From the NCBI GenBank assembly GCA_020429235.1, contig JAGQLQ010000001.1:1-64000 (forward strand): a DNA stretch of 64,000 nucleotides. Direction: 5' to 3'. The position numbers were made by a program, and so were the translations under genes. The notes beneath the pieces were generated by a model. The model searched no databases. It was given only the letters and a program-made list of their open reading frames with translations, and was not told the DNA's origin. This stretch comes from Candidatus Peregrinibacteria bacterium. GTDB lineage: Bacteria > Patescibacteriota > Gracilibacteria > UBA1369. Shown in pieces: positions 1 to 64,000 of this stretch (position 1 is its first letter; each line of letters begins with the position of its first letter).

Positions 1-357
1 TTCGATGGTGTAAATTTCGGCAACACCTCTACTCAGTACAGTAAGCACCGTGAATACATCCATCCAAAAGAGCGCAAACTCTACGATTACTTCACCCAGA
101 AATTCGGAGGTGGAATCAGCGGGGAACCACTCAAAAAAGACTCCCTCGCACTTGCAACACTCGCTGTCGAACATATCAACAAGCATAAACCTTCTCACGA
201 ATTCCACGTCATCCGCACTGGAGGCATAGAAACCTGGGCCGACATTGAAGCCAGCGAAAAAGCAGGTATCTCACTCAACCAATGGTATACCGGATACTTT
301 GAACAGTTCGCCCAAAACGGGCACAACATTTATCACAACATGTTTGAAAAAGCTTAA
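1..357 (+). CDS. pyrD: Dihydroorotate dehydrogenase, C-terminal part (cut by window start)
   Basis: Open from base 1 to a TAA at 355-357, giving 118 residues of the C-terminal half of a dihydroorotate dehydrogenase, the flavoenzyme that oxidises dihydroorotate to orotate. The visible part has the VNFGNTS stretch, a GGGISGEPLK segment (FMN/phosphate-binding Gly-rich region of the barrel) and the HVIRTGGIETWADIEAS segment that precedes the last phosphate-binding loop. The assignment is supported by pyrE, pyrC, pyrB and carA within the next 7 kb. The N-terminus lies outside the window, so the class (quinone or soluble) cannot be decided. It runs convergently into the gene at 361-882 with 3 bp between them. 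Confidence 0.85.
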   Translation, partial: FDGVNFGNTSTQYSKHREYIHPKERKLYDYFTQKFGGGISGEPLKKDSLALATLAVEHINKHKPSHEFHVIRTGGIETWADIEASEKAGISLNQWYTGYFEQFAQNGHNIYHNMFEKA

Positions 358-360
358 GCT

Positions 361-882
361 CTATAGCTGTTTTTCCAATTTTGCATCAATCTCTCTTACT
401 TTACGTCCAAACTCTTCCCAGTTCTTAGACAAATCTTCAAGATCCTTGCCGTGGTTATTACCAATCGTTAGATAAATAGCACGCATTATCTCCATCCTTA
501 ACTTCTTAGGAATAAGATAAGATAAATGGACCTGATCAAGTAACCGATTATATGGATCTAACAATTGTGTGGCATACCTTAAATAGGCATCCTTTTTTGA
601 TATACCTTCATTTTCAACCGAATGACGATACTCACCAGTCAAAAGATTATGCCTTTGAGCATAATTCATAAGAGATCCTTTTAGCTTAACAACATTTTCA
701 AATTTATTCTGCCACCCAAACTTGTGGAACGCCCAAAGACCTCCCGAAACTATAGCAATCGTCTGAATAAGAATTGATGACATATGAAAGGATTTCTCTA
801 TATCCTGAACAAAATAGTTAATCCCAAAAATAGTCAAAACGACTAAAAAAATGGATAATCCAACATAATAAATAATTTTCAT
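361..882 (-). CDS. Small two-helix membrane protein, unknown function
   Basis: A 173-residue protein of unknown function. Residues about 4-24 are a strongly hydrophobic N-terminal helix and about 35-53 a second one (SSILIQTIAIVSGGLWAFHK). The remaining ~115 residues are soluble, rich in charged and aromatic residues, and probably cytoplasmic. It sits between pyrD and pyrE but on the pyrE strand, with its start 14 bp downstream of the pyrE stop, so it is probably co-transcribed with pyrE. No catalytic motif is recognised. It is accepted as real from its length, its membrane pattern and its snug fit between neighbours. Confidence 0.6.
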   Translation of the reverse strand: MKIIYYVGLSIFLVVLTIFGINYFVQDIEKSFHMSSILIQTIAIVSGGLWAFHKFGWQNKFENVVKLKGSLMNYAQRHNLLTGEYRHSVENEGISKKDAYLRYATQLLDPYNRLLDQVHLSYLIPKKLRMEIMRAIYLTIGNNHGKDLEDLSKNWEEFGRKVREIDAKLEKQL

Positions 883-896
883 CGAATGTAATAAAA

Positions 897-1574
897 TTAA
901 GCTCCAAACTCAGCCCTATACTTTTCAATCCGCGCCACCCCTTCATCATCCAGCACCACCTTTCCATCCACTTCACGTCCATGAAGGTGTTCAACAATCT
1001 CATCCAGATTCACAATCGCCGAAACCGGAACACCATACTCATCTGCAATTTCAGCTGTAGCACTCTTCTCACCTTTCCCCTTCTCCATTCGATCGCATCC
1101 CAAAACCACACCAGCAATACGCTCACTGCCAATACCCATTTCCTGAAACATATCCAAAGTTTGCCGAATCGCCGTCCCAGCCGTCATCACATCATCCACA
1201 ATCACAATTTTGTCATTGCCATCAAGCGGAGATCCAACGATAACTCCACCTTCTCCATGATTTTTGGCTTCCTTACGGTTAAAAGCATATGCGACATTCT
1301 TGCCAAACCGGAACATATAGGCTGTCGCCGCCCCCACCGCCAATGGGATCCCTTTATACGCCGGTCCAAAAATAATATCCACATCCCCATTGGTCGCAGC
1401 ATGGATTCCCTGCGCATAAGCATCAACTAAACGAGAAAATTCCCGCCCATGAAAAAAGCTCCCCATATTCAAAAAATACGGCCCAACCCGTCCACTCTTA
1501 TAAGTAAATTCCCCAAACTTTAACGCATCAACTTGAACCAAAAGGTCGATAAAATCTTTTTTATACTGTTCCAT
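897..1574 (-). CDS. pyrE: Orotate phosphoribosyltransferase
   Basis: A 225-residue type I phosphoribosyltransferase that joins orotate to PRPP to make orotidine 5'-phosphate, the fifth step of UMP synthesis. The PRPP-binding signature IVIVDDVMTAGTA is at residues 123-135. The orotate-side features FTYKSGRVGPYFLNMGSF (about 23-40) and the flexible-loop region FNRKEAKNHGEGG (about 98-110) are present. Length is slightly above the usual ~210. Start is ATG at 1574. It is divergent from the histidine kinase gene at 1614 with only 39 bp between starts. The PRPP it needs would come from prs at 28974-29921. Confidence 0.95.
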   Translation of the reverse strand: MEQYKKDFIDLLVQVDALKFGEFTYKSGRVGPYFLNMGSFFHGREFSRLVDAYAQGIHAATNGDVDIIFGPAYKGIPLAVGAATAYMFRFGKNVAYAFNRKEAKNHGEGGVIVGSPLDGNDKIVIVDDVMTAGTAIRQTLDMFQEMGIGSERIAGVVLGCDRMEKGKGEKSATAEIADEYGVPVSAIVNLDEIVEHLHGREVDGKVVLDDEGVARIEKYRAEFGA

Positions 1575-1613
1575 AGCGTTATAGTGACGATTGCAAACAT
1601 TTAATCACACGCA

Positions 1614-2513
1614 GTGGTAAAAATAAAGGAAACACCGCCAAGTGAATCTGAAGAGGCTGAAGAAATAAACCAGTTCGGCATATATCCACAACTCCCAGAC
1701 AAAACAGACTCCCCCAAAGATTCAGGTATCTTCCTTCAATCTTCAAAAAGGTCTCGGATAAGTGGCATATCCATAAAAGTCGACCATACCGGTGAAGTTC
1801 CGGAAGAGGACCACTCCAATCCAGTAAGCATAGAGACCATCAGGCAGATTGAAAAAGAGATAAAACACAAAATTCACAATATTAACGGACCGCTTAGTGC
1901 AGCAACATATTCCATAGACTACGTACTATCTCAAATAGCAGAAGGCCAGGATTTCACCGAACATTTTAAGCAGATACTTCTCGATGCGCTCGCAGCAATA
2001 CAGTTAGCATCAGACATTTCTCGATACCCGATTTCAGCCATCGAAGAAGCATTCGGCCGCATTCCATTAAGAATGAAAATGACGAAAATTGAAGATGTTC
2101 TGGAAAAAGCCACCGATCCATTCGAACAAAAATGCCAACTCAACGTTCGTGGAGACCTGGAAAAAGCAATAGCCCTCTGCGACCCCGAACACTTAAGCCA
2201 AGTTATATATAACATTATAGACAATGGGATCAAATACAACGATTCTCCTGTCAAAAAAATTGAGATACTGGTTCTCTATATGACAAAATCGACCAAAATT
2301 CTCATTCGGGATAACGGTTTAGGTATCAACGAAGAAGAATTCGACAAAGTCTTCGAAGAAAATTATCGCAGCCCTTCAACAAGCCACAAAGAAGGATCAG
2401 GAATTGGACTATTCTATTGCAAAAAAATCATCGAGCAAATGGGAGGAAGCATATCTATCGAAAGAAACCACATTGGAATAGGTTCATCTTTCCTCATCGA
2501 ACTCATCAACTAG
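1614..2513 (+). CDS. Soluble histidine kinase-like protein, orphan
   Basis: A 299-residue protein with a histidine kinase core and no membrane segment or signal peptide. Residues 1-75 are low-complexity, Ser/Glu/Pro-rich and probably disordered. An H-box-like stretch, HNINGPLSAATYSI, puts the candidate phospho-histidine at residue 88. The ATPase domain has the N box (VIYNIIDNGIKYN), G1 box (IRDNGLGIN), an F-box region (EFDKVFEENYRS) and G2 box (GSGIGLFYCKKI). Start is GTG at 1614. The last 8 bases overlap the pyrC stop region on the other strand. No response regulator is in the window, so partner and signal are unknown. The lack of any recognisable sensor domain is notable. Confidence 0.8.
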   Translation: MVKIKETPPSESEEAEEINQFGIYPQLPDKTDSPKDSGIFLQSSKRSRISGISIKVDHTGEVPEEDHSNPVSIETIRQIEKEIKHKIHNINGPLSAATYSIDYVLSQIAEGQDFTEHFKQILLDALAAIQLASDISRYPISAIEEAFGRIPLRMKMTKIEDVLEKATDPFEQKCQLNVRGDLEKAIALCDPEHLSQVIYNIIDNGIKYNDSPVKKIEILVLYMTKSTKILIRDNGLGINEEEFDKVFEENYRSPSTSHKEGSGIGLFYCKKIIEQMGGSISIERNHIGIGSSFLIELIN

Positions 2514-3843
2514 AAGAGTTCACAAAAGTCAGTTCACTCCCCTTCCCTTCATGAAACTTGTCCCTCCATTCATACCGGAGCTCTCCGCCTACAAATGTCA
2601 TCACCGGCCAGCCCTTTAAGTGCCATCCATGAAACGGTGACCAGTTCGCCTTACTCCATAAATAGTGATGACACACGCGCTCAAGTTTTTGTAAATCGAC
2701 AATCATAAAATCGGCGTCCATCCCGGCTTCAATCGCACCCTTCCCCTCAATTCCAAATTTTTGGGCAGGATGGGAAGAGGTTAACTCAACCACTTTCTCC
2801 AAAGTCAGTTGCCCCTCATTCACCATATGAAAAAGAAGTGGCATCATCAGCTGAACGCCAGGCAAACCGGATGGCGCCTTGGAGTAAATCTGCTCTTTTT
2901 CTTTCAGTTGATGAGGAGCGTGATCTGTCGCGACAAGATCAACCGTTCCATCTGCAATCCCTTCCCATAAAAGATGCTGATTCTCCTCTGTCCGCAACGG
3001 CGGATTCACTCGAACAAGTGTCCCATATTGGTCATAATCCTTTGAACTCAAAAAAAGATGATGAGGCGTTACATCCATTGTTATGTAGTCAGCATCTTTC
3101 TTGGCTTCACGAATCAACTCCAGCTCAGCTCCGGTGGAAACATGGGTAAAATGCACCCGGCGCTTATGCTTTTTCGCCAAAGCCAGAGCATCCTTCACTG
3201 CCTGTGCGGCACATTCCGGATCGCGAATCTGGCTGTGTACAGCCGGATTTTCCTCACCCTCATGTTCAGCCATATGTTCACGAATACACGCCTCATTTTC
3301 GGCGTGCAAAACCAGCAAATGATCCGTCTTGGTCATAAAATCTTCCAGCACTTTCATATCATCCACCAACAAATTTCCGGTACTACTCCCCATATAAATC
3401 TTCACTCCGGCAATTCCCGTCATTTTCGCCACCTCTTCCACATTGTCATTGGTGGCACCGGCATAAAAACCATAATTCACCATGGCATCTTTCCCAACCA
3501 AAGCACGTTTTTCATCCAAAAGTTTTTGACTAATCGTAGGAGGATTCGTATTCGGCATATCCAAAACCGATGTCACTCCACCAGCTAACGCCGCCTTACT
3601 CCCATGTGTCCAATCCTCTTTTGCCTCTCCGCCAGGAATCCGAAAATGCACATGCACATCAATCGCACCCGGCAAAATAAACTGATCATGAGCATCAATC
3701 ACCTGAATATCTTCGCTCTCAAGTGCCACCGCATCCACCGACCCATCTTCCACATGCACAATCTTTCCATCTTTCACAAACACAGCCCCTTCAAAAATCT
3801 CATCAGGCGTCACAATGTTTCCGTTTACAACAAACTGCTTCAT
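2506..3843 (-). CDS. pyrC: Dihydroorotase (class I type)
   Basis: A 445-residue amidohydrolase that closes carbamoyl-aspartate to dihydroorotate. Visible metal and catalytic features in order are DVHVHFR (about residues 62-68), GVKIYMGSSTGN (the Lys expected to be carboxylated), LVLHAENE, HFTHVST, and ATDHAPH with the catalytic Asp. Length and motifs fit the class I enzymes of Gram-positive type. It follows pyrB with 5 bp between them, so pyrB-pyrC form one transcript. Its 3' end overlaps the histidine kinase gene by 8 bp tail to tail. Confidence 0.95.
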   Translation of the reverse strand: MKQFVVNGNIVTPDEIFEGAVFVKDGKIVHVEDGSVDAVALESEDIQVIDAHDQFILPGAIDVHVHFRIPGGEAKEDWTHGSKAALAGGVTSVLDMPNTNPPTISQKLLDEKRALVGKDAMVNYGFYAGATNDNVEEVAKMTGIAGVKIYMGSSTGNLLVDDMKVLEDFMTKTDHLLVLHAENEACIREHMAEHEGEENPAVHSQIRDPECAAQAVKDALALAKKHKRRVHFTHVSTGAELELIREAKKDADYITMDVTPHHLFLSSKDYDQYGTLVRVNPPLRTEENQHLLWEGIADGTVDLVATDHAPHQLKEKEQIYSKAPSGLPGVQLMMPLLFHMVNEGQLTLEKVVELTSSHPAQKFGIEGKGAIEAGMDADFMIVDLQKLERVCHHYLWSKANWSPFHGWHLKGWPVMTFVGGELRYEWRDKFHEGKGSELTFVNSSS

Positions 3844-3848
3844 AACCG

Positions 3849-4781
3849 TTAAAGTGATGCTCCCAAAACCAGCGACAGAAGAGCCATTCGCACCGCCACT
3901 CCGTTCCGCATCTGCCGGAAGTAAGCCGCGCCAGGCAACTCATCCACATTCAAAGAAATCTCTCCAACCCGCGGTAACGGATGCATAATCGTCATCTCTG
4001 GATTCGACTGTTCCACCAGCTCCTTCGTCAAAATATACACATCTTTAAAACGATCATATTCAGCAGGATCAGCAAATCGTTCCTTTTGAATCCGAGTCAT
4101 ATAGCAAACATCAGCCTGCTTTAAAGATTCCTCAAAATCTTCAGTTTCAGAAAAAACAACCCCTTTCTCCGCCAGATCATTAGTCACTTCAGCCGGCATC
4201 TTCAGTTGATCCGGTGAAACCAAAATCAAATTTACATCATAATGCGCAAGCAAATACGCCAGCGAGTGGACAGTCCGTCCATACTTCAAATCTCCAACAA
4301 GCACGATCGTCAATCCATCAATCTTTCCACGCTCATTTTGAATCGTAAACAGATCCAGCAGCGCCTGGGTTGGATGTTCTCCCGCGCCATCACCAGCATT
4401 CAAAACCGGAATATCCACAGCATCAGCCATTTCACGCGGCGCTCCCGGTTGACTGTGCCGCACTGCAATAACATCCGCGTAAGTCTCCACCACCTTCGCC
4501 GTATCGCTCAATGTTTCTCCTTTTGCCAAAGAAGAACTCTCTATCCCCACAACAGAAACCACTCTCCCTCCAAGCCGCTGCATCGCTGACTCAAAAGAAA
4601 GTTTTGTCCGCGTGGACGGTTCATAAAAAAGCGAAGCCATCAGCTTCCCCTTCAAAATCTCGGTAGTCTTTTCTTTATTCGCATAAGGCAAAAAGCCCTC
4701 AGCCGTTATCATCACTTTTTCGATCTCACTCTTGGAAAGTGATTTCGTACTCAACACATCCTGTCCAAAAAAATCGACCAT
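3849..4781 (-). CDS. pyrB: Aspartate carbamoyltransferase catalytic subunit
   Basis: A 310-residue transcarbamoylase that makes carbamoyl-aspartate from carbamoyl phosphate and aspartate, the committed pyrimidine step. The carbamoyl-phosphate loop FYEPSTRTKLSFE (about residues 52-64) and the motifs HPTQALLDLFTI and MHPLPRVGEI are intact. No regulatory pyrI lies beside it, so the enzyme is probably an unregulated trimer or regulated otherwise. It is first in a pyrB-pyrC transcript. Its promoter at 4803-4831 shares its -35 bases with the promoter of the divergent gene at 4876. Confidence 0.95.
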   Translation of the reverse strand: MVDFFGQDVLSTKSLSKSEIEKVMITAEGFLPYANKEKTTEILKGKLMASLFYEPSTRTKLSFESAMQRLGGRVVSVVGIESSSLAKGETLSDTAKVVETYADVIAVRHSQPGAPREMADAVDIPVLNAGDGAGEHPTQALLDLFTIQNERGKIDGLTIVLVGDLKYGRTVHSLAYLLAHYDVNLILVSPDQLKMPAEVTNDLAEKGVVFSETEDFEESLKQADVCYMTRIQKERFADPAEYDRFKDVYILTKELVEQSNPEMTIMHPLPRVGEISLNVDELPGAAYFRQMRNGVAVRMALLSLVLGASL

Positions 4782-4802
4782 ACATTCAAATAAGTTACTC
4801 TT

Positions 4803-4831
4803 TATATACCCCAGATTTTCCCGTTTGACAA
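4803..4831 (-). promoter_or_regulatory. Promoter of pyrBC
   Basis: Read on the minus strand: TTGTCA (4831-4826), 17 bp, TATATA (4808-4803). The expected start is near 4796, giving a leader of about 15 nt before the pyrB ATG at 4781. Its -35 overlaps the TTGACA of the opposite promoter (4825-4830), so polymerase can occupy only one of the two at a time. Confidence 0.65.
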
Positions 4832-4854
4832 AAACAATCGCTTTTCTTTATTGT
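4825..4854 (+). promoter_or_regulatory. Promoter of the unknown gene at 4876
   Basis: TTGACA (4825-4830), 18 bp, TATTGT (4849-4854). The predicted start near 4861 lies downstream of every in-frame start codon before ATG 4876, which decides the start of that gene. The -35 is shared with the divergent pyrBC promoter. Confidence 0.65.
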
Positions 4855-4875
4855 TCTCTCCTTTTTCAATCCACA

Positions 4876-6345
4876 ATGGAAACAATAACACTCCCACTTG
4901 ATGTCGTTCTCGCCGAGCACGCCGACCGAGGACTCCCAATCTCCACAGACGAAGATATCCGTATTCGCAAAATGGATCTTTTTGGAAAAGAGGATGATCT
5001 CACCCAGGAGGAAGAGGAGATTCTTGCTCGCAATGTTAAACGATTCCTGGGATTATATGACCTTCATCAGGGCAACCAAACGCACACCCGAGCCGACATT
5101 CAGATGGAATACTTCCAGCCAGTTTTCGAAAAACTCGCTGCAGAAGGAATTGAGTGCAGTATTCTTTTTGAAAACATAAATCCAACGAATAAAAGAGCTT
5201 TAATAGAAGAAGCATTCAGCATAAGTCGCGACGCCATTCTCATTATGGGAAGCGATCAATACGACAAGGCAACCATGAGACTTGAACGAAACCCAAGTCA
5301 TGACATCGACCCCACAAGTATCGTAGAAGAACCCGCTAATGAAATTGCAGAATTTTACGCAGATGAAAGCATGAACCCAAACTTCTGGGAGGAGGCAAAT
5401 CCGTTAGCATGGGCCCGCGATTGTCTACTTTTGGCCAGCTACCCAGATGTACTTCAAACACTAATGGAGTACCCTAGAGATTTTAAAAAAGTGCCAAGTG
5501 TTTATCGCTTTATACAAGAGTTACATGGAATTAACACCAAAAATCAGAGAGAGGCAGAAGTTGATGATCATCGACCACTGCTCCTTGCACCTGAACAGCT
5601 TGAAATGCTTCAAATCTTTGGCAAAGTTCTAGAAGGAATGGAGAATAATCCTCTAAATCGCTACGCGAAGATGGGATATAAAGCCCTCACAAATCCATCT
5701 CAAGGTAACTCTACAAAAAGAGCACACAAATTTTTAAATGCAGTCATGAGCCAAATCCCCCAAGGGGGAGACGAATTCCAATATCAATTGGCACTCTGCG
5801 CTACAAACATTGCACAGTCCATAAGGGACCAACGAAAATCGTCACCATCAAAGGTTCTAGACGGCCTCCCCAACAAAATGGATATCTGTAATGTGATAGA
5901 AGCCGCAAAAAGATTTGCTCACCTTGCCTTGCTGAAAAATCCTTTTGAACGAGAGAGTGAAGAAGGCAAAAGGTATTCACTCAAACCACAACCAAGCACA
6001 CCCGACTTTTGGGTCTTCAGTATTTTTCGTGGAAACAACTTGCTCCATAGACGTCTGGAAAATCCCACCTTTGACTTGAATCACGGTCTCACACAGACCG
6101 ACCGAGAAATATTCAGTGAGCTCCTTGCAGAAAGAAAGGCACGTGAAGAAGAGATTATCCGAACCTTTCAAGTCCAGATTGGACAGGCAGAAGCAAACAA
6201 AGAATCAGCCGAGGCCGTGCACACTCTCTATATATTGGTTCACTTCCTTTGTCGCATCGCAGACGAACATCGAAAAAAAATCGTTTCTATAGGCTCCATC
6301 ACATCCGAGACATCAGCCGCAGCAAAAGATACTGTAGAGATATAA
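4876..6345 (+). CDS. Unknown 489-residue cytoplasmic protein
   Basis: I do not recognise this protein. It has no signal peptide or membrane helix, is acidic in its N-terminal third (residues about 30-50 contain a TQEEEEIL run) and looks mostly helical. Repeated Leu/Ala heptad-like stretches near the C-terminus (about 410-465) may form a coiled coil. No nucleotide-binding or catalytic motif is visible. The reading frame is open back to 4732, but that would run through the pyrB start and both promoters. ATG 4876, ~15 nt after the predicted transcript start, is the better choice. It ends ~60 bp before carA, which has its own promoter. Confidence 0.7.
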   Translation: METITLPLDVVLAEHADRGLPISTDEDIRIRKMDLFGKEDDLTQEEEEILARNVKRFLGLYDLHQGNQTHTRADIQMEYFQPVFEKLAAEGIECSILFENINPTNKRALIEEAFSISRDAILIMGSDQYDKATMRLERNPSHDIDPTSIVEEPANEIAEFYADESMNPNFWEEANPLAWARDCLLLASYPDVLQTLMEYPRDFKKVPSVYRFIQELHGINTKNQREAEVDDHRPLLLAPEQLEMLQIFGKVLEGMENNPLNRYAKMGYKALTNPSQGNSTKRAHKFLNAVMSQIPQGGDEFQYQLALCATNIAQSIRDQRKSSPSKVLDGLPNKMDICNVIEAAKRFAHLALLKNPFERESEEGKRYSLKPQPSTPDFWVFSIFRGNNLLHRRLENPTFDLNHGLTQTDREIFSELLAERKAREEEIIRTFQVQIGQAEANKESAEAVHTLYILVHFLCRIADEHRKKIVSIGSITSETSAAAKDTVEI

Positions 6346-6352
6346 ACTTTTC

Positions 6353-6381
6353 TTGATTCAACCGGATCGCCCCGCTATAGT
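6353..6381 (+). promoter_or_regulatory. Promoter of carA
   Basis: TTGATT (6353-6358), 17 bp, TATAGT (6376-6381). The predicted start near 6388 leaves a leader of only about 17 nt before the TTG start codon at 6405, with no Shine-Dalgarno-like sequence in it. Confidence 0.65.
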
Positions 6382-6404
6382 AAGCGAGAAATAACTCCCA
6401 AAAG

Positions 6405-7475
6405 TTGAAAAAAGGAAAACTCATTCTCCAAAGCGGTCACACCTTCGATGGATTTATTTTTGGTGCAGAGCAGTCCAGTGCCGGTGAGGTCGTTTTTTCA
6501 ACAGGAATGGTTGGTTACCCGGAAAGCCTTACCGATCCTTCATACAAGGAACAGATTTTGACATTCACCTATCCACTTATTGGAAACTACGGAATACCAG
6601 CCAACAGCAAAGATAAATATGGATTGGGAAAAAACTTTGAAAGCAACAAGATTCAGGTAAGCGGAATTGTAGTCAGCGAATATTCAGAAGATTATAGCCA
6701 CTGGCATGCCAAACAAAGCCTGAGCGAATGGCTCAAAAAAGCCGGAGTTCCAGGGATCACCGGTATCGACACGCGCGCACTCACAAAATTAATCCGGACC
6801 AAAGGATGCATGCCTGCAAAAATTGTAGTGGATGGAAAAAAGGATGTGGAGCTGTACGATCCCAACGAACAGAATCTGGTTTCAAAAGTGTGCGTCAAAA
6901 AACCGGTCAAGTACGGGCGAGGAAAAAAGAAAGTCTTGATGGTCGATTGCGGTGTGAAGAACAACACCATCCGCCATTTTGTTGAACGCGGTGTTTCCGT
7001 AAAACGCGTTCCATGGAACTACGACTTCACACAAAAAAGTGAAAAGTTCGACGGACTCTTTTTGTCCAACGGACCTGGCGATCCAGCCATGCTTACCGAA
7101 CTCATCGACCGCATTAAAGTAGTGATGGAACAGAAAAAACCAATCTGGGGAATCTGCCTTGGAAACCAACTTTTAGCCCACGCAGCCGGAGCCAAAACCT
7201 ACAAACTCAAATTCGGAAACCGATCACAAAACCAACCATGTACCGACCAGGAAACCGGAAAATGCTACATGACCACCCAGAACCACAGCTTTGTTATTGA
7301 TCCCAAAACCATCCCAGCCGGATGGAAAGTCTGGTTTAAAAACGAAAACGACCATACCGTTGAAGGAATCAAACACAAAACCCTTCCATTCAGTGCTGTC
7401 CAGTTCCACCCCGAAGCCTACCCAGGGCCAGTGGACACCGAATACCTGTTCGACCGTTTTGTTGAACAGCTCTAA
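6405..7475 (+). CDS. carA: Carbamoyl-phosphate synthase small subunit
   Basis: A 356-residue glutaminase subunit that supplies ammonia to CarB for carbamoyl-phosphate synthesis, feeding PyrB. The N-terminal CarA domain (about 1-150, with FIFGAEQSSAGEVVFSTGM and the GIDTRALTKLIR segment) is followed by a class I glutamine amidotransferase domain. The nucleophile Cys lies in WGICLGNQLL, and the His-Glu pair is in VQFHPEAYPGP near the end. The start is TTG at 6405, the only start that gives the usual N-terminus and is placed just after the promoter. carB is not in the window, although the two usually sit together. Confidence 0.95.
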   Translation: MKKGKLILQSGHTFDGFIFGAEQSSAGEVVFSTGMVGYPESLTDPSYKEQILTFTYPLIGNYGIPANSKDKYGLGKNFESNKIQVSGIVVSEYSEDYSHWHAKQSLSEWLKKAGVPGITGIDTRALTKLIRTKGCMPAKIVVDGKKDVELYDPNEQNLVSKVCVKKPVKYGRGKKKVLMVDCGVKNNTIRHFVERGVSVKRVPWNYDFTQKSEKFDGLFLSNGPGDPAMLTELIDRIKVVMEQKKPIWGICLGNQLLAHAAGAKTYKLKFGNRSQNQPCTDQETGKCYMTTQNHSFVIDPKTIPAGWKVWFKNENDHTVEGIKHKTLPFSAVQFHPEAYPGPVDTEYLFDRFVEQL

Positions 7476-7507
7476 TTAAAAATGAAACAATTCATAATTT
7501 TTCTTCC

Positions 7508-9805
7508 ATGAAAACCCTGCAAAAATTTGCTGTCGCAACATTGTGCGCAGTTTTCTTTATTCCCTTCGCAGAAGCACAATCAGTTCCAACTCCAGAGCAG
7601 ATGCTTCCTGCCAACATTGATATCGTTGTCAGCGCAGACCTCACCCAACCAAATCCATTCACTCCGCTCATTGAAGCATGGGAAGAAGATATGGTTGGAA
7701 ACAATGTCGTAACCATCACAGAAGATGGACCTGCTTCCCCAAGCGAAGATGACATCCTTTTCCGCTTCCTGACTCAAAAACCATTCACATTTGCCATGAA
7801 TACCGTGGAAGCAACCGAAGAAGATCCATACCCAATGCCAGACATGTACCTCTTTGGAGATCTGAGTGATCAGGATTTTGAAGATCTGATTGCCTCAAGA
7901 CTGTACGAAGATGAAGAACCAAGCAGCTCCGACCACAATGGCACAACAATCTACGAAGTTTCTTCAGATATGTATATTTTCCAATACATCGACATTGATG
8001 TTGTCACCAGCTCACTCGAATCTGCGCAAACACTCATCGACACATATGAAAATAATGGAGATTCACTAAGCAAAAAAGATTTCTGGCAAAACAGCGAAGA
8101 CCACATAACCATCGACGGATTCGTAAGCATGTATGTTGATCCAGCATTTGCCGCACAGGATCTTGAAGCCCAGGAACTCTTTGAAGAACTTGGACTGAAC
8201 AAATCACTTATTGGACTTATGACCGGAGAAATATTCCGCCTCGGACAAACAGAAGATGGATTCGATTTCCAAATGTATGTAGAAGGAGACCAGGACAAAC
8301 TTGAAGAGTTGGATATGGAGTTCGACAAATACAACTTCACACCATCCCTCTACAAAACCATCAGCGGAAACAACATCATTCTCTATACAGAAAACAACGG
8401 TGCCAACGAATGGAAAGAAGATTTTCTTAAATCGTTTTCTCCTGACTCAGAAGTTATGGACCTCTACAATGAAATGGTCAGCTCAATAGAAGAAGAAACC
8501 GGCATCAACATCGACGAAGATCTCTTCCCATATCTTGGCGGGAAAAACATGATCGCCGTACACAACAGTGAACAGCTCTTCCCTGCAATCACCGCTGTAT
8601 TCGAAAGTAACAGCGGATTCAAAGACACTTTAAACGAGTTGAACGACGCCATTGCAGACGCAAATCTGGACAACAGCAGCTATCAACAACAACTCCACCT
8701 TATCTCTGGACAGTACTTCGTCCACCACATGATGAAAGATCCAGAATTCGGAGATATTGATCTCTGGCTTGGAATGACCAGCGACAACCTTTTTGTTATT
8801 TCAACCCACCACGAACTCAACACCATCTTCCGTGCAGCTGGAAACATGACACTCAATGAAGGATTCGCAAAAAACTTTGAAGGACCACAAGACAACACTT
8901 CCAGCCTCTTCTACATGGACTTCGAAAATCTTGCCGACTACGTCGCTTATGGCATGACCGAACAAGGAGCAAGCGAAGAAGAACTCCAGGAAGTAGCCGA
9001 CATGGCCGCGCCATGGCACAACCTTTACCTCATCAGTTTTGCCGACGGAAACCAATCATGGGCCAACGGAAGCCTTGGAGTAAACCATGAACTCCTTGCC
9101 CAGGTCGACTGGGAAGACCTTCTTTTTGGACCATCATACGTTTATGATGATTACTACGACGAAAGCCCATTCCCAATAGAACCAAATTTCCCGTCCCGCC
9201 TCTTCTGCGACGTTCATGCAGACGACTGGTTCTACACCTATGTCACCAACCTTTCTGACATGGACATTGTCAGTGGATACTCCGACGGATGCTTCCGTCC
9301 AAACGATCCTGTTACCCGTGCGGAGTTTGTAAAAATGTTCATCGCAGGACTAGAAGCAATCGACTGGGAAATAAGTCCGGTTATGACTTCAACACCAGCT
9401 TTCTTCAGCGATGTAAGCGATGCATGGTACACCACGTATGTAAATGAAGCCGCCGCAAACTCACTCATTAACGGATACCCAGACGACACTTTCCGTCCAA
9501 ATAACTCAATCAGCCGTGCAGAAGCCATGGAGGTGCTCTTTGGCCTTACCATGATGGATGAAAACCCAATCGCTCATCCATTCACCGACGTCCTTCCTGG
9601 CGACTGGTTCAACGATAGTGTCACAGCCATGTACGATGCCGGAATTATTAGTGGAAAAACACCAGATATGTTCGATCCACATGCAAACATCACCCGCGCA
9701 GAAGCCGCCAAAGTCATCAATCTCTACCTGGACTACCTTAAGGATAAAATGGACCTTGAAACATTCTTTGAAGAGGCCGGAGAAATTGAGGAACCAGTAA
9801 TGTAA
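7508..9805 (+). CDS. Secreted SLH-anchored protein with DUF3352-like body
   Basis: A 765-residue exported protein. Residues 1-23 are a classical signal peptide ending near AEA|QSV. The body (about 30-560) resembles the DUF3352 family: it opens with a LPANIDIVVSADL segment and alternates beta-rich and acidic helical stretches. Three S-layer-homology domains close the protein, seen as DVHADDWFYTYV...GCFRPNDPVTRAE, DVSDAWYTTYV...DTFRPNNSISRAE and DVLPGDWFNDSV...DMFDPHANITRAE. It is likely held to the cell envelope through the SLH triplet. A DUF3352-like lipoprotein relative is at 49816-51555. The strong hairpin at 9821 ends the transcript. Function is unknown. Confidence 0.85.
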   Translation: MKTLQKFAVATLCAVFFIPFAEAQSVPTPEQMLPANIDIVVSADLTQPNPFTPLIEAWEEDMVGNNVVTITEDGPASPSEDDILFRFLTQKPFTFAMNTVEATEEDPYPMPDMYLFGDLSDQDFEDLIASRLYEDEEPSSSDHNGTTIYEVSSDMYIFQYIDIDVVTSSLESAQTLIDTYENNGDSLSKKDFWQNSEDHITIDGFVSMYVDPAFAAQDLEAQELFEELGLNKSLIGLMTGEIFRLGQTEDGFDFQMYVEGDQDKLEELDMEFDKYNFTPSLYKTISGNNIILYTENNGANEWKEDFLKSFSPDSEVMDLYNEMVSSIEEETGINIDEDLFPYLGGKNMIAVHNSEQLFPAITAVFESNSGFKDTLNELNDAIADANLDNSSYQQQLHLISGQYFVHHMMKDPEFGDIDLWLGMTSDNLFVISTHHELNTIFRAAGNMTLNEGFAKNFEGPQDNTSSLFYMDFENLADYVAYGMTEQGASEEELQEVADMAAPWHNLYLISFADGNQSWANGSLGVNHELLAQVDWEDLLFGPSYVYDDYYDESPFPIEPNFPSRLFCDVHADDWFYTYVTNLSDMDIVSGYSDGCFRPNDPVTRAEFVKMFIAGLEAIDWEISPVMTSTPAFFSDVSDAWYTTYVNEAAANSLINGYPDDTFRPNNSISRAEAMEVLFGLTMMDENPIAHPFTDVLPGDWFNDSVTAMYDAGIISGKTPDMFDPHANITRAEAAKVINLYLDYLKDKMDLETFFEEAGEIEEPVM

Positions 9806-9820
9806 AGTCTCCACAAAAAC

Positions 9821-9854
9821 AAAAGAGCCCTACCAAACCTGGTAGGGCTCTTTT
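9821..9854. terminator. Bidirectional intrinsic terminator
   Basis: AAAAGAGCCCTACC (9821-9834) pairs perfectly with GGTAGGGCTCTTTT (9841-9854) around a 6-nt loop. The T run follows on one strand and its mirror on the other. It ends both the SLH gene (+) and the convergent gene at 9853-10266 (-), whose stop codon overlaps it. Confidence 0.9.
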
Positions 9855-10266
9855 ATATAAAGTCAGAAACCACACGCACCAAAAGCGAACTCATTCGCAA
9901 AGGTTTCCCCTTTCGCCGCCGAAACAGAACCTTCGTGCCAATTCCAAGACTCACACCCTGTTTCAAAATCATCTGCGCCGGCCGACGATAGTACGTCACC
10001 CATTGAGCCTGATCCTCTGGATCTGTCCCTTCCGGCGCGATAAACACCGTCGAAGAAATCGCTCCAACAACAATCCCCGGCTCCTCTTCACCATGAAGTT
10101 CAATCTGTTCCAGTATCCAGGGATGTTGCCCCACAAGCGCTTCACGAAACTTCTCCCGCAAAGCTGGCAAAGGTTCAATATCAGAAGTACGGTCCTCCAC
10201 TTCAGGTACGGACTTCTCCGCATCCTGAGATGATCCATCAATAATTCGTAACCGTCGAACACCCAT
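9853..10266 (-). CDS. Unknown 137-residue protein
   Basis: I do not recognise this protein. It has no signal peptide or membrane helix. A variable acidic N-terminus (to about residue 40) precedes a conserved-looking core with VGAISSTVFIAPEGTDPEDQAQWVTYYRRPAQMILK and a basic RRRKGKPLR segment. The beta-strand-rich pattern suggests a small folded domain. ATG at 10266 is the only reasonable start. It lies 53 bp downstream (on its strand) of the end of the structured RNA candidate at 10319-10861, so read-through from that RNA is possible. Confidence 0.6.
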   Translation of the reverse strand: MGVRRLRIIDGSSQDAEKSVPEVEDRTSDIEPLPALREKFREALVGQHPWILEQIELHGEEEPGIVVGAISSTVFIAPEGTDPEDQAQWVTYYRRPAQMILKQGVSLGIGTKVLFRRRKGKPLRMSSLLVRVVSDFI

Positions 10267-10318
10267 ATCAGAAGAATAATTTTATGCCGAGTATAAATTC
10301 TCACAAAATTTTTGCAAA

Positions 10319-10343
10319 CAAAAAACCCCCACCGAAGTGAGGG
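10319..10343 (-). terminator. Intrinsic terminator of the structured RNA
   Basis: On the minus strand CCCTCAC (10343-10337), a TTCG tetraloop, GTGGGGG (10332-10326), then a run of T (10325-10319). The stem has 7 pairs with one G-T. It is followed by CTTTTCTT on the plus strand, so it may work both ways. Confidence 0.75.
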
Positions 10344-10861
10344 CTTTTCTTATTCCAAGCTTATTAGTTCTCGGTGTTGAGGTGAGAACTCAAGATTTTT
10401 GTTTGGAATTTTTGTTTTAAGTCTGACCAGACCATGTCTATCCAAGCTTTGGCTGTTTTTTCCAGTCCTGCCACGGACCATCTGTGGGCGCACCTACTAC
10501 GCACGCAAGCGTGAACGAGAGGTACCAGATAGCTGTTGGGTCGGAATGCAAACGGTCAATTTTGCAATCCACTGCTCAGTAGAGACAGAATGAAAGCGAA
10601 ACATTTATCAATGATATCCTGCTTCGCTTCCCTGTCTGTTTCTACAAACATTCTAGTAGAGAAGCGTCATCCTGATTTTCAATGGTCGTTCTGCTTTGTT
10701 TTTATTTTTGTGCCTTTATTTTTGAAGGCGAAGCTTTGTTTGCTTTTGGTTTTTGTTTGGTGCCGATCAGTCGTTTGTCGATCCTTTCAGCTGGTAAACG
10801 TCTGATTCCTGCTTATCGGCGTTGTTGTTCCTTGTGGAATGTGTGGGGCCGAAGAAGAAAT
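10319..10861 (-). ncRNA. Candidate structured non-coding RNA, ~540 nt, unknown family
   Basis: The 735 bp between 10267 and 11001 hold no convincing protein gene. The minus strand is A-rich in unpaired stretches and has many perfect hairpins: ATCAG-T-CGTTT (10766-10776) with AAACG-T-CTGAT (10796-10806) under an outer GCCG/CGGC pair; GCCTT/AAGGC (10712-10729); TCTAC/GTAGA (10641-10660); GACAG+AGCGAA (10584-10600) with TTCGCT+CTGTC (10623-10636); GGAATGCAAA (10543-10552) with TTTGCAATCC (10561-10570); CACGC/GCGTG (10502-10513); GTCTGACCAGAC (10421-10432); AGTTCTC/GAGAACT (10366-10390) enclosed by ATTCCAA/TTGGAAT (10352-10409). A promoter (10868-10895) and a terminator (10319-10343) bracket it. 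I found no RNase P, tmRNA, SRP, 6S or group I/II intron signature. Confidence 0.6.
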
Positions 10862-10867
10862 CGTTCA

Positions 10868-10895
10868 ATCATATCAATTTCAAAACTTTTTGCAA
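10868..10895 (-). promoter_or_regulatory. Promoter of the structured RNA
   Basis: Minus strand TTGCAA (10895-10890), 16 bp, TATGAT (10873-10868), start predicted near 10861. The same TTGCAA -35 is seen at the promoters of tRNA-Trp (48839), tRNA-Thr (53871) and the DUF378 gene (18832). Confidence 0.6.
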
Positions 10896-11001
10896 ATTTT
10901 ACCCATCGACGCACACATAAAAATATTGTTAAATAACCTTTAAATACTCTACTCTCAGTACTTTTTTTGTGCTACAAATAAACAAGACCTAAATATATGT
11001 A

Positions 11002-13617
11002 GTGGATAGAACATTCGTAGCACTCGACATAGAAACCACTGGATTCGATGCCGAAAAAGACCAAGTTATAGAAATTGCCGCCATCAAGTTCGATGACAAT
11101 AAAGTCATCGACACCTTTGACACACTCGTTCATCCAAACCGCAACGTTCCACCGATCATTATTCACATGACCGGTATTAGCGATGAAATGCTGGAGGGAG
11201 CACCACAATTTGAAGACATCAAAGAAAAACTGGTTCAGTTTATTGGAAAACATCCAATTGTCGGACACAACATCTCTTTTGACGTCGGATTCCTCAATCA
11301 AAAAGGATGCGCGCTCACCAATCCCCTCTTCGACACCCTCGATCTGGCATCAATGCTCATTCCGGGACTCCCTTCTTACAGTCTGGACACCCTCACCCGA
11401 TCGCTCAAGATCAAACACGAAAACAAGCATCGGGCCCTTTCAGACACGCAGGCGACCCAGGAACTCTTCTCTATTGTTCTTCAAAAAATCAAAGAACTGG
11501 ATGAACACACCCTGGAAGGAATCAAAAAAGTTCTGGATAAAAGCACCTGGCCCATGCGTGACCTCTTCCTCTATGAAGATGGACAAAAATCCAAGCCAGA
11601 CACTTCAATGTATGAAGAAGAGTCGATCAAACCCAAACCTTTTCCACCAACGCAATACGACACCTTCTTTAATGAAAACGGAGCACTTTCAAAAGTCATT
11701 CAGGATTACGAATGCCGCGACACTCAAAAACAGGCATCCAACAAAATTCTGGAATGTTTCCAGCTCCAAAAACATTTACTCCTGGAAGCCGGAACAGGAA
11801 CCGGAAAAACGCTCGCCTACCTGGCCGCCGCCGTCTACTTTGCCCAACTCGAAAAGAAAAAAGTAGTCATCTCCACTCACACTAAAAACCTGCAGGATCA
11901 GATCATTAACAAAGATATTCCTCTCCTCCGCAAAGCACTCAAAAGCATTAATGAAGACATCGACTTCAAGGCCACCCTCTTAAAAGGACGATCCAACTAC
12001 GTTTCTGTCAAACGACTTCACCGCTTCATGAACAAAGATATGTTCGAAGATCACGAAGTCACCTTCCTCTTAAAAGTGATGATGTGGCTTAAATGGACCA
12101 CAACCGGCGACATCTCTGAACTGAGCATTCAGGGAAAAGAGTTCCCACTTCGATTCGAAGTCTGTTATGAAGACGGATCCGACGACGAAAACGATCCAAA
12201 CTACGTGCAACAAAGCTTCCTCAAAAAAGCGCGACGCAATGCAGAAGAGTCCGACATAATCGTGGTCAATCACGCACTCTTGCTCACCGACGCCGTCAAA
12301 GAAACCCCAATCCTCCCGGAATACGACTTCGTAGTATTCGATGAAGCCCATCACCTGGAAAATGTGACCACGGACAGCTTAACCATTAACTTTTCTCCAG
12401 GATCATTCAGCCGTCCATTCGAAAAAATCGCCCGAATAGACGAAGATTTAAGCGTAAAATGTCGCCAGATCGAAAGCAAAGCCGATCTTTTCTTTGGCAT
12501 TCTTGGTATCTTCACCGAAAAACATGCCGATGCAATGCAGCTGCAATATCAATACCTTATTCAGGGTGAAGCACTCAACTCATTGGAATGGAAAAAGGTA
12601 CAAGACTCCGTCAAACACCTGGACCAACTCATTCAAGAACTGATCGAAGACCTAAAAGACTACTCCAACAAAGATGAAGACACCGAAAGAGAGGTTCGCG
12701 CCCAGGCCTTCGAAATCCGCCAACGTCATGATGACCTTAAAACCGTATTCCTGAACGGAAACTGGGACAATCGCGTCCAATGGACTTACAAAACCTATGA
12801 TGGCACCAGCTGTCTTAAAAGCGCACCTATTAATGTTGGAGTAGAGCTCCACAATTTCATTTTCAATGCGAAAAAGAGTGCGATTCTCACATCCGCAACA
12901 CTCCAAACAGAACAAAATTTCGACTTCATACGCCACCAACTCGCGCTCGACAGCTCCGTAGAAGCAATAGCCCTGCCATCTCACTTCGACTACCCCGACC
13001 AGGTAAAAATCATCATCCCGGAAGACATGCCCGCCCCAAAAACCGAAGGCTACTTCAAAGCATGCAACAACGTTATCGAACAGGTCGTCAAAGCCAATGG
13101 TGGACGAACCCTCGTGCTCTTCACATCCAAAAAAGCACTCACTGCATCATACATGGCGCTCGCACCAGACCTGAAAACCGAAGGTTACAACGTGCTGGCC
13201 CAGGGCGTTACCGGGGGAAAAGGAAAAATTCTGGAACATTTTAAAGAAGAACCCGAAACATCAGTTCTTTTCGGAACCGCCAGCTTCTGGCAGGGAATCG
13301 ATATTCCAGGCGACCTGCTCACCTGTGTCATTATGCAAAAACTCCCATTCGACCCCCCATCAGACCCACTCATCTACTCCCGTGGACTCCAATACCAAAA
13401 CGCCTTCAGCGAATACCAGCTACCACTCGCCATCCTCCGCTTCAAACAAGGATTTGGCCGCCTGATTAGAACCAGCAAAGATAAAGGCTGCATGATCATC
13501 CTCGACTCCCGCATCCTCCAAAACAGCTACGGCCAGAAGTTCCTCACATCCCTCCCCGAAGGCATTCGACTCGACTACAGCCTGGCTGACGAAATTGGCG
13601 AGACCCTCAATCACTAA
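11002..13617 (+). CDS. dinG: DnaQ-type exonuclease fused to DinG-type helicase
   Basis: An 871-residue fusion. Residues 1-170 are a DEDDh 3'-5' exonuclease, with DIETTG at 9-14, GHNISFD and HRALSDTQAT. The rest is a superfamily 2 XPD/DinG-like helicase: Walker A EAGTGTGKT near residue 261, DEAH near 447, and motif VI QGFGRLIRTSKDKG near the end. The four-cysteine iron-sulphur cluster of E. coli DinG is absent, as in the Gram-positive fused form. It probably acts in DNA repair or in removal of replication obstacles. The start is GTG 11002; the ATG at 10997 runs straight into TAG. Confidence 0.9.
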   Translation: MDRTFVALDIETTGFDAEKDQVIEIAAIKFDDNKVIDTFDTLVHPNRNVPPIIIHMTGISDEMLEGAPQFEDIKEKLVQFIGKHPIVGHNISFDVGFLNQKGCALTNPLFDTLDLASMLIPGLPSYSLDTLTRSLKIKHENKHRALSDTQATQELFSIVLQKIKELDEHTLEGIKKVLDKSTWPMRDLFLYEDGQKSKPDTSMYEEESIKPKPFPPTQYDTFFNENGALSKVIQDYECRDTQKQASNKILECFQLQKHLLLEAGTGTGKTLAYLAAAVYFAQLEKKKVVISTHTKNLQDQIINKDIPLLRKALKSINEDIDFKATLLKGRSNYVSVKRLHRFMNKDMFEDHEVTFLLKVMMWLKWTTTGDISELSIQGKEFPLRFEVCYEDGSDDENDPNYVQQSFLKKARRNAEESDIIVVNHALLLTDAVKETPILPEYDFVVFDEAHHLENVTTDSLTINFSPGSFSRPFEKIARIDEDLSVKCRQIESKADLFFGILGIFTEKHADAMQLQYQYLIQGEALNSLEWKKVQDSVKHLDQLIQELIEDLKDYSNKDEDTEREVRAQAFEIRQRHDDLKTVFLNGNWDNRVQWTYKTYDGTSCLKSAPINVGVELHNFIFNAKKSAILTSATLQTEQNFDFIRHQLALDSSVEAIALPSHFDYPDQVKIIIPEDMPAPKTEGYFKACNNVIEQVVKANGGRTLVLFTSKKALTASYMALAPDLKTEGYNVLAQGVTGGKGKILEHFKEEPETSVLFGTASFWQGIDIPGDLLTCVIMQKLPFDPPSDPLIYSRGLQYQNAFSEYQLPLAILRFKQGFGRLIRTSKDKGCMIILDSRILQNSYGQKFLTSLPEGIRLDYSLADEIGETLNH

Positions 13618-13687
13618 ACAGTCCAACCACTAGCATTCAAAAGCACTTTCCACTACAATAGCAGGGAAATTCTTTAATATACCGAAA

Positions 13688-14296
13688 ATGGATATCACAA
13701 CCATAGTCATAATAGTCGCCCTCGTCGTTATTGGCGGATTTGTTATTGGCGTCTACAACAATCTTATCACCCTCAAAAACAAAGTTGATGAAGGATGGGC
13801 AGACATCGACACTCAACTCAAAAGGCGGTATGACCTGATTCCGAACATGGTCGAAACTGTAAAAGGATATGCGAAACACGAAAAAGAGACTCTTGAAAAC
13901 GTAACCAAAGCCCGCAACGTGGCAATGGGTGCCACCGACCCGGCAGCCAAGGCAGAAGCAGAAAACATGCTTTCTGGAGCACTTAAAACCCTCTTTGCCG
14001 TCGCCGAAAACTATCCTCAATTGAAAGCTGACAAAAACTTCCTTGAACTCCAAACAACCTTGAAGGAAATTGAAGAACACATCCAACTTTCACGCCGTTA
14101 TTACAATGCCACTGTTCGGGACTTCAACACCAAGCTCGAAGTATTCCCAAACAACATTGTTGCTGGAATGTTTGGATTCAAGAGGCGAGACTTCTTTGAA
14201 ATCACAGAAGGAGAACGTGAAAACGTAAAGGTCAGCTTCTCTGAGGACGACAAAGGCACCGAAGCAGCAGACAGTAAAGAATCTGAAGACAACTAA
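13688..14296 (+). CDS. lemA: LemA family membrane protein
   Basis: A 202-residue LemA family protein. It has a single N-terminal membrane helix (residues about 5-24, IVIIVALVVIGGFVIGVY) followed by the diagnostic LKNKVDEGWADIDTQLKRR segment and long helices ending with SRRYYNATVRDFN and FPNNIVAGMFGF. These proteins form helical bundles outside or at the membrane; their biochemical role is unsettled. It is followed 2 bp later by a DUF2207 protein, a pairing widespread in bacteria, which suggests a shared envelope function. Confidence 0.92.
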   Translation: MDITTIVIIVALVVIGGFVIGVYNNLITLKNKVDEGWADIDTQLKRRYDLIPNMVETVKGYAKHEKETLENVTKARNVAMGATDPAAKAEAENMLSGALKTLFAVAENYPQLKADKNFLELQTTLKEIEEHIQLSRRYYNATVRDFNTKLEVFPNNIVAGMFGFKRRDFFEITEGERENVKVSFSEDDKGTEAADSKESEDN

Positions 14297-14298
14297 TC

Positions 14299-16083
14299 GT
14301 GCCAAAATCTTCAAACAATTGGCTTAGCCGTAAAGCACTCCTCCTTCTTTTAGGTGGAGCTGCTGCTATTTTGCTCCTTTTTATCCCTCACAAAGCCGGC
14401 GCGTACGGTTACGATTGGGATATTAGCAGCTTTACAACAGATATCACCGCACAAGAGGACGGGACACTTGTTGTTGAAGAAACTATTGTCGCCGACTTTA
14501 CCCGTGAATCACATCACGGAATCTACCGGACCATTCCGGTCCAATACCCCGATGCCACCAATCACACGCTCAACCTTCGTTACAACGTTGTAAGCGTTAA
14601 AGACGAAAACGGATCTGACTGGTGGTACGAAACAACACGCGAAGGTGAATATCTTAAAATCAAAGCTGGTGACGCCAATGTCTACTTTAACGAGCCAATA
14701 ACATTTGTCATCACCTACGAAATCCAACGCGCTGTATCGTTCCAGTTCGATGACCATGACGAAATCTACTGGAACGCCACCGGTGATGAATGGGAAGTCC
14801 CAATTCTCTCCGCAACCGCCACCATTCATCTGCCAAACTCAGTCAGTGAGTCCGATCTTCGGGCTACCTGCTACACTGGCGGATACGGCTCAGTTCAACA
14901 GGAATGTGAACATTCCATTTCTGGAAACAGTCTTACCTATACAGCAACCAATGAACTCGGCTCTTATGAAGGGCTCACCATTGTAGCTGGCTTTCCAAAA
15001 GGAATCATCACACAGCCACCAATCACACAACGCATCACATGGTTCCTGTTCGACAACTGGCCATACATGATTCCGTTAGCAACCCTCCTCACACTTCTCT
15101 ATCTCTGGCAAACACGCGGACGTGATCCACAAACCAACCGCGACACCGTTATGCCTCATTACGAAGCTCCTGAAGGATTCACTCCAGCCGAAGCAGGAAC
15201 TCTCATCGACGAAAAAGTCGACATGCATGACATCAGCGCCACCATTATTGATATGGCTGTTCGCGGATATCTGAAAATCAAAGAGATCAAAAAGAAAAAG
15301 ATCCTCTTTGGCGACGACTATGACTACGAATTCACCAGACTCAAAGATTACAGTAGTGATCCCAAACTCCACAGCCACGAGAAAAAAACCCTCGATGCCA
15401 TTTTCCAAAGCGGCGACACTGTAAAAATGTCCGACCTCAAAAACAAGTTCTATCTCAAGCTTCCAGGCATTATCGATGCCACCTACGACCGGCTCGTTTC
15501 TGAAAAATACTTCCCCCGAAACCCGGACAAAACACGAAAAGCCTATGCCGGAACCGGAGGAGCACTCCTCTTTTTACCACTCTTCTTCCTTGGATTGTTT
15601 ATTGAAGGACTGATTGCAGTTCCAATAGCCATCGCGGTATCAGGAGTTATTATCCTGGCATTTGCAAACATCATGCCGGCCAAAACCAAGAAAGGAGTAG
15701 AAATGTATTACACAATCCTTGGACTGGAAGAGTTCATCAACACCGCAGAAAAAGACCGTATCAAGTGGCAGGAAAAAGAAAATATTTTCATGAAACTGCT
15801 CCCTTACGCAATGGCCTTCCGCATCGCTGACAAGTGGAGCAAAGCGTTTGAAGGACTCAACAAAACCCCAAGCTGGTTCGAAAGCACCGATCCAAACTTT
15901 GCGAACAACTTCAATACCTACTACTTCGTGAATCGCCTCACCTCTATGTCCACCAGCATGGCAACAACCATGCAAACCGCACCACGTTCAAGTGGAAGTG
16001 GCGGAAGCTGGAGTGGTGGAAGTGGATTTTCTGGCGGATTCTCCGGCGGAGGATTTGGTGGTGGTGGTGGTGGAAGCTGGTAG
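14299..16083 (+). CDS. DUF2207 membrane protein with Gly-rich tail
   Basis: A 594-residue membrane protein of the DUF2207 family. A signal or first helix spans about residues 12-34, then a beta-rich extracytoplasmic domain begins with YDWDISSFTTDITAQEDGTLVVEE and contains HGIYRTIPV. A membrane helix follows near 250-270, a cytoplasmic region next, and two close helices near 415-455 (LLFLPLFFLGLFIEGLIAVPIAIAVSGVI). The C-terminus is almost only Gly, Ser, Phe and Trp (FSGGFSGGGFGGGGGGSW), usual for the family. Start is GTG 14299, coupled to lemA. Function is unknown; an envelope role with LemA is inferred. Confidence 0.88.
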   Translation: MPKSSNNWLSRKALLLLLGGAAAILLLFIPHKAGAYGYDWDISSFTTDITAQEDGTLVVEETIVADFTRESHHGIYRTIPVQYPDATNHTLNLRYNVVSVKDENGSDWWYETTREGEYLKIKAGDANVYFNEPITFVITYEIQRAVSFQFDDHDEIYWNATGDEWEVPILSATATIHLPNSVSESDLRATCYTGGYGSVQQECEHSISGNSLTYTATNELGSYEGLTIVAGFPKGIITQPPITQRITWFLFDNWPYMIPLATLLTLLYLWQTRGRDPQTNRDTVMPHYEAPEGFTPAEAGTLIDEKVDMHDISATIIDMAVRGYLKIKEIKKKKILFGDDYDYEFTRLKDYSSDPKLHSHEKKTLDAIFQSGDTVKMSDLKNKFYLKLPGIIDATYDRLVSEKYFPRNPDKTRKAYAGTGGALLFLPLFFLGLFIEGLIAVPIAIAVSGVIILAFANIMPAKTKKGVEMYYTILGLEEFINTAEKDRIKWQEKENIFMKLLPYAMAFRIADKWSKAFEGLNKTPSWFESTDPNFANNFNTYYFVNRLTSMSTSMATTMQTAPRSSGSGGSWSGGSGFSGGFSGGGFGGGGGGSW

Positions 16084-16111
16084 GAAAAGCCTCCAAGAGA
16101 AGCTACCAAAA

Positions 16112-16140
16112 TTGACAAAACCCCAAAATCAATCTATTTT
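16112..16140 (+). promoter_or_regulatory. Promoter of alaE
   Basis: TTGACA (16112-16117), 17 bp, TATTTT (16135-16140). The predicted start near 16147 leaves a leader of about 87 nt before ATG 16234. The leader contains a seven-codon mini-ORF (ATG 16150 to TGA) that may be chance. A second TTGACA at about 16171 has no good -10. Confidence 0.55.
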
Positions 16141-16233
16141 ATCAACCTTATGCTTCACGGCATAGGACTTTGACAACCCACTCAACATTTCCCAAAAGAA
16201 AAGGATAGAGGTGTAATTCTGAATAAAGCAACC

Positions 16234-16710
16234 ATGCGTTGGCGACTCCTGTTTGCCGACCTACTCGCCAGGGTCACCTTCTCCATTTCCACGGGGATGA
16301 TGATCGAAATTGGCATTGCCGGCATGACTTTGATGCAATCGGTCTACGCCCGCTTGTCAATGTTGCCTGTGGTCATCCTTATGGCCCGGCCTTACGGCAT
16401 CTTCCGCGACTGGGTACTCAGGAAAGCGAACGTAAAGGTAGACAAAAAAGGTCGTCCGGCCAAAGGGAGCCGGCTTCGATACTTCATCGTCAACCCGATA
16501 GCATATGCTTTCTTCTTCTGCCCACAATATGGATTCATCCTGTGGATCGAAGGAGCAACCTGGCCTCAAGTCTGGAAAGCCGTCGGAAGCATTGCCATAG
16601 GCTCACCCCTTCTGGGCGCACTCTTTGGATTGTGGATGGACTTCGTGCGAGTAAGGATCTTTCGGATCCCACCTCAGCTCGACCAGCAATCCTCAGAGGA
16701 AAGCAGTTAA
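16234..16710 (+). CDS. alaE: L-alanine exporter family protein (AlaE-like)
   Basis: A 158-residue membrane protein matching the AlaE family, which exports L-alanine using the proton gradient. Four hydrophobic segments are seen. The family core is clear in the first half: DLLARVTFSISTGMMIEIG, then AGMTLMQSVYARL and ILMARPYGIFRD. A second pair of helices follows FIVNPIAYAFFF and ends in GALFGLWMDFVRVRIF. The family is best known from gammaproteobacteria. The coding region is noticeably more GC-rich than its neighbours, and the gene stands alone between its own promoter and a hairpin, which suggests horizontal acquisition. Confidence 0.82.
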   Translation: MRWRLLFADLLARVTFSISTGMMIEIGIAGMTLMQSVYARLSMLPVVILMARPYGIFRDWVLRKANVKVDKKGRPAKGSRLRYFIVNPIAYAFFFCPQYGFILWIEGATWPQVWKAVGSIAIGSPLLGALFGLWMDFVRVRIFRIPPQLDQQSSEESS

Positions 16711-16732
16711 GCCACTGCTCAAACAAAAAGCA

Positions 16733-16758
16733 CCCCTGGTCACACATGTGACCAGGGG
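16733..16758. terminator. Strong palindrome downstream of alaE and uvrB
   Basis: CCCCTGGTCAC (16733-16743), a 4-nt loop, GTGACCAGGGG (16748-16758). It lies between the convergent alaE and uvrB stops. The 11-bp GC-rich stem is terminator-like, although no long T run follows on either strand. Confidence 0.65.
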
Positions 16759-16803
16759 CTTCGACTTACAATTAAAAATGTCGGGCTCCACGAAACTTCT
16801 AAA

Positions 16804-18783
16804 TCACAAACCAAACTCTTCCCTCAACTCTTCAATCTCGTCACGCAACTCCGCAGCCTTTTCAAACTCCATGTTCTGAGCAGCCAAATCCATTTGTGCT
16901 TCCAGCTCTTCCAAAAGACGCTTTTGCTCGTCTTTCGGAACTTTAGAAATTTCAATGTGACGCTCACCAATAACCACTTCTCCTTCTTTGCGCCCCATAC
17001 CAATATCTTTCACATCTTTCAAAATAGTCTTAGGAGTGATGCCATGTTTCTTATTATGTTCCATTTGAATTTCGCGGCGGCGCGACGTCTCGTCCATAGC
17101 CGCTTGCATCGCCTCGGTCACTTCGTCCGCGTACAGAATTACAAATCCGTTGGCATTCCGCGCCGCCCGTCCAATCGTCTGAATCAGCGCCGGCGTTGAA
17201 CGCAAGAATCCCCTCTTATCAGCATCCAAAACTCCAATCAAAGACACCTCCGGCAAATCCAATCCTTCACGCAAAAGGTTAATCCCCACCAAAACATCAA
17301 ACTTCCCAAGCCGCAGATCACGCAAAATTTCAATTCGCTCCATCGTATCAATGTCCGAGTGCAAATACCGCACCTTAATTCCCGCGTCCGTGAGGTATTC
17401 AGTCAAATCCTCCGCAGACCTCTTCGTCAACGTCGTCACCAGCACGCGCTCCTTCACCTTAATCCGTTTCTGAATCTCATTCAAAAGATCATCCACCTGA
17501 TGCTTACTTGGCCGCACATCCACAACCGGATCCAAAAGCCCGGTCGGACGAATAATCTGCTCCGCCACCTTTCCTTTCGCCTTCTCCAACTCATACGAAG
17601 CCGGTGTCGCCGAAACATACACCGTCTGGTTCAATAATTTCTCAAACTCCTCAAACTTCAACGGCCGATTATCATGAGCCGAAGGCAACCGGAATCCATA
17701 ATCCACCAAGGTCTGCTTTCGTGAAAAATTCCCATTATACATCGCTCCAACTTGAGGAATACTCATGTGCGACTCATCCACAATCATCAAAAAGTCGTCA
17801 GGAAAATAGTTGAGCAACGTCGATGGCGGAGCTCCCGCACCCAAATTATTAAAATAACGCGTATAGTTCTCGATCCCAGTAGTGTATCCCGTCTCCAAAA
17901 GGATCTCCAAATCGTATTCCGTTCGCGTTTTAATTCGTTCCGCTTCCAAAATCTTCCCCTGCTTTTTCAATTCCTCATAGCGAATTTCCAAATCTTTCCG
18001 GATTGCATCTGCTGCCGCTTCAATCTTCTCCTTACTCGTCACATCATGCTTCGCCGGGAAGATTTTCACCGACTGCAACTCTCGAATCAGCTCTCCTGTA
18101 AACGAATCCACTTCAGAAATCGTCTCAATTTCATCGCCAAAAAACTCCAAACGGAAAACTGTATCTCTATCTGGAGGGAAAATTTCCAAAGTATCGCCCA
18201 AAACATTAAACATTCCCTGCCGGAACTCCAAATGTGAACGGCTATACTGAATATCGGTCAAATGCCGGAGCAACTTTTCACGCTTCCGCTGCTCCCCTAC
18301 CTTCAGCTCAATCGCAAACGCGGTATAGTCCTCCACCGAACCAAGTCCATAAATACAAGAAACCGAAGCCACAATCAAAACATCCCGCCGTGTCAGCAAA
18401 TTCACGGTCGCGGCATGGCGGAACTTATTAATCTCATCATTGATAGAAGCATCCTTTTCAATGTAGGTATCAGACGACGGCACATACGCTTCCGGCTGAT
18501 AGTAGTCGTAGTAAGAAACAAAATAGCTGACCGCGTTATCCGGGAAAAACTCCTTAAATTCACTACAAAGTTGCGCGGCCAAAGTCTTATTGTGTGCCAA
18601 AACCAACGTCGGTCGCTGAGTTTGTGCCACCACATTCGCCATCGTAAAGGTTTTACCAGAACCGGTCACACCCAAAAGAACCTGGTTCTTTTCACCCTTT
18701 TCAACGTTCTTCACCAACTTATCAATCGCCTGCGGCTGATCTCCAGTTGGCTTAAAAGACGAGACTAATTTGAATTCACTCAT
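16804..18783 (-). CDS. uvrB: Excinuclease ABC subunit B
   Basis: A 659-residue UvrB, the damage-verification helicase of nucleotide excision repair, which takes over DNA from UvrA and recruits UvrC. Walker [11 protein letters not shown] is at about residues 39-48. The beta-hairpin and motif Ib region [22 protein letters not shown], the helicase motifs DESHM and QTIGRAARN, and the C-terminal UvrC-contact helix ([20 protein letters not shown]) are all present. Length is normal. It is a single gene, convergent with alaE and divergent from the DUF378 gene. uvrA and uvrC are not in the window. Confidence 0.97.
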
Positions 18784-18831
18784 AGTTTCTTACTTATATC
18801 GGCAAGTCAGCTTACCAAAGGCAAAAGTCGT

Positions 18832-18860
18832 TTGCAAGTCAAACGGCATTGGGCTATAAT
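18832..18860 (+). promoter_or_regulatory. Promoter of the DUF378 gene
   Basis: TTGCAA (18832-18837), 17 bp, TATAAT (18855-18860): a near-ideal housekeeping promoter. The start would be near 18867, about 43 nt before ATG 18910. Confidence 0.8.
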
Positions 18861-18909
18861 CACCTAAAGATATAAAAGTATTACTTTATATTATTAACCC
18901 CCCTCCATC

Positions 18910-19128
18910 ATGGCGAAAAAAGGTCCTCTTTACATGATCGCTGTTTGGCTTGTGATCATCGGTGGTCTTAACTGGGGTCTTGTGGGTATTGGTATGCTCG
19001 CAGGAACCAACCTTAACGTTGTGAACATGATCCTTGGATCAATTTCATGGCTTGAGGCAGTTGTCTATATTCTTGTAGGGCTTGCAGCTCTCATGAAGCT
19101 AGCAATGATGTTCAAAAAGTCTGAGTAA
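18910..19128 (+). CDS. DUF378 family small membrane protein
   Basis: A 72-residue two-helix membrane protein of the DUF378 family. Helix one contains the family pattern VWLVIIGGLNWGLVGIG, and helix two (about residues 45-65) contains LEAVVYILVGLAAL. The short basic C-terminus (MFKKSE) should be cytoplasmic. Function is unknown. It has its own strong promoter and a perfect terminator, so it is a single, probably highly expressed gene. Confidence 0.9.
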   Translation: MAKKGPLYMIAVWLVIIGGLNWGLVGIGMLAGTNLNVVNMILGSISWLEAVVYILVGLAALMKLAMMFKKSE

Positions 19129-19148
19129 ATAAAACACACAGATTGGGA

Positions 19149-19177
19149 AAAAGCGCTCTAAAAATGAGCGCTTTTTT
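19149..19177 (+). terminator. Intrinsic terminator of the DUF378 gene
   Basis: AAAAGCGCTC (19149-19158), 7-nt loop, GAGCGCTTTT (19166-19175), with the T run continuing. Typical strong intrinsic terminator. Confidence 0.92.
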
Positions 19178-19242
19178 TCTTATATCAATTTGCCAAATTC
19201 TTAAAATTAAAGCACAATTTGATCCTTTTACAAGTATTTTGT

Positions 19243-20460
19243 ATGGATGACCGAGAAAAGGCATTTCTCCAGGAACTTGAAAAGCCAGAAGGCTTAGATT
19301 CCTGGAAAAGACGCCCCGAAGACCAACGGGACACATTCATTTCGCTTATGACCAAAAGCAAGGTTATCTCACCTGCCCAGGGATACCTTCTCACCTGGTT
19401 ACCACAGTCAGAACATTTCACCCTTACAGACTATCTTTGCTTTGCAAAGATTATTAAGTCCATCCGTACCCGTTTGTTAGAAAGGATGGACACAGAAAGG
19501 CCTCCTCAATCAGAACCGGCACCCTCAACTGAAAGATCTCCCACCACCATCGCAGAAGAAGAGGTCGATCAATCCGATGAATATTACGACTACGAACTTC
19601 TCACAGAAGAAGAAATCACCGACCGTTTTTCCGATCTTGGCATCAATATACAGAAAATCCTTTCAGAATGGCACGATTTCTATTGGAGAAAACATTATGC
19701 AGAAAGAGAGATCGGATCCAACTACTCCCTTCCTCTCCCAGACATGACCGAAGAAGCCATGAACGCCTTCGAACGGGCATGGATAAGAGGTGACATTGAT
19801 ACCATCATGATTGATGATTCCCGAATAAAAGATGGAAAAGCTCTCAAATACCTACAAACAAAAACTTCGAGAAAAACAGTTATCACCTGCGATCAGTTCC
19901 GTCCAATTTCTCCTGAATCCATGCAGGATTTTTTAGCTGGAAGACTGATCAATCTTAAAAAGGGCGATAAATTAAGCGGAAAAGAACGACGAAAGCTACA
20001 ACGTTGCTACGAATTCGATGACCTTGATGAACGAGGAGTTCGTTTTGTTGGACTCAAGACAGGCTTTGCGCACATAGATTTTGAACGATTAAGCTTTCCC
20101 GAAGCAGCAGACATTTTAGATTTCACCTACACAAACGTCATGGAGTTCGGGACCTGGGTTCGATTCCTTCACTACCTGATCTATAACGGCAATAGCCAGT
20201 ACGATCAATACCTCGACAACATTTCCCGCATTAAAAATGGGTATTACTATATTGAGCCCGAAGTGCTGCTGAACTCATTCACACCATATGGAGAGTTCGT
20301 CACCGCCACCGCTTACCGAAACCGGATAGCCTACCACACAAAAGCAAATCCCAGCTCCGACCCCACCGGCCTGAACACCCACGCCACACCAATCGTTGTC
20401 GTCCAAAGCGATTCCCACCCCAACGACGATTATGAAAATGATGATGACATTCCATTTTAG
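19243..20460 (+). CDS. Unknown 405-residue protein with SSB-type C-terminal tip
   Basis: I do not recognise the body of this protein. It has no membrane segment. Residues about 80-115 are a Pro/Ser/Glu-rich linker, and the central part is charged and helical, with several Tyr/Trp/Phe clusters. The last ~40 residues are a disordered acidic tail that ends exactly in DDDIPF, the tip by which bacterial single-stranded DNA-binding proteins dock repair enzymes. No OB fold is apparent, so it does not look like SSB itself. It may mimic or compete with the SSB tail. ATG 19243 is preferred to the in-frame TTG at 19219. Confidence 0.7.
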   Translation: MDDREKAFLQELEKPEGLDSWKRRPEDQRDTFISLMTKSKVISPAQGYLLTWLPQSEHFTLTDYLCFAKIIKSIRTRLLERMDTERPPQSEPAPSTERSPTTIAEEEVDQSDEYYDYELLTEEEITDRFSDLGINIQKILSEWHDFYWRKHYAEREIGSNYSLPLPDMTEEAMNAFERAWIRGDIDTIMIDDSRIKDGKALKYLQTKTSRKTVITCDQFRPISPESMQDFLAGRLINLKKGDKLSGKERRKLQRCYEFDDLDERGVRFVGLKTGFAHIDFERLSFPEAADILDFTYTNVMEFGTWVRFLHYLIYNGNSQYDQYLDNISRIKNGYYYIEPEVLLNSFTPYGEFVTATAYRNRIAYHTKANPSSDPTGLNTHATPIVVVQSDSHPNDDYENDDDIPF

Positions 20461-20530
20461 AAAAATGGCCTGCAGCCTCTTTTTTTGATCGTTGGTTACA
20501 ACTAGAATTAAGATTATACAAGGAAACAAA

Positions 20531-20576
20531 GAAAAAAATCTCGCAGCCTATAAGCAATAGGTGAAAGATTTTTTTC
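20531..20576. terminator. Bidirectional terminator-like hairpin
   Basis: GAAAAAAATCT (20531-20541) pairs with AGATTTTTTTC (20566-20576); inside it CCTAT (20547-20551) pairs with ATAGG (20557-20561). It lies between the convergent stops of the gene at 19243 and nrdJ and can serve both. A weaker GC core with seven T follows the first gene at 20470-20488. Confidence 0.65.
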
Positions 20577-20602
20577 TACATTTGACGAAGTAGAATCCAA
20601 TT

Positions 20603-23600
20603 CTAGCTGCAGCCAGAAGTTGCACCGCAGGCAACACACTTGTAGCACGCCCCATTCTGCACCATCACCATCCCACAACCACTACAAATCGGCGCGCTCT
20701 CATTATTCAAAGCCAAAGCCTTGTTCTGTTGCAATTTCATCAACTCCTCCTCAGTCATCGATGTCATAGACACCGCCACTTTCGTCTCCACTTTTTCATA
20801 GGTCAGCTCCTCTTTTTGTACTGTCTTTGGTGACTTGTGTTCACGCTCACTCACAATACTCATTTGAGCATCAACAACATCCTTTTCAATACCCTGCTCA
20901 ACTGGCACCTGCAAAAGCATAGCATTGGTTCCTTCTTCATATGCCCGATCCACCAGGTCAGCATTGTGATATTTCTTCGCAGTCTCTTTTGGAAGGAACT
21001 TGAGCGCAAGCCATCGTCCAATGTAATCCATAATCGATTTCACCATTGGGATATCGCGGTTTCCAGTCATTCCAGCCGGCTCAAACCGGGTATGACAGAA
21101 CTTGCTAACCAAAACCTCAACCGGCACACCATATTGAAGGTTCATAGACATAGAAAGCGCCAACGCATCCATAATTCCAGAAAGTGTTGATCCCTCCTTA
21201 CTCATCTTCACAAAGATCTCACCAGGCTGCCCGTCTTCATACAGACCAGCAGTCAAATATCCTTCATGTCCGGAAATAGAGAACTTGTGAGTAATACTTC
21301 GTCGCTCTGTTGGGAGTTTTCGTCGAAGCGGTTTTTGAACAATCTTTTCAATCACCTGACTCACTGCTTCCGGTCCAACCTCTTCTGCAACAACCTCTTC
21401 ATCACTAAAGTCAAAGAGTGCAGCATACGCATCATCCGCAGAAGATGTGTTCAAAGGCTGGCTCAACTTGGAAGAGTCACGATAAATCGCGTTACATTTA
21501 AGCATAAGCTCCCAACTTTCCATGTATGCCTTCTGAATATCTGCAACGGTGCATTCTTCCGGCATGTTCACAGTCTTTGAAATCGATCCACTAATAAACG
21601 GTTGAGCGGCAGCCATTTGTCGAAGATGTCCAACATATGGAATAAACCGTTTTCCTTTCTTTCCACACTTATTCGCACAGTCAAAGACTGGATAATGCTC
21701 CTCTTTCAAATGTGGAGCTCCTTCAATAGTCATGGTTCCACAAACATACTCGTTCGCAGCCTCGATCTCTTCATCGCTAAATCCAAGAGCGCTGAGCATA
21801 TTGAACTCCATATCGTTCAGATCCTGTTCAGACATTCCAAGCGTATCCCGGCAAAAATCCTCTCCAAGAGCAAACTTGTTGAATGCAAACTTCAACTCAA
21901 ACACTCCAGAAAGTTGTCCATCAATCGCAGCGATCTCTTTGTCGGTAAACCCTTTCGCCTTCAAACTTTCGGCATTGATGTGCGGACATCCCTTCAAAGA
22001 CGCATGTCCTTTCACATATTTCACAATCGCATCAACCTGCTTTTCATTATAACCAAGAGATTTTAAGGCCGGCTGAAGAGACTGGTTCACAATCTTAAAG
22101 TACCCACCACCAACAAGCTTCTTGAACTTCACGAGCGCAAAGTCCGGCTCAATTCCAGTTGTATCGCAATCCATCAAAAGACCAATTGTTCCTGTTGGAG
22201 CAATTACTGTCACCTGCGCATTACGGAATCCATGCTTTTCACCCCAGTCCAACGCTCGATCCCAGCAGTTTCGCGCTGCTTCAACCAAAGCTTCTGGAGC
22301 ATACAAAGGATTGATTCCCTGCGGCACCGCAGTCAAACCTTCATATCGGTCTTTCTCTGTATTGTAAGCCGCACGTCGGTGATTTCGAATCACACGAAGC
22401 ATGTGATCCCGGTTCTTTTCATACTTTCTAAATGGTCCAAGAATCTTCGCGATCTCCGCAGAAGTAGCATAAGACTCTCCGCAAAGAATCGCTGTCATTG
22501 CACCGGTAATCGCATACCCTTCTTCAGAAGTATAAGGGATTCCCATCTGCATCAACAAAGTTCCAATGTTGGCATATCCAAGACCAAGTGTTCGGAAATC
22601 GTAGCTCAGTTCCGCAATCTCCTTTGAAGGGAACTGCGCCATCAACACAGAAATTTCCAAAACAATTGTCCAGATTCGCGCACCATGCTTGAACGCTTCA
22701 ATATCAAACTGTTGTGTTTCCGGATCGTAAAACTTAATAAGGTTCAGAGACGCCAGGTTACAAGCCGTATCATCCAGGAACATATACTCACTACACGGAT
22801 TACTTCCGTTAATCTTTCCATCCTCCGGGCAAGTGTGCCATTCATTAATGGTTGAATCGTATTGGATCCCAGGATCCGCACAAGACCAGGCTGCATTCGC
22901 AATCTTGTCCCACAGTTCCCGTGCCCGGATAGATTTGTAAACACCTCCATCTTTACGATTAACAAGATCCCATTCACGATCCTCTTTCACCGCTTTAATA
23001 AAGTCGTTTGGCACACGAACAGAGTTGTTTGAGTTCTGCCCACCAACCGTTCGGTACGCTTCACTTCGGAAATCAGTATCGTAGGTTCTAAAGCTGAACT
23101 CTTCCGGCTTCATTCCATCTTCCACCAATTGAAGAACTCTCTTTATATATTTAAGAGGAACAAATTTGCTGTCCGCTTCCCGGATCAACTGCTTCAATTG
23201 TGGATTTTTCTCAGGATCAAGTCCATCAGCACATGCTGAATCAACGATCTTCTTCAACTCCTGGTAACAGATGTGTGAACCAGCATTCAATGCCGCCACC
23301 TTCTGTTCTTCAATCACCTTCCAGTCAATAAAGTTTTCAATTTCCGGATGGTCCATATCCAAACACACCATCTTCGCCGCACGCCGGGTGGTTCCACCAG
23401 ACTTAATCGCTCCGGCAGCCCGATCAAGAACCGCCAAAAAGCTCATCAATCCAGAAGATTTTCCTCCACCGGAAAGCGGTTCATTCTCACCCCGAAGTCG
23501 GGAAAAGTTTGTTCCTGTTCCACTACCATATTTAAAGAGACGCGCTTCCCGAGTCACCAGGTCAAAAATTCCACCTTCGTTTACAAGATCATCGTTCACA

Positions 23601-24220
23601 CTTTGAATAAAACACGCGTGTGGTTGTGGACGAGTATAAGAGTCTTTCGATTTTGAAAGTTTTCCTGTATCTGGATCCACATAGTAGTGACCTTGTGGGT
23701 CACCGGTAATACCATAAGCATGAGCCAAACCGGTATTAAACCATTGCGGACTGTTTGGTGCCGCCATTTGGCCGGTGAGCATATAGTTCAGCTCGTCTTC
23801 AAAAGCCTGAGCATCCTCCTTTGAATCAAAATAGTCGTTCTCTTCACCCCAGTGTCGCCAAGTACTGGTCAAACGTCCAACAACCTGCTTTACAGATTTT
23901 TCTGGACCAGTAACCACATTTCCATTTTCATCCAAAACAGGTTTCCCATCTTCATCCATTTGAGGCACACCTTTCTTTCGTGAATATTTTTGCGCCAAAA
24001 TATCGGTAGCCACCTGAGACCATCCTTTTGGCACCTCAACATCTTTCATCTCAAAAACAGTACTTCCATCTGGATTCTTAATAACAGAGGTTCGCTTTTC
24101 ATACTCATAGTATGAAAATGGATCTTTCCCTTCCTCAGTAAAAAATCGAGGAATTTTAAGACCTTTTTTTGTCCGTTCTTCCAGTGAAAGCGGGAGTTTT
24201 TTTTGAGAAGCAGGTGGCAT
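20603..24220 (-). CDS. nrdJ: Adenosylcobalamin-dependent ribonucleoside reductase (class II)
   Basis: A 1205-residue class II ribonucleotide reductase, which makes deoxyribonucleotides through a cobalamin radical and needs no oxygen. The active-site stretch GSNPCSEYMFLDDTACNLASLN, the early ACFIQSVNDDLV cysteine and the phosphate-binding QVTVIAPTGTIGLLMDCDTTGIEPDF segment are present. The C-terminus carries cysteines arranged CSGCGMV...CYKCVACGATSGC, a zinc-ribbon or redox tail. The frame is open to 24328, but ATG 24220 gives the usual N-terminus and avoids 36 residues unlike the family. Two NrdR-like boxes upstream suggest dNTP-responsive control. B12 genes are not in the window. Confidence 0.95.
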   Translation of the reverse strand: MPPASQKKLPLSLEERTKKGLKIPRFFTEEGKDPFSYYEYEKRTSVIKNPDGSTVFEMKDVEVPKGWSQVATDILAQKYSRKKGVPQMDEDGKPVLDENGNVVTGPEKSVKQVVGRLTSTWRHWGEENDYFDSKEDAQAFEDELNYMLTGQMAAPNSPQWFNTGLAHAYGITGDPQGHYYVDPDTGKLSKSKDSYTRPQPHACFIQSVNDDLVNEGGIFDLVTREARLFKYGSGTGTNFSRLRGENEPLSGGGKSSGLMSFLAVLDRAAGAIKSGGTTRRAAKMVCLDMDHPEIENFIDWKVIEEQKVAALNAGSHICYQELKKIVDSACADGLDPEKNPQLKQLIREADSKFVPLKYIKRVLQLVEDGMKPEEFSFRTYDTDFRSEAYRTVGGQNSNNSVRVPNDFIKAVKEDREWDLVNRKDGGVYKSIRARELWDKIANAAWSCADPGIQYDSTINEWHTCPEDGKINGSNPCSEYMFLDDTACNLASLNLIKFYDPETQQFDIEAFKHGARIWTIVLEISVLMAQFPSKEIAELSYDFRTLGLGYANIGTLLMQMGIPYTSEEGYAITGAMTAILCGESYATSAEIAKILGPFRKYEKNRDHMLRVIRNHRRAAYNTEKDRYEGLTAVPQGINPLYAPEALVEAARNCWDRALDWGEKHGFRNAQVTVIAPTGTIGLLMDCDTTGIEPDFALVKFKKLVGGGYFKIVNQSLQPALKSLGYNEKQVDAIVKYVKGHASLKGCPHINAESLKAKGFTDKEIAAIDGQLSGVFELKFAFNKFALGEDFCRDTLGMSEQDLNDMEFNMLSALGFSDEEIEAANEYVCGTMTIEGAPHLKEEHYPVFDCANKCGKKGKRFIPYVGHLRQMAAAQPFISGSISKTVNMPEECTVADIQKAYMESWELMLKCNAIYRDSSKLSQPLNTSSADDAYAALFDFSDEEVVAEEVGPEAVSQVIEKIVQKPLRRKLPTERRSITHKFSISGHEGYLTAGLYEDGQPGEIFVKMSKEGSTLSGIMDALALSMSMNLQYGVPVEVLVSKFCHTRFEPAGMTGNRDIPMVKSIMDYIGRWLALKFLPKETAKKYHNADLVDRAYEEGTNAMLLQVPVEQGIEKDVVDAQMSIVSEREHKSPKTVQKEELTYEKVETKVAVSMTSMTEEELMKLQQNKALALNNESAPICSGCGMVMVQNGACYKCVACGATSGCS

Positions 24221-24324
24221 AGCTGTAACGTTAAAGGATGAAAATCGTTCGAAACTTATACATAGTGGGACCCATTTCAGATCTTCACAGACAGGTAAAG
24301 AAGAGAGCAAAATACAGGGCACAA

Positions 24325-24372
24325 CCACAAGATATGGGCAACCCTAGAAAGAAAGCCACTACATATAGAACA
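24325..24372 (-). promoter_or_regulatory. Tandem NrdR-like boxes upstream of nrdJ
   Basis: Two similar sites read CCACAAGATATGGG (from 24325) and CCACTACATATAGA (from 24356) on the plus strand, sharing CCAC-N-A-N-ATAT-N-G. On the minus strand the second reads TCTATATGTAGTGG, close to the known NrdR box core CwATATaTwGTG. The two centres are exactly 31 bp apart, about three helical turns, the spacing usual for NrdR box pairs in front of ribonucleotide reductase genes. Confidence 0.65.
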
Positions 24373-24520
24373 TTCTCCACACTAATAGTTTGCCTCTCAT
24401 TCGTCAAGAAAAGAGGCCCTCATTCCCTATCTTCGACTTGCGATGTTGAGCAACCTGATTTTTTACTATAAAAATTTGCGATTCGCGAAACATTCTCTCT
24501 ATAAGATCAACCCATTTACC

Positions 24521-24550
24521 TTGAAATAAAAAACCGCACAATGATACTAT
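24521..24550 (+). promoter_or_regulatory. Promoter of the IMPase gene
   Basis: TTGAAA (24521-24526), 18 bp, TACTAT (24545-24550). The start near 24557 falls after the GTG at 24554, so translation must begin at ATG 24572. Confidence 0.6.
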
Positions 24551-24571
24551 CCTGTGACTTTTACCAGCCCT

Positions 24572-25354
24572 ATGAACGAATCACTCAAGACATACCTCAA
24601 TTTGAGCAAAAAAATTGCACAAGATGCGGGCAAAATCATGCTTGAAGGTTATAACAAAGACATTTCCTTCAAATTAAAAGGGAAAGCAAATCTCGTAACC
24701 GAGTACGATAAAAAAACTGAACAATTTGTCATTGAACAGCTAGAGAAAGGCTATCCCGGCCATTCCATCCTCGGAGAAGAAGGAAGTTCAAAACAGGCAG
24801 ACCCCAATTATCGATGGATTATCGACCCCATTGATGGAACAACCAATTTCGCGCACAAACACCCATACTTTTGCATTTCAATCGGACTGGAAATCCACGG
24901 TGAAATGGCTGTTGGGGTTGTATACGCTCCCATGCTCCAGGAAATGTTTTTCGCATCAAAGGGTGAAGGATCTTTCCTCAACGACAAAAAGCTGAACGTC
25001 TCAACAACCAAACTGGAAGAGTCACTTTTGGGAACAGGCTTCAATCCAAGCTTCCCGGAACTCATACACCCGAACATGAAACACTATCAATACTTTATTG
25101 ACGTGTCTCAAGGCATTCGTCGCTGCGGGGCCGCTGCATTGGATCTTTGCTACACAGCTGCCGGACGGATCGATGGTTTTTGGGAGCTTGCGCTCAATCC
25201 CTGGGACATGGCAGCAGGACTTTTAATTGTTCAGGAAGCCGGCGGAACTGTCACCAATCTTAACGGTTCACAGTTCGACATTGAAGAACCATCAATCCTC
25301 GCCACCAACGGACACATCCACCAGGAAATGGCAGATTACTTTGCATCAAACTAG
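24572..25354 (+). CDS. Inositol monophosphatase family protein
   Basis: A 260-residue lithium-sensitive phosphatase-fold enzyme. The metal-binding signatures are complete: GEEG (the Glu of the first site), WIIDPIDGTTNFAH (motif 1, with both Asp and the GT pair) and ALNPWDMAAGLLIVQEAGG (motif 2). Members dephosphorylate inositol-1-phosphate, histidinol phosphate, 3'-phosphoadenosine phosphates or fructose bisphosphate; the substrate cannot be told from sequence. It stands alone behind its own promoter, convergent with the LUD gene. ATG 24572 is chosen because the upstream GTG precedes the predicted transcript start. Confidence 0.9.
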   Translation: MNESLKTYLNLSKKIAQDAGKIMLEGYNKDISFKLKGKANLVTEYDKKTEQFVIEQLEKGYPGHSILGEEGSSKQADPNYRWIIDPIDGTTNFAHKHPYFCISIGLEIHGEMAVGVVYAPMLQEMFFASKGEGSFLNDKKLNVSTTKLEESLLGTGFNPSFPELIHPNMKHYQYFIDVSQGIRRCGAAALDLCYTAAGRIDGFWELALNPWDMAAGLLIVQEAGGTVTNLNGSQFDIEEPSILATNGHIHQEMADYFASN

Positions 25355-25361
25355 AGCTTCA

Positions 25362-26000
25362 TTAGAATCCCAGCTTTTCATTCACAAAAAGAACATGAAA
25401 CGTTCTTCCCATAAACGCTGGCTCTGAGTTAATAATAAGAAGCTTCGAAAGCACACTTCCTCCCATACCAACGCTCTTCATTCGTTCATCTTCAAGCGGA
25501 TACACATACTCCTTCAGGCGTGCAATTCCAGAAGATAGATCTGATGTAATTTTCTGAACACCAACCACCAAAAGAACATTCGAAGCCGTAAAAACAAGCG
25601 GCGGAAGCTGACTTCCCGAACCAGATGCAATAATCAACTCCCCTGTTTCCGCAACAGCATGAACACTACCGGTAAAATAGTCTGCCACAGATTTCTTCCT
25701 CAAAAGCGTTTGTTTTTCCCGATCAGACTCCTCCACAATCTTTTCCTGAAGATTATTCCAGGGATGAGACCCTGATTTCAAAAATTCAATAAACCCAATC
25801 TCTTCAAGAGTGCGTGAAGAGCCATTTACAATCGACGCGCCTTCGGGAATCATCTTTTTCAATGCTTCCAGTGCCGCCTCACGATTTTGGTAAAGACTCG
25901 ATGCTATCCCCCGCTCCTCCAGAGATTTCATGGTTTTTACAACAACCTCTTCAGACGGAAGGGCGATATAAGGAGAATCATTTAAAACAGTATCCTGCAT
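25362..26000 (-). CDS. LUD domain protein (LutC/YkgG-like)
   Basis: A 212-residue LUD (lactate utilisation) domain protein. The glycine-serine motif region ASIVNGSSRTLEEIGF and the GELIIASGSGSQLPPL segment are typical. LutC proteins work with LutA and LutB in iron-sulphur-dependent lactate oxidation, but neither partner is here, so this is a stand-alone LUD protein whose substrate is unknown. An ArsR-family regulator gene lies 23 bp upstream on the same strand, which suggests that the pair is co-transcribed and that the regulator controls it. Confidence 0.8.
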   Translation of the reverse strand: MQDTVLNDSPYIALPSEEVVVKTMKSLEERGIASSLYQNREAALEALKKMIPEGASIVNGSSRTLEEIGFIEFLKSGSHPWNNLQEKIVEESDREKQTLLRKKSVADYFTGSVHAVAETGELIIASGSGSQLPPLVFTASNVLLVVGVQKITSDLSSGIARLKEYVYPLEDERMKSVGMGGSVLSKLLIINSEPAFMGRTFHVLFVNEKLGF

Positions 26001-26023
26001 AGTAAAGTATTATAAAATAGAAA

Positions 26024-26320
26024 CTACTTTTTCTTTCCTTTTTCAATGTCCATAACCATTTTTCTCAAAAGCTTGGTCATATAAAGAACATTAACAGAGT
26101 AGAAAACCTCTTTTCCCCGGCGCTTATCTTCAACAAGTTCAGACGATTTCAAAACTTTCAGATTTTGCGACACCGCCGGCTGATTCATAGAAACAATTTC
26201 AGCAATCTCTCCAACTGTGAGCGGTCCATCCATAAGAGCCTCCAAAATCCGGTACCGGTTTTCATTCCCAATACCTTTCCCAAGGCGCGCAATCTCTTTA
26301 CATAAATCAGTCATATGCAA
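26024..26320 (-). CDS. ArsR-family transcription regulator
   Basis: A 98-residue winged helix-turn-helix protein. The core is NENRYRILEALMDGPLTVGEIAEIVSMNQPAVSQNLKVLKSSELVEDKRRGKEVFYSV, with recognition helix QPAVSQNLKVL. The metal-sensing ELCVCDL-type cysteine box of ArsR/SmtB is missing (VGEIAEI instead), so it is probably not a metal sensor. A basic tail ends the protein. It is the first gene of a pair with the LUD protein and probably autoregulates. Start is ATG 26320, with a second ATG two codons in. Confidence 0.88.
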   Translation of the reverse strand: MHMTDLCKEIARLGKGIGNENRYRILEALMDGPLTVGEIAEIVSMNQPAVSQNLKVLKSSELVEDKRRGKEVFYSVNVLYMTKLLRKMVMDIEKGKKK

Positions 26321-26408
26321 ATATTAGCATATAAGAATATGTCCACACAACAAAAAATACACTAACTTGCACTCGCCCCCATGTATGCTACATTACTCCG
26401 TGCTATAA

Positions 26409-26485
26409 GCACCCGTAGCTCAGCTGGATAGAGCGCTGGCTTGCGGAGCCAGAGGTCATAGGTTCGACTCCTGTCGGGTGCACCA
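26409..26485 (+). tRNA. tRNA-Arg (GCG anticodon)
   Basis: Complete cloverleaf: acceptor GCACCCG/CGGGTGC, D arm with AGCTCAGCTGGATAGAGC, anticodon stem CTGGC/GCCAG with loop TTGCGGA (anticodon GCG, reading CGC and CGU), T arm with GGTTCGACTCC, and encoded CCA (26483-26485). A promoter TTGCAC (26367) -16- TACATT (26389) precedes it. A GCG rather than inosine-modified ACG anticodon is unusual among bacteria. Confidence 0.96.
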
Positions 26486-26511
26486 TTTCAGAATAAATCC
26501 CAGACGAGCCT

Positions 26512-27213
26512 CTAGGATTTATTTGATTGGAAATTTTTCTTGTCTCCTTTGGTCATAACAGGACTATCACCCGCAAAAACTGCTTCGACATTACCTTTCA
26601 AAAAGGCCTGTCGAACCTCTTCTCCAAAATCCATAGCATTCATATCTGGAAAACGCAGCGTCCCATACCAGGTAGCAAGCCTCTCCACTCCGTCAAGTGT
26701 TAAACTATGAATCCCATTACAAACAATGGCATTTCCTTTCACCTTTCCAGTAACACATGAAAGCAAATATTCCGAAGCCGCTTCTACCGTAAGAGTTCCC
26801 TTTTCAACTTCCTGATTGCCCGACTTGGCCGGAATCGTATCTCTATCCTCCTCCAGTTCAAGCTGTTTCGCCAAAGGGCTTAAAATTTCAATTCGCGATT
26901 CCAAAAGAGCCATACGCCTACGAAGTCTATTCAGCTCAATCTGACTTGCTACAAGCTGATTCTGGGCAGCTCTCCACACCTCTCCACGGATATGACTCAC
27001 ATAAGCTTCATCATCCAACAAAACATTCATTCCCTCATTCAGCAAGACATGATGAATACGACTCTTTTGCATCTCTCTTTCAGGCAAAAGTGAATGCACG
27101 CGCCGAACCCCGGACTCTTTTCGATTCCATTTTCGATGGCGATCCCCACCAACAACTATTGCCCCATCTTCGTCCCGCATATCATCAAACCCCTTTTCTG
27201 GAGTACCTGCCAT
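26512..27213 (-). CDS. Unknown 233-residue protein
   Basis: I do not recognise this protein. No membrane helix or signal peptide is seen. The first ~60 residues are basic and Gly/Asp-rich. Residues about 85-120 form a probable coiled coil (NQLVASQIELNRLRRRMALLESRIEIL). The C-terminal 80 residues look globular. The frame is open to a TTG at 27252, but that codon lies in the T tail of the rpe terminator, so ATG 27213 is the likelier start. It stops 27 bp after the tRNA-Arg gene and is convergent with it. Confidence 0.55.
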   Translation of the reverse strand: MAGTPEKGFDDMRDEDGAIVVGGDRHRKWNRKESGVRRVHSLLPEREMQKSRIHHVLLNEGMNVLLDDEAYVSHIRGEVWRAAQNQLVASQIELNRLRRRMALLESRIEILSPLAKQLELEEDRDTIPAKSGNQEVEKGTLTVEAASEYLLSCVTGKVKGNAIVCNGIHSLTLDGVERLATWYGTLRFPDMNAMDFGEEVRQAFLKGNVEAVFAGDSPVMTKGDKKNFQSNKS

Positions 27214-27257
27214 AAACCCGAGAGTAAAAGATTGTGAGCCCAATACTATCAAAAATA

Positions 27258-27284
27258 AAACAGCCCCTCAAGAAGGGGCTGTTT
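27258..27284 (-). terminator. Terminator of the prs-rpe operon
   Basis: AAACAGCCCCT (27258-27268) pairs with AGGGGCTGTTT (27274-27284), 5-nt loop. On the minus strand it is followed by TATTTTTGATA. It ends the prs-rpiB-like-rpiA-rpe transcript and separates it from the unknown gene at 26512-27213. Confidence 0.9.
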
Positions 27285-27308
27285 ACATGTCAGATTTTTG
27301 TCATATCA

Positions 27309-27932
27309 CTAGCGCAAACTTTCAATTGCAGTCTTGCGATCTTCCGCTCCAAAAATATAAGACCCGGCAACTAAAATCGTCGCTCCAGCTTCAACACACA
27401 GCTTGGCTGTCTCCCCATTCACACCTCCATCAACCTCAATTTCCAGCTCCGGCTTCATCTTACGGAGTTCGCGAATTTTCTCCAAAGCAACCGGTATAAA
27501 TTTCTGACCACCAAATCCCGGATTCACACTCATCACCAAAACCATATCAACATCATCCAAAACATGTTTAATCTCTTCAATTGGCGTAGCCGGATTTATA
27601 GAAACCGCCGCCTTCACCCCCGCAGCTTTAATCTGCTGAATAACCCGATGAAGATGCTTACAGGCTTCAACATGAACGGTAATACTCGCCGCCCCCGCAT
27701 CCACAAAATCATCAATGTACTGTTCCGGATGTTCAATCATTAAATGCAGATCCAATGGAAGTTTTGTCTGGATCTTTCGTACAACCGGCGCACCAAGAGT
27801 AATGTTTGGCACAAAATGACCATCCATCACATCCACATGTAACAAATCCACATACGGTTCAACCGATGCGATCTCTTCATTCAGTTTCCCAAAGTCTGCC
27901 GACAGAATTGATGGTGCGATTTTTACTTTCAT
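27309..27932 (-). CDS. rpe: Ribulose-phosphate 3-epimerase
   Basis: A 207-residue TIM-barrel epimerase that interconverts ribulose 5-phosphate and xylulose 5-phosphate. The N-terminal APSILSADFGKL, the metal-site motifs HVDVMDGHFVPN and DLHLMIEHP, the VNPGFGGQKFI phosphate loop and the EVDGGVN Asp are all intact. It is last in the prs operon, 18 bp after rpiA. Its product xylulose 5-phosphate is the substrate of the phosphoketolase encoded at 32000 and of the split transketolase at 36-39 kb. Confidence 0.96.
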   Translation of the reverse strand: MKVKIAPSILSADFGKLNEEIASVEPYVDLLHVDVMDGHFVPNITLGAPVVRKIQTKLPLDLHLMIEHPEQYIDDFVDAGAASITVHVEACKHLHRVIQQIKAAGVKAAVSINPATPIEEIKHVLDDVDMVLVMSVNPGFGGQKFIPVALEKIRELRKMKPELEIEVDGGVNGETAKLCVEAGATILVAGSYIFGAEDRKTAIESLR

Positions 27933-27950
27933 GGCTTTATTATACCAAAA

Positions 27951-28646
27951 TCAGGCATCTTTTTCCAGAACTCTCATTCCCGATTCACCAGCAACCACAA
28001 CCTTCGTCGCCAAATCCAAAAAGAGCCCGTGCTCTACAACTCCCGGCCGAATAGCCAGCATATCTGCCAGAATATAAGGATCCTCCACTCCACCATCACA
28101 GAAAAGCTTCACCAGATAGTTTCCATTATCGGTCACAACCGGCTCGCCATCTTCATTCCAGAGCTCTGCCTTACACCCTTCCAAAGACTCATTCATCCAT
28201 CGGATAGTAGCGCCATATCCAAACTGCACCACTTCAACCGGAATAAAATCACGGGTCCCCAGCTTTTCCACCAACTTGGAATCATCAACAATAATCACCA
28301 ACTCTTTCGCATGGATCTCTACCATTTTTTCCCGCAGCAAAGCTCTCCCCCAACCCTTCACCAACTGCAGATCCGGATCCACTTCATCCGCTCCATCCAC
28401 CGCCAGATCAATCACTCCATGCTCATCGATTGTTGAAAGTGAAATTCCCAAACTCTTAGCCTGCTCAGCAGTAGCCTCTGACGTTGGAATTCCAACAATA
28501 TTCTCAAGCTCACCATTTTTTAGTTTCTCACCAAGCATATCCACAAAAATCTTGGATGTAGAACCACTTCCAAGTCCCAAAACCATCCCACTCCGAACAA
28601 ATTCCAGTGCTTTTGCTGCCGCCTGCTCTTTGGCTGTCATAAACAA
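27951..28646 (-). CDS. rpiA: Ribose-5-phosphate isomerase A
   Basis: A 231-residue RpiA that interconverts ribose 5-phosphate and ribulose 5-phosphate. Family motifs are clear: GLGSGSTSKIF (phosphate loop), DLAVDGADEVDPDLQLVKGWGRALLREK (catalytic Asp and Lys region) and VIIVDDSKLVEKLG. It lies 3 bp after an RpiB-like fragment in the prs operon. The presence of a complete RpiA makes the degenerate RpiB-like gene dispensable as an enzyme. The second ATG (third codon) would also serve as start. Confidence 0.95.
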   Translation of the reverse strand: MFMTAKEQAAAKALEFVRSGMVLGLGSGSTSKIFVDMLGEKLKNGELENIVGIPTSEATAEQAKSLGISLSTIDEHGVIDLAVDGADEVDPDLQLVKGWGRALLREKMVEIHAKELVIIVDDSKLVEKLGTRDFIPVEVVQFGYGATIRWMNESLEGCKAELWNEDGEPVVTDNGNYLVKLFCDGGVEDPYILADMLAIRPGVVEHGLFLDLATKVVVAGESGMRVLEKDA

Positions 28647-28649
28647 AAA

Positions 28650-28958
28650 TTACGAATGAGATTTACTATCTTTATCCTCATCCTTCTTCCCACCATCCTT
28701 TTCAGAATCAACCGGTTTCTCAAGCTTCTTTCCCTCCTGCGTTCCAAAAAACAAAATCCCCAATGATCCCGGCTCTTCTTGATGAACCTTTTCCATTACT
28801 TCAAATTCAATTCTTTCATAGCTCGTTTCATCACCGTTAAAAATTCCAAGCTCCACACATTGATACCCTTTCTCCTTCAAAAAAGCGATCACCTCTTCAC
28901 GGATTTTATGCGCCTTTTTATCCCCTCCTATATATATGTGTTGTTTTTCTTCTGACAT
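28650..28958 (-). CDS. Truncated RpiB-like protein, probably non-catalytic
   Basis: A 102-residue protein whose first ~75 residues resemble the N-terminal half of RpiB/LacAB sugar-phosphate isomerases: IYIGGDKKAHKIREEVIAFLKEKGY, then a GILFFGTQEG segment in place of the usual GILICGTGIG. The active-site Cys is replaced by Phe (residues 70-71), and the His after the first Asp is replaced by Lys. The second half of the family fold is missing and a highly charged Lys/Asp/Glu tail follows. It sits between prs and rpiA with gaps of 15 and 3 bp. It could be a decayed isomerase or a small regulator of its operon partners. Confidence 0.7.
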   Translation of the reverse strand: MSEEKQHIYIGGDKKAHKIREEVIAFLKEKGYQCVELGIFNGDETSYERIEFEVMEKVHQEEPGSLGILFFGTQEGKKLEKPVDSEKDGGKKDEDKDSKSHS

Positions 28959-28973
28959 ACGAATTGTTAAAGA

Positions 28974-29921
28974 TTAATAAGCCTCAGAAACAGATTTCTT
29001 CTTATGAACATTGTGCATTGTCTTGGAAAGAAGTGGTGCCACAGAAAGAACAGTCAGTTCCGGGAACATTTTTTCCGGAGTAAGAGGGATGGAGTTCGTC
29101 ACCACAACCTCTGCGAACTTCGCCGCCTTCAAACGACTTACAGCCGGATCAGAAAAGACCGCATGAGTCGCCGCCAGATACACATCTTTATTGGCTCCAC
29201 GTTTTAACAAAGCCTCTTTCGCGTTCACCACTGTCCCGGCGGTATCCACAAGGTCATCAAAAAGGATACAGGTTTTGTCGGTAACATCTCCAACCACCTG
29301 CGTCACTTCAGAAACATTGTGTGCAGGACGTGTTTTGTGCAAAATCGCCAACTCAGCACCAAGCAGATCAGCAAAACGCTTCGCCATTTTTGTCGCTCCC
29401 GCATCCGGTGCAACCACCACAAGATCATCCAGCTTCTTCTTTTTAAAGTATGACGCAAAAAGCTTATAACAACTTAAATTATCAACAGGAAAATTAAAAA
29501 ATCCCTGTTCCTGGTCAGAGTGCAAACTAATGGTCACCACATGATCCGCTCCCGCAGCACTCAACAAATCCGCGATCAACTTGGCGGTAATCGGTTCACG
29601 AGGAGTCGCCACACGATCCTGACGCGCATACCCAAAATACGGCATCACAATATGGATCCGCTCAGCAAAAGATCGCTTCAAAGAATCAATCAAAATAAAC
29701 AGTTCCATCAAATCTTCATTCACCCGGTCTGTACACGTTTGAATAATATAAACATCCGATCCACGAACAGTCTGCTCAGCCTTGGCATAAATCTCGTTAC
29801 TCGCAAAACGTTTTAAAACAATCGGCTCCACCTTCACCCGCAATAGTTTAGCGATCTCTTCAGCAAGTTCCGGATGAGAAGAACCAGAGAAGATCTTAAA
29901 TGAGTTCGAAAGCATAGCCAT
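28974..29921 (-). CDS. prs: Ribose-phosphate pyrophosphokinase
   Basis: A 315-residue PRPP synthase that makes PRPP from ribose 5-phosphate and ATP for pyrimidine, purine and NAD synthesis. Seen are the N-terminal FSGSSHPELAEEIAKLL segment, MPYFGYARQDR (catalytic loop region with the flexible-loop Arg-Gln-Asp-Arg), VVVAPDAGATKMAKRFAD, and the PRPP-binding CILFDDLVDTAGT. Length is normal. It is first gene of the prs-rpiB-like-rpiA-rpe operon. The promoter is at 29942-29970. Confidence 0.96.
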   Translation of the reverse strand: MAMLSNSFKIFSGSSHPELAEEIAKLLRVKVEPIVLKRFASNEIYAKAEQTVRGSDVYIIQTCTDRVNEDLMELFILIDSLKRSFAERIHIVMPYFGYARQDRVATPREPITAKLIADLLSAAGADHVVTISLHSDQEQGFFNFPVDNLSCYKLFASYFKKKKLDDLVVVAPDAGATKMAKRFADLLGAELAILHKTRPAHNVSEVTQVVGDVTDKTCILFDDLVDTAGTVVNAKEALLKRGANKDVYLAATHAVFSDPAVSRLKAAKFAEVVVTNSIPLTPEKMFPELTVLSVAPLLSKTMHNVHKKKSVSEAY

Positions 29922-29941
29922 AATGTTTGAAAGTTGTCACG

Positions 29942-29970
29942 ATCATAGCAAAGCGCTAACCACAATTCAA
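29942..29970 (-). promoter_or_regulatory. Promoter of the prs operon
   Basis: Minus strand TTGAAT (29970-29965), 17 bp, TATGAT (29947-29942). The predicted start is near 29935, about 14 nt before the prs ATG at 29921. Confidence 0.65.
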
Positions 29971-30038
29971 ACCGACTTCAAGCCACATATACAGAATATA
30001 AATTTTATGGTAAAATATACGGATGTTATAAAATCACA

Positions 30039-31319
30039 ATGCCCTCTACAAAAAAGAATATCGTTATTATAGGAGGTGGACTGTGCGGACTAAAAGTCGC
30101 CACCGAACTGAGCAAAAAGCTCAAACAAACACCGGAAACCTCCAAACACTACCGTCTGGTTGTGGTGAACGACACCAATGTTCACGTCTATCACTCAGAC
30201 CTCTATGAGATTGCTTCGGCCTACAATGAAAAAATCACACAGGCCTGCTTAACCGCGCTCGAAGATTCTGTCTGCATCAAAATCACCGATGTCGCCAAAA
30301 AATCCGGCTTCACTTTTTATCGCGACCGCGTCACAACCATTGATACAGAAACAAAAAAAATCACCTTAAAAAAAAGAGAGACACTCGATTATGAATACCT
30401 GGTCGTTGCGGTCGGAAGTGTCACCAACTATTACAATATCCCCGGCATTGAAGATCACTCATTCCCTCTCAAAGAGCTCACCGACGCCCTGACCATTAAC
30501 TGCCACCTGGATCAACTCTTTCAGGAAAGAGCAGAGAAAAAGAACGACGAAAAAGTGTGCATTGCCATTGGCGGTGGTGGAGCAACGGGTATCGAATTTT
30601 CTTGTGAATTGATTGGATTCCTGAACAAACTCTCAAAAAAATACTCTTTCTCACGCAAAGATGTTGATCTTTCCATTATTGATGGTGGATACGAATTCTT
30701 AAAACTTGGAAAAAAGCCGAACCAAATTGTAAAAAAACGTCTGAAAAAGCTTGGCATTAAACCAATGCAGGGAACCTATATAAAAGGATACGAAAACGGC
30801 AACCTGATTCTGGAAGATAAAAAAACAAAAAAAACTTCCACTCAAAAAAATGATGTCCTCATTTGGACAGGTGGAATCAAAGCCAATCCTCTGCTCCAAT
30901 CTTTTAGCAAGCTCAACAAATATGGTGAACTGGATGTCAACGAAATGCTGGAATGCACAGCTTATCCAAACATATTTGCCGGCGGAGATAATGCCACTAT
31001 CACTCATCCAAAAACCGGTGAATTCATTCCAAAAACCGGACAGTTCGCTGCTCAGGAAGGAAAAATTATTGCCTATAACATCTGGGCTGACATCAACAAA
31101 CAGTACAAAAAACAGTTCAAACCTCTCCTCAAAGGATACCTTGTCCCGCTTGGAGGAAAAAGATACATGTTCATTCGCGGGAACATTGTATTCAGTGGAA
31201 TAATCCCTTTCCTTATGAAGAAGGTGCTTGATATAATGTACTTTAACTGGTACATGCCGCTGACAACAGCAGTAACGCGCATCTTTACCAAGGAAAAAAT
31301 ATTCGTCCAAAATGACTAA
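30039..31319 (+). CDS. NADH dehydrogenase II-like flavoprotein
   Basis: A 426-residue pyridine-nucleotide:disulphide-type flavoprotein most like type II NADH dehydrogenase. The FAD-binding IVIIGGGLCGLKVATEL is at about residues 8-24. The NADH-binding site is CIAIGGGGATGIEFSCEL near 178-195. The second FAD motif is IFAGGDNATI near 325. A hydrophobic/amphipathic C-terminus (about 380-410, FSGIIPFLMKKVLDIMYFNWY) is typical of membrane-peripheral NDH-2. It probably oxidises NADH with a quinone or other acceptor. No other respiratory gene is in the window. Its stop overlaps the next gene by 8 bp. Confidence 0.88.
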   Translation: MPSTKKNIVIIGGGLCGLKVATELSKKLKQTPETSKHYRLVVVNDTNVHVYHSDLYEIASAYNEKITQACLTALEDSVCIKITDVAKKSGFTFYRDRVTTIDTETKKITLKKRETLDYEYLVVAVGSVTNYYNIPGIEDHSFPLKELTDALTINCHLDQLFQERAEKKNDEKVCIAIGGGGATGIEFSCELIGFLNKLSKKYSFSRKDVDLSIIDGGYEFLKLGKKPNQIVKKRLKKLGIKPMQGTYIKGYENGNLILEDKKTKKTSTQKNDVLIWTGGIKANPLLQSFSKLNKYGELDVNEMLECTAYPNIFAGGDNATITHPKTGEFIPKTGQFAAQEGKIIAYNIWADINKQYKKQFKPLLKGYLVPLGGKRYMFIRGNIVFSGIIPFLMKKVLDIMYFNWYMPLTTAVTRIFTKEKIFVQND

Positions 31320-31974
31320 TATTCGGGATGCAGAAGGATACATTTTTGACCTCGATGGCACCCTGGCAGTAAGCCAGCATTTTCACTTTGAAGCGTATCG
31401 GCAGCTCTTTGCCGAAAACGGAATTGAATACTCATTAAAAGATGATGTTTCCCTCTACAACGGACAGGGATCAGAAAAAATTATCCCTCACATTTTTGAA
31501 AAACACGACCAAAAACTCTCAACCGATCAGGTTCGTGAAATGATTATGCGCAAACGCAACATCTACAAAGAGTTGATTGAAAATAGCGAAATTCAACCAG
31601 TCCCGGGAGCGGAAAAATTTTTGAATATCCTTTCCGCTGAAAAGAAAAAAATTATTGTTGCTACCGGCAACCGCCTGGAACCATCGAAAAAAATTCTCAA
31701 AAAGATTGGGCTGGAACAGTTTTTTAAAAACATTATTTCCGTAGAGGATGTAAGTGAGCCCAAACCATCGCCAGAAACATTCCTGCTCGCCATGAACGAA
31801 TTAGGATTAGAGCCGAAGCAGTGTATAATATTTGAAGATGCCGTGAGCGGGGTACGTGCAGCAAAAGCTGCTAACATGTATTGCGTTGGCATAACCACCA
31901 GCACAGAAAAAGAACGATTAGCTCACGCAGGTGCGGACAAAATCATCGCCGACTACACAGAACTCCTGTCATAA
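31312..31974 (+). CDS. HAD-superfamily phosphatase/phosphomutase
   Basis: A 220-residue HAD hydrolase of the beta-phosphoglucomutase-like subgroup. Motif I FDLDGTLAVS is at residues 12-21 with both Asp; motif II is VATGN; the motif III Lys is in EPKPSPE; motif IV is IIFEDAVSGVRAAKAANM. A helical cap lies between motifs I and II (about 22-90). The substrate is a small phosphorylated compound that cannot be deduced. It is translationally coupled to the NDH-2-like gene (8-bp overlap) and lies 25 bp before the phosphoketolase gene, so all three are probably one transcript. Confidence 0.9.
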   Translation: MTNIRDAEGYIFDLDGTLAVSQHFHFEAYRQLFAENGIEYSLKDDVSLYNGQGSEKIIPHIFEKHDQKLSTDQVREMIMRKRNIYKELIENSEIQPVPGAEKFLNILSAEKKKIIVATGNRLEPSKKILKKIGLEQFFKNIISVEDVSEPKPSPETFLLAMNELGLEPKQCIIFEDAVSGVRAAKAANMYCVGITTSTEKERLAHAGADKIIADYTELLS

Positions 31975-31999
31975 CAAAATAAAATCTAACCTTCAAATC

Positions 32000-34441
32000 A
32001 TGCCGAAAACCAAAGCAGCAGCAAAGACTAAAACGACACGAAAAACATCCCGAAGAAAAAAAACTCCCACCAACAACGCCGCTGCAATCGCATGGTTAGA
32101 AAAATACATCCGCTATACCGACTACCTTGGTGCCGCTCAACTCTATCTCAAAGAGAACCATCTTCTTGAACGCGAGCTGGAACAAAAACACATGAAAGAA
32201 CGCATCCTTGGACACTGGGGAAGCGTGCCAGGACAAAACTTTCTCTACGCACACCTCAACTACCTGATTTCAAAAAAGAAGTGCAGCATGCTCTTCATTG
32301 CCGGACCGGGACACGGAGCACCAGCCGTTTTGGCCAACCTTTTTGCCGAAGGAACCATGGGCGAAGTGTATCCAAAAATGTCTCGCAATCACAAAGGTGT
32401 GTGCAACCTCATTCACGACTTTAGCTGGCCAGGAGGATTTCCAAGTCACACCAATCCCGGAACACCAGGATCCATCTGCGAAGGTGGCGAGTTGGGATAC
32501 TCACTTTCAACCGCGTACGGCGCCGTGATGGACAATCCAGAACTCATTGCAACCTGCGTGGTCGGAGATGGAGAAGCAGAAACCGGACCAATGGCCGCCG
32601 CATGGCACAGCAACAAATATCTGGATCCAAAAACATCTGGAGCAGTCTTGCCAATCGTTTTGGCCAACGGATACAAAATCACCAGCCCGACCATTTACGC
32701 ATCCATGAGTGATAAAGAACTCACCGACCTGTTCCACGGATACGGATATCAGGTTCGCATTGTCCGCGACCTCAAATCGAGCGAGCACAATCACAAAGAC
32801 ATGATTGACGCACTAGAATGGGCGTACGGAGAGATCACCAAAATTCAAAAAGATGCCCGCACCAAAAAAGTACAACCACTCAAACCAAAGTGGCCGATGA
32901 TCGTGTACCGATGTTTGAAAGGATGGGGCGGAGTCAAAATGATGGATGGCAAAAAAATTGAAGGGATGTTCCACTCACATGGAATTCCTGTAAAAGATCC
33001 GCAAACCAACGAAGAACATTTCCAACTCGTGAAAAAATGGCTGGAAAGCTACAAGATTGGAGAACTCCTCAACGACAAAGGTGAACCAAAACCAGCAGTT
33101 TTGAAATACGTTCCAAAAGGCGATCTGCGCATGGGGAAAAATCCTCACACTTACGGCGGACACCGTCGCAAAGAACTCAAACTCCCAGACCCAAAGAAGT
33201 ACGAAATCATCTGCCAGCAAAAAGGATGCCAGGCTGTTGCCAGCAACACCACCGTCGCATCCGAATACTTCCGCGACATTTTCAAACTCAACAAACGGAA
33301 CAAAAACTTCCGCTTCTTCTGCCCGGATGAAACCGAATCCAACAAATTCCTCAAACTGTTCGAAGTCACCAGCCGCGCTTTCATGTGGCCGGTAAAATCG
33401 TACGATGAAAATCTGGCACCAGACGGGCGCGTGATGGAAATGCTTTCAGAACACACCCTCATGGGATGGCTGCAAGGATACCTGCTCACCGGACGCCACG
33501 GATTCTTCGCCACCTACGAAGCCTTCGCCATGATCATCGCCAGCATGGTCGACCAGTATGCCAAATTCGTGAAACAAGCCATGAAACACAAGTGGCACAA
33601 ACCGTACTCATCGCTCAACTTCCTCCTTACCAGTGTGGGATGGCGACAGGAACACAACGGCTACTCACACCAAAACCCAAGCTTCGTCAGCAACGTTTTG
33701 GAAAAACACGGCGACTTCTGCAGCGTCTACTTCCCTGCCGACGCCAACAGTTTGAACGTGATTTTGGAAGACTGTCTGAACCGAACCAACAGCATTAACC
33801 TGATCGTTGCCGGAAAACAAATGATGCCACAATGGCTCACCGTTGCTCAGGCGAAAAAAGAGGTGAAAAACGGAATCGGTATTTGGGATTGGGTCGGAAA
33901 ATCTGCCGCAAAAAATCCAGACGTGGTATTCGCCGCTTCTGGTGATGTGATGGTTGCCGAATGTTTAGCTGCGATCGAACTCCTCAAAGACAAAATCCCA
34001 TCCCTCAAGAGCCGATTTGTGAATGTTTCAGAGCTGACCGCTCTTGGACTTGGTGATGAAAAGAAGAGCCTGCTCGCGCGCCGAAGCTTTGAAAAATACT
34101 TCACCAAAACCAAACCAGTCATCTACAACTTCCACGGATACGTTGGTGCGATCCGCAACCTACTCTTCCCATACGAAGGTCACCACCGATTCTCAATCCA
34201 CGGATACCAGGAAGAAGGAACCACAACCACTCCATTCAACATGATGGTCTGCAACAAAACCGATCGCTACAACCTGGCCATCGACGCGCTTGAACGCGTG
34301 AGTGAGCAGAACAAACAACTCGCCAAAAAAGCCAAACCAGTCATCCGCTTCTGCAAAAACATGCTCCGCAAACACGCGCGCTACATCCAAAAACACGGCC
34401 AAGACATGCCAGAAGTCCTAAACTGGGAGTGGAAGATGTAA
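32000..34441 (+). CDS. xfp: Phosphoketolase (xylulose-5-P/fructose-6-P)
   Basis: An 813-residue thiamine diphosphate enzyme that splits xylulose 5-phosphate (and often fructose 6-phosphate) into acetyl phosphate and a shorter sugar phosphate. Family motifs are FIAGPGHGAPA, SWPGGFPSHTNPGTPGSICEGGELGYSL, the ThDP motif VVGDGEAETGPMA, and QDHNGYSHQ-like RQEHNGYSHQNPSF. The first ~25 residues are an unusual Lys/Thr/Arg-rich extension after ATG 32000. The frame is open to 31931 inside the HAD gene, but ATG 32000 fits better. With rpe, rpiA and the transketolase it gives a route from pentoses to acetyl phosphate. No acetate kinase is in the window. Confidence 0.95.
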   Translation: MPKTKAAAKTKTTRKTSRRKKTPTNNAAAIAWLEKYIRYTDYLGAAQLYLKENHLLERELEQKHMKERILGHWGSVPGQNFLYAHLNYLISKKKCSMLFIAGPGHGAPAVLANLFAEGTMGEVYPKMSRNHKGVCNLIHDFSWPGGFPSHTNPGTPGSICEGGELGYSLSTAYGAVMDNPELIATCVVGDGEAETGPMAAAWHSNKYLDPKTSGAVLPIVLANGYKITSPTIYASMSDKELTDLFHGYGYQVRIVRDLKSSEHNHKDMIDALEWAYGEITKIQKDARTKKVQPLKPKWPMIVYRCLKGWGGVKMMDGKKIEGMFHSHGIPVKDPQTNEEHFQLVKKWLESYKIGELLNDKGEPKPAVLKYVPKGDLRMGKNPHTYGGHRRKELKLPDPKKYEIICQQKGCQAVASNTTVASEYFRDIFKLNKRNKNFRFFCPDETESNKFLKLFEVTSRAFMWPVKSYDENLAPDGRVMEMLSEHTLMGWLQGYLLTGRHGFFATYEAFAMIIASMVDQYAKFVKQAMKHKWHKPYSSLNFLLTSVGWRQEHNGYSHQNPSFVSNVLEKHGDFCSVYFPADANSLNVILEDCLNRTNSINLIVAGKQMMPQWLTVAQAKKEVKNGIGIWDWVGKSAAKNPDVVFAASGDVMVAECLAAIELLKDKIPSLKSRFVNVSELTALGLGDEKKSLLARRSFEKYFTKTKPVIYNFHGYVGAIRNLLFPYEGHHRFSIHGYQEEGTTTTPFNMMVCNKTDRYNLAIDALERVSEQNKQLAKKAKPVIRFCKNMLRKHARYIQKHGQDMPEVLNWEWKM

Positions 34442-34451
34442 AGGTTTCACC

Positions 34452-35066
34452 ATGAAATTCTACCTCTCTTCCTACAAAATTGGTGACGATCCACAGCAGC
34501 TCAAAAACCTGCTGCCCAAAAATTGCAAAGCAGTGTACATATCCAACGCACTCGACTTTGCAAAACCGGAAAGTCAAAAAAAGCATGAGGATTGGGATCT
34601 TCGTGAACTGAAAGCGATTGGCATTGATGCTAAACCACTCGACCTCCGCGACTATTTTGGCAAAAAGGATGATCTTTCATCAAAGCTGCAAGATATTGAT
34701 CTCTTTTACATTAGCGGTGGCAATGTTTTTGATCTCCGCCTCGCCATGAACTTAAGTGGGTTCGATGAAATCCTCCAGTCCCTCCTTTCAACCAAAAAAA
34801 TCTACGCTGGCTATAGCACTGCCGTTTGCGTTCTTTTGCCAACCCTCAAAGGGTATCACATCGTCGATGAACCAAACCTGAAAACCTATGGTGAGCACGA
34901 GACCATTTGGGACGGACTTGGCATAATCAACTGGATGTTCGCACCTCATTTCGAATCCGATCACAGCGAATCAGCTGACATTAATAAAGAAATTGCCTAC
35001 TACCAAAAACACGGCATGAAGTACAAAGCGGTGAGAGATGGAGAGGTGATCATCCTTAAACAGTAA
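34452..35066 (+). CDS. S51-family peptidase-like protein (dipeptidase E-like)
   Basis: A 204-residue class I glutamine amidotransferase-like fold protein of peptidase family S51. The FYISGGNVFDLRLAM segment and the nucleophile elbow GYSTAVCVL (Ser in place of GxSAG) are visible, followed by an APHFESDHSES stretch around the catalytic His. S51 enzymes cleave Asp-X dipeptides or cyanophycin products. It is short for the family, and the elbow GYSTA deviates from the canonical GxSAG, so the activity is uncertain. It follows phosphoketolase by 10 bp. Its end overlaps the convergent S51 paralogue by 11 bp. Confidence 0.75.
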   Translation: MKFYLSSYKIGDDPQQLKNLLPKNCKAVYISNALDFAKPESQKKHEDWDLRELKAIGIDAKPLDLRDYFGKKDDLSSKLQDIDLFYISGGNVFDLRLAMNLSGFDEILQSLLSTKKIYAGYSTAVCVLLPTLKGYHIVDEPNLKTYGEHETIWDGLGIINWMFAPHFESDHSESADINKEIAYYQKHGMKYKAVRDGEVIILKQ

Positions 35067-35820
35067 CCAACAACTCTTTCACAGAAATTCCACTTCGAAT
35101 TGGATCTTCAATGAATGCTCCTTTCTTAAAGTAGGTTTTATACGCTCTAACTTCTTTCAAATCCTTCACAACATCCACTTTATTTCCAATAAAAGCCAGT
35201 GCACACATGTCTGGTACAGACAAAGCAAAGCCACTATGGCGCTTCAAAATATGCTTCATGCCAAAACTACGATGATCCTTATCCCAATTTCCACTTTGAT
35301 GGTGCGGATTATTTAAAGCAGGAATAAAACCCAAACCAGACACACGAATATAATCATTGCGATCAGGATTTTTAAACTGCCGACTATCGCTGACACCATA
35401 GTCAAACCAACAAATCGATCCAGCACTCACCCCACACATTACCTTTCCAGACTGATAAGCCTTTTTCAACGATTTATCAACTCCCAATCTTCTCCACAGA
35501 TTCATCATCTTCAATGTATTCCCACCACCAACATAAATGATATCAGCCCAGGCAATCTTTTCTTGAAACGATTTTTTTGATTGATCATCTGAATATAAAA
35601 GCAGACTTTGCACATCACATCCAAAGCCTTTCTCAAAAGTTTCATTGATCTTTGATATATAAACAGATGAATCATCAGTCGCCGTTGGCACAAACAAAAA
35701 ATTCGGTTTTGGCCTGCCAGAAAGCTCGATCAACTTTTCATTAATTTCTTTTATATCAGCAGGATTATCCTTCGGACCATATCCGCCGATTGCTACAATT
35801 TTCTTTTGAAGGTTTTTCAT
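35056..35820 (-). CDS. S51-family peptidase (dipeptidase E-like)
   Basis: A 254-residue S51 peptidase-fold protein. It has FLFVPTATDDSS, the IIYVGGGNTLKMMNLW segment and a canonical nucleophile elbow GVSAGSICWF (Ser), then GLGFIPALNNPHHQSG with the likely catalytic His. Length and motifs fit a peptidase E-like exopeptidase for short Asp/Glu peptides. It faces its diverged paralogue (34452-35066) tail to tail with an 11-bp overlap. The start is ATG 35820. Confidence 0.85.
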   Translation of the reverse strand: MKNLQKKIVAIGGYGPKDNPADIKEINEKLIELSGRPKPNFLFVPTATDDSSVYISKINETFEKGFGCDVQSLLLYSDDQSKKSFQEKIAWADIIYVGGGNTLKMMNLWRRLGVDKSLKKAYQSGKVMCGVSAGSICWFDYGVSDSRQFKNPDRNDYIRVSGLGFIPALNNPHHQSGNWDKDHRSFGMKHILKRHSGFALSVPDMCALAFIGNKVDVVKDLKEVRAYKTYFKKGAFIEDPIRSGISVKELLVTV

Positions 35821-35896
35821 AAGATTATCGTACAGAAATGAAAAAAATTATCTACAGATAATCTCTGCCCCTTATTATAAAAAAGCTGACCATGGT

Positions 35897-35966
35897 GGGG
35901 GCAGCGGGCGCCACCCAGGACTTGTCAATCCATGGGTGAGGAGTTCGACTCTCCTTGCCTCCACCA
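35897..35966 (+). ncRNA. tRNA-like element without a D arm
   Basis: A 70-nt element with a 7-bp acceptor GGGGGCA (35897-35903)/TGCCTCC (35956-35962), discriminator A and CCA (35964-35966). It has a perfect T arm: AGGAG, loop TTCGACT, CTCCT (35939-35955). In place of D and anticodon arms there is one long hairpin, CACCCA-GGA, loop CTTGTCAA, TCC-(A bulge)-TGGGTG (35912-35938). The T arm and 3' end resemble those of tmRNA, but no tag-coding part is present. The acceptor can extend to 11 bp by pairing the CCA with upstream TGG (35893-35895). It is not a normal tRNA. Confidence 0.6.
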
Positions 35967-35984
35967 CTGGTTAGCGGCTATAAT
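35955..35984 (+). promoter_or_regulatory. Promoter inside the tRNA-like 3' end
   Basis: TTGCCT (35955-35960, part of the tRNA-like acceptor), 18 bp, TATAAT (35979-35984). The expected start, near 35991, is exactly the first base of the segment complementary to the tRNA-like hairpin. Confidence 0.6.
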
Positions 35985-35990
35985 AAAGAA

Positions 35991-36043
35991 GACAAGTCCT
36001 GGGTGCCTACTGCAAAAACCTCGCCTTCACCGGCGAGGTTTTT
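35991..36043 (+). ncRNA. Predicted ~53-nt small RNA antisense to the tRNA-like hairpin
   Basis: Starts after the promoter at 35955-35984 and ends in a perfect terminator. Its first 15 nt, GACAAGTCCTGGGTG (35991-36005), are fully complementary to CACCCAGGACTTGTC (35912-35926), the 5' half and loop of the tRNA-like hairpin. The pairing can form within one long transcript or between two RNAs, and would break the tRNA-like hairpin. Confidence 0.5.
36015..36043. terminator. Intrinsic terminator, works in both directions
   Basis: AACCTCGCC (36017-36025), 6-nt loop, GGCGAGGTT (36032-36040), flanked by five A before and TTT after. It ends the small RNA on the plus strand and can also end the tktN-lepB-tktC transcript on the minus strand. 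Confidence 0.88.
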
Positions 36044-36064
36044 CATAAAACAAGATAATCCAAG

Positions 36065-36185
36065 CAACCAAATAAAGGCGACAGATCCAAGGCGGAGGAA
36101 AATTTTGATCCGCAGCGTATTCAAAAATACGTGAGGAATCAAAATCTTTCCGACAACGCAGGAGCTGGCCCTTTATTTGGTTGCG
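36065..36185. repeat. Nested inverted-repeat element (121 bp)
   Basis: Outer arms GCAACCAAATAAAGG (36065-36079) and CCTTTATTTGGTTGC (36171-36185) are a perfect 15-bp inverted repeat. Inside, GGAAAATTTTGAT (36098-36110) pairs with ATCAAAAT-C-TTTCC (36139-36152, one bulge). Innermost, CGTATT (36117-36122) pairs with AATACG (36127-36132) around CAAA. The right outer arm contains the tktC stop codon. It could be a structured 3' UTR, a small REP/MITE-like element or a folded RNA. No second copy is seen in the window. Confidence 0.7.
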
Positions 36186-37114
36186 CTTTCAATCTTCTCC
36201 GCAATGCCAACACCGTCGAGTCCATACTTCCGATAAACATCATCCACCTTCCCCGACTCCGCAAACCCATCCATCCCCAACCGCAAAACTTTCATCGGAT
36301 AGTGCGTCGCCAATGTTTCACAAACAGCAGAACCCAAACCACCAATAATCTGATGATCCTCCACTGTCACAACATGGTTCACAGCCTTCGCACACTCCAC
36401 AACCAAATCCTCATCAAAAGGCGCAATCGAAGACATATTCACAACCATCACCGACTTCCCTTTCCGCTCCAGAATTTCCGCAGCATCTAAAGCTGTATGC
36501 ATAGTGGTTCCGATCGCAAAAATGCACACATCCGTCCCCGACTTATAAATATTCCCTTTCCCAAAAACAAACTTGTGCTCTTTGTCGTACAGATTTGGCA
36601 AAGGCAAATGCATCAAACGCAAATACGTTGGTCCATAATCGAGCATCATCATCTCCACAGCCTTCTTCGCCTCTTCAGCATCAGCAGGACAGACCACCTT
36701 CATTCCCGGAATCGATCGCATAAGCGAGATATCTTCCAGGGGTTGATGTGTCGCCCCTTCCTGACTATTCAAAATTCCAGTATGAATCCCCACAATTTTC
36801 ACATTCAAAGGTGTCGCGCTCAAATAGTTCCGGATCGAATCCCACCCTCGTCCAGTCACACTAATTCCATATCCACACAAAAAAGGGATCTTCCCGCGAA
36901 CAACAAATCCGCTCGCCGCCGCAATCATCGCCCGCAAACTATTCCCAAACGGGAAATGCCGATCCGGATGCTCTTTGTCGAACGTTGCCAATCCCAGCGG
37001 CGCCGCCACATTCGCACTCAAAATTACAAAATTCTTATACTTCCCACCCAGCTTCACCAATGACTCAGTAAAAGCTTTCTCGGTTGAAATCTGTTTTTCA
37101 GGATTAAATCGCAT
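36173..37114 (-). CDS. Transketolase, C-terminal subunit
   Basis: A 313-residue protein equal to the pyrimidine-binding and C-terminal domains of transketolase. It begins with the EKAFTESLVKLGGKYKNFVILSANVAAPLG region (catalytic Glu side), has FPFGNSLRAMIAAASGFVVRGKIPFLCGYG and GATHQPLEDISLMRSIPGM, and ends with the C-domain (YKSGTDVCIFAIGTTMHTALDAAEIL). It needs the N-terminal half at 38014-38895 to form the ThDP enzyme, which moves two-carbon units between pentose phosphates and hexoses. Unusually, a signal peptidase gene is wedged between the two halves. Its stop codon lies in the nested inverted repeat. Confidence 0.93.
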   Translation of the reverse strand: MRFNPEKQISTEKAFTESLVKLGGKYKNFVILSANVAAPLGLATFDKEHPDRHFPFGNSLRAMIAAASGFVVRGKIPFLCGYGISVTGRGWDSIRNYLSATPLNVKIVGIHTGILNSQEGATHQPLEDISLMRSIPGMKVVCPADAEEAKKAVEMMMLDYGPTYLRLMHLPLPNLYDKEHKFVFGKGNIYKSGTDVCIFAIGTTMHTALDAAEILERKGKSVMVVNMSSIAPFDEDLVVECAKAVNHVVTVEDHQIIGGLGSAVCETLATHYPMKVLRLGMDGFAESGKVDDVYRKYGLDGVGIAEKIESATK

Positions 37115-37126
37115 ACAAAAAAATCA

Positions 37127-38014
37127 TCAACTATTACCACGAATAAACTCCACCCTGTCCCCAATCTCAATACCAAAATGATTCGTCTCAAGTGAGCCAA
37201 TTTCAAGCACATACTTCGCCGGAAACTTGGAAGGATACGTCAGACACCTTTCCCGCTTACACGGCTGCGCCCGCTTCACAATGTGAACAATGTAACCCTG
37301 GTCATCAACAAAAATCATATCCAGAGGAATCAACGTATTCTTCATCCAAAAAGCCACAACCGCCTCTTCATCAAAAATAAAATACATCCCATAACCACGA
37401 TCCAGCGACTCACGGAACATCAATCCCTGCATCCGCTGATCCTGTGTTTCCGCAACCTCCACATTAAACGGTACCGGCCCATCATCGGTATGAATCACGA
37501 CCGTACTCCAGTTCACCGGCTGCTCCTCTTCAAAAACATTAACAGCATATTTACCCCGAACCCGATTAACCGGAATATAAGGATTCTCAAAATGCCTGGA
37601 ATCCAGACTCTGTTCCCGATTATCCCCAAGCACAAAAAACGTTCCGGCAGGCACATTATAGGTTTGTGAAAAATCGTCCACATACCGGGAAACTCCCGGA
37701 ACAGACGTTGTGTCCGCAACCAGATACGGCTCCTTTAAAAACTCATCATTCACATAAACTCCATTCGAACGAATCTGTATCTCTTCTCCAGGCAATCCAA
37801 TAATCCGCTTCACATAAAAATAGTCAGGATCATCTTCCAGCGAGAACACCACAACATCTCCACGATCATACTCATCAGCGTTCCAAACCGGCTCCACCAA
37901 AAACACATCTCCATTGTGCAATGTCGGCTCCATTGATGGACCATCCACAACAAATGAACCTCCAAAGAGCAACTGCAACGACAACAGACCTGAAATAAGA
38001 GAAAAATGAGACAT
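37127..38014 (-). CDS. lepB: Signal peptidase I fused to a DUF192 domain
   Basis: A 295-residue fusion. A short hydrophobic N-terminus (about 4-22) anchors a signal peptidase I domain: catalytic Ser27 in DGPSMEPTL, general-base Lys69 in YFYVKRIIGLPGEE, and GDNREQSLDSR at 130-140. Residues about 184-292 are a DUF192 domain (RMQGLMFRESL, FWMKNTLIPLDMIFVDDQG). The peptidase part removes signal peptides at the outer face of the membrane; the role of DUF192 is unknown, though it is usually found as a small exported protein. It overlaps tktN by 1 bp and precedes tktC by 12 bp. Confidence 0.92.
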   Translation of the reverse strand: MSHFSLISGLLSLQLLFGGSFVVDGPSMEPTLHNGDVFLVEPVWNADEYDRGDVVVFSLEDDPDYFYVKRIIGLPGEEIQIRSNGVYVNDEFLKEPYLVADTTSVPGVSRYVDDFSQTYNVPAGTFFVLGDNREQSLDSRHFENPYIPVNRVRGKYAVNVFEEEQPVNWSTVVIHTDDGPVPFNVEVAETQDQRMQGLMFRESLDRGYGMYFIFDEEAVVAFWMKNTLIPLDMIFVDDQGYIVHIVKRAQPCKRERCLTYPSKFPAKYVLEIGSLETNHFGIEIGDRVEFIRGNS

Positions 38015-38895
38015 TATGATGGATGATTATACGATTTCAATTGCGCTTCCAAAGCCGGCAACGCCGCCGACATCTCCTGATCACTCAAAACCTCTGCATG
38101 ATACGACGCTTTTCCTTCCGCGAACGCCACACCCTTCCCCTTCACCGTCCGGCAGATCAAAACCGTCGGCCGCCGCTGAATCTCCAGCCCACGTTCAATC
38201 CCAATCAAAAGATCCTCAAAATTATGCCCATCAATCACATGAATACTCTTCCATCCAAACCCCTCAAACTTATCGGCAATCGGCTCCACCGTCACGGTTG
38301 TCCGCAGCGATCCATCCATTTGCAGCCCATTGTAATCCACCAACACAATCAAGTTATCCAGTTTGTAGTGATGCGCCAAAAGCACCGCCTCCCAAAACTG
38401 CCCATCCTGAAGCTCTCCATCTCCAACCAAACAAAAAACATTCCACGGCTGCCGCTCGGCCTTCAGAGCCATCGCCAAACCAACCGCCCCGGCAAAACCA
38501 AAAGCCGGACTCCCGCTACACAGCGTAATTCCTGGAATCTTTTTAGACGGATACGCCTGCAACATACTATTCACCTGCCGAAAATCGGCCAATTCCTCTT
38601 TATTAAAAAACTCCAGATCCGCCAAAACCGTATAAAGCGCCGGACTGGCATGCCCTTTCGACAGAACAAAATAGTCCTGCTCTTCGCTCCCAGGCTTTTC
38701 CGGATCGTATCGCATCACCTGTCCACGCGGTAACTGCCCATAATAAAGCGCCACCAGCATCTCCACCACCGACAAACTCCCACCCAAATGCCCAGACTGC
38801 GCATTATGCAGCATCCGCAGCAAATCAATCCTCAGCCGCACCGATGTCTTCTCCAAAAATCGCAGATGTTCAACAAACGATTCGATAGTCGCCAT
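38014..38895 (-). CDS. Transketolase, N-terminal subunit
   Basis: A 293-residue protein equal to the pyrophosphate-binding domain of transketolase. Visible are SGHLGGSLSVVEMLVALYYG, DYFVLSKGHASPALYTVLAD and the ThDP-Mg motif GDGELQDGQFWEA...LIVLVDYNGLQ with its closing Asn. It pairs with the C-terminal subunit encoded at 36173-37114. Split transketolases are common in this part of the bacterial tree. It starts 5 bp after the folK stop, so carbohydrate and folate genes share a transcript. Confidence 0.94.
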   Translation of the reverse strand: MATIESFVEHLRFLEKTSVRLRIDLLRMLHNAQSGHLGGSLSVVEMLVALYYGQLPRGQVMRYDPEKPGSEEQDYFVLSKGHASPALYTVLADLEFFNKEELADFRQVNSMLQAYPSKKIPGITLCSGSPAFGFAGAVGLAMALKAERQPWNVFCLVGDGELQDGQFWEAVLLAHHYKLDNLIVLVDYNGLQMDGSLRTTVTVEPIADKFEGFGWKSIHVIDGHNFEDLLIGIERGLEIQRRPTVLICRTVKGKGVAFAEGKASYHAEVLSDQEMSAALPALEAQLKSYNHPS

Positions 38896-38900
38896 ATTTC

Positions 38901-39383
38901 TTAATCATGGAGATTTACTATAAACGTATCGGAGCACGTAGACAAGAGCTCTCCAATCGACTTTTTTAAGATTGGATGGACAAAATCCGGCGCAATTTCG
39001 TTAAGCGGAACCAGTACACTCTTCCGGTCCGCAATTCCATGATGTGGAATCTTCAATTCCGGCTTATCCATAACCATATCTCCGTAAAAAAGGATATCGA
39101 TATCCATAGTTCGCGGGCCCAGATGAATCTTCTTCACACGCTTCAACGCCCGTTCAATCGCCTGCGTGGCCTGCAAAAGCTCTTCCGGGGAAAGTTCAGT
39201 CTCCCCTTCCACCACCATATTAAAAAACCAATCCTGGTCCAGATAACCCCATGGCTCTGTCTCATAAATCGATGACGAACGCACAATCTTCACACCCCAT
39301 CGCTCCAAAAGCACCAGCGCCTCCTGCAAATTCCTCCCCCGATCCCCCAAATTCGAACCCAGACCCAAATACACTTTTTTCAT
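38901..39383 (-). CDS. folK: 6-hydroxymethyl-7,8-dihydropterin pyrophosphokinase (HPPK)
   Basis: A 160-residue HPPK, which transfers pyrophosphate from ATP to hydroxymethyl-dihydropterin ahead of FolP. The N-terminal YLGLGSNLGDR, the SSSIYETEPWGYLDQDWFFNMVVEGET segment, the metal-site LGPRTMDIDILFYGD (two Asp) and PHHGIADRKSVLVPLNEIAPDF are intact. Its ATG overlaps the last base of the upstream PTPS gene, so the two are coupled. Confidence 0.96.
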   Translation of the reverse strand: MKKVYLGLGSNLGDRGRNLQEALVLLERWGVKIVRSSSIYETEPWGYLDQDWFFNMVVEGETELSPEELLQATQAIERALKRVKKIHLGPRTMDIDILFYGDMVMDKPELKIPHHGIADRKSVLVPLNEIAPDFVHPILKKSIGELLSTCSDTFIVNLHD

Positions 39384-39832
39384 TATTGTCCGTTATAAAC
39401 CACTTTCGACGTGGGCGTCTCCCACAAAACCACTTCATGCAGTCGCAATGTCTTATTCAAATCAGATGTATCCACATCCGCATCCTCATCTTCCAACAGC
39501 TTTCTAATCTCTTCAGCCATGTTCGGATCGTTCAACTCATCCTTTAAATGATTGGAAAGATCGCTCAGCTGATCCCAAATCCACACAGCAAGCCGCTCTG
39601 CGGAAGGATTTTCCAATACATCATTCAAAAAATGATGATCCAGTCGTTCCAAAACCTGCCGCTTCACAATTCGCTTGAGCAAAACAAAATCAATAACCAT
39701 TCCATTACTGTGCACATCGCCTTCCAGCGTCACCTCTAATGTATAGGTATGACCATGAACCCGCTCACACTTACCGTAATAGTTGGTGAGCTGATGAGCC
39801 GCATCAAACGTAAAAATTTTGGTTACCAGCAT
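39383..39832 (-). CDS. 6-pyruvoyl-tetrahydropterin synthase family, CExxHGH type (probable FolB replacement)
   Basis: A 149-residue member of the PTPS/QueD family (COG0720). Zinc ligands are His13 (FDAAH) and His26/His28 (HGH). The active site reads Cys22-Glu23-x-x-His-Gly-His. In family studies CxxxHGH marks QueD/PTPS-I/II, ExxHGH marks PTPS-III, which makes 6-hydroxymethyl-dihydropterin and bypasses FolB, and the combined CExxHGH marks bifunctional forms. Lying between folP and folK with no folB, it most likely supplies the FolK substrate. The frame is open to 39925 within folP, but ATG 39832, 5 bp after the folP stop, gives the normal N-terminus. Confidence 0.88.
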   Translation of the reverse strand: MLVTKIFTFDAAHQLTNYYGKCERVHGHTYTLEVTLEGDVHSNGMVIDFVLLKRIVKRQVLERLDHHFLNDVLENPSAERLAVWIWDQLSDLSNHLKDELNDPNMAEEIRKLLEDEDADVDTSDLNKTLRLHEVVLWETPTSKVVYNGQ

Positions 39833-39837
39833 ATTGT

Positions 39838-40668
39838 TTAAGTCGATTGAATCGCGTGGACCATGTCCACCACCCGACGCGTTTCCTTCACATCGTGCGC
39901 GCGAATAATAGCAGCTCCATTCCAAACCGCAATTGCAGCTGCGGCCAGACCGCCCTCCAGGCGTTCATGCAAAGGAACATCCAATGTTTTTCCAATAAAC
40001 GATTTTCGTGAAGCTCCAACTAAAATCGGGCAATCCAGACTCTCCAGCTCCTTCAAACGTTTCAACAGTTGCAAACTATAAAATGGCTCACTACTCACAA
40101 ACGCACCCATCCCCGGATCCACAATCAAACGATCCCGTTTAATTCCCGCCTTCTCCGCCACAGCAATCCGCTCTTTCAACAAACGCTTCACCGAATCCAC
40201 CACATCGTCATACTGCACATCCTCATTCGTCGTCCGCGGCGTCTCATCTTTGGCATACATCAATACCACCGGACATTTATGCCCTGCCAGACTTTTCGCC
40301 ATCTCATCATCACCACGCAATGCCGTCACATCGTTCACCATATCCGCGCCCACCGTTAACGCATGTAAAGCCACCTGATGTTTATACGTATCCACCGACA
40401 AAAGCACATCCGTCTTATGCCGCAACTTCTCAAATACCGGAATAACACGCTCCAACTCCTCTTTCACATCCACGTCATTTGAGCCCGGACCAGTCGATTC
40501 CCCGCCAATATCAATAATATCCGCGCCTTCCTCCACCATTTGCAACGCCCGATCGACCGCATTATCAACATCCATAAACTTGCCACCATCAGAAAAAGAG
40601 TCAGGCGTCACATTCAAAATCCCCATTACCAGAGGTCCCTTATCAAGTTTGTTTTGTAGCGTGCTCAT
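39838..40668 (-). CDS. folP: Dihydropteroate synthase
   Basis: A 276-residue TIM-barrel enzyme that joins hydroxymethyl-dihydropterin pyrophosphate to p-aminobenzoate. Signature MGILNVTPDSFSDGG is at about residues 15-29, followed by DIIDIGGESTGPG, then VNDVTALRGDDEMA, LIVDPGMGAF, and the C-terminal VGASRKSFIGKTLDVPLHERLEGGLAAA. The p-aminobenzoate should come from PabB/PabC encoded just upstream. It overlaps pabC by 26 bp, so the two are translationally coupled. Confidence 0.96.
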   Translation of the reverse strand: MSTLQNKLDKGPLVMGILNVTPDSFSDGGKFMDVDNAVDRALQMVEEGADIIDIGGESTGPGSNDVDVKEELERVIPVFEKLRHKTDVLLSVDTYKHQVALHALTVGADMVNDVTALRGDDEMAKSLAGHKCPVVLMYAKDETPRTTNEDVQYDDVVDSVKRLLKERIAVAEKAGIKRDRLIVDPGMGAFVSSEPFYSLQLLKRLKELESLDCPILVGASRKSFIGKTLDVPLHERLEGGLAAAAIAVWNGAAIIRAHDVKETRRVVDMVHAIQST

Positions 40669-41470
40669 GAAATGCTGCCATTAAGTTCTTGGTGATCGAT
40701 CCCGGACGACCATTCCCAATCTTCCGACTGTCCACTCTTTTCACCGGAATCATTCCCTTCACCGTGCTCGTAATAAAAACTTCGTCCGCATTATACAGCT
40801 TTCGCTTTGTAAAATCGCCCTCTTTCACCTTCACCCCCAATTTCCGCGCAAGTTTTACAATCAAACCACGGGTTATCCCAGCCAAAACTCCTTTTTTAGG
40901 CGTCATAAGAACACCATTTTTCACCATAAACAGGTTTGAAATCGACCCCTCCTTCACCCATCCATTCTCCACAAAGATTGCTTCAAAACAATCAGCCTTA
41001 TCCGCAGCCTGCCGCGCAACAGTCATCGGCAACAAACTCGTGCTCTTCACCATTGGCAAACATCGCGCCCAATCAACCGTCATAACATCCACCCCCTTCT
41101 TATAAAAAGACTCATCCAACTCTTTCAATCGCTCCACCACAATCACAACAACCATTTTTTCCGCCTTCCCAAATGCAAATCCATTCTGCCCACGCGTCAC
41201 CTGAACCCGAATTCTTGACTCCTTAAAACCATTTTTCTTCACAGTTTTTTCAATCCATTGCTCAATTTTTGTTGGATCAAAAACATCAGTCATCCCCAAA
41301 GTCCGCACAGAAGACTCCAGCCTTTTCATATGTTCCTGCAGCTGAAAAACCTTGCTACCATACGTCCGCAACGTCTCATACACACCATCCCCATACAAAA
41401 ACCCATGATCAAAGACCGAAATCTTTGCCTCACGGGCTTGTATCAATATCCCATCAATGCAAACAAACAT
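40643..41470 (-). CDS. pabC: Class IV aminotransferase-fold enzyme, probable aminodeoxychorismate lyase
   Basis: A 275-residue fold-type IV PLP enzyme. It has VFDHGFLYGDGVYETLRTYGSKVF, the likely PLP Lys in MVKSTSLLP, and the Glu/phosphate-site pattern GWVKEGSISNLFMV followed by LAGITRGLIVKLA. By sequence alone it could be a D-amino acid or branched-chain aminotransferase. Position between pabB and folP favours 4-amino-4-deoxychorismate lyase, which releases p-aminobenzoate. Its 3' end overlaps folP by 26 bp. The stop is TGA. Confidence 0.82.
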   Translation of the reverse strand: MFVCIDGILIQAREAKISVFDHGFLYGDGVYETLRTYGSKVFQLQEHMKRLESSVRTLGMTDVFDPTKIEQWIEKTVKKNGFKESRIRVQVTRGQNGFAFGKAEKMVVVIVVERLKELDESFYKKGVDVMTVDWARCLPMVKSTSLLPMTVARQAADKADCFEAIFVENGWVKEGSISNLFMVKNGVLMTPKKGVLAGITRGLIVKLARKLGVKVKEGDFTKRKLYNADEVFITSTVKGMIPVKRVDSRKIGNGRPGSITKNLMAAFHEHATKQT

Positions 41471-41479
41471 GCAGTTTTC

Positions 41480-41701
41480 TTAATACAACTCTGGCGGAAG
41501 AATTATAGCATGTCGTTGTATTTGTTCTTTTGTCTCGAACTGTTCACGGTCAATATCCTTCATGATTTCGTTCATATCAACAATCTGCGTTGGCTTGTTA
41601 TCCTCTTCATCGTCCCAGTCCAAATCAATAAAAATATCATTGGAGTCGGATTTTCCCGGTTCTGTATCCTTTGCAGGAGGAATCGTAGAATCTTCTTTCA
41701 T
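41480..41701 (-). CDS. Small acidic protein in the folate operon, unknown
   Basis: A 73-residue very acidic protein (DIFIDLDWDDEEDNKP in the middle), of unknown function. No known fold is recognised. The frame is open to 41809, inside pabB, but ATG 41701 is a better start, 70 bp after the pabB stop. It ends 9 bp before pabC. Position suggests a small modulator or a leader product of the pab-fol operon. The reading frame is short, so its reality rests on position and the clean start. Confidence 0.5.
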   Translation of the reverse strand: MKEDSTIPPAKDTEPGKSDSNDIFIDLDWDDEEDNKPTQIVDMNEIMKDIDREQFETKEQIQRHAIILPPELY

Positions 41702-41771
41702 AAAAAGTGAAAAATTAATGACAAGATCACCAAGTATTGTACCCCTCTGGAATAAAAAATCAACCTCCAGC

Positions 41772-43163
41772 TTAGTCAAGCACTGCACGGAGTGCTTCAA
41801 TTTTGTCAAGTGTCTCCTGATACTCCTTTTCTGGATCCGAATCGATCACAATCCCTCCCCCCGCATGAAAGTGAACTTTCCCATCTTTATGGAGCATGGT
41901 CCGGATCAAAATATTAAAGTCACTTTCACCCAGAAAACTAATAAATCCCGCCGAACCCGTATAGACACCGCGCTTAAAATCCTCCAGTTCATCAATAATT
42001 TCCATCGTTCGCTTCTTTGGACAGCCGGTAATAGACCCACCAGGGAAAAGAGCCTGCATCAAATCAAAAAAAGTTCGCTTCTTATCAAGCTTCCCACTCA
42101 CCCGCGAAACCGTATGAATCACATGTGAATAGTGTTCAACATCACGATGCGACTGCACTCCAACCGAACCAACTTCACACACTTTCCCCAAATCGTTTCG
42201 TACCAGATCAACAATCATAGAAAGTTCCGCGTCATCTTTAACCGAATCAATTAGTTCCTGAGTATTTTTCTCATCTTCCTGCGGATTTCTCCCACGGGCA
42301 ACTGTCCCCTTTATTGGCCAGGATTCAACTTTCATCCCCCGTTTTCGGAGTAAAAGTTCCGGCGAACAGCTCACAATCTGAAAATCCGGATAGTCAAAAT
42401 AGCAGGCAAATGGTGACGGATTCTGCTGAGCCAATCGCTTATACACCGTCCATGGATCAAGTGAACAATCACCACTAAACCGCTGTGAAAAATTTACCTG
42501 ATACGTATCTCCACTCTTCAAATACTCCTGAACTTTTTTCACTTTCCTTATATAGGTTTCCTGACTCACATTCGAACTCAACATCCCCATAGAGCCCTTT
42601 CTCGCGAACGGGATCGGCTTTTCAAGATCACGCTCCATCTCATCCAGTTTTCGTTGAGCCGCAACATCCGTTTCTGCAATAGCCAAAAAGTAGATCTGAT
42701 TCTCCTCATGATCAAAAGCGATCACCTTATCATACATGCCAAAAATATAGGATGGGATACCCACATCATCGAAAACTTTCTGATTCACTCCCACAAATCG
42801 ACATCCATAATCGTAACTCACATACCCTGCCGCCCCACCACAAAAAGGTACAGGCGATTGAGCCTTCAATTCAAACTTTTCCAGCATCTCCAAAACGGGC
42901 CACTCCTGCCCTTTCTCCAAAATCTGCGCTTTCGATCGGGGCTCTCCAAAAAAATCTTTCAACTGCAAAACCTGAACCATCTCACGATCGATAGCGTCCA
43001 TCCACAAAACCGCAAACGGATCATACGCCACATACGAATACCTTCCGTGCTTCCCGCTCTCCAACAAACACGCGTATTCACCCTGCACATGATCAAAAAA
43101 AGCCTGGGGCGTTTGCCCCTCTTGTAGAGATTGCCGCCGATATTCCAGCCTCACAAATGGCAT
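41772..43163 (-). CDS. pabB: Aminodeoxychorismate synthase component I
   Basis: A 463-residue chorismate-binding enzyme that aminates chorismate to aminodeoxychorismate. The PIKGT motif (PabB type; anthranilate synthases have PLAGT) is followed by ELSMIVDLVRNDLGKVCEVGSV, FPGGSITGCPKKRTMEIIDELE and GVYTGSAGFISF, the catalytic core. The amidotransferase subunit PabA is not in the window, so ammonia or a distant PabA must serve. It is upstream of pabC, folP, PTPS and folK on one transcript that probably begins at ndk. Confidence 0.93.
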   Translation of the reverse strand: MPFVRLEYRRQSLQEGQTPQAFFDHVQGEYACLLESGKHGRYSYVAYDPFAVLWMDAIDREMVQVLQLKDFFGEPRSKAQILEKGQEWPVLEMLEKFELKAQSPVPFCGGAAGYVSYDYGCRFVGVNQKVFDDVGIPSYIFGMYDKVIAFDHEENQIYFLAIAETDVAAQRKLDEMERDLEKPIPFARKGSMGMLSSNVSQETYIRKVKKVQEYLKSGDTYQVNFSQRFSGDCSLDPWTVYKRLAQQNPSPFACYFDYPDFQIVSCSPELLLRKRGMKVESWPIKGTVARGRNPQEDEKNTQELIDSVKDDAELSMIVDLVRNDLGKVCEVGSVGVQSHRDVEHYSHVIHTVSRVSGKLDKKRTFFDLMQALFPGGSITGCPKKRTMEIIDELEDFKRGVYTGSAGFISFLGESDFNILIRTMLHKDGKVHFHAGGGIVIDSDPEKEYQETLDKIEALRAVLD

Positions 43164-43184
43164 GTATTCCGGATAAAGTCCAGT

Positions 43185-43673
43185 TTACTCACGCTCGTCT
43201 TCTGTATAGACGTTCACGAATTCACTCTTATCGTATGAGAAGATTTCATCTGGATTAAAGAAGCGTGGAACCTCTTTCATCGCGGTTTCAACAGAATCTG
43301 AAGCATGAACAACATTACACGCCACACTCATAGCCAGGTCACCACGGATAGAACCAGCTTCCGCTTCGCGGGCTTTGGTAATTCCACAAAGAATTCGCAC
43401 AGCCTGGACAACTTCCAATCCTTCCAGACAGATGGCAATTACTGGAGAGCTCTGCATAAACTTGCTCACTCCCGGGAAAAATGGCTTATCCGCAATATGC
43501 GCATAATGTTCACGCAAAACCGCCTCATCAAGTGACATCATCTTCATTCCGACAACCTTCAAACCTTTTTGCTCAAACCGCTTCATCACCTCACCCACCA
43601 AACCTCGCTGAATCCCATCTGGCTTAATCAGAACAAGAGTCTTTTCTTTAATTCCATCAAATACAAGTGCCAT
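43185..43673 (-). CDS. ndk: Nucleoside diphosphate kinase
   Basis: A 162-residue NDK, which balances nucleoside triphosphates using ATP. KTLVLIKPDGIQRGLVGEV opens the fold, and the catalytic His lies in NVVHASDS. A longer C-terminus than the usual ~140 residues (FFNPDEIFSYDKSEFVNVYTEDERE) is seen, as well as an insertion around residues 85-100 (LEGLEVVQAVRILCGITKA), both common in archaea-like and CPR forms. It is 21 bp upstream of pabB and may head the folate/transketolase operon. Confidence 0.96.
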   Translation of the reverse strand: MALVFDGIKEKTLVLIKPDGIQRGLVGEVMKRFEQKGLKVVGMKMMSLDEAVLREHYAHIADKPFFPGVSKFMQSSPVIAICLEGLEVVQAVRILCGITKAREAEAGSIRGDLAMSVACNVVHASDSVETAMKEVPRFFNPDEIFSYDKSEFVNVYTEDERE

Positions 43674-43718
43674 AGTTATGTTTCTTAAATAATGATCGCG
43701 GAAATGATACTAGAAGAT

Positions 43719-44519
43719 TTAACACTCCTCAAGCGTCAAACACTTTGCACCTCCTCCTGACTTCAAAAATTCACTCAGATCAACCCCCTCAACTTTCAAA
43801 CCTCTCTGCTCAATCGCCTTCCCAAGCTCATGAGAAAAACCATCTCCCATAACAACAGTCTTTCCAATCACCACCAGGTTCGGAGCCAAAACAAGATCGT
43901 CCTGCTCATTCGTATAAATCACATCAGAAAAAGTGGATTCTATAAGGTCTATCTCTTCAGAACCAAAAGCCGCCCGGCTCACCACCACCGAATCCTCATT
44001 CAACGGACCAAAACAGGTATCCAGATGATAAAATTTATCGTTGGATAGAGCCAAAGGATAAACCTTCTTTCTAGACATCCCAGCCAATTTCTTCATCGCA
44101 TTTTTTGTTGTCCTTTTTCCATAACCCATAAAAAGAGCATCTTTTCCATAAGGAATCGTATCTCCCTGGCCCTCAAAAATCACATCACCAGGCAAAGTCA
44201 CCACTGTTCGATTCTGTTTCTGGAAAAAATCTGCGGCATGCCCTGCCTCCGGCTTCCGAACATCATACCGAAAATTTGCCTGCAAAAAGACATCCCCTTC
44301 CAGATGACCACAATTCGCCGCAAAAGTCATATCTGGCAAACCAGGCTGAGCCGGCATCTCAAAAACTCTTGCCTCCAACTGCTCATACACACGTTTCAAC
44401 GTTTGCCACTGACGCATCGCCAACTCCTTATCAACCGGCACATCAAGATTCATATAAGGATTAATCGCGTACTCCACATCAAAATATTCGGGAGGACACA
44501 TGAACAAAGTCCGACTCAT
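43719..44519 (-). CDS. Amidinotransferase/dimethylarginine dimethylaminohydrolase-fold enzyme
   Basis: A 266-residue guanidino-modifying enzyme fold (beta-alpha propeller). The acidic pair lies in MTFAANCGHLEGD and FEGQGDTIPYG, the catalytic His in FYHLDTCFGPL, and the nucleophile Cys in GGGAKCLTLEE at the very end. Members hydrolyse or transfer amidino groups of arginine derivatives (DDAH, arginine deiminase/dihydrolase, amidinotransferase). The exact substrate is not decidable. The NCGHLEGD stretch is like arginine dihydrolases. It lies between ndk and an M16 peptidase with short gaps. Confidence 0.85.
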   Translation of the reverse strand: MSRTLFMCPPEYFDVEYAINPYMNLDVPVDKELAMRQWQTLKRVYEQLEARVFEMPAQPGLPDMTFAANCGHLEGDVFLQANFRYDVRKPEAGHAADFFQKQNRTVVTLPGDVIFEGQGDTIPYGKDALFMGYGKRTTKNAMKKLAGMSRKKVYPLALSNDKFYHLDTCFGPLNEDSVVVSRAAFGSEEIDLIESTFSDVIYTNEQDDLVLAPNLVVIGKTVVMGDGFSHELGKAIEQRGLKVEGVDLSEFLKSGGGAKCLTLEEC

Positions 44520-44551
44520 AGTGAAAGAAAGAAAAAAGTTAAGATCGAAAT

Positions 44552-45820
44552 CTACTCAAATTTCAATAACTTCGCAAATCTTTCTTCATCGTCATATGGT
44601 CCAATAACAGACAAAAACAGCTTGTCCTCCTTAAAAAGATCCTTGGCAACACGCTGCAAATCCTCAACCGTTACTTTATCCACTTCCTCAAAAATCTTTT
44701 CCATCAACATCTGCTCATCATAGAGAACTTCGTATTTCCCAAGCAGGTGTGCGTACTCCTCACTATCCTCCAGACGAAGAATCAACTTCCCCTTCAGGTA
44801 CTCCTTTGCTTTATGCAGCTCCTTTTCATCAACAGGATTGTCTACCACCTCTTTATATTCCTTTAGAATAGCGGTAATAGCCTGATCGATTCCATCCACA
44901 GAAACACCCGCATTGGTAGAAACCGTTCCAGTGTCGCTATAATCATCACTCGAAGTACTAATGTAGTAAGCCAGTCCCTGACGCTCACGCACAGAAAGGA
45001 ACATTCGCGAACTCATATTTCCACCCAAAACAATCGTGAGCATCTTAAGCGCATAATGGTCTGGATGCCTTTCCGGATAACCAGGAACTCCAAGCATCAG
45101 ATGTCCTTGTTCAGTCTTCTTATTTCTTAGTCGCACAGATTTTTCCCGTGGCAAATCCTGAACCGGATGAGCCTGATACTGTTTTTTCGTATCTTTGAAT
45201 TGAAAAAGGTTCTTGATCTTCTCAACCACCTGATCGTGATCCACGTCTCCCGCGACAGAAATTACAATATTATCCGGCGAATAAAGCTTTTCTTCATAAG
45301 CAATAAAATCTTCCCGGGTAACCGAATGAATCACCTCTTTGGTCCCAACCTGATCCCATCCCATTGGCTGATCGCCATACACCAACTCTTCAAAATCCCA
45401 TCCAATCTGCTGCATTGGCGTGTCCTGATACATATTATACTCCTCCATAATCACACCACGCTCCCGATCAATCTCTTCCGGATCAAACTTTGAATTCAAA
45501 AGCATGTCTGCCAAAACATCCAAAGCCGTATCCTGATTTTTGGATGCCACTTTTACATAATATCCAACATACTCCTTCCCCGTGAACGCGTTAAAACTCC
45601 CTCCAACACTATCAATCGCTTCAGAAACCTCTTTCGTATTTGTATATTTCTTGGCTCCCTTAAAGAACATATGTTCCAGAAAGTGAGAGAGCCCATTAAT
45701 CTCCTTTGTTTCATAGCGTGATCCTGCACCCACTAAAATCAAAACTGTAACAGCCTGTGTACTCTCAAGAGACTTTGTCACTACCCGCAAACCATTATCA
45801 AACGTCGTTTTTTTATACAT
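44552..45820 (-). CDS. M16-family zinc peptidase
   Basis: A 422-residue inverzincin-type metallopeptidase. The zinc site HFLEHMFFKG (HxxEH) is near residues 46-55, and the third ligand Glu in RGVIMEEYNMY lies about 75 residues later. The second half is the inactive M16 C-domain (LGGNMSSRMFLSVRERQGLAYYIS is the conserved R/Y strand). Such ~420-residue forms resemble mitochondrial processing peptidase beta subunits and bacterial PqqL/YmxG proteins and degrade short peptides. No signal peptide is seen, so it is cytoplasmic. It is co-directional with the amidinotransferase gene, 32 bp upstream of it. Confidence 0.93.
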   Translation of the reverse strand: MYKKTTFDNGLRVVTKSLESTQAVTVLILVGAGSRYETKEINGLSHFLEHMFFKGAKKYTNTKEVSEAIDSVGGSFNAFTGKEYVGYYVKVASKNQDTALDVLADMLLNSKFDPEEIDRERGVIMEEYNMYQDTPMQQIGWDFEELVYGDQPMGWDQVGTKEVIHSVTREDFIAYEEKLYSPDNIVISVAGDVDHDQVVEKIKNLFQFKDTKKQYQAHPVQDLPREKSVRLRNKKTEQGHLMLGVPGYPERHPDHYALKMLTIVLGGNMSSRMFLSVRERQGLAYYISTSSDDYSDTGTVSTNAGVSVDGIDQAITAILKEYKEVVDNPVDEKELHKAKEYLKGKLILRLEDSEEYAHLLGKYEVLYDEQMLMEKIFEEVDKVTVEDLQRVAKDLFKEDKLFLSVIGPYDDEERFAKLLKFE

Positions 45821-45926
45821 AAAGAGAAATTAAAAATCCAAACACCGGTAGTCTACCACAAGCGAAACGGTCGCCAAAAAAAGAAAAAACTGATACCGTT
45901 AGAGTGCTATTTCTTAGACAAAAATT

Positions 45927-46514
45927 ATGAAATTTTCACAAATACTGATTATAGGAATGCTGGCAACAGTCGTAGCAGGAGGCTGCGCTGCTCAACCGGA
46001 TTCCCAGGAGCAAAACGATTCACAAAGCACAGCATCATCAAACCAGCCACTCATCGATCCAAACGACCCCGCCCGACGCTTCGAAAACGAATATTTCTCA
46101 CTCAGTCTTCCCGCACCAGTAGATAAAAGCACCGATAGAGCCATCGTCCCTAAAAATGAAGGTGATTTTGAAAGGATCAATTTCATGGTCGAACAAAAAG
46201 AAAACGAAAAAAGTCCCTTTGATATCGAAAGTGAAAGAAACTACACCATTTGCAGTCAATCTGAGCTTTGTGGGGTTATGGCCAACAATGTTGATGTCAC
46301 CATTGATGGAGCGGAAGGCATAAAATACGAAACCAACATGCTGGGAAGATCCCAGGATGACCTTGAAGGAGAAACTTATGGCTTCTACTACGCCCTTGAG
46401 CGCGATGGCCGCTATTTCAGACTCTGGACAATTACGACCGATCAAAGAGACCCGGAAAAAGTAGAACAAATGTTTGATGAAGCGCTTGCCACTCTTACTT
46501 TTAAAGAGGCGTGA
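45927..46514 (+). CDS. Small lipoprotein, unknown
   Basis: A 195-residue predicted lipoprotein: hydrophobic signal (residues about 5-18) and lipobox VAGGC with Cys near residue 20, followed by a Gln/Ser/Asp-rich linker to about residue 50. The mature domain (NEYFSLSLPAPV... to the end) resembles the stress-response-type beta/alpha domains that begin with a short FENEYFSLSLP strand. Function is unknown. It lies 61 bp upstream of the PBP2 gene on the same strand and may belong to the envelope set. Confidence 0.8.
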   Translation: MKFSQILIIGMLATVVAGGCAAQPDSQEQNDSQSTASSNQPLIDPNDPARRFENEYFSLSLPAPVDKSTDRAIVPKNEGDFERINFMVEQKENEKSPFDIESERNYTICSQSELCGVMANNVDVTIDGAEGIKYETNMLGRSQDDLEGETYGFYYALERDGRYFRLWTITTDQRDPEKVEQMFDEALATLTFKEA

Positions 46515-46575
46515 AGCCCTTTCTTTTCCCCACCAAATAAGTATAATAAGAATCCATATCTAAGCGGGACGCTCT

Positions 46576-48834
46576 ATGGTAAGCAGAAGAAAGCAGTATG
46601 GAACCGATCCATCCACGAAAATAACCGCACTTCGAGTGCTGGTGGTTATTATTGTGGGAGTAATTGCCATGCGTCTGTTCTTCCTTCAGGTAATGCGGAA
46701 CAGCTTTTATCAGGAAGTGGCAGCCAAAGAACACTACGGCTACACTGAACTTCCCGCCCGCCGTGGGGAAATTTTCATTCAGGACTATGCCTCTGGAGAG
46801 ACCGTTCGCGTGGCCACGAACGTCACGCTCGATACCCTCTACGCAGATCCAACACTCATCAAAGATCCAAAAATCGTCGCGGATCGTATAGCTCCGCTCA
46901 TTTTCAACCTCGAAACCGAACGTGTAAAAGATGAACAACGCGTCCAACAGGAAATCAAACGGGCTCAAACCCCGGAAGATCGGGAAAAAATCAAAGAACT
47001 CACTGACGAAGAACTCTACACACAGTTCTATCAAACCATTTTCGACAGCATCAGCCAAACTGTCCGTCCACAGATCTTCTTTGATCCCCTTCCAGAAGAA
47101 ACGCTCAACGAAATAAACAAACAAGGCCTGGTCGGTGTCGAAGTTATCGACGGCCAACTCTTCGCCTATCCGCCAAAAATTTCCAACATCGAATACACCG
47201 CGTCAGTCCTGAGTAACTACATGGACATCACTCCAAATCGCCTGGAGCAGATTCTGGCCGGGAAAAATCGTTATGTGATTCTTGCCAAAAAAATCGACCC
47301 GGAAGTTTCCGCAGAAATCCGCCAACTCATAGAGGAAGACGAAAACAAAAACTTCTTTGGACTGGGCCTTCAGGAAGAGTACTACCGCTTCTATCCGGAG
47401 GCTGAATTAGCCGCCAACGCGCTTGGATTCGTGACTCCAAGCGGACTTGGCCAATACGGAATCGAAAGCAAATACAACACTCAACTACAGGGAAAGAAAG
47501 GTGTTTTCCAGACTCAACGTGACGGAAGTATTTACGGCCGACAAATTACCGTTGGAGACAGCGTGATCGAACCTGCTCAGGACGGTGACGACATTGTCCT
47601 CACTATCGACCGATCCATGCAAATGACCATTGAAAGCATGCTGGCACGCGCCGTCGAGGCTTATCGGGCAGACAGCGGCCAGGTTGTTGTTATGGATCCA
47701 AACACCGGACGAATCATGGCTATGGCACACTACCCAAGTTTTGATCCTAATAATTTTAGCGCCGCGCTCGACACCGAAGAGATCGCTCTCACCCCGGAAG
47801 AGGTTGAATCACTCGTACCAATCGAAGGTGAAGAAGACTCTTTCTGGTTCTACCGCAACGTTGTTGCCCACGACCGCTACAAAGTAATGCGTGAACAGGT
47901 AGAAGACGAAAATGGCAATGTGTTCTACATCTACAAACGGTTCAAAAACTGGATTGGTCTGGAAGCTTACCAAAACAAAATCGTTGCTTCCCCGTACGAA
48001 CCAGGATCCATCTTCAAGACCATCACCATGGCCAGTGCCATTGATGACAAAGATGTCACCCCTCAAACAGCCTTCTCAGATCCTGGAGTCCTCCATGTGG
48101 ACGAATACGAAATCACCAACGTCTCCGACAAATGTACCGGCTACGTCACCATGGTAAATGTACTCGAAAACTCTTGTAACACAGGAGTCGGATGGGTGGC
48201 GCAAAAAATGGGCCGAAACCTGTTTCACAGCTACATTCTTAAATTTGGATTCGGTGAACGAACCGGTATCGAATTCGACAATGAACATCCAGGGAAAGTC
48301 GCGCACTTTAACCAATGGGCCGATAGTGAACTCGTTACCCACGCGTTCGGACAAGGTCTCACCACAACCCCACTTCAAATGGCTGCCGCCTATTCCGTTA
48401 TTGCCAACGGTGGACAGCTCATGCAGCCACACATCGTTGATAAAATCATCGAAAAAAACGGCCGCGTAACCGAAACACAAGTCACACCAATTCACAAAGT
48501 CATTACCGAAGAAACTGCTACCCAGGTCACCGCCATGCTCACCAGTGCCGTTGAAAATGGTGTAGCCAACAATGCACAAGTCGATAACCACTACATTGCC
48601 GCTAAAACAGGAACATCCCAAACCTATAAAAACGGAAAACCACTCTTGGGAGCAGGAACAACCATCGCCTCCGTTGCAGGATTTGGACCTGTCGACAATC
48701 CAAAATTTGTCCTCATTGTTAAATTCGATCGACCGCGTTCGAGCGAATGGGCCGGTGAAACCACTGCTTTCCTCTTCTCTGACATCGCGGCATACCTTTA
48801 CGACTACCTGGGAATTCCACCAGATAAGGCGTAA
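46576..48834 (+). CDS. Penicillin-binding protein 2 (FtsI/PBP2 family transpeptidase)
   Basis: A 752-residue class B penicillin-binding protein, a peptidoglycan transpeptidase. A membrane anchor lies at about 17-37. The dimerisation region has ARRGEIF (about 57-63). The catalytic SxxK is SIFK in YEPGSIFKTITMASAID, SxN is SCN in ENSCNTGVGW, and KTG is in AAKTGTSQTY near the end. It carries a long charged insertion (about 115-160) in the N-terminal region. Whether it serves division or elongation cannot be told without neighbours such as mraW or rodA. A TATAAT at 46542-46547 is a likely -10. Confidence 0.93.
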   Translation: MVSRRKQYGTDPSTKITALRVLVVIIVGVIAMRLFFLQVMRNSFYQEVAAKEHYGYTELPARRGEIFIQDYASGETVRVATNVTLDTLYADPTLIKDPKIVADRIAPLIFNLETERVKDEQRVQQEIKRAQTPEDREKIKELTDEELYTQFYQTIFDSISQTVRPQIFFDPLPEETLNEINKQGLVGVEVIDGQLFAYPPKISNIEYTASVLSNYMDITPNRLEQILAGKNRYVILAKKIDPEVSAEIRQLIEEDENKNFFGLGLQEEYYRFYPEAELAANALGFVTPSGLGQYGIESKYNTQLQGKKGVFQTQRDGSIYGRQITVGDSVIEPAQDGDDIVLTIDRSMQMTIESMLARAVEAYRADSGQVVVMDPNTGRIMAMAHYPSFDPNNFSAALDTEEIALTPEEVESLVPIEGEEDSFWFYRNVVAHDRYKVMREQVEDENGNVFYIYKRFKNWIGLEAYQNKIVASPYEPGSIFKTITMASAIDDKDVTPQTAFSDPGVLHVDEYEITNVSDKCTGYVTMVNVLENSCNTGVGWVAQKMGRNLFHSYILKFGFGERTGIEFDNEHPGKVAHFNQWADSELVTHAFGQGLTTTPLQMAAAYSVIANGGQLMQPHIVDKIIEKNGRVTETQVTPIHKVITEETATQVTAMLTSAVENGVANNAQVDNHYIAAKTGTSQTYKNGKPLLGAGTTIASVAGFGPVDNPKFVLIVKFDRPRSSEWAGETTAFLFSDIAAYLYDYLGIPPDKA

Positions 48835-48838
48835 AAAG

Positions 48839-48867
48839 TTGCAAGAAAGCTCACAGCAATATACCAT
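48839..48867 (+). promoter_or_regulatory. Promoter of tRNA-Trp
   Basis: TTGCAA (48839-48844), 17 bp, TACCAT (48862-48867). Start near 48874, 11 nt before the mature tRNA. It begins directly after the PBP2 stop codon. Confidence 0.6.
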
Positions 48868-48884
48868 ACCCGTGCTTCAAACAG

Positions 48885-48958
48885 AGGGCCATCGTATAGT
48901 GGTAGTACAGAGGTCTCCAAAACCTCTGGCGGGGGTTCGATTCCTCCTGGCCCTGCCA
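48885..48958 (+). tRNA. tRNA-Trp (CCA anticodon)
   Basis: Cloverleaf with acceptor AGGGCCA/TGGCCCT, anticodon stem GAGGT/ACCTC around CTCCAAA (anticodon CCA, reads UGG), T arm with GGGGTTCGATTCCTCC and encoded CCA at 48956-48958. The CCA anticodon, together with real TGA stops, fits the standard genetic code. Confidence 0.96.
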
Positions 48959-48979
48959 TTCCAAAGCATCACCCCTAAG

Positions 48980-49008
48980 TTGCGCCATAATGAATAATAT
49001 GGTATAGT
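48980..49008 (+). promoter_or_regulatory. Promoter of the secreted Thr-rich protein gene
   Basis: TTGCGC (48980-48985), 17 bp, TATAGT (49003-49008). Start near 49015, about 31 nt before ATG 49046; AAGGAATATAAAA follows. Confidence 0.65.
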
Positions 49009-49045
49009 TAAAGGAATATAAAATTTCTTTAATCAAACAATAAAG

Positions 49046-49735
49046 ATGAAAAACAAAAAACTCATTCTTCCAATAGTTATTGGTGTGGTTATCGTTGTCG
49101 GAGCCACAGCTTATTTGGGAGGAAGCGAAAACCTTCAGGGTTACCTCAAACTCAGCCCTTCATCCACTACCAGGTCAACTACAACTAATACAAACGACAC
49201 AACTGAAACAGCAACTACAACTACCTCTATTTCATCAGAGCCTGTAAAGCTGGATGATTCAATCCGAGCAATGAGCTATCAAAATGCTGTAAAATCAGCA
49301 AACCTTACCTCTTCAGTACTTGTGCCATCGAGTGGAGTAAGCCTTACCCCTGTTGCACCGCGTCATCAAAGCGGGGCTGAAATCAAAAAAGCAGATCCAC
49401 TATCACAATTTCTTGGCTCTTCCAGCAGCCGACCTAATGGTCAATACACCATTGCGAAAGGTTACATATCAACTGTTGACCTTCACTACCCGACAGAACA
49501 AAACAGCGTATACGTTCTTGACTGTTCAGTAGCCCCTCAAAATCAGGCTCAGGTTGCCGCTGTACGAAACGGAAACGTTAGCTATCCAGCATTAGAAAAC
49601 GGACATATGTTGTACGCGTTCCAGGCTCCTGGTTCTACAACAGACATTTCTATTGCGTTTAACGCTCCATCAAGCGTTTCAAATTACACTACCGTTGGTT
49701 ACTTTTACGGTTGTGAATTAAACAAGATGGAATAA
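49046..49735 (+). CDS. Exported protein with Thr/Ser-rich linker, unknown
   Basis: A 229-residue membrane-anchored or secreted protein. A basic N-terminus and one hydrophobic helix (residues about 7-25, LPIVIGVVIVVGATAYLGG) precede a Thr/Ser-rich linker (about 38-65) of the kind found at cell-wall-crossing stalks. The C-terminal ~110 residues look beta-rich, with two cysteines (DCSVAPQ and GCELNKME) that could form a disulphide. No family is recognised. It has its own promoter and a strong terminator. Confidence 0.65.
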   Translation: MKNKKLILPIVIGVVIVVGATAYLGGSENLQGYLKLSPSSTTRSTTTNTNDTTETATTTTSISSEPVKLDDSIRAMSYQNAVKSANLTSSVLVPSSGVSLTPVAPRHQSGAEIKKADPLSQFLGSSSSRPNGQYTIAKGYISTVDLHYPTEQNSVYVLDCSVAPQNQAQVAAVRNGNVSYPALENGHMLYAFQAPGSTTDISIAFNAPSSVSNYTTVGYFYGCELNKME

Positions 49736-49760
49736 TCCAAGAGAGAATATCCCCGATTAT

Positions 49761-49798
49761 CAAAAGGAAGCCCGGCCATATGACTGAGCTTCCTTTTG
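49761..49798. terminator. Bidirectional intrinsic terminator
   Basis: CAAAAGGAAGC (49761-49771) pairs perfectly with GCTTCCTTTTG (49788-49798). It lies between the convergent genes at 49046 and 49816 and can end both. Confidence 0.85.
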
Positions 49799-49815
49799 AA
49801 TTACAACAATAAAAT

Positions 49816-51555
49816 CTACTCCCCAATCGTCACAAATCCTTCCAACTCAACAGAGCTGTCTCCCGCCTTCGCTCCACCCATTACCAGAGACTTCATCGGA
49901 GCAAGATACTCACGCACCATTTGATATTCAGTCATCGCATCCACGTCCTCTTCGCTTCCACCTTCCATAACCATGGCAAATCGCATAACACGATCCACAT
50001 ACCCCATGATGCCATCAATATCAAAATATCCAACACTTCTGTCGTACCCAGGAATCATATCCAACGCTGACGTAAATGCCTCATTCTCGGCAACAGTACC
50101 CCAGTCTTCATCAAACCCTGAATAGAGAGCAAAATAGGCAAGATCATCATCATTCACACCAAAGTGAAATTCAATATTTTCTCCGGCAATTTGTGGTGGG
50201 ATACCAACTGCTTCCTCTTCCGGCAATGCAGAAAAATCAACAGAAAGCCTATACTCACTACCCTCCTCATTCTTCTCAAAGACAATCACGCCTTCTGCTT
50301 CAGGGGGCAAAGATTGCAACCCAACTTCAATATTCTGCGCAATCACACCCATTGTTTTCAGAGCACCATCACGATTCGAACCCGCGTCAATGAAAATACC
50401 AAAGCCAGGAATAATTCCTCCCTGATCATAGAGCGCGAAAGCATACCCCTTGTCCATAAAGCTCAAAATATCATCCTCCAGATCCAATCCTTGTGATACA
50501 AGCGCGGCTTTCAGTTGATTCATGCCTTCTTGATACCCTTCAATCGAACCGTAAAACTCACCAAGCACATTAAAGCTCTTCTTCAATCCAGAACCTTCCG
50601 AATACATCACAATACCATCGCCAGGAACCTCCTTATAAAGATAAGACTGCATCACATCAAAGTTCGCAATATTTTTCAGTTCCTCCCATTTTTCCGCATC
50701 TCCATAAACAGTCCCCTTAATTCGAAGTCCCTCTGGCTCTGCAATAAAGGTGAACATCTCACCATCAAAAGCCTCCAAAACATTAATAAAACTTTCCATA
50801 TCACCCATCTCTTCCATAGCTGCAGTATCACTCTTCAAGACATCCGCGCTAAAGCTTGGATCAATGTAGAAAAACGCAACACCATCGCCAACAGTCTCCA
50901 GTCCTCTTTGATATCCCGCATTCGAAAGAAGCGATATTGCTCCAGTATCAGCACGATCAAGCGCAGCAGTCAGATTTTCCAGCGAATCTCCAACCACCAA
51001 AACATCTTTATAGTGAACGATATAACTATCAGATTCAGGGCCTGAATAAATTTCATAATCTTTATACGGCTGCATAGAACCTTGTCCATTTTCAACCTCC
51101 GTACTCATCCATTCAACAAACTTTTCCGGTTGAGCCAGCGAAAGAACAACCAAAATATTCGGCTCCTCTTCCGCGCTGAAATTACCGAAAAAGCCAAGGA
51201 AAACCTCTGATTCATCGCCAAGAGCCGGCAGAAGATCATCCTCAAAAGTTACCCCGGATCCTTCAAAATCAGCATTAAAATCACGTGCCAACTCTTCCAT
51301 CACAAAGTTCAATCCATCTTGCGGGAAAAACGTCTTCAAACGATCCAGATTCTCTTTTTGATCAGAAGAGTCGGTACCAAACTTCATGGCCATAACCGTA
51401 TCTTCCGGGAAAAAGCTTTCAGCTTTTACTCCTTCAGCCGTTTCCAACATAGAAGGCATATCGCCTTGTTCCTGTGTTTGGCATCCTCCCAAAATTGCCA
51501 TAGCGCAAAGGCTGATGACAAAAATGAAGGAATATTTTCGTAAAGACTCAGTCAT
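49816..51555 (-). CDS. DUF3352-like lipoprotein
   Basis: A 579-residue lipoprotein: signal helix (about 8-22) and lipobox ILGGC with Cys near 25. The mature part resembles DUF3352, opening with a FFPEDTVMAMKFGTDSSDQ segment and carrying acidic helical stretches and IVVLSLAQPEKF/DVLVVGDSLENLTAALDRA motifs like those of the SLH protein at 7508-9805. Unlike that protein it lacks SLH domains and is held by lipid. Function is unknown. Two members of one family with different anchors in the same window suggest an expanded surface family. Confidence 0.85.
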   Translation of the reverse strand: MTESLRKYSFIFVISLCAMAILGGCQTQEQGDMPSMLETAEGVKAESFFPEDTVMAMKFGTDSSDQKENLDRLKTFFPQDGLNFVMEELARDFNADFEGSGVTFEDDLLPALGDESEVFLGFFGNFSAEEEPNILVVLSLAQPEKFVEWMSTEVENGQGSMQPYKDYEIYSGPESDSYIVHYKDVLVVGDSLENLTAALDRADTGAISLLSNAGYQRGLETVGDGVAFFYIDPSFSADVLKSDTAAMEEMGDMESFINVLEAFDGEMFTFIAEPEGLRIKGTVYGDAEKWEELKNIANFDVMQSYLYKEVPGDGIVMYSEGSGLKKSFNVLGEFYGSIEGYQEGMNQLKAALVSQGLDLEDDILSFMDKGYAFALYDQGGIIPGFGIFIDAGSNRDGALKTMGVIAQNIEVGLQSLPPEAEGVIVFEKNEEGSEYRLSVDFSALPEEEAVGIPPQIAGENIEFHFGVNDDDLAYFALYSGFDEDWGTVAENEAFTSALDMIPGYDRSVGYFDIDGIMGYVDRVMRFAMVMEGGSEEDVDAMTEYQMVREYLAPMKSLVMGGAKAGDSSVELEGFVTIGE

Positions 51556-51587
51556 AATTAAAGAAAGTTAACAAATCAATGACCCAA

Positions 51588-52208
51588 TCATAGCACTGTT
51601 TTCCGATATCGATAATAAAGATATCCCAACCCAACCATAGCGCATAAAAAAGCCCCAAAACCCAATATAAAAAGATACACATCCGTAACAGTGGCGGACT
51701 CAAAACCATTAGGGGGATACGTCAACGTATTGGCCTGAAAAACCTTCCCATTCTCTTCTGTTAATTCTTCATCAACCTCTTCATTTACAATTTTTTCACC
51801 TTCAATTTTCTCAAGATCCATCGTCCCACCAACCCATTCCACATTTTCAACATCTTGACGCCCATTTTCATATCGACTCAAAACCGGATAGTCAAATGAT
51901 AAGGTCGCATCTTCACCATCTTCCAGCTGAACAGAAAATGTGATCAAATTTCCATCCTGGATCGCATTACGATTTCCGCTCTGAAAAGCCATTCCAGTCA
52001 CAAGTGCATTATCTTTTTCTGCTACCAGAACAAATGGTTTTTCATCTCCAAAGACCGATCCAAGCTTGTAGTCCCAACGTGATATTTTTGATTCATGAAA
52101 ATTCAAATGGAACGATGTCCCCAAAAAATCAGCAGGTGCATCCTGAATATTCACCTGAACCTCCAAAAGGTCACCATTTTGATTCATTTCAGTCCAAATT
52201 TTTGTCAT
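51588..52208 (-). CDS. Cohesin-like domain protein with C-terminal membrane anchor
   Basis: A 206-residue protein. The first ~115 residues have the strand pattern of a cohesin/carbohydrate-binding-like beta sandwich (DLLEVQVNIQDAPADFLGTSFHLNF, then LITFSVQLEDGEDATLSFDYP). An acidic linker (about 120-165) leads to a membrane helix (about 174-196) and a basic tail YYRYRKTVL. The tail implies the domain faces outside, yet no signal peptide precedes it; no upstream extension of the frame is possible. It follows a dockerin-bearing protein on the same strand, so the two may bind one another. The cohesin call is by pattern only. Confidence 0.6.
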   Translation of the reverse strand: MTKIWTEMNQNGDLLEVQVNIQDAPADFLGTSFHLNFHESKISRWDYKLGSVFGDEKPFVLVAEKDNALVTGMAFQSGNRNAIQDGNLITFSVQLEDGEDATLSFDYPVLSRYENGRQDVENVEWVGGTMDLEKIEGEKIVNEEVDEELTEENGKVFQANTLTYPPNGFESATVTDVYLFILGFGAFLCAMVGLGYLYYRYRKTVL

Positions 52209-52230
52209 AGCATCATATAAAAAGTAATAC

Positions 52231-52258
52231 GCCCCGGCGCCCGAAAGGGCGCCGGGGC
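52231..52258 (-). terminator. Very stable hairpin with GAAA/TTTC loop
   Basis: GCCCCGGCGCCC (52231-52242), loop GAAA, GGGCGCCGGGGC (52247-52258): 12 perfect GC pairs, far richer than the surroundings. It separates the dockerin gene from the cohesin-like gene. On the minus strand a T-rich run begins six bases beyond it, so it may act as a partial terminator that lowers expression of the second gene. Confidence 0.75.
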
Positions 52259-52265
52259 TTTCCCA

Positions 52266-53783
52266 TTACGGCTGATAAGTCAGAGCAAAATTCGCTCCCA
52301 GATCAATAAGATCACTCCCATCAATCATGCCGTCATACGTTGTATCAACCAGATCATCAAACCCGGCATCTGCATCAGTTTCAGCAAAATGCCGTGCCAG
52401 CCGATCCAGATCCACTCCATCAACCCTATCACTCCGGTCATTATCCCCAGTCACACCACGGGTCTCCATCCCATTCACAAAAGCCGGCTCACTCTCATAG
52501 ACACCCTCAAGAGCTGTAATCTGATATTCATACGTCATAAAAGGAATAATATTCCCTCCATTCGTCACCCCATCAGCATCCAGAAACAGCGCTGACCCCG
52601 GATTTCCAATCAATACCCAGTTCCCATGCGCATCTTTACGATACACATTATAACTATCGGCTCCAGCCACAGGATCCCACGAAAGCTGAATGGTATAACG
52701 CGAAGCACCCTCTATTGCCAAAGTGTTCAGCACCGGATTAACCGTTGTTTGCTGAATAGAAAGTTGAATATCAGCAAATCCCGCTCCCACAAGCCCATTT
52801 GAATCAGCAAGAAAACTCGCAGATCCAAAAACTATGTCAGAAACCTGACCAGCTCCTCCAATAACATCAAATGTCATCGTTAAAAGGGTTCCAGCCCCAC
52901 TCACTCCAACTTTCGGATCCATGGTTCGCGCTTCTGCCACAAGCAATGTTCCTGGATTACCATCTTCCAATCCAGATTGAAACGACGTTGTCACAGCTCC
53001 AGACTCGCTCAAAAAAGAGTCAGGATTCGAGCTCACAAAAGACAGAACCGAAGGATCATAGCCAACATCAAACCCATAGCTAAAGAGATCATCAGCATCA
53101 CTGACATCAACAGTAACTGTTAAAACCTCTCCAACCACAGGCGTTGGATTCGACAGATTCATACTCACTCCCGGCATACCCGTCAGTGGATTGCTCACAC
53201 TATTCAATTGCCCCGGAGTTCCAAGAATTACTGATCCCGCCGAAGCCGTCATACCTCCACCACCAGTGCTGCTTACCCAGTTCCCGCTATCATCACCAGA
53301 TGCCAGCGCGTCAATCCTTTCCATACTCGCAAACGTTCCACTGTTTCCGGCAAACCACGCCCCACCGGTGCTATTCACTGTATCAATCACTCCTCCTACA
53401 TCATCCTTCAAAACAAGCGAATCTCCACCATTGGCCAGTGAAAGATTCACAATTAAGTCCGCGACATTCGGCTGCACCGCCGCCTCACTATCCTCAATCA
53501 CATAAAACCCGCCAGCTCCAATCGACCCACTCAACGCATACACAGAAGCCCCGGCATCATCCTCAATAGTCCATCCCGTCAAATCCACAGCCGAACCGGT
53601 CGGATTAAAAAGCTCAATCCATTCATCATTCCCGGAATCAGCCGAACCAGCCCAGGCAACCTCATTGATAACCACTTCCCCGGGACTCGCCGCCACAGCT
53701 AATCGCCCCATTGGCAATAATCCCTGCAGCATGGACATCGTCCACACACCGAGCACAAAGCCCGCTTTTATTTTTTGATTCAT
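52266..53783 (-). CDS. Secreted LTD-cohesin-FN3-dockerin protein
   Basis: A 505-residue exported protein with a signal peptide to about residue 31. Residues about 35-150 look like a lamin-tail domain (VVINEVAWAGS...NDEWIELFNPTG, then LTGWTIEDDAG). Residues about 175-330 look like a cohesin domain (VGEVLTVTVDVSDADDLFSYGFDVGYDPSVLSF). An FN3-like module follows (about 345-440, IQLSWDPVAGADSYNVYRKD). Last is a dockerin-like pair of calcium loops, GDNDRSDRVDGVDLDRLARHF and YDGMIDGSDLIDLGANF. It could attach surface partners in a small cohesin/dockerin assembly with the neighbour at 51588-52208. Confidence 0.8.
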   Translation of the reverse strand: MNQKIKAGFVLGVWTMSMLQGLLPMGRLAVAASPGEVVINEVAWAGSADSGNDEWIELFNPTGSAVDLTGWTIEDDAGASVYALSGSIGAGGFYVIEDSEAAVQPNVADLIVNLSLANGGDSLVLKDDVGGVIDTVNSTGGAWFAGNSGTFASMERIDALASGDDSGNWVSSTGGGGMTASAGSVILGTPGQLNSVSNPLTGMPGVSMNLSNPTPVVGEVLTVTVDVSDADDLFSYGFDVGYDPSVLSFVSSNPDSFLSESGAVTTSFQSGLEDGNPGTLLVAEARTMDPKVGVSGAGTLLTMTFDVIGGAGQVSDIVFGSASFLADSNGLVGAGFADIQLSIQQTTVNPVLNTLAIEGASRYTIQLSWDPVAGADSYNVYRKDAHGNWVLIGNPGSALFLDADGVTNGGNIIPFMTYEYQITALEGVYESEPAFVNGMETRGVTGDNDRSDRVDGVDLDRLARHFAETDADAGFDDLVDTTYDGMIDGSDLIDLGANFALTYQP

Positions 53784-53870
53784 TTTGTTTGGTTAAGAAA
53801 TGCCTTTCGCGCAAAAGCACCCTCAACCTAACAACTCCACATTATCTCCAGATAAAGTTTTCTTAAAAAG

Positions 53871-53898
53871 TTGCAATTCCTCTACTCCATGCTAAAAT
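53871..53898 (+). promoter_or_regulatory. Promoter of tRNA-Thr
   Basis: TTGCAA (53871-53876), 16 bp, TAAAAT (53893-53898). Start near 53905, 9 nt before the mature tRNA. Confidence 0.6.
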
Positions 53899-53913
53899 TC
53901 TCGGGCAAATCAG

Positions 53914-53989
53914 GCCGCGATAGCTCAGTTGGTAGAGCGCACCCATGGTAAGGGTGAGGTCCCGGGTTCAATTCCCGGTCGTGGCTCCA
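53914..53989 (+). tRNA. tRNA-Thr (GGT anticodon)
   Basis: Cloverleaf with acceptor GCCGCGA/TCGTGGC, D arm with AGCTCAGTTGGTAGAGC, anticodon stem CACCC/GGGTG around ATGGTAA (anticodon GGT), T arm CCGGGTTCAATTCCCGG, encoded CCA (53987-53989). Its last 22 bases are also the antisense of the final codons of the gene at 53968-54492. Confidence 0.96.
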
Positions 53990-54492
53990 TTTTGAGCTAC
54001 AACCGACGAACATTGCCCATCCACGCATTCACATGGATATTGATTTTCCGTATCCCAGGACGAACAATCACATTCACTGCTGTCCGAACATGAAACCTGA
54101 TAACTAATACTTTCTTCCACAACAGGTGAATGCTCCCACACAGGACAAACAACAGCACAAGCTCCATCAATACACGCAGATTGATAAGGACAATTCGATT
54201 GAATCGCGAACATCATTGGCAGCGGACATTCTGAAGATTCAGTACATTGCACACCCACAATTTCATCCGCATCATTAATGACTTCGGTAAATGTAACATC
54301 TCCATGCCGGCACTTTCGGGGATAACTTTCCATAACAGGATTTCCCGCGGCCACACAATCTTCAAAACTCTGAACCGCTACATCAGGTCCGTTGGAATTT
54401 TGAAAGGAGCCCTGAAAATAAAGGACCAAAGCCAATAATCCCAGAAGCAATACCCCGATTATCACAATCATTGAAGTATTTTTTGATTTCAT
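53968..54492 (-). CDS. Cys-rich exported protein, 3' end overlapping tRNA-Thr
   Basis: A 174-residue protein with one N-terminal membrane helix (about 8-27, MIVIIGVLLLGLLALVLYF) and ten or more cysteines in a short extracytoplasmic part. A segment FEDCVAAGNPVMESYPRKCRHGDVTFTE is followed by CTESSECPLP, CPYQSACIDGACAVVCP and CSDSSECDCSS...CECVDGQCSS, so several disulphides are likely. No enzyme motif is seen. The last seven codons and the stop lie in the reverse complement of tRNA-Thr, so this gene must end inside a tRNA gene, which is unusual. Confidence 0.75.
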   Translation of the reverse strand: MKSKNTSMIVIIGVLLLGLLALVLYFQGSFQNSNGPDVAVQSFEDCVAAGNPVMESYPRKCRHGDVTFTEVINDADEIVGVQCTESSECPLPMMFAIQSNCPYQSACIDGACAVVCPVWEHSPVVEESISYQVSCSDSSECDCSSWDTENQYPCECVDGQCSSVVAQNGATTGN

Positions 54493-54525
54493 TGTTTTTT
54501 AAATTTAAGAATTAGACCTATTGGA

Positions 54526-55152
54526 TCACTCCTGTTTTCTTTCTGGATTATCAGAACCGGTCTCCAGTGCTTTTAAAAGGAGTTCAGAAGAGTCGCCTGA
54601 AATTGAAGCCACTGCAATCAGCGGCACCTGTTCACCAAAGTCAATTGCCATCCCATCCCGTGCAGCCAACGCCACCGCCGCCGCACGATGAGAACCTTCA
54701 AAACAGAGTAAACGATCCTGATCCTCCAGATACAGTCCCGTAAACTGTGTCGAAGAAGGAAAATGTTGAATCATATCCTGAATTCGCCCATGCCCTCTCG
54801 CCCAATCCAATCGCTCTGCTATGAAATCAGAAAATGTTGTCTGCAAACGCTTCTCTTCCGGCAACTGATTCTGCCATGATTGAAACGGCCCCACCAACAT
54901 CTCCGGAATCTGGATCATAGGATCTGTAAATTCATAGAGTTTCCATTCCCTTTCTTCAGCACCAACTTCCGCTGCCATATAACGCCGCCATGACTCCCAG
55001 TCCGGCCAGCCCTTCACCTTGGTCGCCACCTCCACCCAGCCCGGCTGACTCGCCTCATTTTTTCTCCAGACATCAAAAACTTCATCCCAGGAAATAACTC
55101 CTTTATAAGAAAGTTCTTCTAACATGTTCATAGGATTTTCCGGTCCGTTCAT
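54526..55152 (-). CDS. Unknown 208-residue partner of the TrpR-like gene
   Basis: Soluble, Trp-rich protein (nine or so Trp, mostly in the first 120 residues: VFDVWRKNEASQPGWVEV, KGWPDWESWRRYM). A segment near residues 150-165, CFEGSHRAAAVALAARDG, resembles the GxHRxxAA core of the ParB/sulfiredoxin-like fold, which is weak evidence. It starts inside the TrpR-like gene's stop codon (ATGA-type overlap 55149-55152), so both are made together. Catalytic function is unknown. Its operon partner and the palindrome nearby suggest a role tied to tryptophan or a related amino acid. Confidence 0.6.
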   Translation of the reverse strand: MNGPENPMNMLEELSYKGVISWDEVFDVWRKNEASQPGWVEVATKVKGWPDWESWRRYMAAEVGAEEREWKLYEFTDPMIQIPEMLVGPFQSWQNQLPEEKRLQTTFSDFIAERLDWARGHGRIQDMIQHFPSSTQFTGLYLEDQDRLLCFEGSHRAAAVALAARDGMAIDFGEQVPLIAVASISGDSSELLLKALETGSDNPERKQE

Positions 55153-55424
55153 GAAAGTTTCTTTAAAAAGTACTTAAATCCCTTTGAATCACGCAGCCAC
55201 GCAGCTCCATGACTCACCTTTTGAATACTCACCCCAAGCTCTTTCGCGACCTCACGCTGAGTCTTTCCCTCAGACAAAAGTTTCACCACCTGCCACCGTT
55301 CCGCAATCGCGTCCCGCTCGGCCGGAGTCAACAAATCTTCCAAAAGCATCTTCGCCTCTTTCTCATTTTCAGCAGCCACCACAAGCTTCCAAATCTCCTT
55401 TTTGTATTGATCGATTTTCCTCAT
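55149..55424 (-). CDS. TrpR-type transcription repressor
   Basis: A 91-residue all-helical protein of the Trp-repressor family. The core LLTPAERDAIAERWQVVKLLSEGKTQREVAKELGVSIQKVSHGAAWL matches the TrpR helix-turn-helix (recognition helix about residues 64-75). Residues 1-30 form the dimer helices. The position equal to TrpR Arg84 (in the TRG motif) appears to be His (VSHG), so ligand specificity may differ. It faces an aspartoacylase-family gene across a TrpR-operator-like palindrome and probably represses both itself and that gene. No trp biosynthesis gene is in the window. Confidence 0.82.
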   Translation of the reverse strand: MRKIDQYKKEIWKLVVAAENEKEAKMLLEDLLTPAERDAIAERWQVVKLLSEGKTQREVAKELGVSIQKVSHGAAWLRDSKGFKYFLKKLS

Positions 55425-55461
55425 ACCCCAATAATACCCTGTTTAAATAAAGAAAAAAACA

Positions 55462-55490
55462 TTGACTTAACACCTCAATATATGTACTGA
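55462..55490 (+). promoter_or_regulatory. Promoter of the hydrolase/DUF3182 operon
   Basis: TTGACT (55462-55467), 17 bp, TACTGA (55485-55490). The -10 is inside the palindrome at 55481-55504, so a bound repressor would block it. The start would be near 55497, after the in-frame ATG at 55490, which decides for ATG 55514. Confidence 0.5.
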
Positions 55491-55504
55491 TGTATCAGTA
55501 CATA
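55481..55504. promoter_or_regulatory. Trp-operator-like palindrome
   Basis: A perfect inverted repeat with 11-bp arms and a 2-bp spacer. Its central 18 bp, GTACTGATGTATCAGTAC (55484-55501), has the same GTACT(N8)AGTAC frame as the E. coli trp operator (GTACTAGTTAACTAGTAC). It lies between the TrpR-type gene and the divergent hydrolase gene, over the -10 of the latter. Confidence 0.75.
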
Positions 55505-55513
55505 AGAACACCC

Positions 55514-56347
55514 ATGAACATACCGGGAGTTACAATTATAAAAGGATCAAAAGCCGGCCCAAAAGTCGGGATCATTGCCTGTACCCACGGCAACGAACCA
55601 ACAGGACTCAGTATTCTTCGACAACTCAAAACAATAAAACCTACGCACGGAACACTCATCCTCATCCACAACAACCTCAAAGCAACCCGTCTCAAAAAAA
55701 GATTCTGCGACCTCAACATGAATCGCCTCCCTTCAGACGCCCTCTCCCAAAAATCGCCAAAACAGTATGAAGTCAAACGCCTTCAACAACTTTATCCTAT
55801 CCTAAAAAATCTGGATTACGTACTGGACATCCATACCACCAGCGCCATGCCGGAACCTTTTGTTGTCATCCTTACAAAAACCATCCCGGCCATCGCCAAA
55901 AAACTGGGAATTCCAAACATTATTTCCAACATGGCCAAAATCCAGAAAGACAAAGCCTTCATCTCTTTTTGCGGATCATCAAAAGCCATCCGCATCGGAG
56001 TTGAATGCGGCCTTCACGGAACAAAAGAGTCCAGACAAACCGCCCAGACAGCAGCCATAAATTTCCTTTCAGAAATCGGAATAATCAAAAAGGGAAAAAT
56101 CCCTACAACATGGCCTCGGCCTGCACTCTATCAACTCATTGGGAGCATCATGGCACCACAGCGCGGATATAAACTCACCCGCCTTCTCAAACCGTTCGAA
56201 AAATTGAAAAAAGGCGAACACATCCTCATCAAAAAAGGATCAAAACCAGTCATCATCCCGTTCAGTTGCCAGGTCCTGCTCCCACCAAAAACCACAACCA
56301 TTCAATATCCGAACGAAGAACTGTTCTTTACCATCAAACAACTATGA
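55514..56347 (+). CDS. Aspartoacylase/succinylglutamate desuccinylase-family hydrolase
   Basis: A 277-residue zinc hydrolase of the AspA/AstE group of the M14-like fold. Zinc ligands are His25 and Glu28 in CTHGNE and His107 in LDIHTT. The substrate-site DLNMNR (67-72) matches the family DLNRxF region. A VECGLHG segment fits the catalytic Glu region. Members cut N-acyl groups from amino acids or amide bonds in small peptides. Control by a TrpR-type repressor suggests an aromatic N-acyl amino acid or Trp-containing substrate (inference). It overlaps the DUF3182 gene by 4 bp (ATGA). ATG 55514 is chosen over 55490 because the latter lies in the operator. Confidence 0.8.
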   Translation: MNIPGVTIIKGSKAGPKVGIIACTHGNEPTGLSILRQLKTIKPTHGTLILIHNNLKATRLKKRFCDLNMNRLPSDALSQKSPKQYEVKRLQQLYPILKNLDYVLDIHTTSAMPEPFVVILTKTIPAIAKKLGIPNIISNMAKIQKDKAFISFCGSSKAIRIGVECGLHGTKESRQTAQTAAINFLSEIGIIKKGKIPTTWPRPALYQLIGSIMAPQRGYKLTRLLKPFEKLKKGEHILIKKGSKPVIIPFSCQVLLPPKTTTIQYPNEELFFTIKQL

Positions 56348-57417
56348 AACCACGAAACATTATCCCATTCTACGAAGGAGTAAACCTCCCGCCATCACAC
56401 GCGGAACACATCCTTCAGCGCAACGGCCGCCTGGCCGCGTCATTGGCGGAGGCCCAGGGATTCTCACACAACAATCCCATCTCTCACCTGGATCCATACT
56501 ATGTTCTCCCAACTCCAATCACGAAAGAACAGGGAGTACAACACGGCATGACCTCTTCTGCCGACTTTTATGGTGCCATGGTGGATCACCTTCAGCATGC
56601 CGACAAAGGCCAGCTCCATCAGGTCGTCCCGGAAGCAGACAACATTCCTGCTCATTACTCTGCCGAGTTCGCGCGCGCCGTCCGCGAAGTCGTCCTCCCC
56701 GGCTACACCGCCTACTCCAAAGAGGATGCCATAAAAGCCTACCTCAAACTTAAAAAAGAGCTCCCGGATAAAAACAAAATCCGCCTCAAAGATCCTTCAG
56801 CTTCCGACTGCGACCGCCAGTTTGTCATTGAAAGTGAGGATCATTTGCGAGCGATTTTGGATCGGATATTTCATCCATTTCCATTCGAAAACGGCATTGT
56901 TTTGGAGCAAAACCTGAACGATGTTTCCACCACAACCGCCGGCAAAGTAAAGGTCAATGGATCCACCTATCAATTCATTGGAAACCAGGTAGAAACATCA
57001 ATTCCAACTTCCAAAGGCGGAACAAAAATGGTCTATGGCGGAGGCGATCTCTTGGTCACCAACGACTTCCTGCCACAAAACATGCTCACACCCGATCAAC
57101 AGGAATTAACCCTGCGCATTGGCCACACATACGATGCCTACAGCACCCTGACCCCACACGTCAGTCGCATGTCCTTCGATATGATTTCCGGCATAGACAG
57201 CCAGGGGAACGAAATCCACGGCATCACCGATCCGACCATGCGAGTGGGTGGCAACGACCCAAGCGTCATCGAAGCCATGCATTATCTCAACGATTCAAAA
57301 ACAATCGTCAAAGCCCAAACCCGGCTCATCTACACATCAACCGGTAGTCGACTCCCCTTTAACGGCACCGTCTACCTGGACATGGATGACATAAAAATTA
57401 TCACGCGCGTCCAATAA
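56344..57417 (+). CDS. DUF3182 family protein (ATP-grasp-like)
   Basis: A 357-residue member of the DUF3182 family, which has the look of an ATP-grasp ligase. Recognisable parts are PGYTAYSKEDAIKAYLKLKKELP (about residues 119-141), KIRLKDPSASDCDRQFVI (nucleotide-binding strand with Lys), GIVLEQNLNDVSTTTAGKVKV, and MVYGGGDLLVTNDF. ATP-grasp enzymes join a carboxylate to an amine through an acyl phosphate; no substrate is known for this family. It is translationally coupled to the hydrolase upstream, so synthesis and breakdown of the same amide bond is a plausible pairing. The frame is open to 56266 but ATG 56344 fits the overlap. Confidence 0.8.
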   Translation: MKPRNIIPFYEGVNLPPSHAEHILQRNGRLAASLAEAQGFSHNNPISHLDPYYVLPTPITKEQGVQHGMTSSADFYGAMVDHLQHADKGQLHQVVPEADNIPAHYSAEFARAVREVVLPGYTAYSKEDAIKAYLKLKKELPDKNKIRLKDPSASDCDRQFVIESEDHLRAILDRIFHPFPFENGIVLEQNLNDVSTTTAGKVKVNGSTYQFIGNQVETSIPTSKGGTKMVYGGGDLLVTNDFLPQNMLTPDQQELTLRIGHTYDAYSTLTPHVSRMSFDMISGIDSQGNEIHGITDPTMRVGGNDPSVIEAMHYLNDSKTIVKAQTRLIYTSTGSRLPFNGTVYLDMDDIKIITRVQ

Positions 57418-57433
57418 TCCTGTCATAAAGAAA

Positions 57434-57469
57434 TCCCCTCCGCAGGCCACCTGCTAGCCACGGAGGGGA
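57434..57469. terminator. Intrinsic terminator between DUF3182 and Spy-like genes
   Basis: TCCCCTCCG (57434-57442) pairs with CGGAGGGGA (57461-57469), 18-nt loop. On the minus strand it is followed by TTTCTTTA, so it ends the Spy-like gene; it also follows the DUF3182 stop on the plus strand. Confidence 0.75.
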
Positions 57470-57493
57470 CAACCCCTTAACCTTCCGCATTGT

Positions 57494-58156
57494 TTAGGCG
57501 TCTTGCGCCGCGTCCTCCTGTCCAGCATTTGCTGGTCCACCAAATCGTTCACCCATCTTCATTCCTCCCTTTCCCATATGCCCTCCTCGTCCAGGACCGT
57601 GCCCACCAAACGGACCTTCAAGACCGTACTCTTCAGCTAAAGCCTTCGCCCCATCCTTGTCCCCATCAGCAAGAAGCTGGTGGATTTCCTGAATCTGACC
57701 AAACTTCTCTTCAGTCATATCTTCAGGAACATGTTCTCCAAGAGCCTCGATGAAAGCTTCATAGTTACCGCTTTCAACAGCATCCTTCACGGCCTCACGA
57801 TGCTCTTGTCGCTCTGCGCGATGAGCCTCCATGTCAGCCTTCATCTCCTCTTTAATCTGGGTGACCAATTCATCATTCCCGGCCTCTTTCGCGGCTCTAA
57901 GCTCCTCCATTTGAGCCTGAACCTCTTCCATTCGTGCCCGGATTTCTGCAGCCAGTTCTGGATTCTTTTCTTCCAGTTCAGCCAGTCTCTCCTCATGACG
58001 CTCCTGCATCATTTCGTGCATCCCAGCACGATCCTGAGTATTCGATGGATCAAAATCCCCCCGCGGACCAATCGGTTCCGCTGCCGCCGCCACTGTGAGC
58101 ATCCCCAGAGTGGCAACCGTTGTAAGCCCAATGGCTAAATTCTTAACAGATGTCAT
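57494..58156 (-). CDS. Spy/CpxP-like exported helical protein
   Basis: A 220-residue exported protein with a signal peptide (to about residue 26, AAAA|EPIG). The mature part is nearly all charged helix with Met/Glu/Arg heptads (MHEMMQERHEERLAELEEKNPELAAEIRARMEEVQAQMEEL), like periplasmic Spy/CpxP chaperones or DUF2680 proteins. A Gly/His/Met-rich tail (about 180-205, GGHGPGRGGHMGKGGMKMGE) could bind metal. It is downstream of a sigma factor and membrane protein pair, so an envelope-stress role is likely. Confidence 0.75.
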   Translation of the reverse strand: MTSVKNLAIGLTTVATLGMLTVAAAAEPIGPRGDFDPSNTQDRAGMHEMMQERHEERLAELEEKNPELAAEIRARMEEVQAQMEELRAAKEAGNDELVTQIKEEMKADMEAHRAERQEHREAVKDAVESGNYEAFIEALGEHVPEDMTEEKFGQIQEIHQLLADGDKDGAKALAEEYGLEGPFGGHGPGRGGHMGKGGMKMGERFGGPANAGQEDAAQDA

Positions 58157-58209
58157 AGTAATGTTTTTTAATGATTAGTGAGGGAGCTCGAGCGCGCCAT
58201 CACCCATTA

Positions 58210-58962
58210 CTACATCGGTGGCTTTACATTTCTTTCAACTTTTTTTCGAAAATCAATTAAGCGCTTCAAAACGCGCTCTCGCATCGGCCGGACTTCAGCC
58301 GCAACAAACCCAAAATCTCCTTCCTTTTCTCCAAGACACACCACCTCTTTATCCACTTGAATCAAATCATCACCATACCGCGCCTCAGCAATATCCACTG
58401 ACCATTCCCGCTCTCTAATATCATTTACAACCATAAGCTTATCACCCTGAACATCGGTAATAACACCAACCAACACACCTCGTTCCGGCGCCATAAACAC
58501 CTCCTGCCTTTGCATTTCAAACTCGGCAAAAGGCGGCAGATGCTCCACCATCACATCTTTCACACGCTCCGGCACCTGACGTTCATAGAGAACCGATCCC
58601 AAAACCACAGAAATCACCACTGTTCCAATCAAAATTCCAACCGGTCCTTTCTTATATCCATTTTCTGTATGCCGATACAAATAGTACGCGGCCAAAAGCG
58701 TGATCCCCAAAGCTCCAAACCACAAATACGGCAAAACCAATAAAAATCCCGGAATCCCGTCATGCTCAAGCCGCTCAACCACCATCCAGTCCGTTCCAAA
58801 AATTTCATGAAAAACCACTGCCGTCGCAATACTTCCAACAATCACAGAAATACCAGCGCCCACCCACACAATTGAATGCATGACGGCAAACCACCACTTT
58901 GGCTTCGGTTTCACATCCTCTTTTTTAATGGTGTCCAAAACGGACTTCTTTAAATCACTCAT
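58210..58962 (-). CDS. Multi-helix membrane protein, probable anti-sigma factor
   Basis: A 250-residue membrane protein. A soluble N-terminus of ~22 residues (MSDLKKSVLDTIKKEDVKPKPKW) precedes membrane helices at about 24-50, 70-92 and 105-125. An outer domain of ~115 residues follows (about 135-250), with a strand-rich pattern (VLVGVITDVQGDKLMVVND). It overlaps the ECF sigma factor gene by 8 bp, the usual arrangement for a cognate anti-sigma factor, although no zinc-binding ZAS motif is seen. Function as anti-sigma is inferred from position and topology. Confidence 0.65.
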   Translation of the reverse strand: MSDLKKSVLDTIKKEDVKPKPKWWFAVMHSIVWVGAGISVIVGSIATAVVFHEIFGTDWMVVERLEHDGIPGFLLVLPYLWFGALGITLLAAYYLYRHTENGYKKGPVGILIGTVVISVVLGSVLYERQVPERVKDVMVEHLPPFAEFEMQRQEVFMAPERGVLVGVITDVQGDKLMVVNDIREREWSVDIAEARYGDDLIQVDKEVVCLGEKEGDFGFVAAEVRPMRERVLKRLIDFRKKVERNVKPPM

Positions 58963-59557
58963 TCGAAAATTGAAAAAAAGAATAATTTTTTTTCTGAGCA
59001 GTACGCTTAAAATTCTCTTTCGCCCGATTCAAAAGTGTTCCAATTGTCCCCACCGACTTTTTCAACACATCCCCCATACTCGTATAATCCAGATCCTCCA
59101 AATATCGTAAAACCAAAACCTCTCTATACTTCACCGGCATCGCGTACAACACCTCCTGCACCGCGCCACGCAACTCCTTCTTGGATGTATCCCCAACAAT
59201 ATCAACGTCCGCATGCAACACATCCAACAAATCTCCCATTTCATCATCATCCGTCTCCAGTGGCACGACATTTTGCTTATTCTTGCGCAAATAGTTAATC
59301 GCCTCATTGTGCGCAATCCGATACGCCCAACTGGAAAACTGCATTTCAGGATTAAACCCGTTCAGGTTCCGATAAATTTTCAAAAAAACCTCCTGCACAA
59401 CATCTTCGCAGCACTGCCTGGAAAGACCGGTAAACCGCCGAACATAACGGAGCAGCTTCTCTTCATATCGCTCAACGATTGGCCCAAACGCATCCGCATC
59501 CTTCAGCGCCTCCGCCACCAGTTCAGCATCCTTCTTTTGCAGGTGATCTTTGAACAT
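58955..59557 (-). CDS. ECF-type RNA polymerase sigma factor
   Basis: A 200-residue sigma-70 family factor of the extracytoplasmic-function group. Region 2 is ADAFGPIVERYEEKLLRYVRRF...CEDVVQEVFLKIYRNLNGF...FSSWAYRIAHNEAINYLRK. Region 4 is VLYAMPVKYREVLVLRYLEDLDYTSMGDVLKKSVGTIGTLLNRAKENFK. The frame is open to a TTG at 59596, but ATG 59557 is a better start. It is the first gene of an operon with a membrane protein (8-bp overlap) and a Spy-like protein, so the signal is likely envelope stress. Confidence 0.92.
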   Translation of the reverse strand: MFKDHLQKKDAELVAEALKDADAFGPIVERYEEKLLRYVRRFTGLSRQCCEDVVQEVFLKIYRNLNGFNPEMQFSSWAYRIAHNEAINYLRKNKQNVVPLETDDDEMGDLLDVLHADVDIVGDTSKKELRGAVQEVLYAMPVKYREVLVLRYLEDLDYTSMGDVLKKSVGTIGTLLNRAKENFKRTAQKKNYSFFQFSNE

Positions 59558-59614
59558 GTCACCTATAATACACGAACTTCTATAAAAATCTTTCAACGAA
59601 AAATTCCAATTTTT

Positions 59615-60106
59615 TTAAACATGACAACTCCCTCCTCCCTTCTTCATCACATACTTCTGATGATACTCCTCCGCCTTGTACCACGGTGAAGCCGGCACAA
59701 TCTGTGTCACAATTTTCTTTCCTTCGTATTTTGGAGTCGCCTGCAATTCAGCAACAAACTCTTCCGCCTCTTTTTTCTGCTCTTCAGAATGATAAAAAAT
59801 CACCGACCGATACTGCGACCCAATATCCGGTCCCTGCCGATTCATAGTTGTCGGATTATGATTCTTAAAAAAGATATCCAGCAGTTCTTTATAAGAAATA
59901 ACCGTCGGATCAAACTTCATCTGCACTGCTTCAGCATGGCCGGTCCCATCGGTACAAACCTGCTCATAACTTGGATTTTCCGTTTTTCCTCCTGTGTACC
60001 CAACCTCAGTTTCCGTCACACCTTTTGTACATCTAAAAATTTCTTCAACGCCCCAAAAACATCCTGCTGCAAACGTCGCCATTTGCAAATCTTGGTCTTC
60101 AGCCAT
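59615..60106 (-). CDS. msrA: Peptide methionine-S-sulfoxide reductase
   Basis: A 163-residue MsrA that reduces methionine-S-sulfoxide in oxidised proteins. The active-site GCFWGVEE (Cys near residue 16) is followed by VGYTGGKTENPSYEQVC, HAEAVQMKFDP and DIGSQYRSVIFYH. The C-terminus ends GGGSCHV, with a Cys two residues from the end that may act as the resolving cysteine. It is a soluble single-domain form with no MsrB fusion. It is divergent from the gene at 60151, with 44 bp between starts. Confidence 0.95.
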   Translation of the reverse strand: MAEDQDLQMATFAAGCFWGVEEIFRCTKGVTETEVGYTGGKTENPSYEQVCTDGTGHAEAVQMKFDPTVISYKELLDIFFKNHNPTTMNRQGPDIGSQYRSVIFYHSEEQKKEAEEFVAELQATPKYEGKKIVTQIVPASPWYKAEEYHQKYVMKKGGGSCHV

Positions 60107-60150
60107 ATGATTCGATTAAAATATATCTATCTTTATTATAATACCTTCCT

Positions 60151-60963
60151 ATGAAATACGAAGACGAACTCAAAAAAATGACCGGCATGGCTGGGCAACC
60201 CGTCCAAAATATGGCGGGCAACGCTCAAAAAACCGTGTCCAACATTATCAAGCTCGCCCTCATAGTGCCGATTGTTATCATGCTCATAACAGGAGTAGCA
60301 GTCTTCTTGTTCGTGGGAAACATCGACAATTTTGGAATGGATCTTGCCCAACAATTCCTGGGAGACGAAGCAGACCGGATACAACAAACAACAGAATTCT
60401 CTGGAAATCCGGCAGCATTTGACGTTCTTGCCATGCTCCCGGAAGCTCAGGCATACGCCGGAGAAGGAGCCCAGCTTTCAGAAATCGATTCTTACTTTGT
60501 TAGCGCTGATGGAACCCAGAATTTCGCGGCCGATTATGAACCACCCGCCCGAACAACCTACACATTCATAAAAACCGTCCCGCCGCCAGAGAATGCTCCA
60601 CCAACAGGAGTTGACGAATATTACCAACAAATCAAAGTCGAAGCTCTCAATCCTGGAGAAACAAGACACATTACCAGCCGCGGAGGAAGCGTAAACCTTG
60701 ATTACTGGGTAACCAACAAAGGATTTATCCGCTCCATAGGCAGTCCTACAGCTCGCGCGCCAGGAGAATTCATCGACGCCCCGTCATGCAGCTTTGCCGA
60801 CATCTGGCAAAAAGCTATCGAAACAGGAGTTTCATCCGAAGCTGCAGCCAACATCACCTATGATGAAGATGGATATCGATTTCAAATCAGCACCCTTGGT
60901 GTCTGGCTCGAATTCGACCAGGACTGCAACCTCACCCTGGACATGAATAACCTCGGCCGCTAG
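60151..60963 (+). CDS. Membrane-anchored protein, unknown
   Basis: A 270-residue protein with a short cytoplasmic N-terminus, one membrane helix at about residues 31-55 (IIKLALIVPIVIMLITGVAVFLFV) and a ~210-residue outer domain of unknown fold. Two Cys (SCSFADIW and DQDCNLTL) may pair. A stretch PPARTTYTFIKTVPPPENAPPTG is a Pro-rich linker. A TATAAT at 60137-60142 lies only 8 bp before ATG 60151, so the mRNA is likely leaderless or nearly so. It ends in a strong terminator. Confidence 0.65.
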   Translation: MKYEDELKKMTGMAGQPVQNMAGNAQKTVSNIIKLALIVPIVIMLITGVAVFLFVGNIDNFGMDLAQQFLGDEADRIQQTTEFSGNPAAFDVLAMLPEAQAYAGEGAQLSEIDSYFVSADGTQNFAADYEPPARTTYTFIKTVPPPENAPPTGVDEYYQQIKVEALNPGETRHITSRGGSVNLDYWVTNKGFIRSIGSPTARAPGEFIDAPSCSFADIWQKAIETGVSSEAAANITYDEDGYRFQISTLGVWLEFDQDCNLTLDMNNLGR

Positions 60964-60998
60964 CCTGAATAACTCAACACTTCGAACAAAAAAAACTT

Positions 60999-61029
60999 CT
61001 CCGTGAATGCTATTCATTCACGGAGTTTT
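60999..61029 (+). terminator. Intrinsic terminator
   Basis: CTCCGTGAATG (60999-61009), 5-nt loop, CATTCACGGAG (61015-61025), then TTTTG. Ends the gene at 60151. Confidence 0.9.
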
Positions 61030-61062
61030 GTTGTACAATACAAACAATCTTAAAACCGCCTC

Positions 61063-62463
61063 ATGAAAAACAAAATATCAAAACTCACGCTTGTGAGTAT
61101 GACTTTTTCCCTTCTCGCAGCTATTCCAACATCTTTCGCACTCACGGCTGATGAAATTTTAGATAACAATATTTACCATTCGGAACTCGGATTTTCCGCA
61201 ATTTTCCCAACAGAATGGGACAACTACATTGTCACGGTAGACAATCTGGATTTTGAAGAATACGGAACAGCACAGGCGGTTCAATTGGGGCTTCCAGGAG
61301 AAACTGACACCATTACGATTAGTCGTCATGCAACTCAGGACTGGATTGACCTTTCTCAATACCAAGGCGAAAAACCTGAACTCCTTGGCGTAAGCGACGG
61401 TTACGCTCTTGGTTACACCACCAATCCGGAAACATTTGATGAAACAGCACAATGGGTTCTCGACCACATCACCCTTCACAAAGAACCACTCAGTGACATA
61501 GAAGGAACACTCAATGAACAGGCTATTCAATACCTCATCGATACCGGTGTTGTTTCCGGTTATATGGATGGAACCTTCAAGCCCGGCAACAGCATCAACC
61601 GCGCGGAGCTCATGAAAATCCTGACCGAAGCACACGGTCCAACTCCGGATCCAGACAAATACAACAACTGTTTTCCCGACGTAAACGAACAATGGTTCGC
61701 TGTCTATGTTTGTTATGCAAAAGACAAAAACTGGATTCAGGGATACCCGGATGGAGAGTTCAAACCAGCCAACGAAGTCAACAAAGTTGAAGCCCTCAAA
61801 ATGATTATCAACTCACAAGGACTCAACATCCCTGGCGCAGTAAACGATCATCTTTTCGACGATGTCGACAACAGTTCGTGGTATGCCCCATTCGTAAAAT
61901 CAGCAAAAGATAACGGCCTTCTGGATGTAACCGGCACAATTTATGGTGTTGGAGAATCCATCACCCGCGCCGAAGTCAGCGAAAACATCTATCGAACAAT
62001 CCTGGTTAACCTTCTTTCAGGATCGACCACCAGTGGTCCAGACTCATCAACAGAGGAACAAACACCAGAAGACATCCTCGCAGAAATCGACGGCTATGCA
62101 GTCTTTGCAAGTGAAAGCTTTAAATTCAGCATTGAATATCCGGAAGCATGGTACTACCAGGGACTTCCAACCGATGAAAACGGGATGCGTCCATACGAAT
62201 TTGGACCTGGCCTGGCAGATGAAGAACCTGCGGTCATCACCCTCTTGATCGGAACAGGACAGGAACCGGAAGGAACTATTGTTGAAATGAATGGAAAATC
62301 TCTGATTGTTGTAGAAGAAGGATCAGAAACAAATATCTATTACACCGGTGAATCAACAGGGCGACTCTTCCACCTTTCTGGGATGTCAGAATTTGAAGAC
62401 GTTATGCTCAATATGGGGTCATCCATTATCGACGAGGAGCCAGAACAGCAAAGTGCTACCTAA
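61063..62463 (+). CDS. Secreted protein with central SLH triplet
   Basis: A 466-residue exported protein with a signal peptide to about residue 26 (TSFA|LTAD). Residues about 30-145 are an unknown beta-rich domain. Three SLH domains fill about 150-330: DTGVVSGYMDGTFKPGNSINRAE, DVNEQWFAVYV...DGEFKPANEVNKVE and DVDNSSWYAPFV...ESITRAEV. A further domain follows (about 345-450) that opens with FASESFKFSIEYPEAWYY, like the first domain, which starts YHSELGFSAIFPTEWD. So the same kind of module flanks the SLH triplet on both sides. It is probably held to the cell wall by the SLH set. Confidence 0.85.
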   Translation: MKNKISKLTLVSMTFSLLAAIPTSFALTADEILDNNIYHSELGFSAIFPTEWDNYIVTVDNLDFEEYGTAQAVQLGLPGETDTITISRHATQDWIDLSQYQGEKPELLGVSDGYALGYTTNPETFDETAQWVLDHITLHKEPLSDIEGTLNEQAIQYLIDTGVVSGYMDGTFKPGNSINRAELMKILTEAHGPTPDPDKYNNCFPDVNEQWFAVYVCYAKDKNWIQGYPDGEFKPANEVNKVEALKMIINSQGLNIPGAVNDHLFDDVDNSSWYAPFVKSAKDNGLLDVTGTIYGVGESITRAEVSENIYRTILVNLLSGSTTSGPDSSTEEQTPEDILAEIDGYAVFASESFKFSIEYPEAWYYQGLPTDENGMRPYEFGPGLADEEPAVITLLIGTGQEPEGTIVEMNGKSLIVVEEGSETNIYYTGESTGRLFHLSGMSEFEDVMLNMGSSIIDEEPEQQSAT

Positions 62464-62479
62464 AAAGAGTCCAAAAACC

Positions 62480-62508
62480 TTACAGAAATGCCATTTTTAT
62501 GGTATAAT
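62480..62508 (+). promoter_or_regulatory. Promoter of the secreted repeat protein
   Basis: TTACAG (62480-62485), 17 bp, TATAAT (62503-62508). Start near 62515, about 21 nt before the GTG at 62536. Confidence 0.75.
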
Positions 62509-62535
62509 ACAAAGAACTAAAAGCACAAATCGCCT

Positions 62536-64000
62536 GTGAAAAAAATAGCCAAAAAAGTATTGGTGGCCACTATGATTGCGAGCCTCACCGTTCAGGTTGT
62601 ACTCGCGGCAACTTCAAAACAATGGCCAAACAGCGGATCTCCGGATGACATTATTGTAGCAAACAGCTCTACATACGAAGATACCGCATTTACTGCAAAA
62701 ACAAGCGATGGCAACTATGTCGTAGCCTGGGCATTTTATGATGGTTTACAAGTTGATATCTATGCACAAAAATTTTCTTCCGCTGACGGTTCAACAGTCT
62801 GGAGTGGAGATACTCAAGTAACGAATACTGGTGGAACGGATGAATATCCGGTTGCGATCATTGCCGATACCAATGGCGGCGCATACATTTTCTGGAACCT
62901 TGATCTTGGTGGTGGAGATTGCGAAATCTATGTTCAGAAAATTGACAGCAGCGGAGCCCTATCTGGAAGCACTGTTACCCCAACCATTGGCGGAACAGAA
63001 TGTGAAGTTTATAATCACGCAATTTCTGATGGATCGGGTGGATACTATCTTGCATGGGGAACAGGCGGGCCAGGCCTTAACATTTTTCAGGGAACAGACC
63101 TGCACATCACCCGTGTAAACGACAGCGGATCAGTCGATTCAGGCTGGAATACTGGTGGCAGCGGAACATGGCGTCCTCTTCAACTACCAGAGAGTGGTTT
63201 TAGAGCAAGCGAACATAGTGTTCAATTGGTCAGTAATGGACTTGGCGATGTTGTTGCCATGTACGAAAGCGACGGAGCAAATTTCTATTTAGCAACTACA
63301 AAATTCGATTCCAGTGGGACTATCGCTGGATCACCATGGGATCTTCCCCTCCAAATAGATTTAGATAATAACGGAAACCTTGGACGACATCTCATCTCCG
63401 ATGGAAGCGGAAACATTTATATCGGCTACTTAGCGGGACCATTCGGTTCACCAGACACAGTAAAAGTACAAAAAATTAACAGCGCGGGGACCTTTCAATG
63501 GGGAACAGGTGTCATTGTATCAACAACCGATATTGACGATTTTAGCGGACAACCACGTATAGTTTATGACGGTAGTGGTGGGGTTTTTATTGCCTGGCAA
63601 ACTGCTGGATCAGACAATGAAATTTACGCACATCACGTTACATCTGGTGGATCTCTTGATTCAGCAGACAACTGGGCTTCAGCCCCAATCCCCCTTTCAA
63701 ATCAAGACTCCAATGTCTCATGGTTTATCAATGACTATCGGGACTTTAATAACTTTATCTCTGATGGAAACGGTGGAGCCTATGGGCTATACGGCTCTTA
63801 CGAAGGTGGATCATATCCAATCGCGAAACTCCAACACTTAAACAGCGATGGCTCTGTAGAGTTCAGCGGTGATGGAACAACGTTAGGTACAAGCATTGAT
63901 GGAGTCGTTGCAAAAATGATCTCCAATGGATCGACCGGTGTAGTCCTCACCTACCAACACAACAACGCCGGAGATTTTGACCTTTACATGCAATATTTCG
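62536..64000 (+). CDS. Secreted repeat protein, beta-propeller-like (cut by window end)
   Basis: The frame is open from GTG 62536 to the end of the window, giving at least 488 residues. Residues 1-25 are a signal peptide (KKIAKKVLVATMIASLTVQVVLA). The rest repeats units of ~50-60 residues with the pattern DGSGGxYxxWxxxxxGxxxIYxQKxxSxG, for example NGGAYIFWNLDLGGGDCEIYVQKIDSSG, GSGGYYLAWGTGG and GSGGVFIAWQTAGSDNEIYAHHV. Such repeats usually fold as blades of a beta-propeller on secreted proteins. No end domain is visible, so a surface anchor may lie beyond the window. Confidence 0.8.
   Translation, partial: MKKIAKKVLVATMIASLTVQVVLAATSKQWPNSGSPDDIIVANSSTYEDTAFTAKTSDGNYVVAWAFYDGLQVDIYAQKFSSADGSTVWSGDTQVTNTGGTDEYPVAIIADTNGGAYIFWNLDLGGGDCEIYVQKIDSSGALSGSTVTPTIGGTECEVYNHAISDGSGGYYLAWGTGGPGLNIFQGTDLHITRVNDSGSVDSGWNTGGSGTWRPLQLPESGFRASEHSVQLVSNGLGDVVAMYESDGANFYLATTKFDSSGTIAGSPWDLPLQIDLDNNGNLGRHLISDGSGNIYIGYLAGPFGSPDTVKVQKINSAGTFQWGTGVIVSTTDIDDFSGQPRIVYDGSGGVFIAWQTAGSDNEIYAHHVTSGGSLDSADNWASAPIPLSNQDSNVSWFINDYRDFNNFISDGNGGAYGLYGSYEGGSYPIAKLQHLNSDGSVEFSGDGTTLGTSIDGVVAKMISNGSTGVVLTYQHNNAGDFDLYMQYF

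Follow-up and report, generated by a model that had tools for sequence, protein, structure and literature searches.

We found that a tRNA-like RNA of 70 nt, here called the TLD, lies beside a putative gene for a small antisense RNA at positions 35897-36043 of the window (the whole stretch of 64,000 nucleotides that was analysed). The pair belongs to what is apparently a large and undescribed RNA family. We propose, with a probability of about 0.55, that the TLD is an alanylatable tRNA-like effector, able to slow growth or interfere with translation and silenced by its own antisense RNA, in the manner of an RNA-only toxin-antitoxin system. No earlier description of such a pair was found in Rfam or in the part of the literature searched, which agrees with an earlier sequence-only reading of this DNA that knew of no described locus of the kind. 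The features assigned in the window are as follows.

35056-35820, minus strand: left neighbouring gene, which we take, from recognition and cross-matches, to be peptidase E family-like
35847-35878, plus strand: probable TLD promoter, motif TTATCTACAGATAATCTC and the -10 hexamer TATTAT (35873-35878), assigned from recurrence of the motif
35897-35966, plus strand: tRNA-like RNA (TLD), 70 nt, CCA encoded; 89.9 bits with covariance model R1, whose seed includes this locus
35897-35903, plus strand: 5' strand of the acceptor, GGGGGCA, forming 7 bp with TGCCTCC at 35956-35962; G3 is 35899 and U70 is 35960
35904-35911, plus strand: minimal D arm GC-GGGC-GC, 2 bp, loop GGGC with the conserved GG; both pairs present in 11 of 11 seed sequences
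35912-35938, plus strand: long hairpin replacing the anticodon arm, 9 bp and a bulge, loop CTTGTCAA; supported by covariation, predicted target of the antisense RNA
35939-35955, plus strand: T arm, 5 bp, loop TTCGACT; the TTC and the A of the loop are invariant in 71 of 71 aligned TLDs
35955-35984, plus strand: predicted promoter of the antisense RNA, TTGCCT (35955-35960), 18 nt, TATAAT (35979-35984); hexamers 10/12, overlapping the 3' end of the TLD
35964-35966, plus strand: CCA end
35991-36043, plus strand: predicted antisense small RNA, about 53 nt, 5' end placed from the promoter
36014-36043, plus strand: intrinsic terminator AAAAACCTCGCC-TTCACC-GGCGAGGTTTTT, from folding and reading by eye
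36173-37114, minus strand: right neighbouring gene, presumably transketolase-part-like (recognition and cross-matches)

The T arm, acceptor and CCA end that the sequence-only reading had described were all found in place. It had denied the element a D arm; on this point it was mistaken, since the 2-bp arm is kept throughout the seed. The TLD of the window has a predicted fold energy of -31.3 kcal/mol. Among the 11 seed sequences all nine hairpin pairs had changed on both sides (9/9), and the covariation of the whole fold was 0.393, compared with 0.141 after shuffling. Neither ARAGORN nor Rfam called a gene at the window TLD, the canonical tRNA cloverleaf (RF00005) included, and ARAGORN called no such cloverleaf at the homologues scanned. 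The TLD is not a canonical tRNA. Nor is it a tmRNA, since 70 nt leave no space for a message domain with its tag reading frame. The tmRNA model (RF00023, cut-off 47) gave 24.4 bits for the TLD of the window and 47.1 for one homologue (L077), and the same genome holds a full, ordinary tmRNA (C1:10335-10754, tag ANNTNEGENATVAKLRALFAAAPVAA). We considered a split or permuted tmRNA and rejected it, because of this full tmRNA, the self-contained acceptor of the TLD and a score of 12.3 bits with the permuted tmRNA model.

Downstream of the TLD, the TTGCCT-18-TATAAT promoter reported earlier was confirmed, and homologues carry the same two hexamers at a spacing of 17-18 nt. The first 15 nt of the predicted small RNA (35991-36005) are a perfect complement of 35912-35926, which comprises the loop and the 5' strand of the TLD hairpin, as the sequence-only reading had noted; this complement begins 7 nt past the -10 hexamer. 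In addition, CTGC at 36010-36013 is complementary to GCAG in the 5' part of the TLD. The predicted duplex of the two RNAs (-44.1 kcal/mol, to which the C-rich strand of the terminator contributes) is stronger than the TLD's own fold. The terminator named earlier was recognized by eye and by folding, whereas the automatic scan gave no call there. Apart from its complementarity, promoter and terminator, the small RNA showed no further feature. A tag-like reading frame in it was rejected, as inspection of several homologues by eye showed none that is conserved.

The genome from which the window comes is 1.23 Mb in size and contains further copies. BLAST against this genome and its relatives detected a second TLD at C36:16014-16117, with different sequences and the same layout, and a third copy is located at C57:94484. 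Searched with model R1, built from 11 loci, genomes throughout the order Candidatus Peregrinibacteria yielded several divergent copies each. With the iterated model R2 we detected TLDs (E 1e-8 or better) in no fewer than 44 of the order's 89 genomes, in other families of the class and in ten genomes elsewhere in the phylum Patescibacteria; lower-scoring matches, some of them true tRNAs, were left out, and the genomes compared are mostly metagenome bins. A minimal search outside the phylum gave three matches in Acidimicrobiia, with no evident antisense RNA. In these (L035:7848-7918, L037:3655-3725 and L040:5510-5580), tRNA-like units built in a similar way, GGGGGCAGCCGGG...CTTGCCTCCACCA, are repeated in tandem, and their loops resemble anticodon loops. 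One contig titled Nitrospirota (L038, JAUVQE010000005.1) carries a window-type module whose TLD matches that of G066. Since G066 belongs to this Patescibacteria order, the contig appears to come from a mislabelled bin. At L013:230-330 we observed a second promoter and an antisense-like RNA of altered sequence after the first; the TLD of that locus lies at a contig break (G003 C65/C139), and the arrangement suggests variation within the population.

Pair G3:U70, the classical signal of alanyl-tRNA synthetase (AlaRS), was present in 71 of 71 aligned TLDs and in 97 of 97 of a larger set. A73 was found in 71 of 71, the two C of CCA in 70 and 68 of 71, and the T loop was nearly invariant. The TLDs hence carry the identity elements of tRNA-Ala, namely G3:U70, A73 and the CCA end. 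Acceptor pairs 4-7, unlike G3:U70, vary among the TLDs. In the 11 seeds of R1, pairs 5, 6 and 7 were as invariant as pair 3, yet they were free to vary in the matches; the search itself is therefore an unlikely cause of the invariant pair 3. On these grounds we infer that the TLD could be alanylated by AlaRS.

Complementarity between the TLD and its own flank recurs throughout the family. A perfect complement of at least 9 nt within 160 nt was observed for 93 of 108 TLDs, compared with 5.8% by chance, and one of at least 12 nt for 63 of 108, compared with 0.15%; the chance rates come from TLDs paired with the flanks of other loci, the best of four orientations was counted, and the counts treat the loci as independent, a few of the 108 being close orthologues. 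About 15 of the 108 had no clear perfect complement, and some of these are probably degenerate or imperfectly paired. The antisense stretch lies downstream on the same strand, as in the window, for 25 TLDs (orientation A); downstream on the opposite strand, convergent and meeting the TLD at a terminator, for 49 (B); upstream and divergent for 15 (C); and upstream on the same strand for 4 (D). Since it is found in four orientations, the antisense function appears to persist while its position changes. We also observed a -10-like hexamer (TATAAT-like) 7-20 nt ahead of the start of the complement, on the antisense strand, in 81 cases, while about 3 were expected. These hexamers played no part in locating the complements. 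Their distance to the antisense start peaks sharply at 11-13 nt, as expected for transcripts that start with the first complementary base.

The pairing is also specific. In genomes with several loci, the best predicted duplex of 49 out of 50 antisense RNAs was with their own TLD (mean -39.3 compared with -22.9 kcal/mol), in a test that is partly biased, as each antisense stretch had been located through its own match. In an unbiased comparison, which used whole flanks and downstream sites only, 53 of 71 TLDs matched their own flank better than any other, with 24 expected. Paralogous TLDs of one genome keep private antisense sequences, and the complementarity of the pairs co-varies between loci. 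The antisense RNA covers the loop and the 5' strand of the hairpin, and at many loci it extends to the D arm. Five loci in three families stand beside two genes that we take, by recognition of their sequences, to be miaA and recJ; their TLDs have diverged, the antisense RNA beside each of them matches it, and the order of the three genes differs. These comparisons strongly support two RNAs predicted to pair in trans. They also bear out the earlier suggestion that relatives of a real pair would show the same arrangement with co-varying complementarity, as seen in the 93 of 108 TLDs and the 53 of 71. In the downstream flanks of four loci (L081, L085, L119 and L083) we noted matches to the acceptor/CCA end or the 5' end of the TLD, not to the hairpin; these stretches are possibly antisense RNAs aimed elsewhere on the TLD.

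We analyzed the sequences upstream of the TLDs as well. In the window's genome, a motif of the TTATCTACAGATAATCTC type also precedes the third TLD, and TTTATCTGGAGATAATGTG at 53838-53859 of the window is a TLD-type promoter motif before a minus-strand gene with an LTD and a cohesin domain. In family f14 the TLDs are preceded by TTTAAGAAAATTTAATGTTTG and a -10-like hexamer. This motif occurs at 8-30 sites per genome, compared with 1-3 for the reversed pattern, and it also precedes recA, dprA, comM/yifB, comF and ssb, together with LTD-domain, KilA-N, RelB-, HicB-, MazE- and PIN-type genes. The regulon-like occurrence was seen at L212, L218, L230 and other loci of G036 and G025. In G049 and G063 a related direct repeat stands before both recA and the TLDs, and recA in the window's genome has no clear TLD motif in its promoter. 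Judged from these motifs, membership of the TLDs in a regulon of the recombination or DNA-uptake type is well supported in some families, and for the window's genome the motifs are suggestive of it. A competence-regulated toxin-antitoxin pair is known from Haemophilus (PMC6957337). In another family, f31 (L141, L142, L143, L144, L147 and L148), the palindrome GTGTACGATCGTAC lies just upstream of the TLDs and also upstream of an argS-like gene. LexA-type control was considered for this family and rejected, since the palindrome also precedes argS and no SOS gene was seen with it.

The loci are multi-copy and intergenic and stand in varied gene contexts; they lie in chromosomes, and different families share some of the neighbourhoods. 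In most of the loci examined there was no shared mobile or partner gene, and a mobile element or a partner protein was rejected on this basis. We found no viral carriers of the window-type pattern. The commonest neighbour cluster encodes a zinc-ribbon-like protein (8 loci). The genes for this cysteine-rich protein (about 500-580 aa), often in tandem, lie on one or both sides of the TLDs at L005, L076, L079, L093, L115, L130, L143 and L159, an adjacency that may be chance.

From the sequences we infer that both RNAs are transcribed and that the small RNA inhibits the TLD. As the conserved features reside in the TLD, and its partner keeps only complementarity, promoter and terminator, the TLD probably acts as the effector, silenced by the small RNA. 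The TLD retains what AlaRS and the tRNA elbow need, namely G3:U70, A73, CCA, the T loop and the GG of the D loop. It has no usable anticodon arm, and it resembles the tRNA-like domain of tmRNA minus the message. Once alanylated, it could meet AlaRS, EF-Tu or SmpB, and it could not decode. Because the duplex is predicted to be stronger than the TLD fold and covers the loop, the 5' strand and often the D arm, pairing should destroy the tRNA-like fold and would thereby prevent charging and use. A constitutive antisense RNA would hold the TLD off until the TLD's own regulated promoter, which in some families is common to recA and competence-type genes, turns on and releases it. The persistence of the antisense gene across four arrangements points to a cost of leaving the TLD unsilenced, which would lead to the toxin-antidote reading. 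Since the loci are chromosomal and some of their neighbourhoods recur, selfishness of the addiction type is not evident.

The main rival explanation is antisense control of a useful, non-toxic RNA, and it fits nearly as well. Here the TLD would carry alanine as a modulator of tmRNA/SmpB rescue or as a non-ribosomal alanine donor, and the antisense RNA would set its level or timing. The same anatomy is expected, and the chromosomal position, the neighbourhoods that recur in some cases and the match of the TLDs to the tmRNA model (24.4 bits in the window; 47.1 for L077, cut-off 47) all suit it. However, a cognate antisense that is near-universal and occurs in every orientation is more than ordinary tuning needs, and the private antisense sequences kept by paralogues speak against it too. 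We regard this explanation as possible, though on the unlikely side. It is improbable that the small RNA regulates other targets and the TLD serves as its sponge. Complementarity and specificity would be expected of a sponge as well, but a sponge has no need of G3:U70, A73, CCA and the T loop, all conserved in the TLD, and the small RNA has no features besides its complementarity, promoter and terminator.

The sequence-only reading had left two options, a pair of RNAs or one transcript switching between two folds, and the former was upheld. A window-type transcript of 150 nt could be folded either way. As a general rule, however, the switch fails, since most homologues encode the antisense RNA on the opposite strand, an arrangement (convergent in 49 loci, divergent in 15) that is incompatible with it, and a promoter stands ahead of the antisense part. 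We therefore give a single read-through transcript very little credence. Even less remains for the idea that the TLD is a tRNA in decay or a mobile element's DNA repeat. Copy number, intergenic position and varied gene contexts would agree with such an origin, but the compensatory changes in the fold, the invariant G3:U70, the cognate complementarity and the lack of a common mobile gene nearby oppose it. A decayed tRNA with random flanks, which the earlier reading had named among the refuting outcomes, is contradicted by the conserved fold, the G3:U70 pair and the partner RNA.

More broadly, we tentatively suggest, while holding it rather doubtful, that the pairs may form an RNA-only toxin-antidote class across the Patescibacteria, in which a charged, codon-blind mimic of alanine tRNA would block translation or ribosome rescue, be kept silent by a private antisense RNA and be released in the response to DNA uptake or recombination. 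The TLD family as such would add a new class of RNA to a vast bacterial phylum that can hardly be cultivated, and the comparative support for it is strong, given the conserved alanine identity and the specific cognate antisense RNAs found in every orientation. It would point either to a toxin-antidote system made of RNA alone, with a tRNA mimic as its basis, or to alanylated RNA serving a new purpose other than decoding, ribosome rescue being one example.

Several known systems resemble the pair in part. The tRNA-like domain of tmRNA (RF00023) shares with the TLD the alanine-type acceptor with G3:U70, the T arm, a reduced D arm and a long helix where the anticodon arm would be. Unlike tmRNA, the TLD is 70 nt long, has no message domain or tag, is multi-copy and has an antisense partner. 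The tisB/istR system is a stress-induced type I pair that combines a regulated effector promoter with a constitutive antisense RNA; its effector is a peptide mRNA, whereas that of the TLD pair is an RNA. SdsR is not tRNA-like, unlike the TLD. As proposed for the TLD pair, in SdsR/RyeA (type VIII, PMC6610125) an antisense small RNA keeps a small effector RNA in check. SdsR and RyeA are mutually cis-encoded, while the pairing region of the TLD is a separate repeat in four orientations. CreTA (PMC8501985) is similar in that a small toxic RNA acts on the tRNA and translation economy and is silenced by a partner RNA. However, CreT has a mini-ORF that sequesters rare tRNAs and the TLD effector is itself tRNA-like; CreA acts via a CRISPR effector at transcription and the partner of the TLD would pair RNA to RNA. 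By this predicted direct pairing the module looks unlike CreTA, and no CRISPR feature caught the eye near the locus. Allo-tRNAs and irregular tRNA arrays are likewise odd tRNA-like genes, some with G3:U70, which the parts of the source used here (PMC7609411) give as the alanyl-tRNA synthetase signal. The same parts speculate on a link to toxin-antitoxin systems or transposons, and do not mention an antisense partner, which the TLDs have. Those are tRNAs of the 8/4 or 9/3 type, whereas the TLD is 7/5, lacks a variable loop and has a D arm of minimal size.
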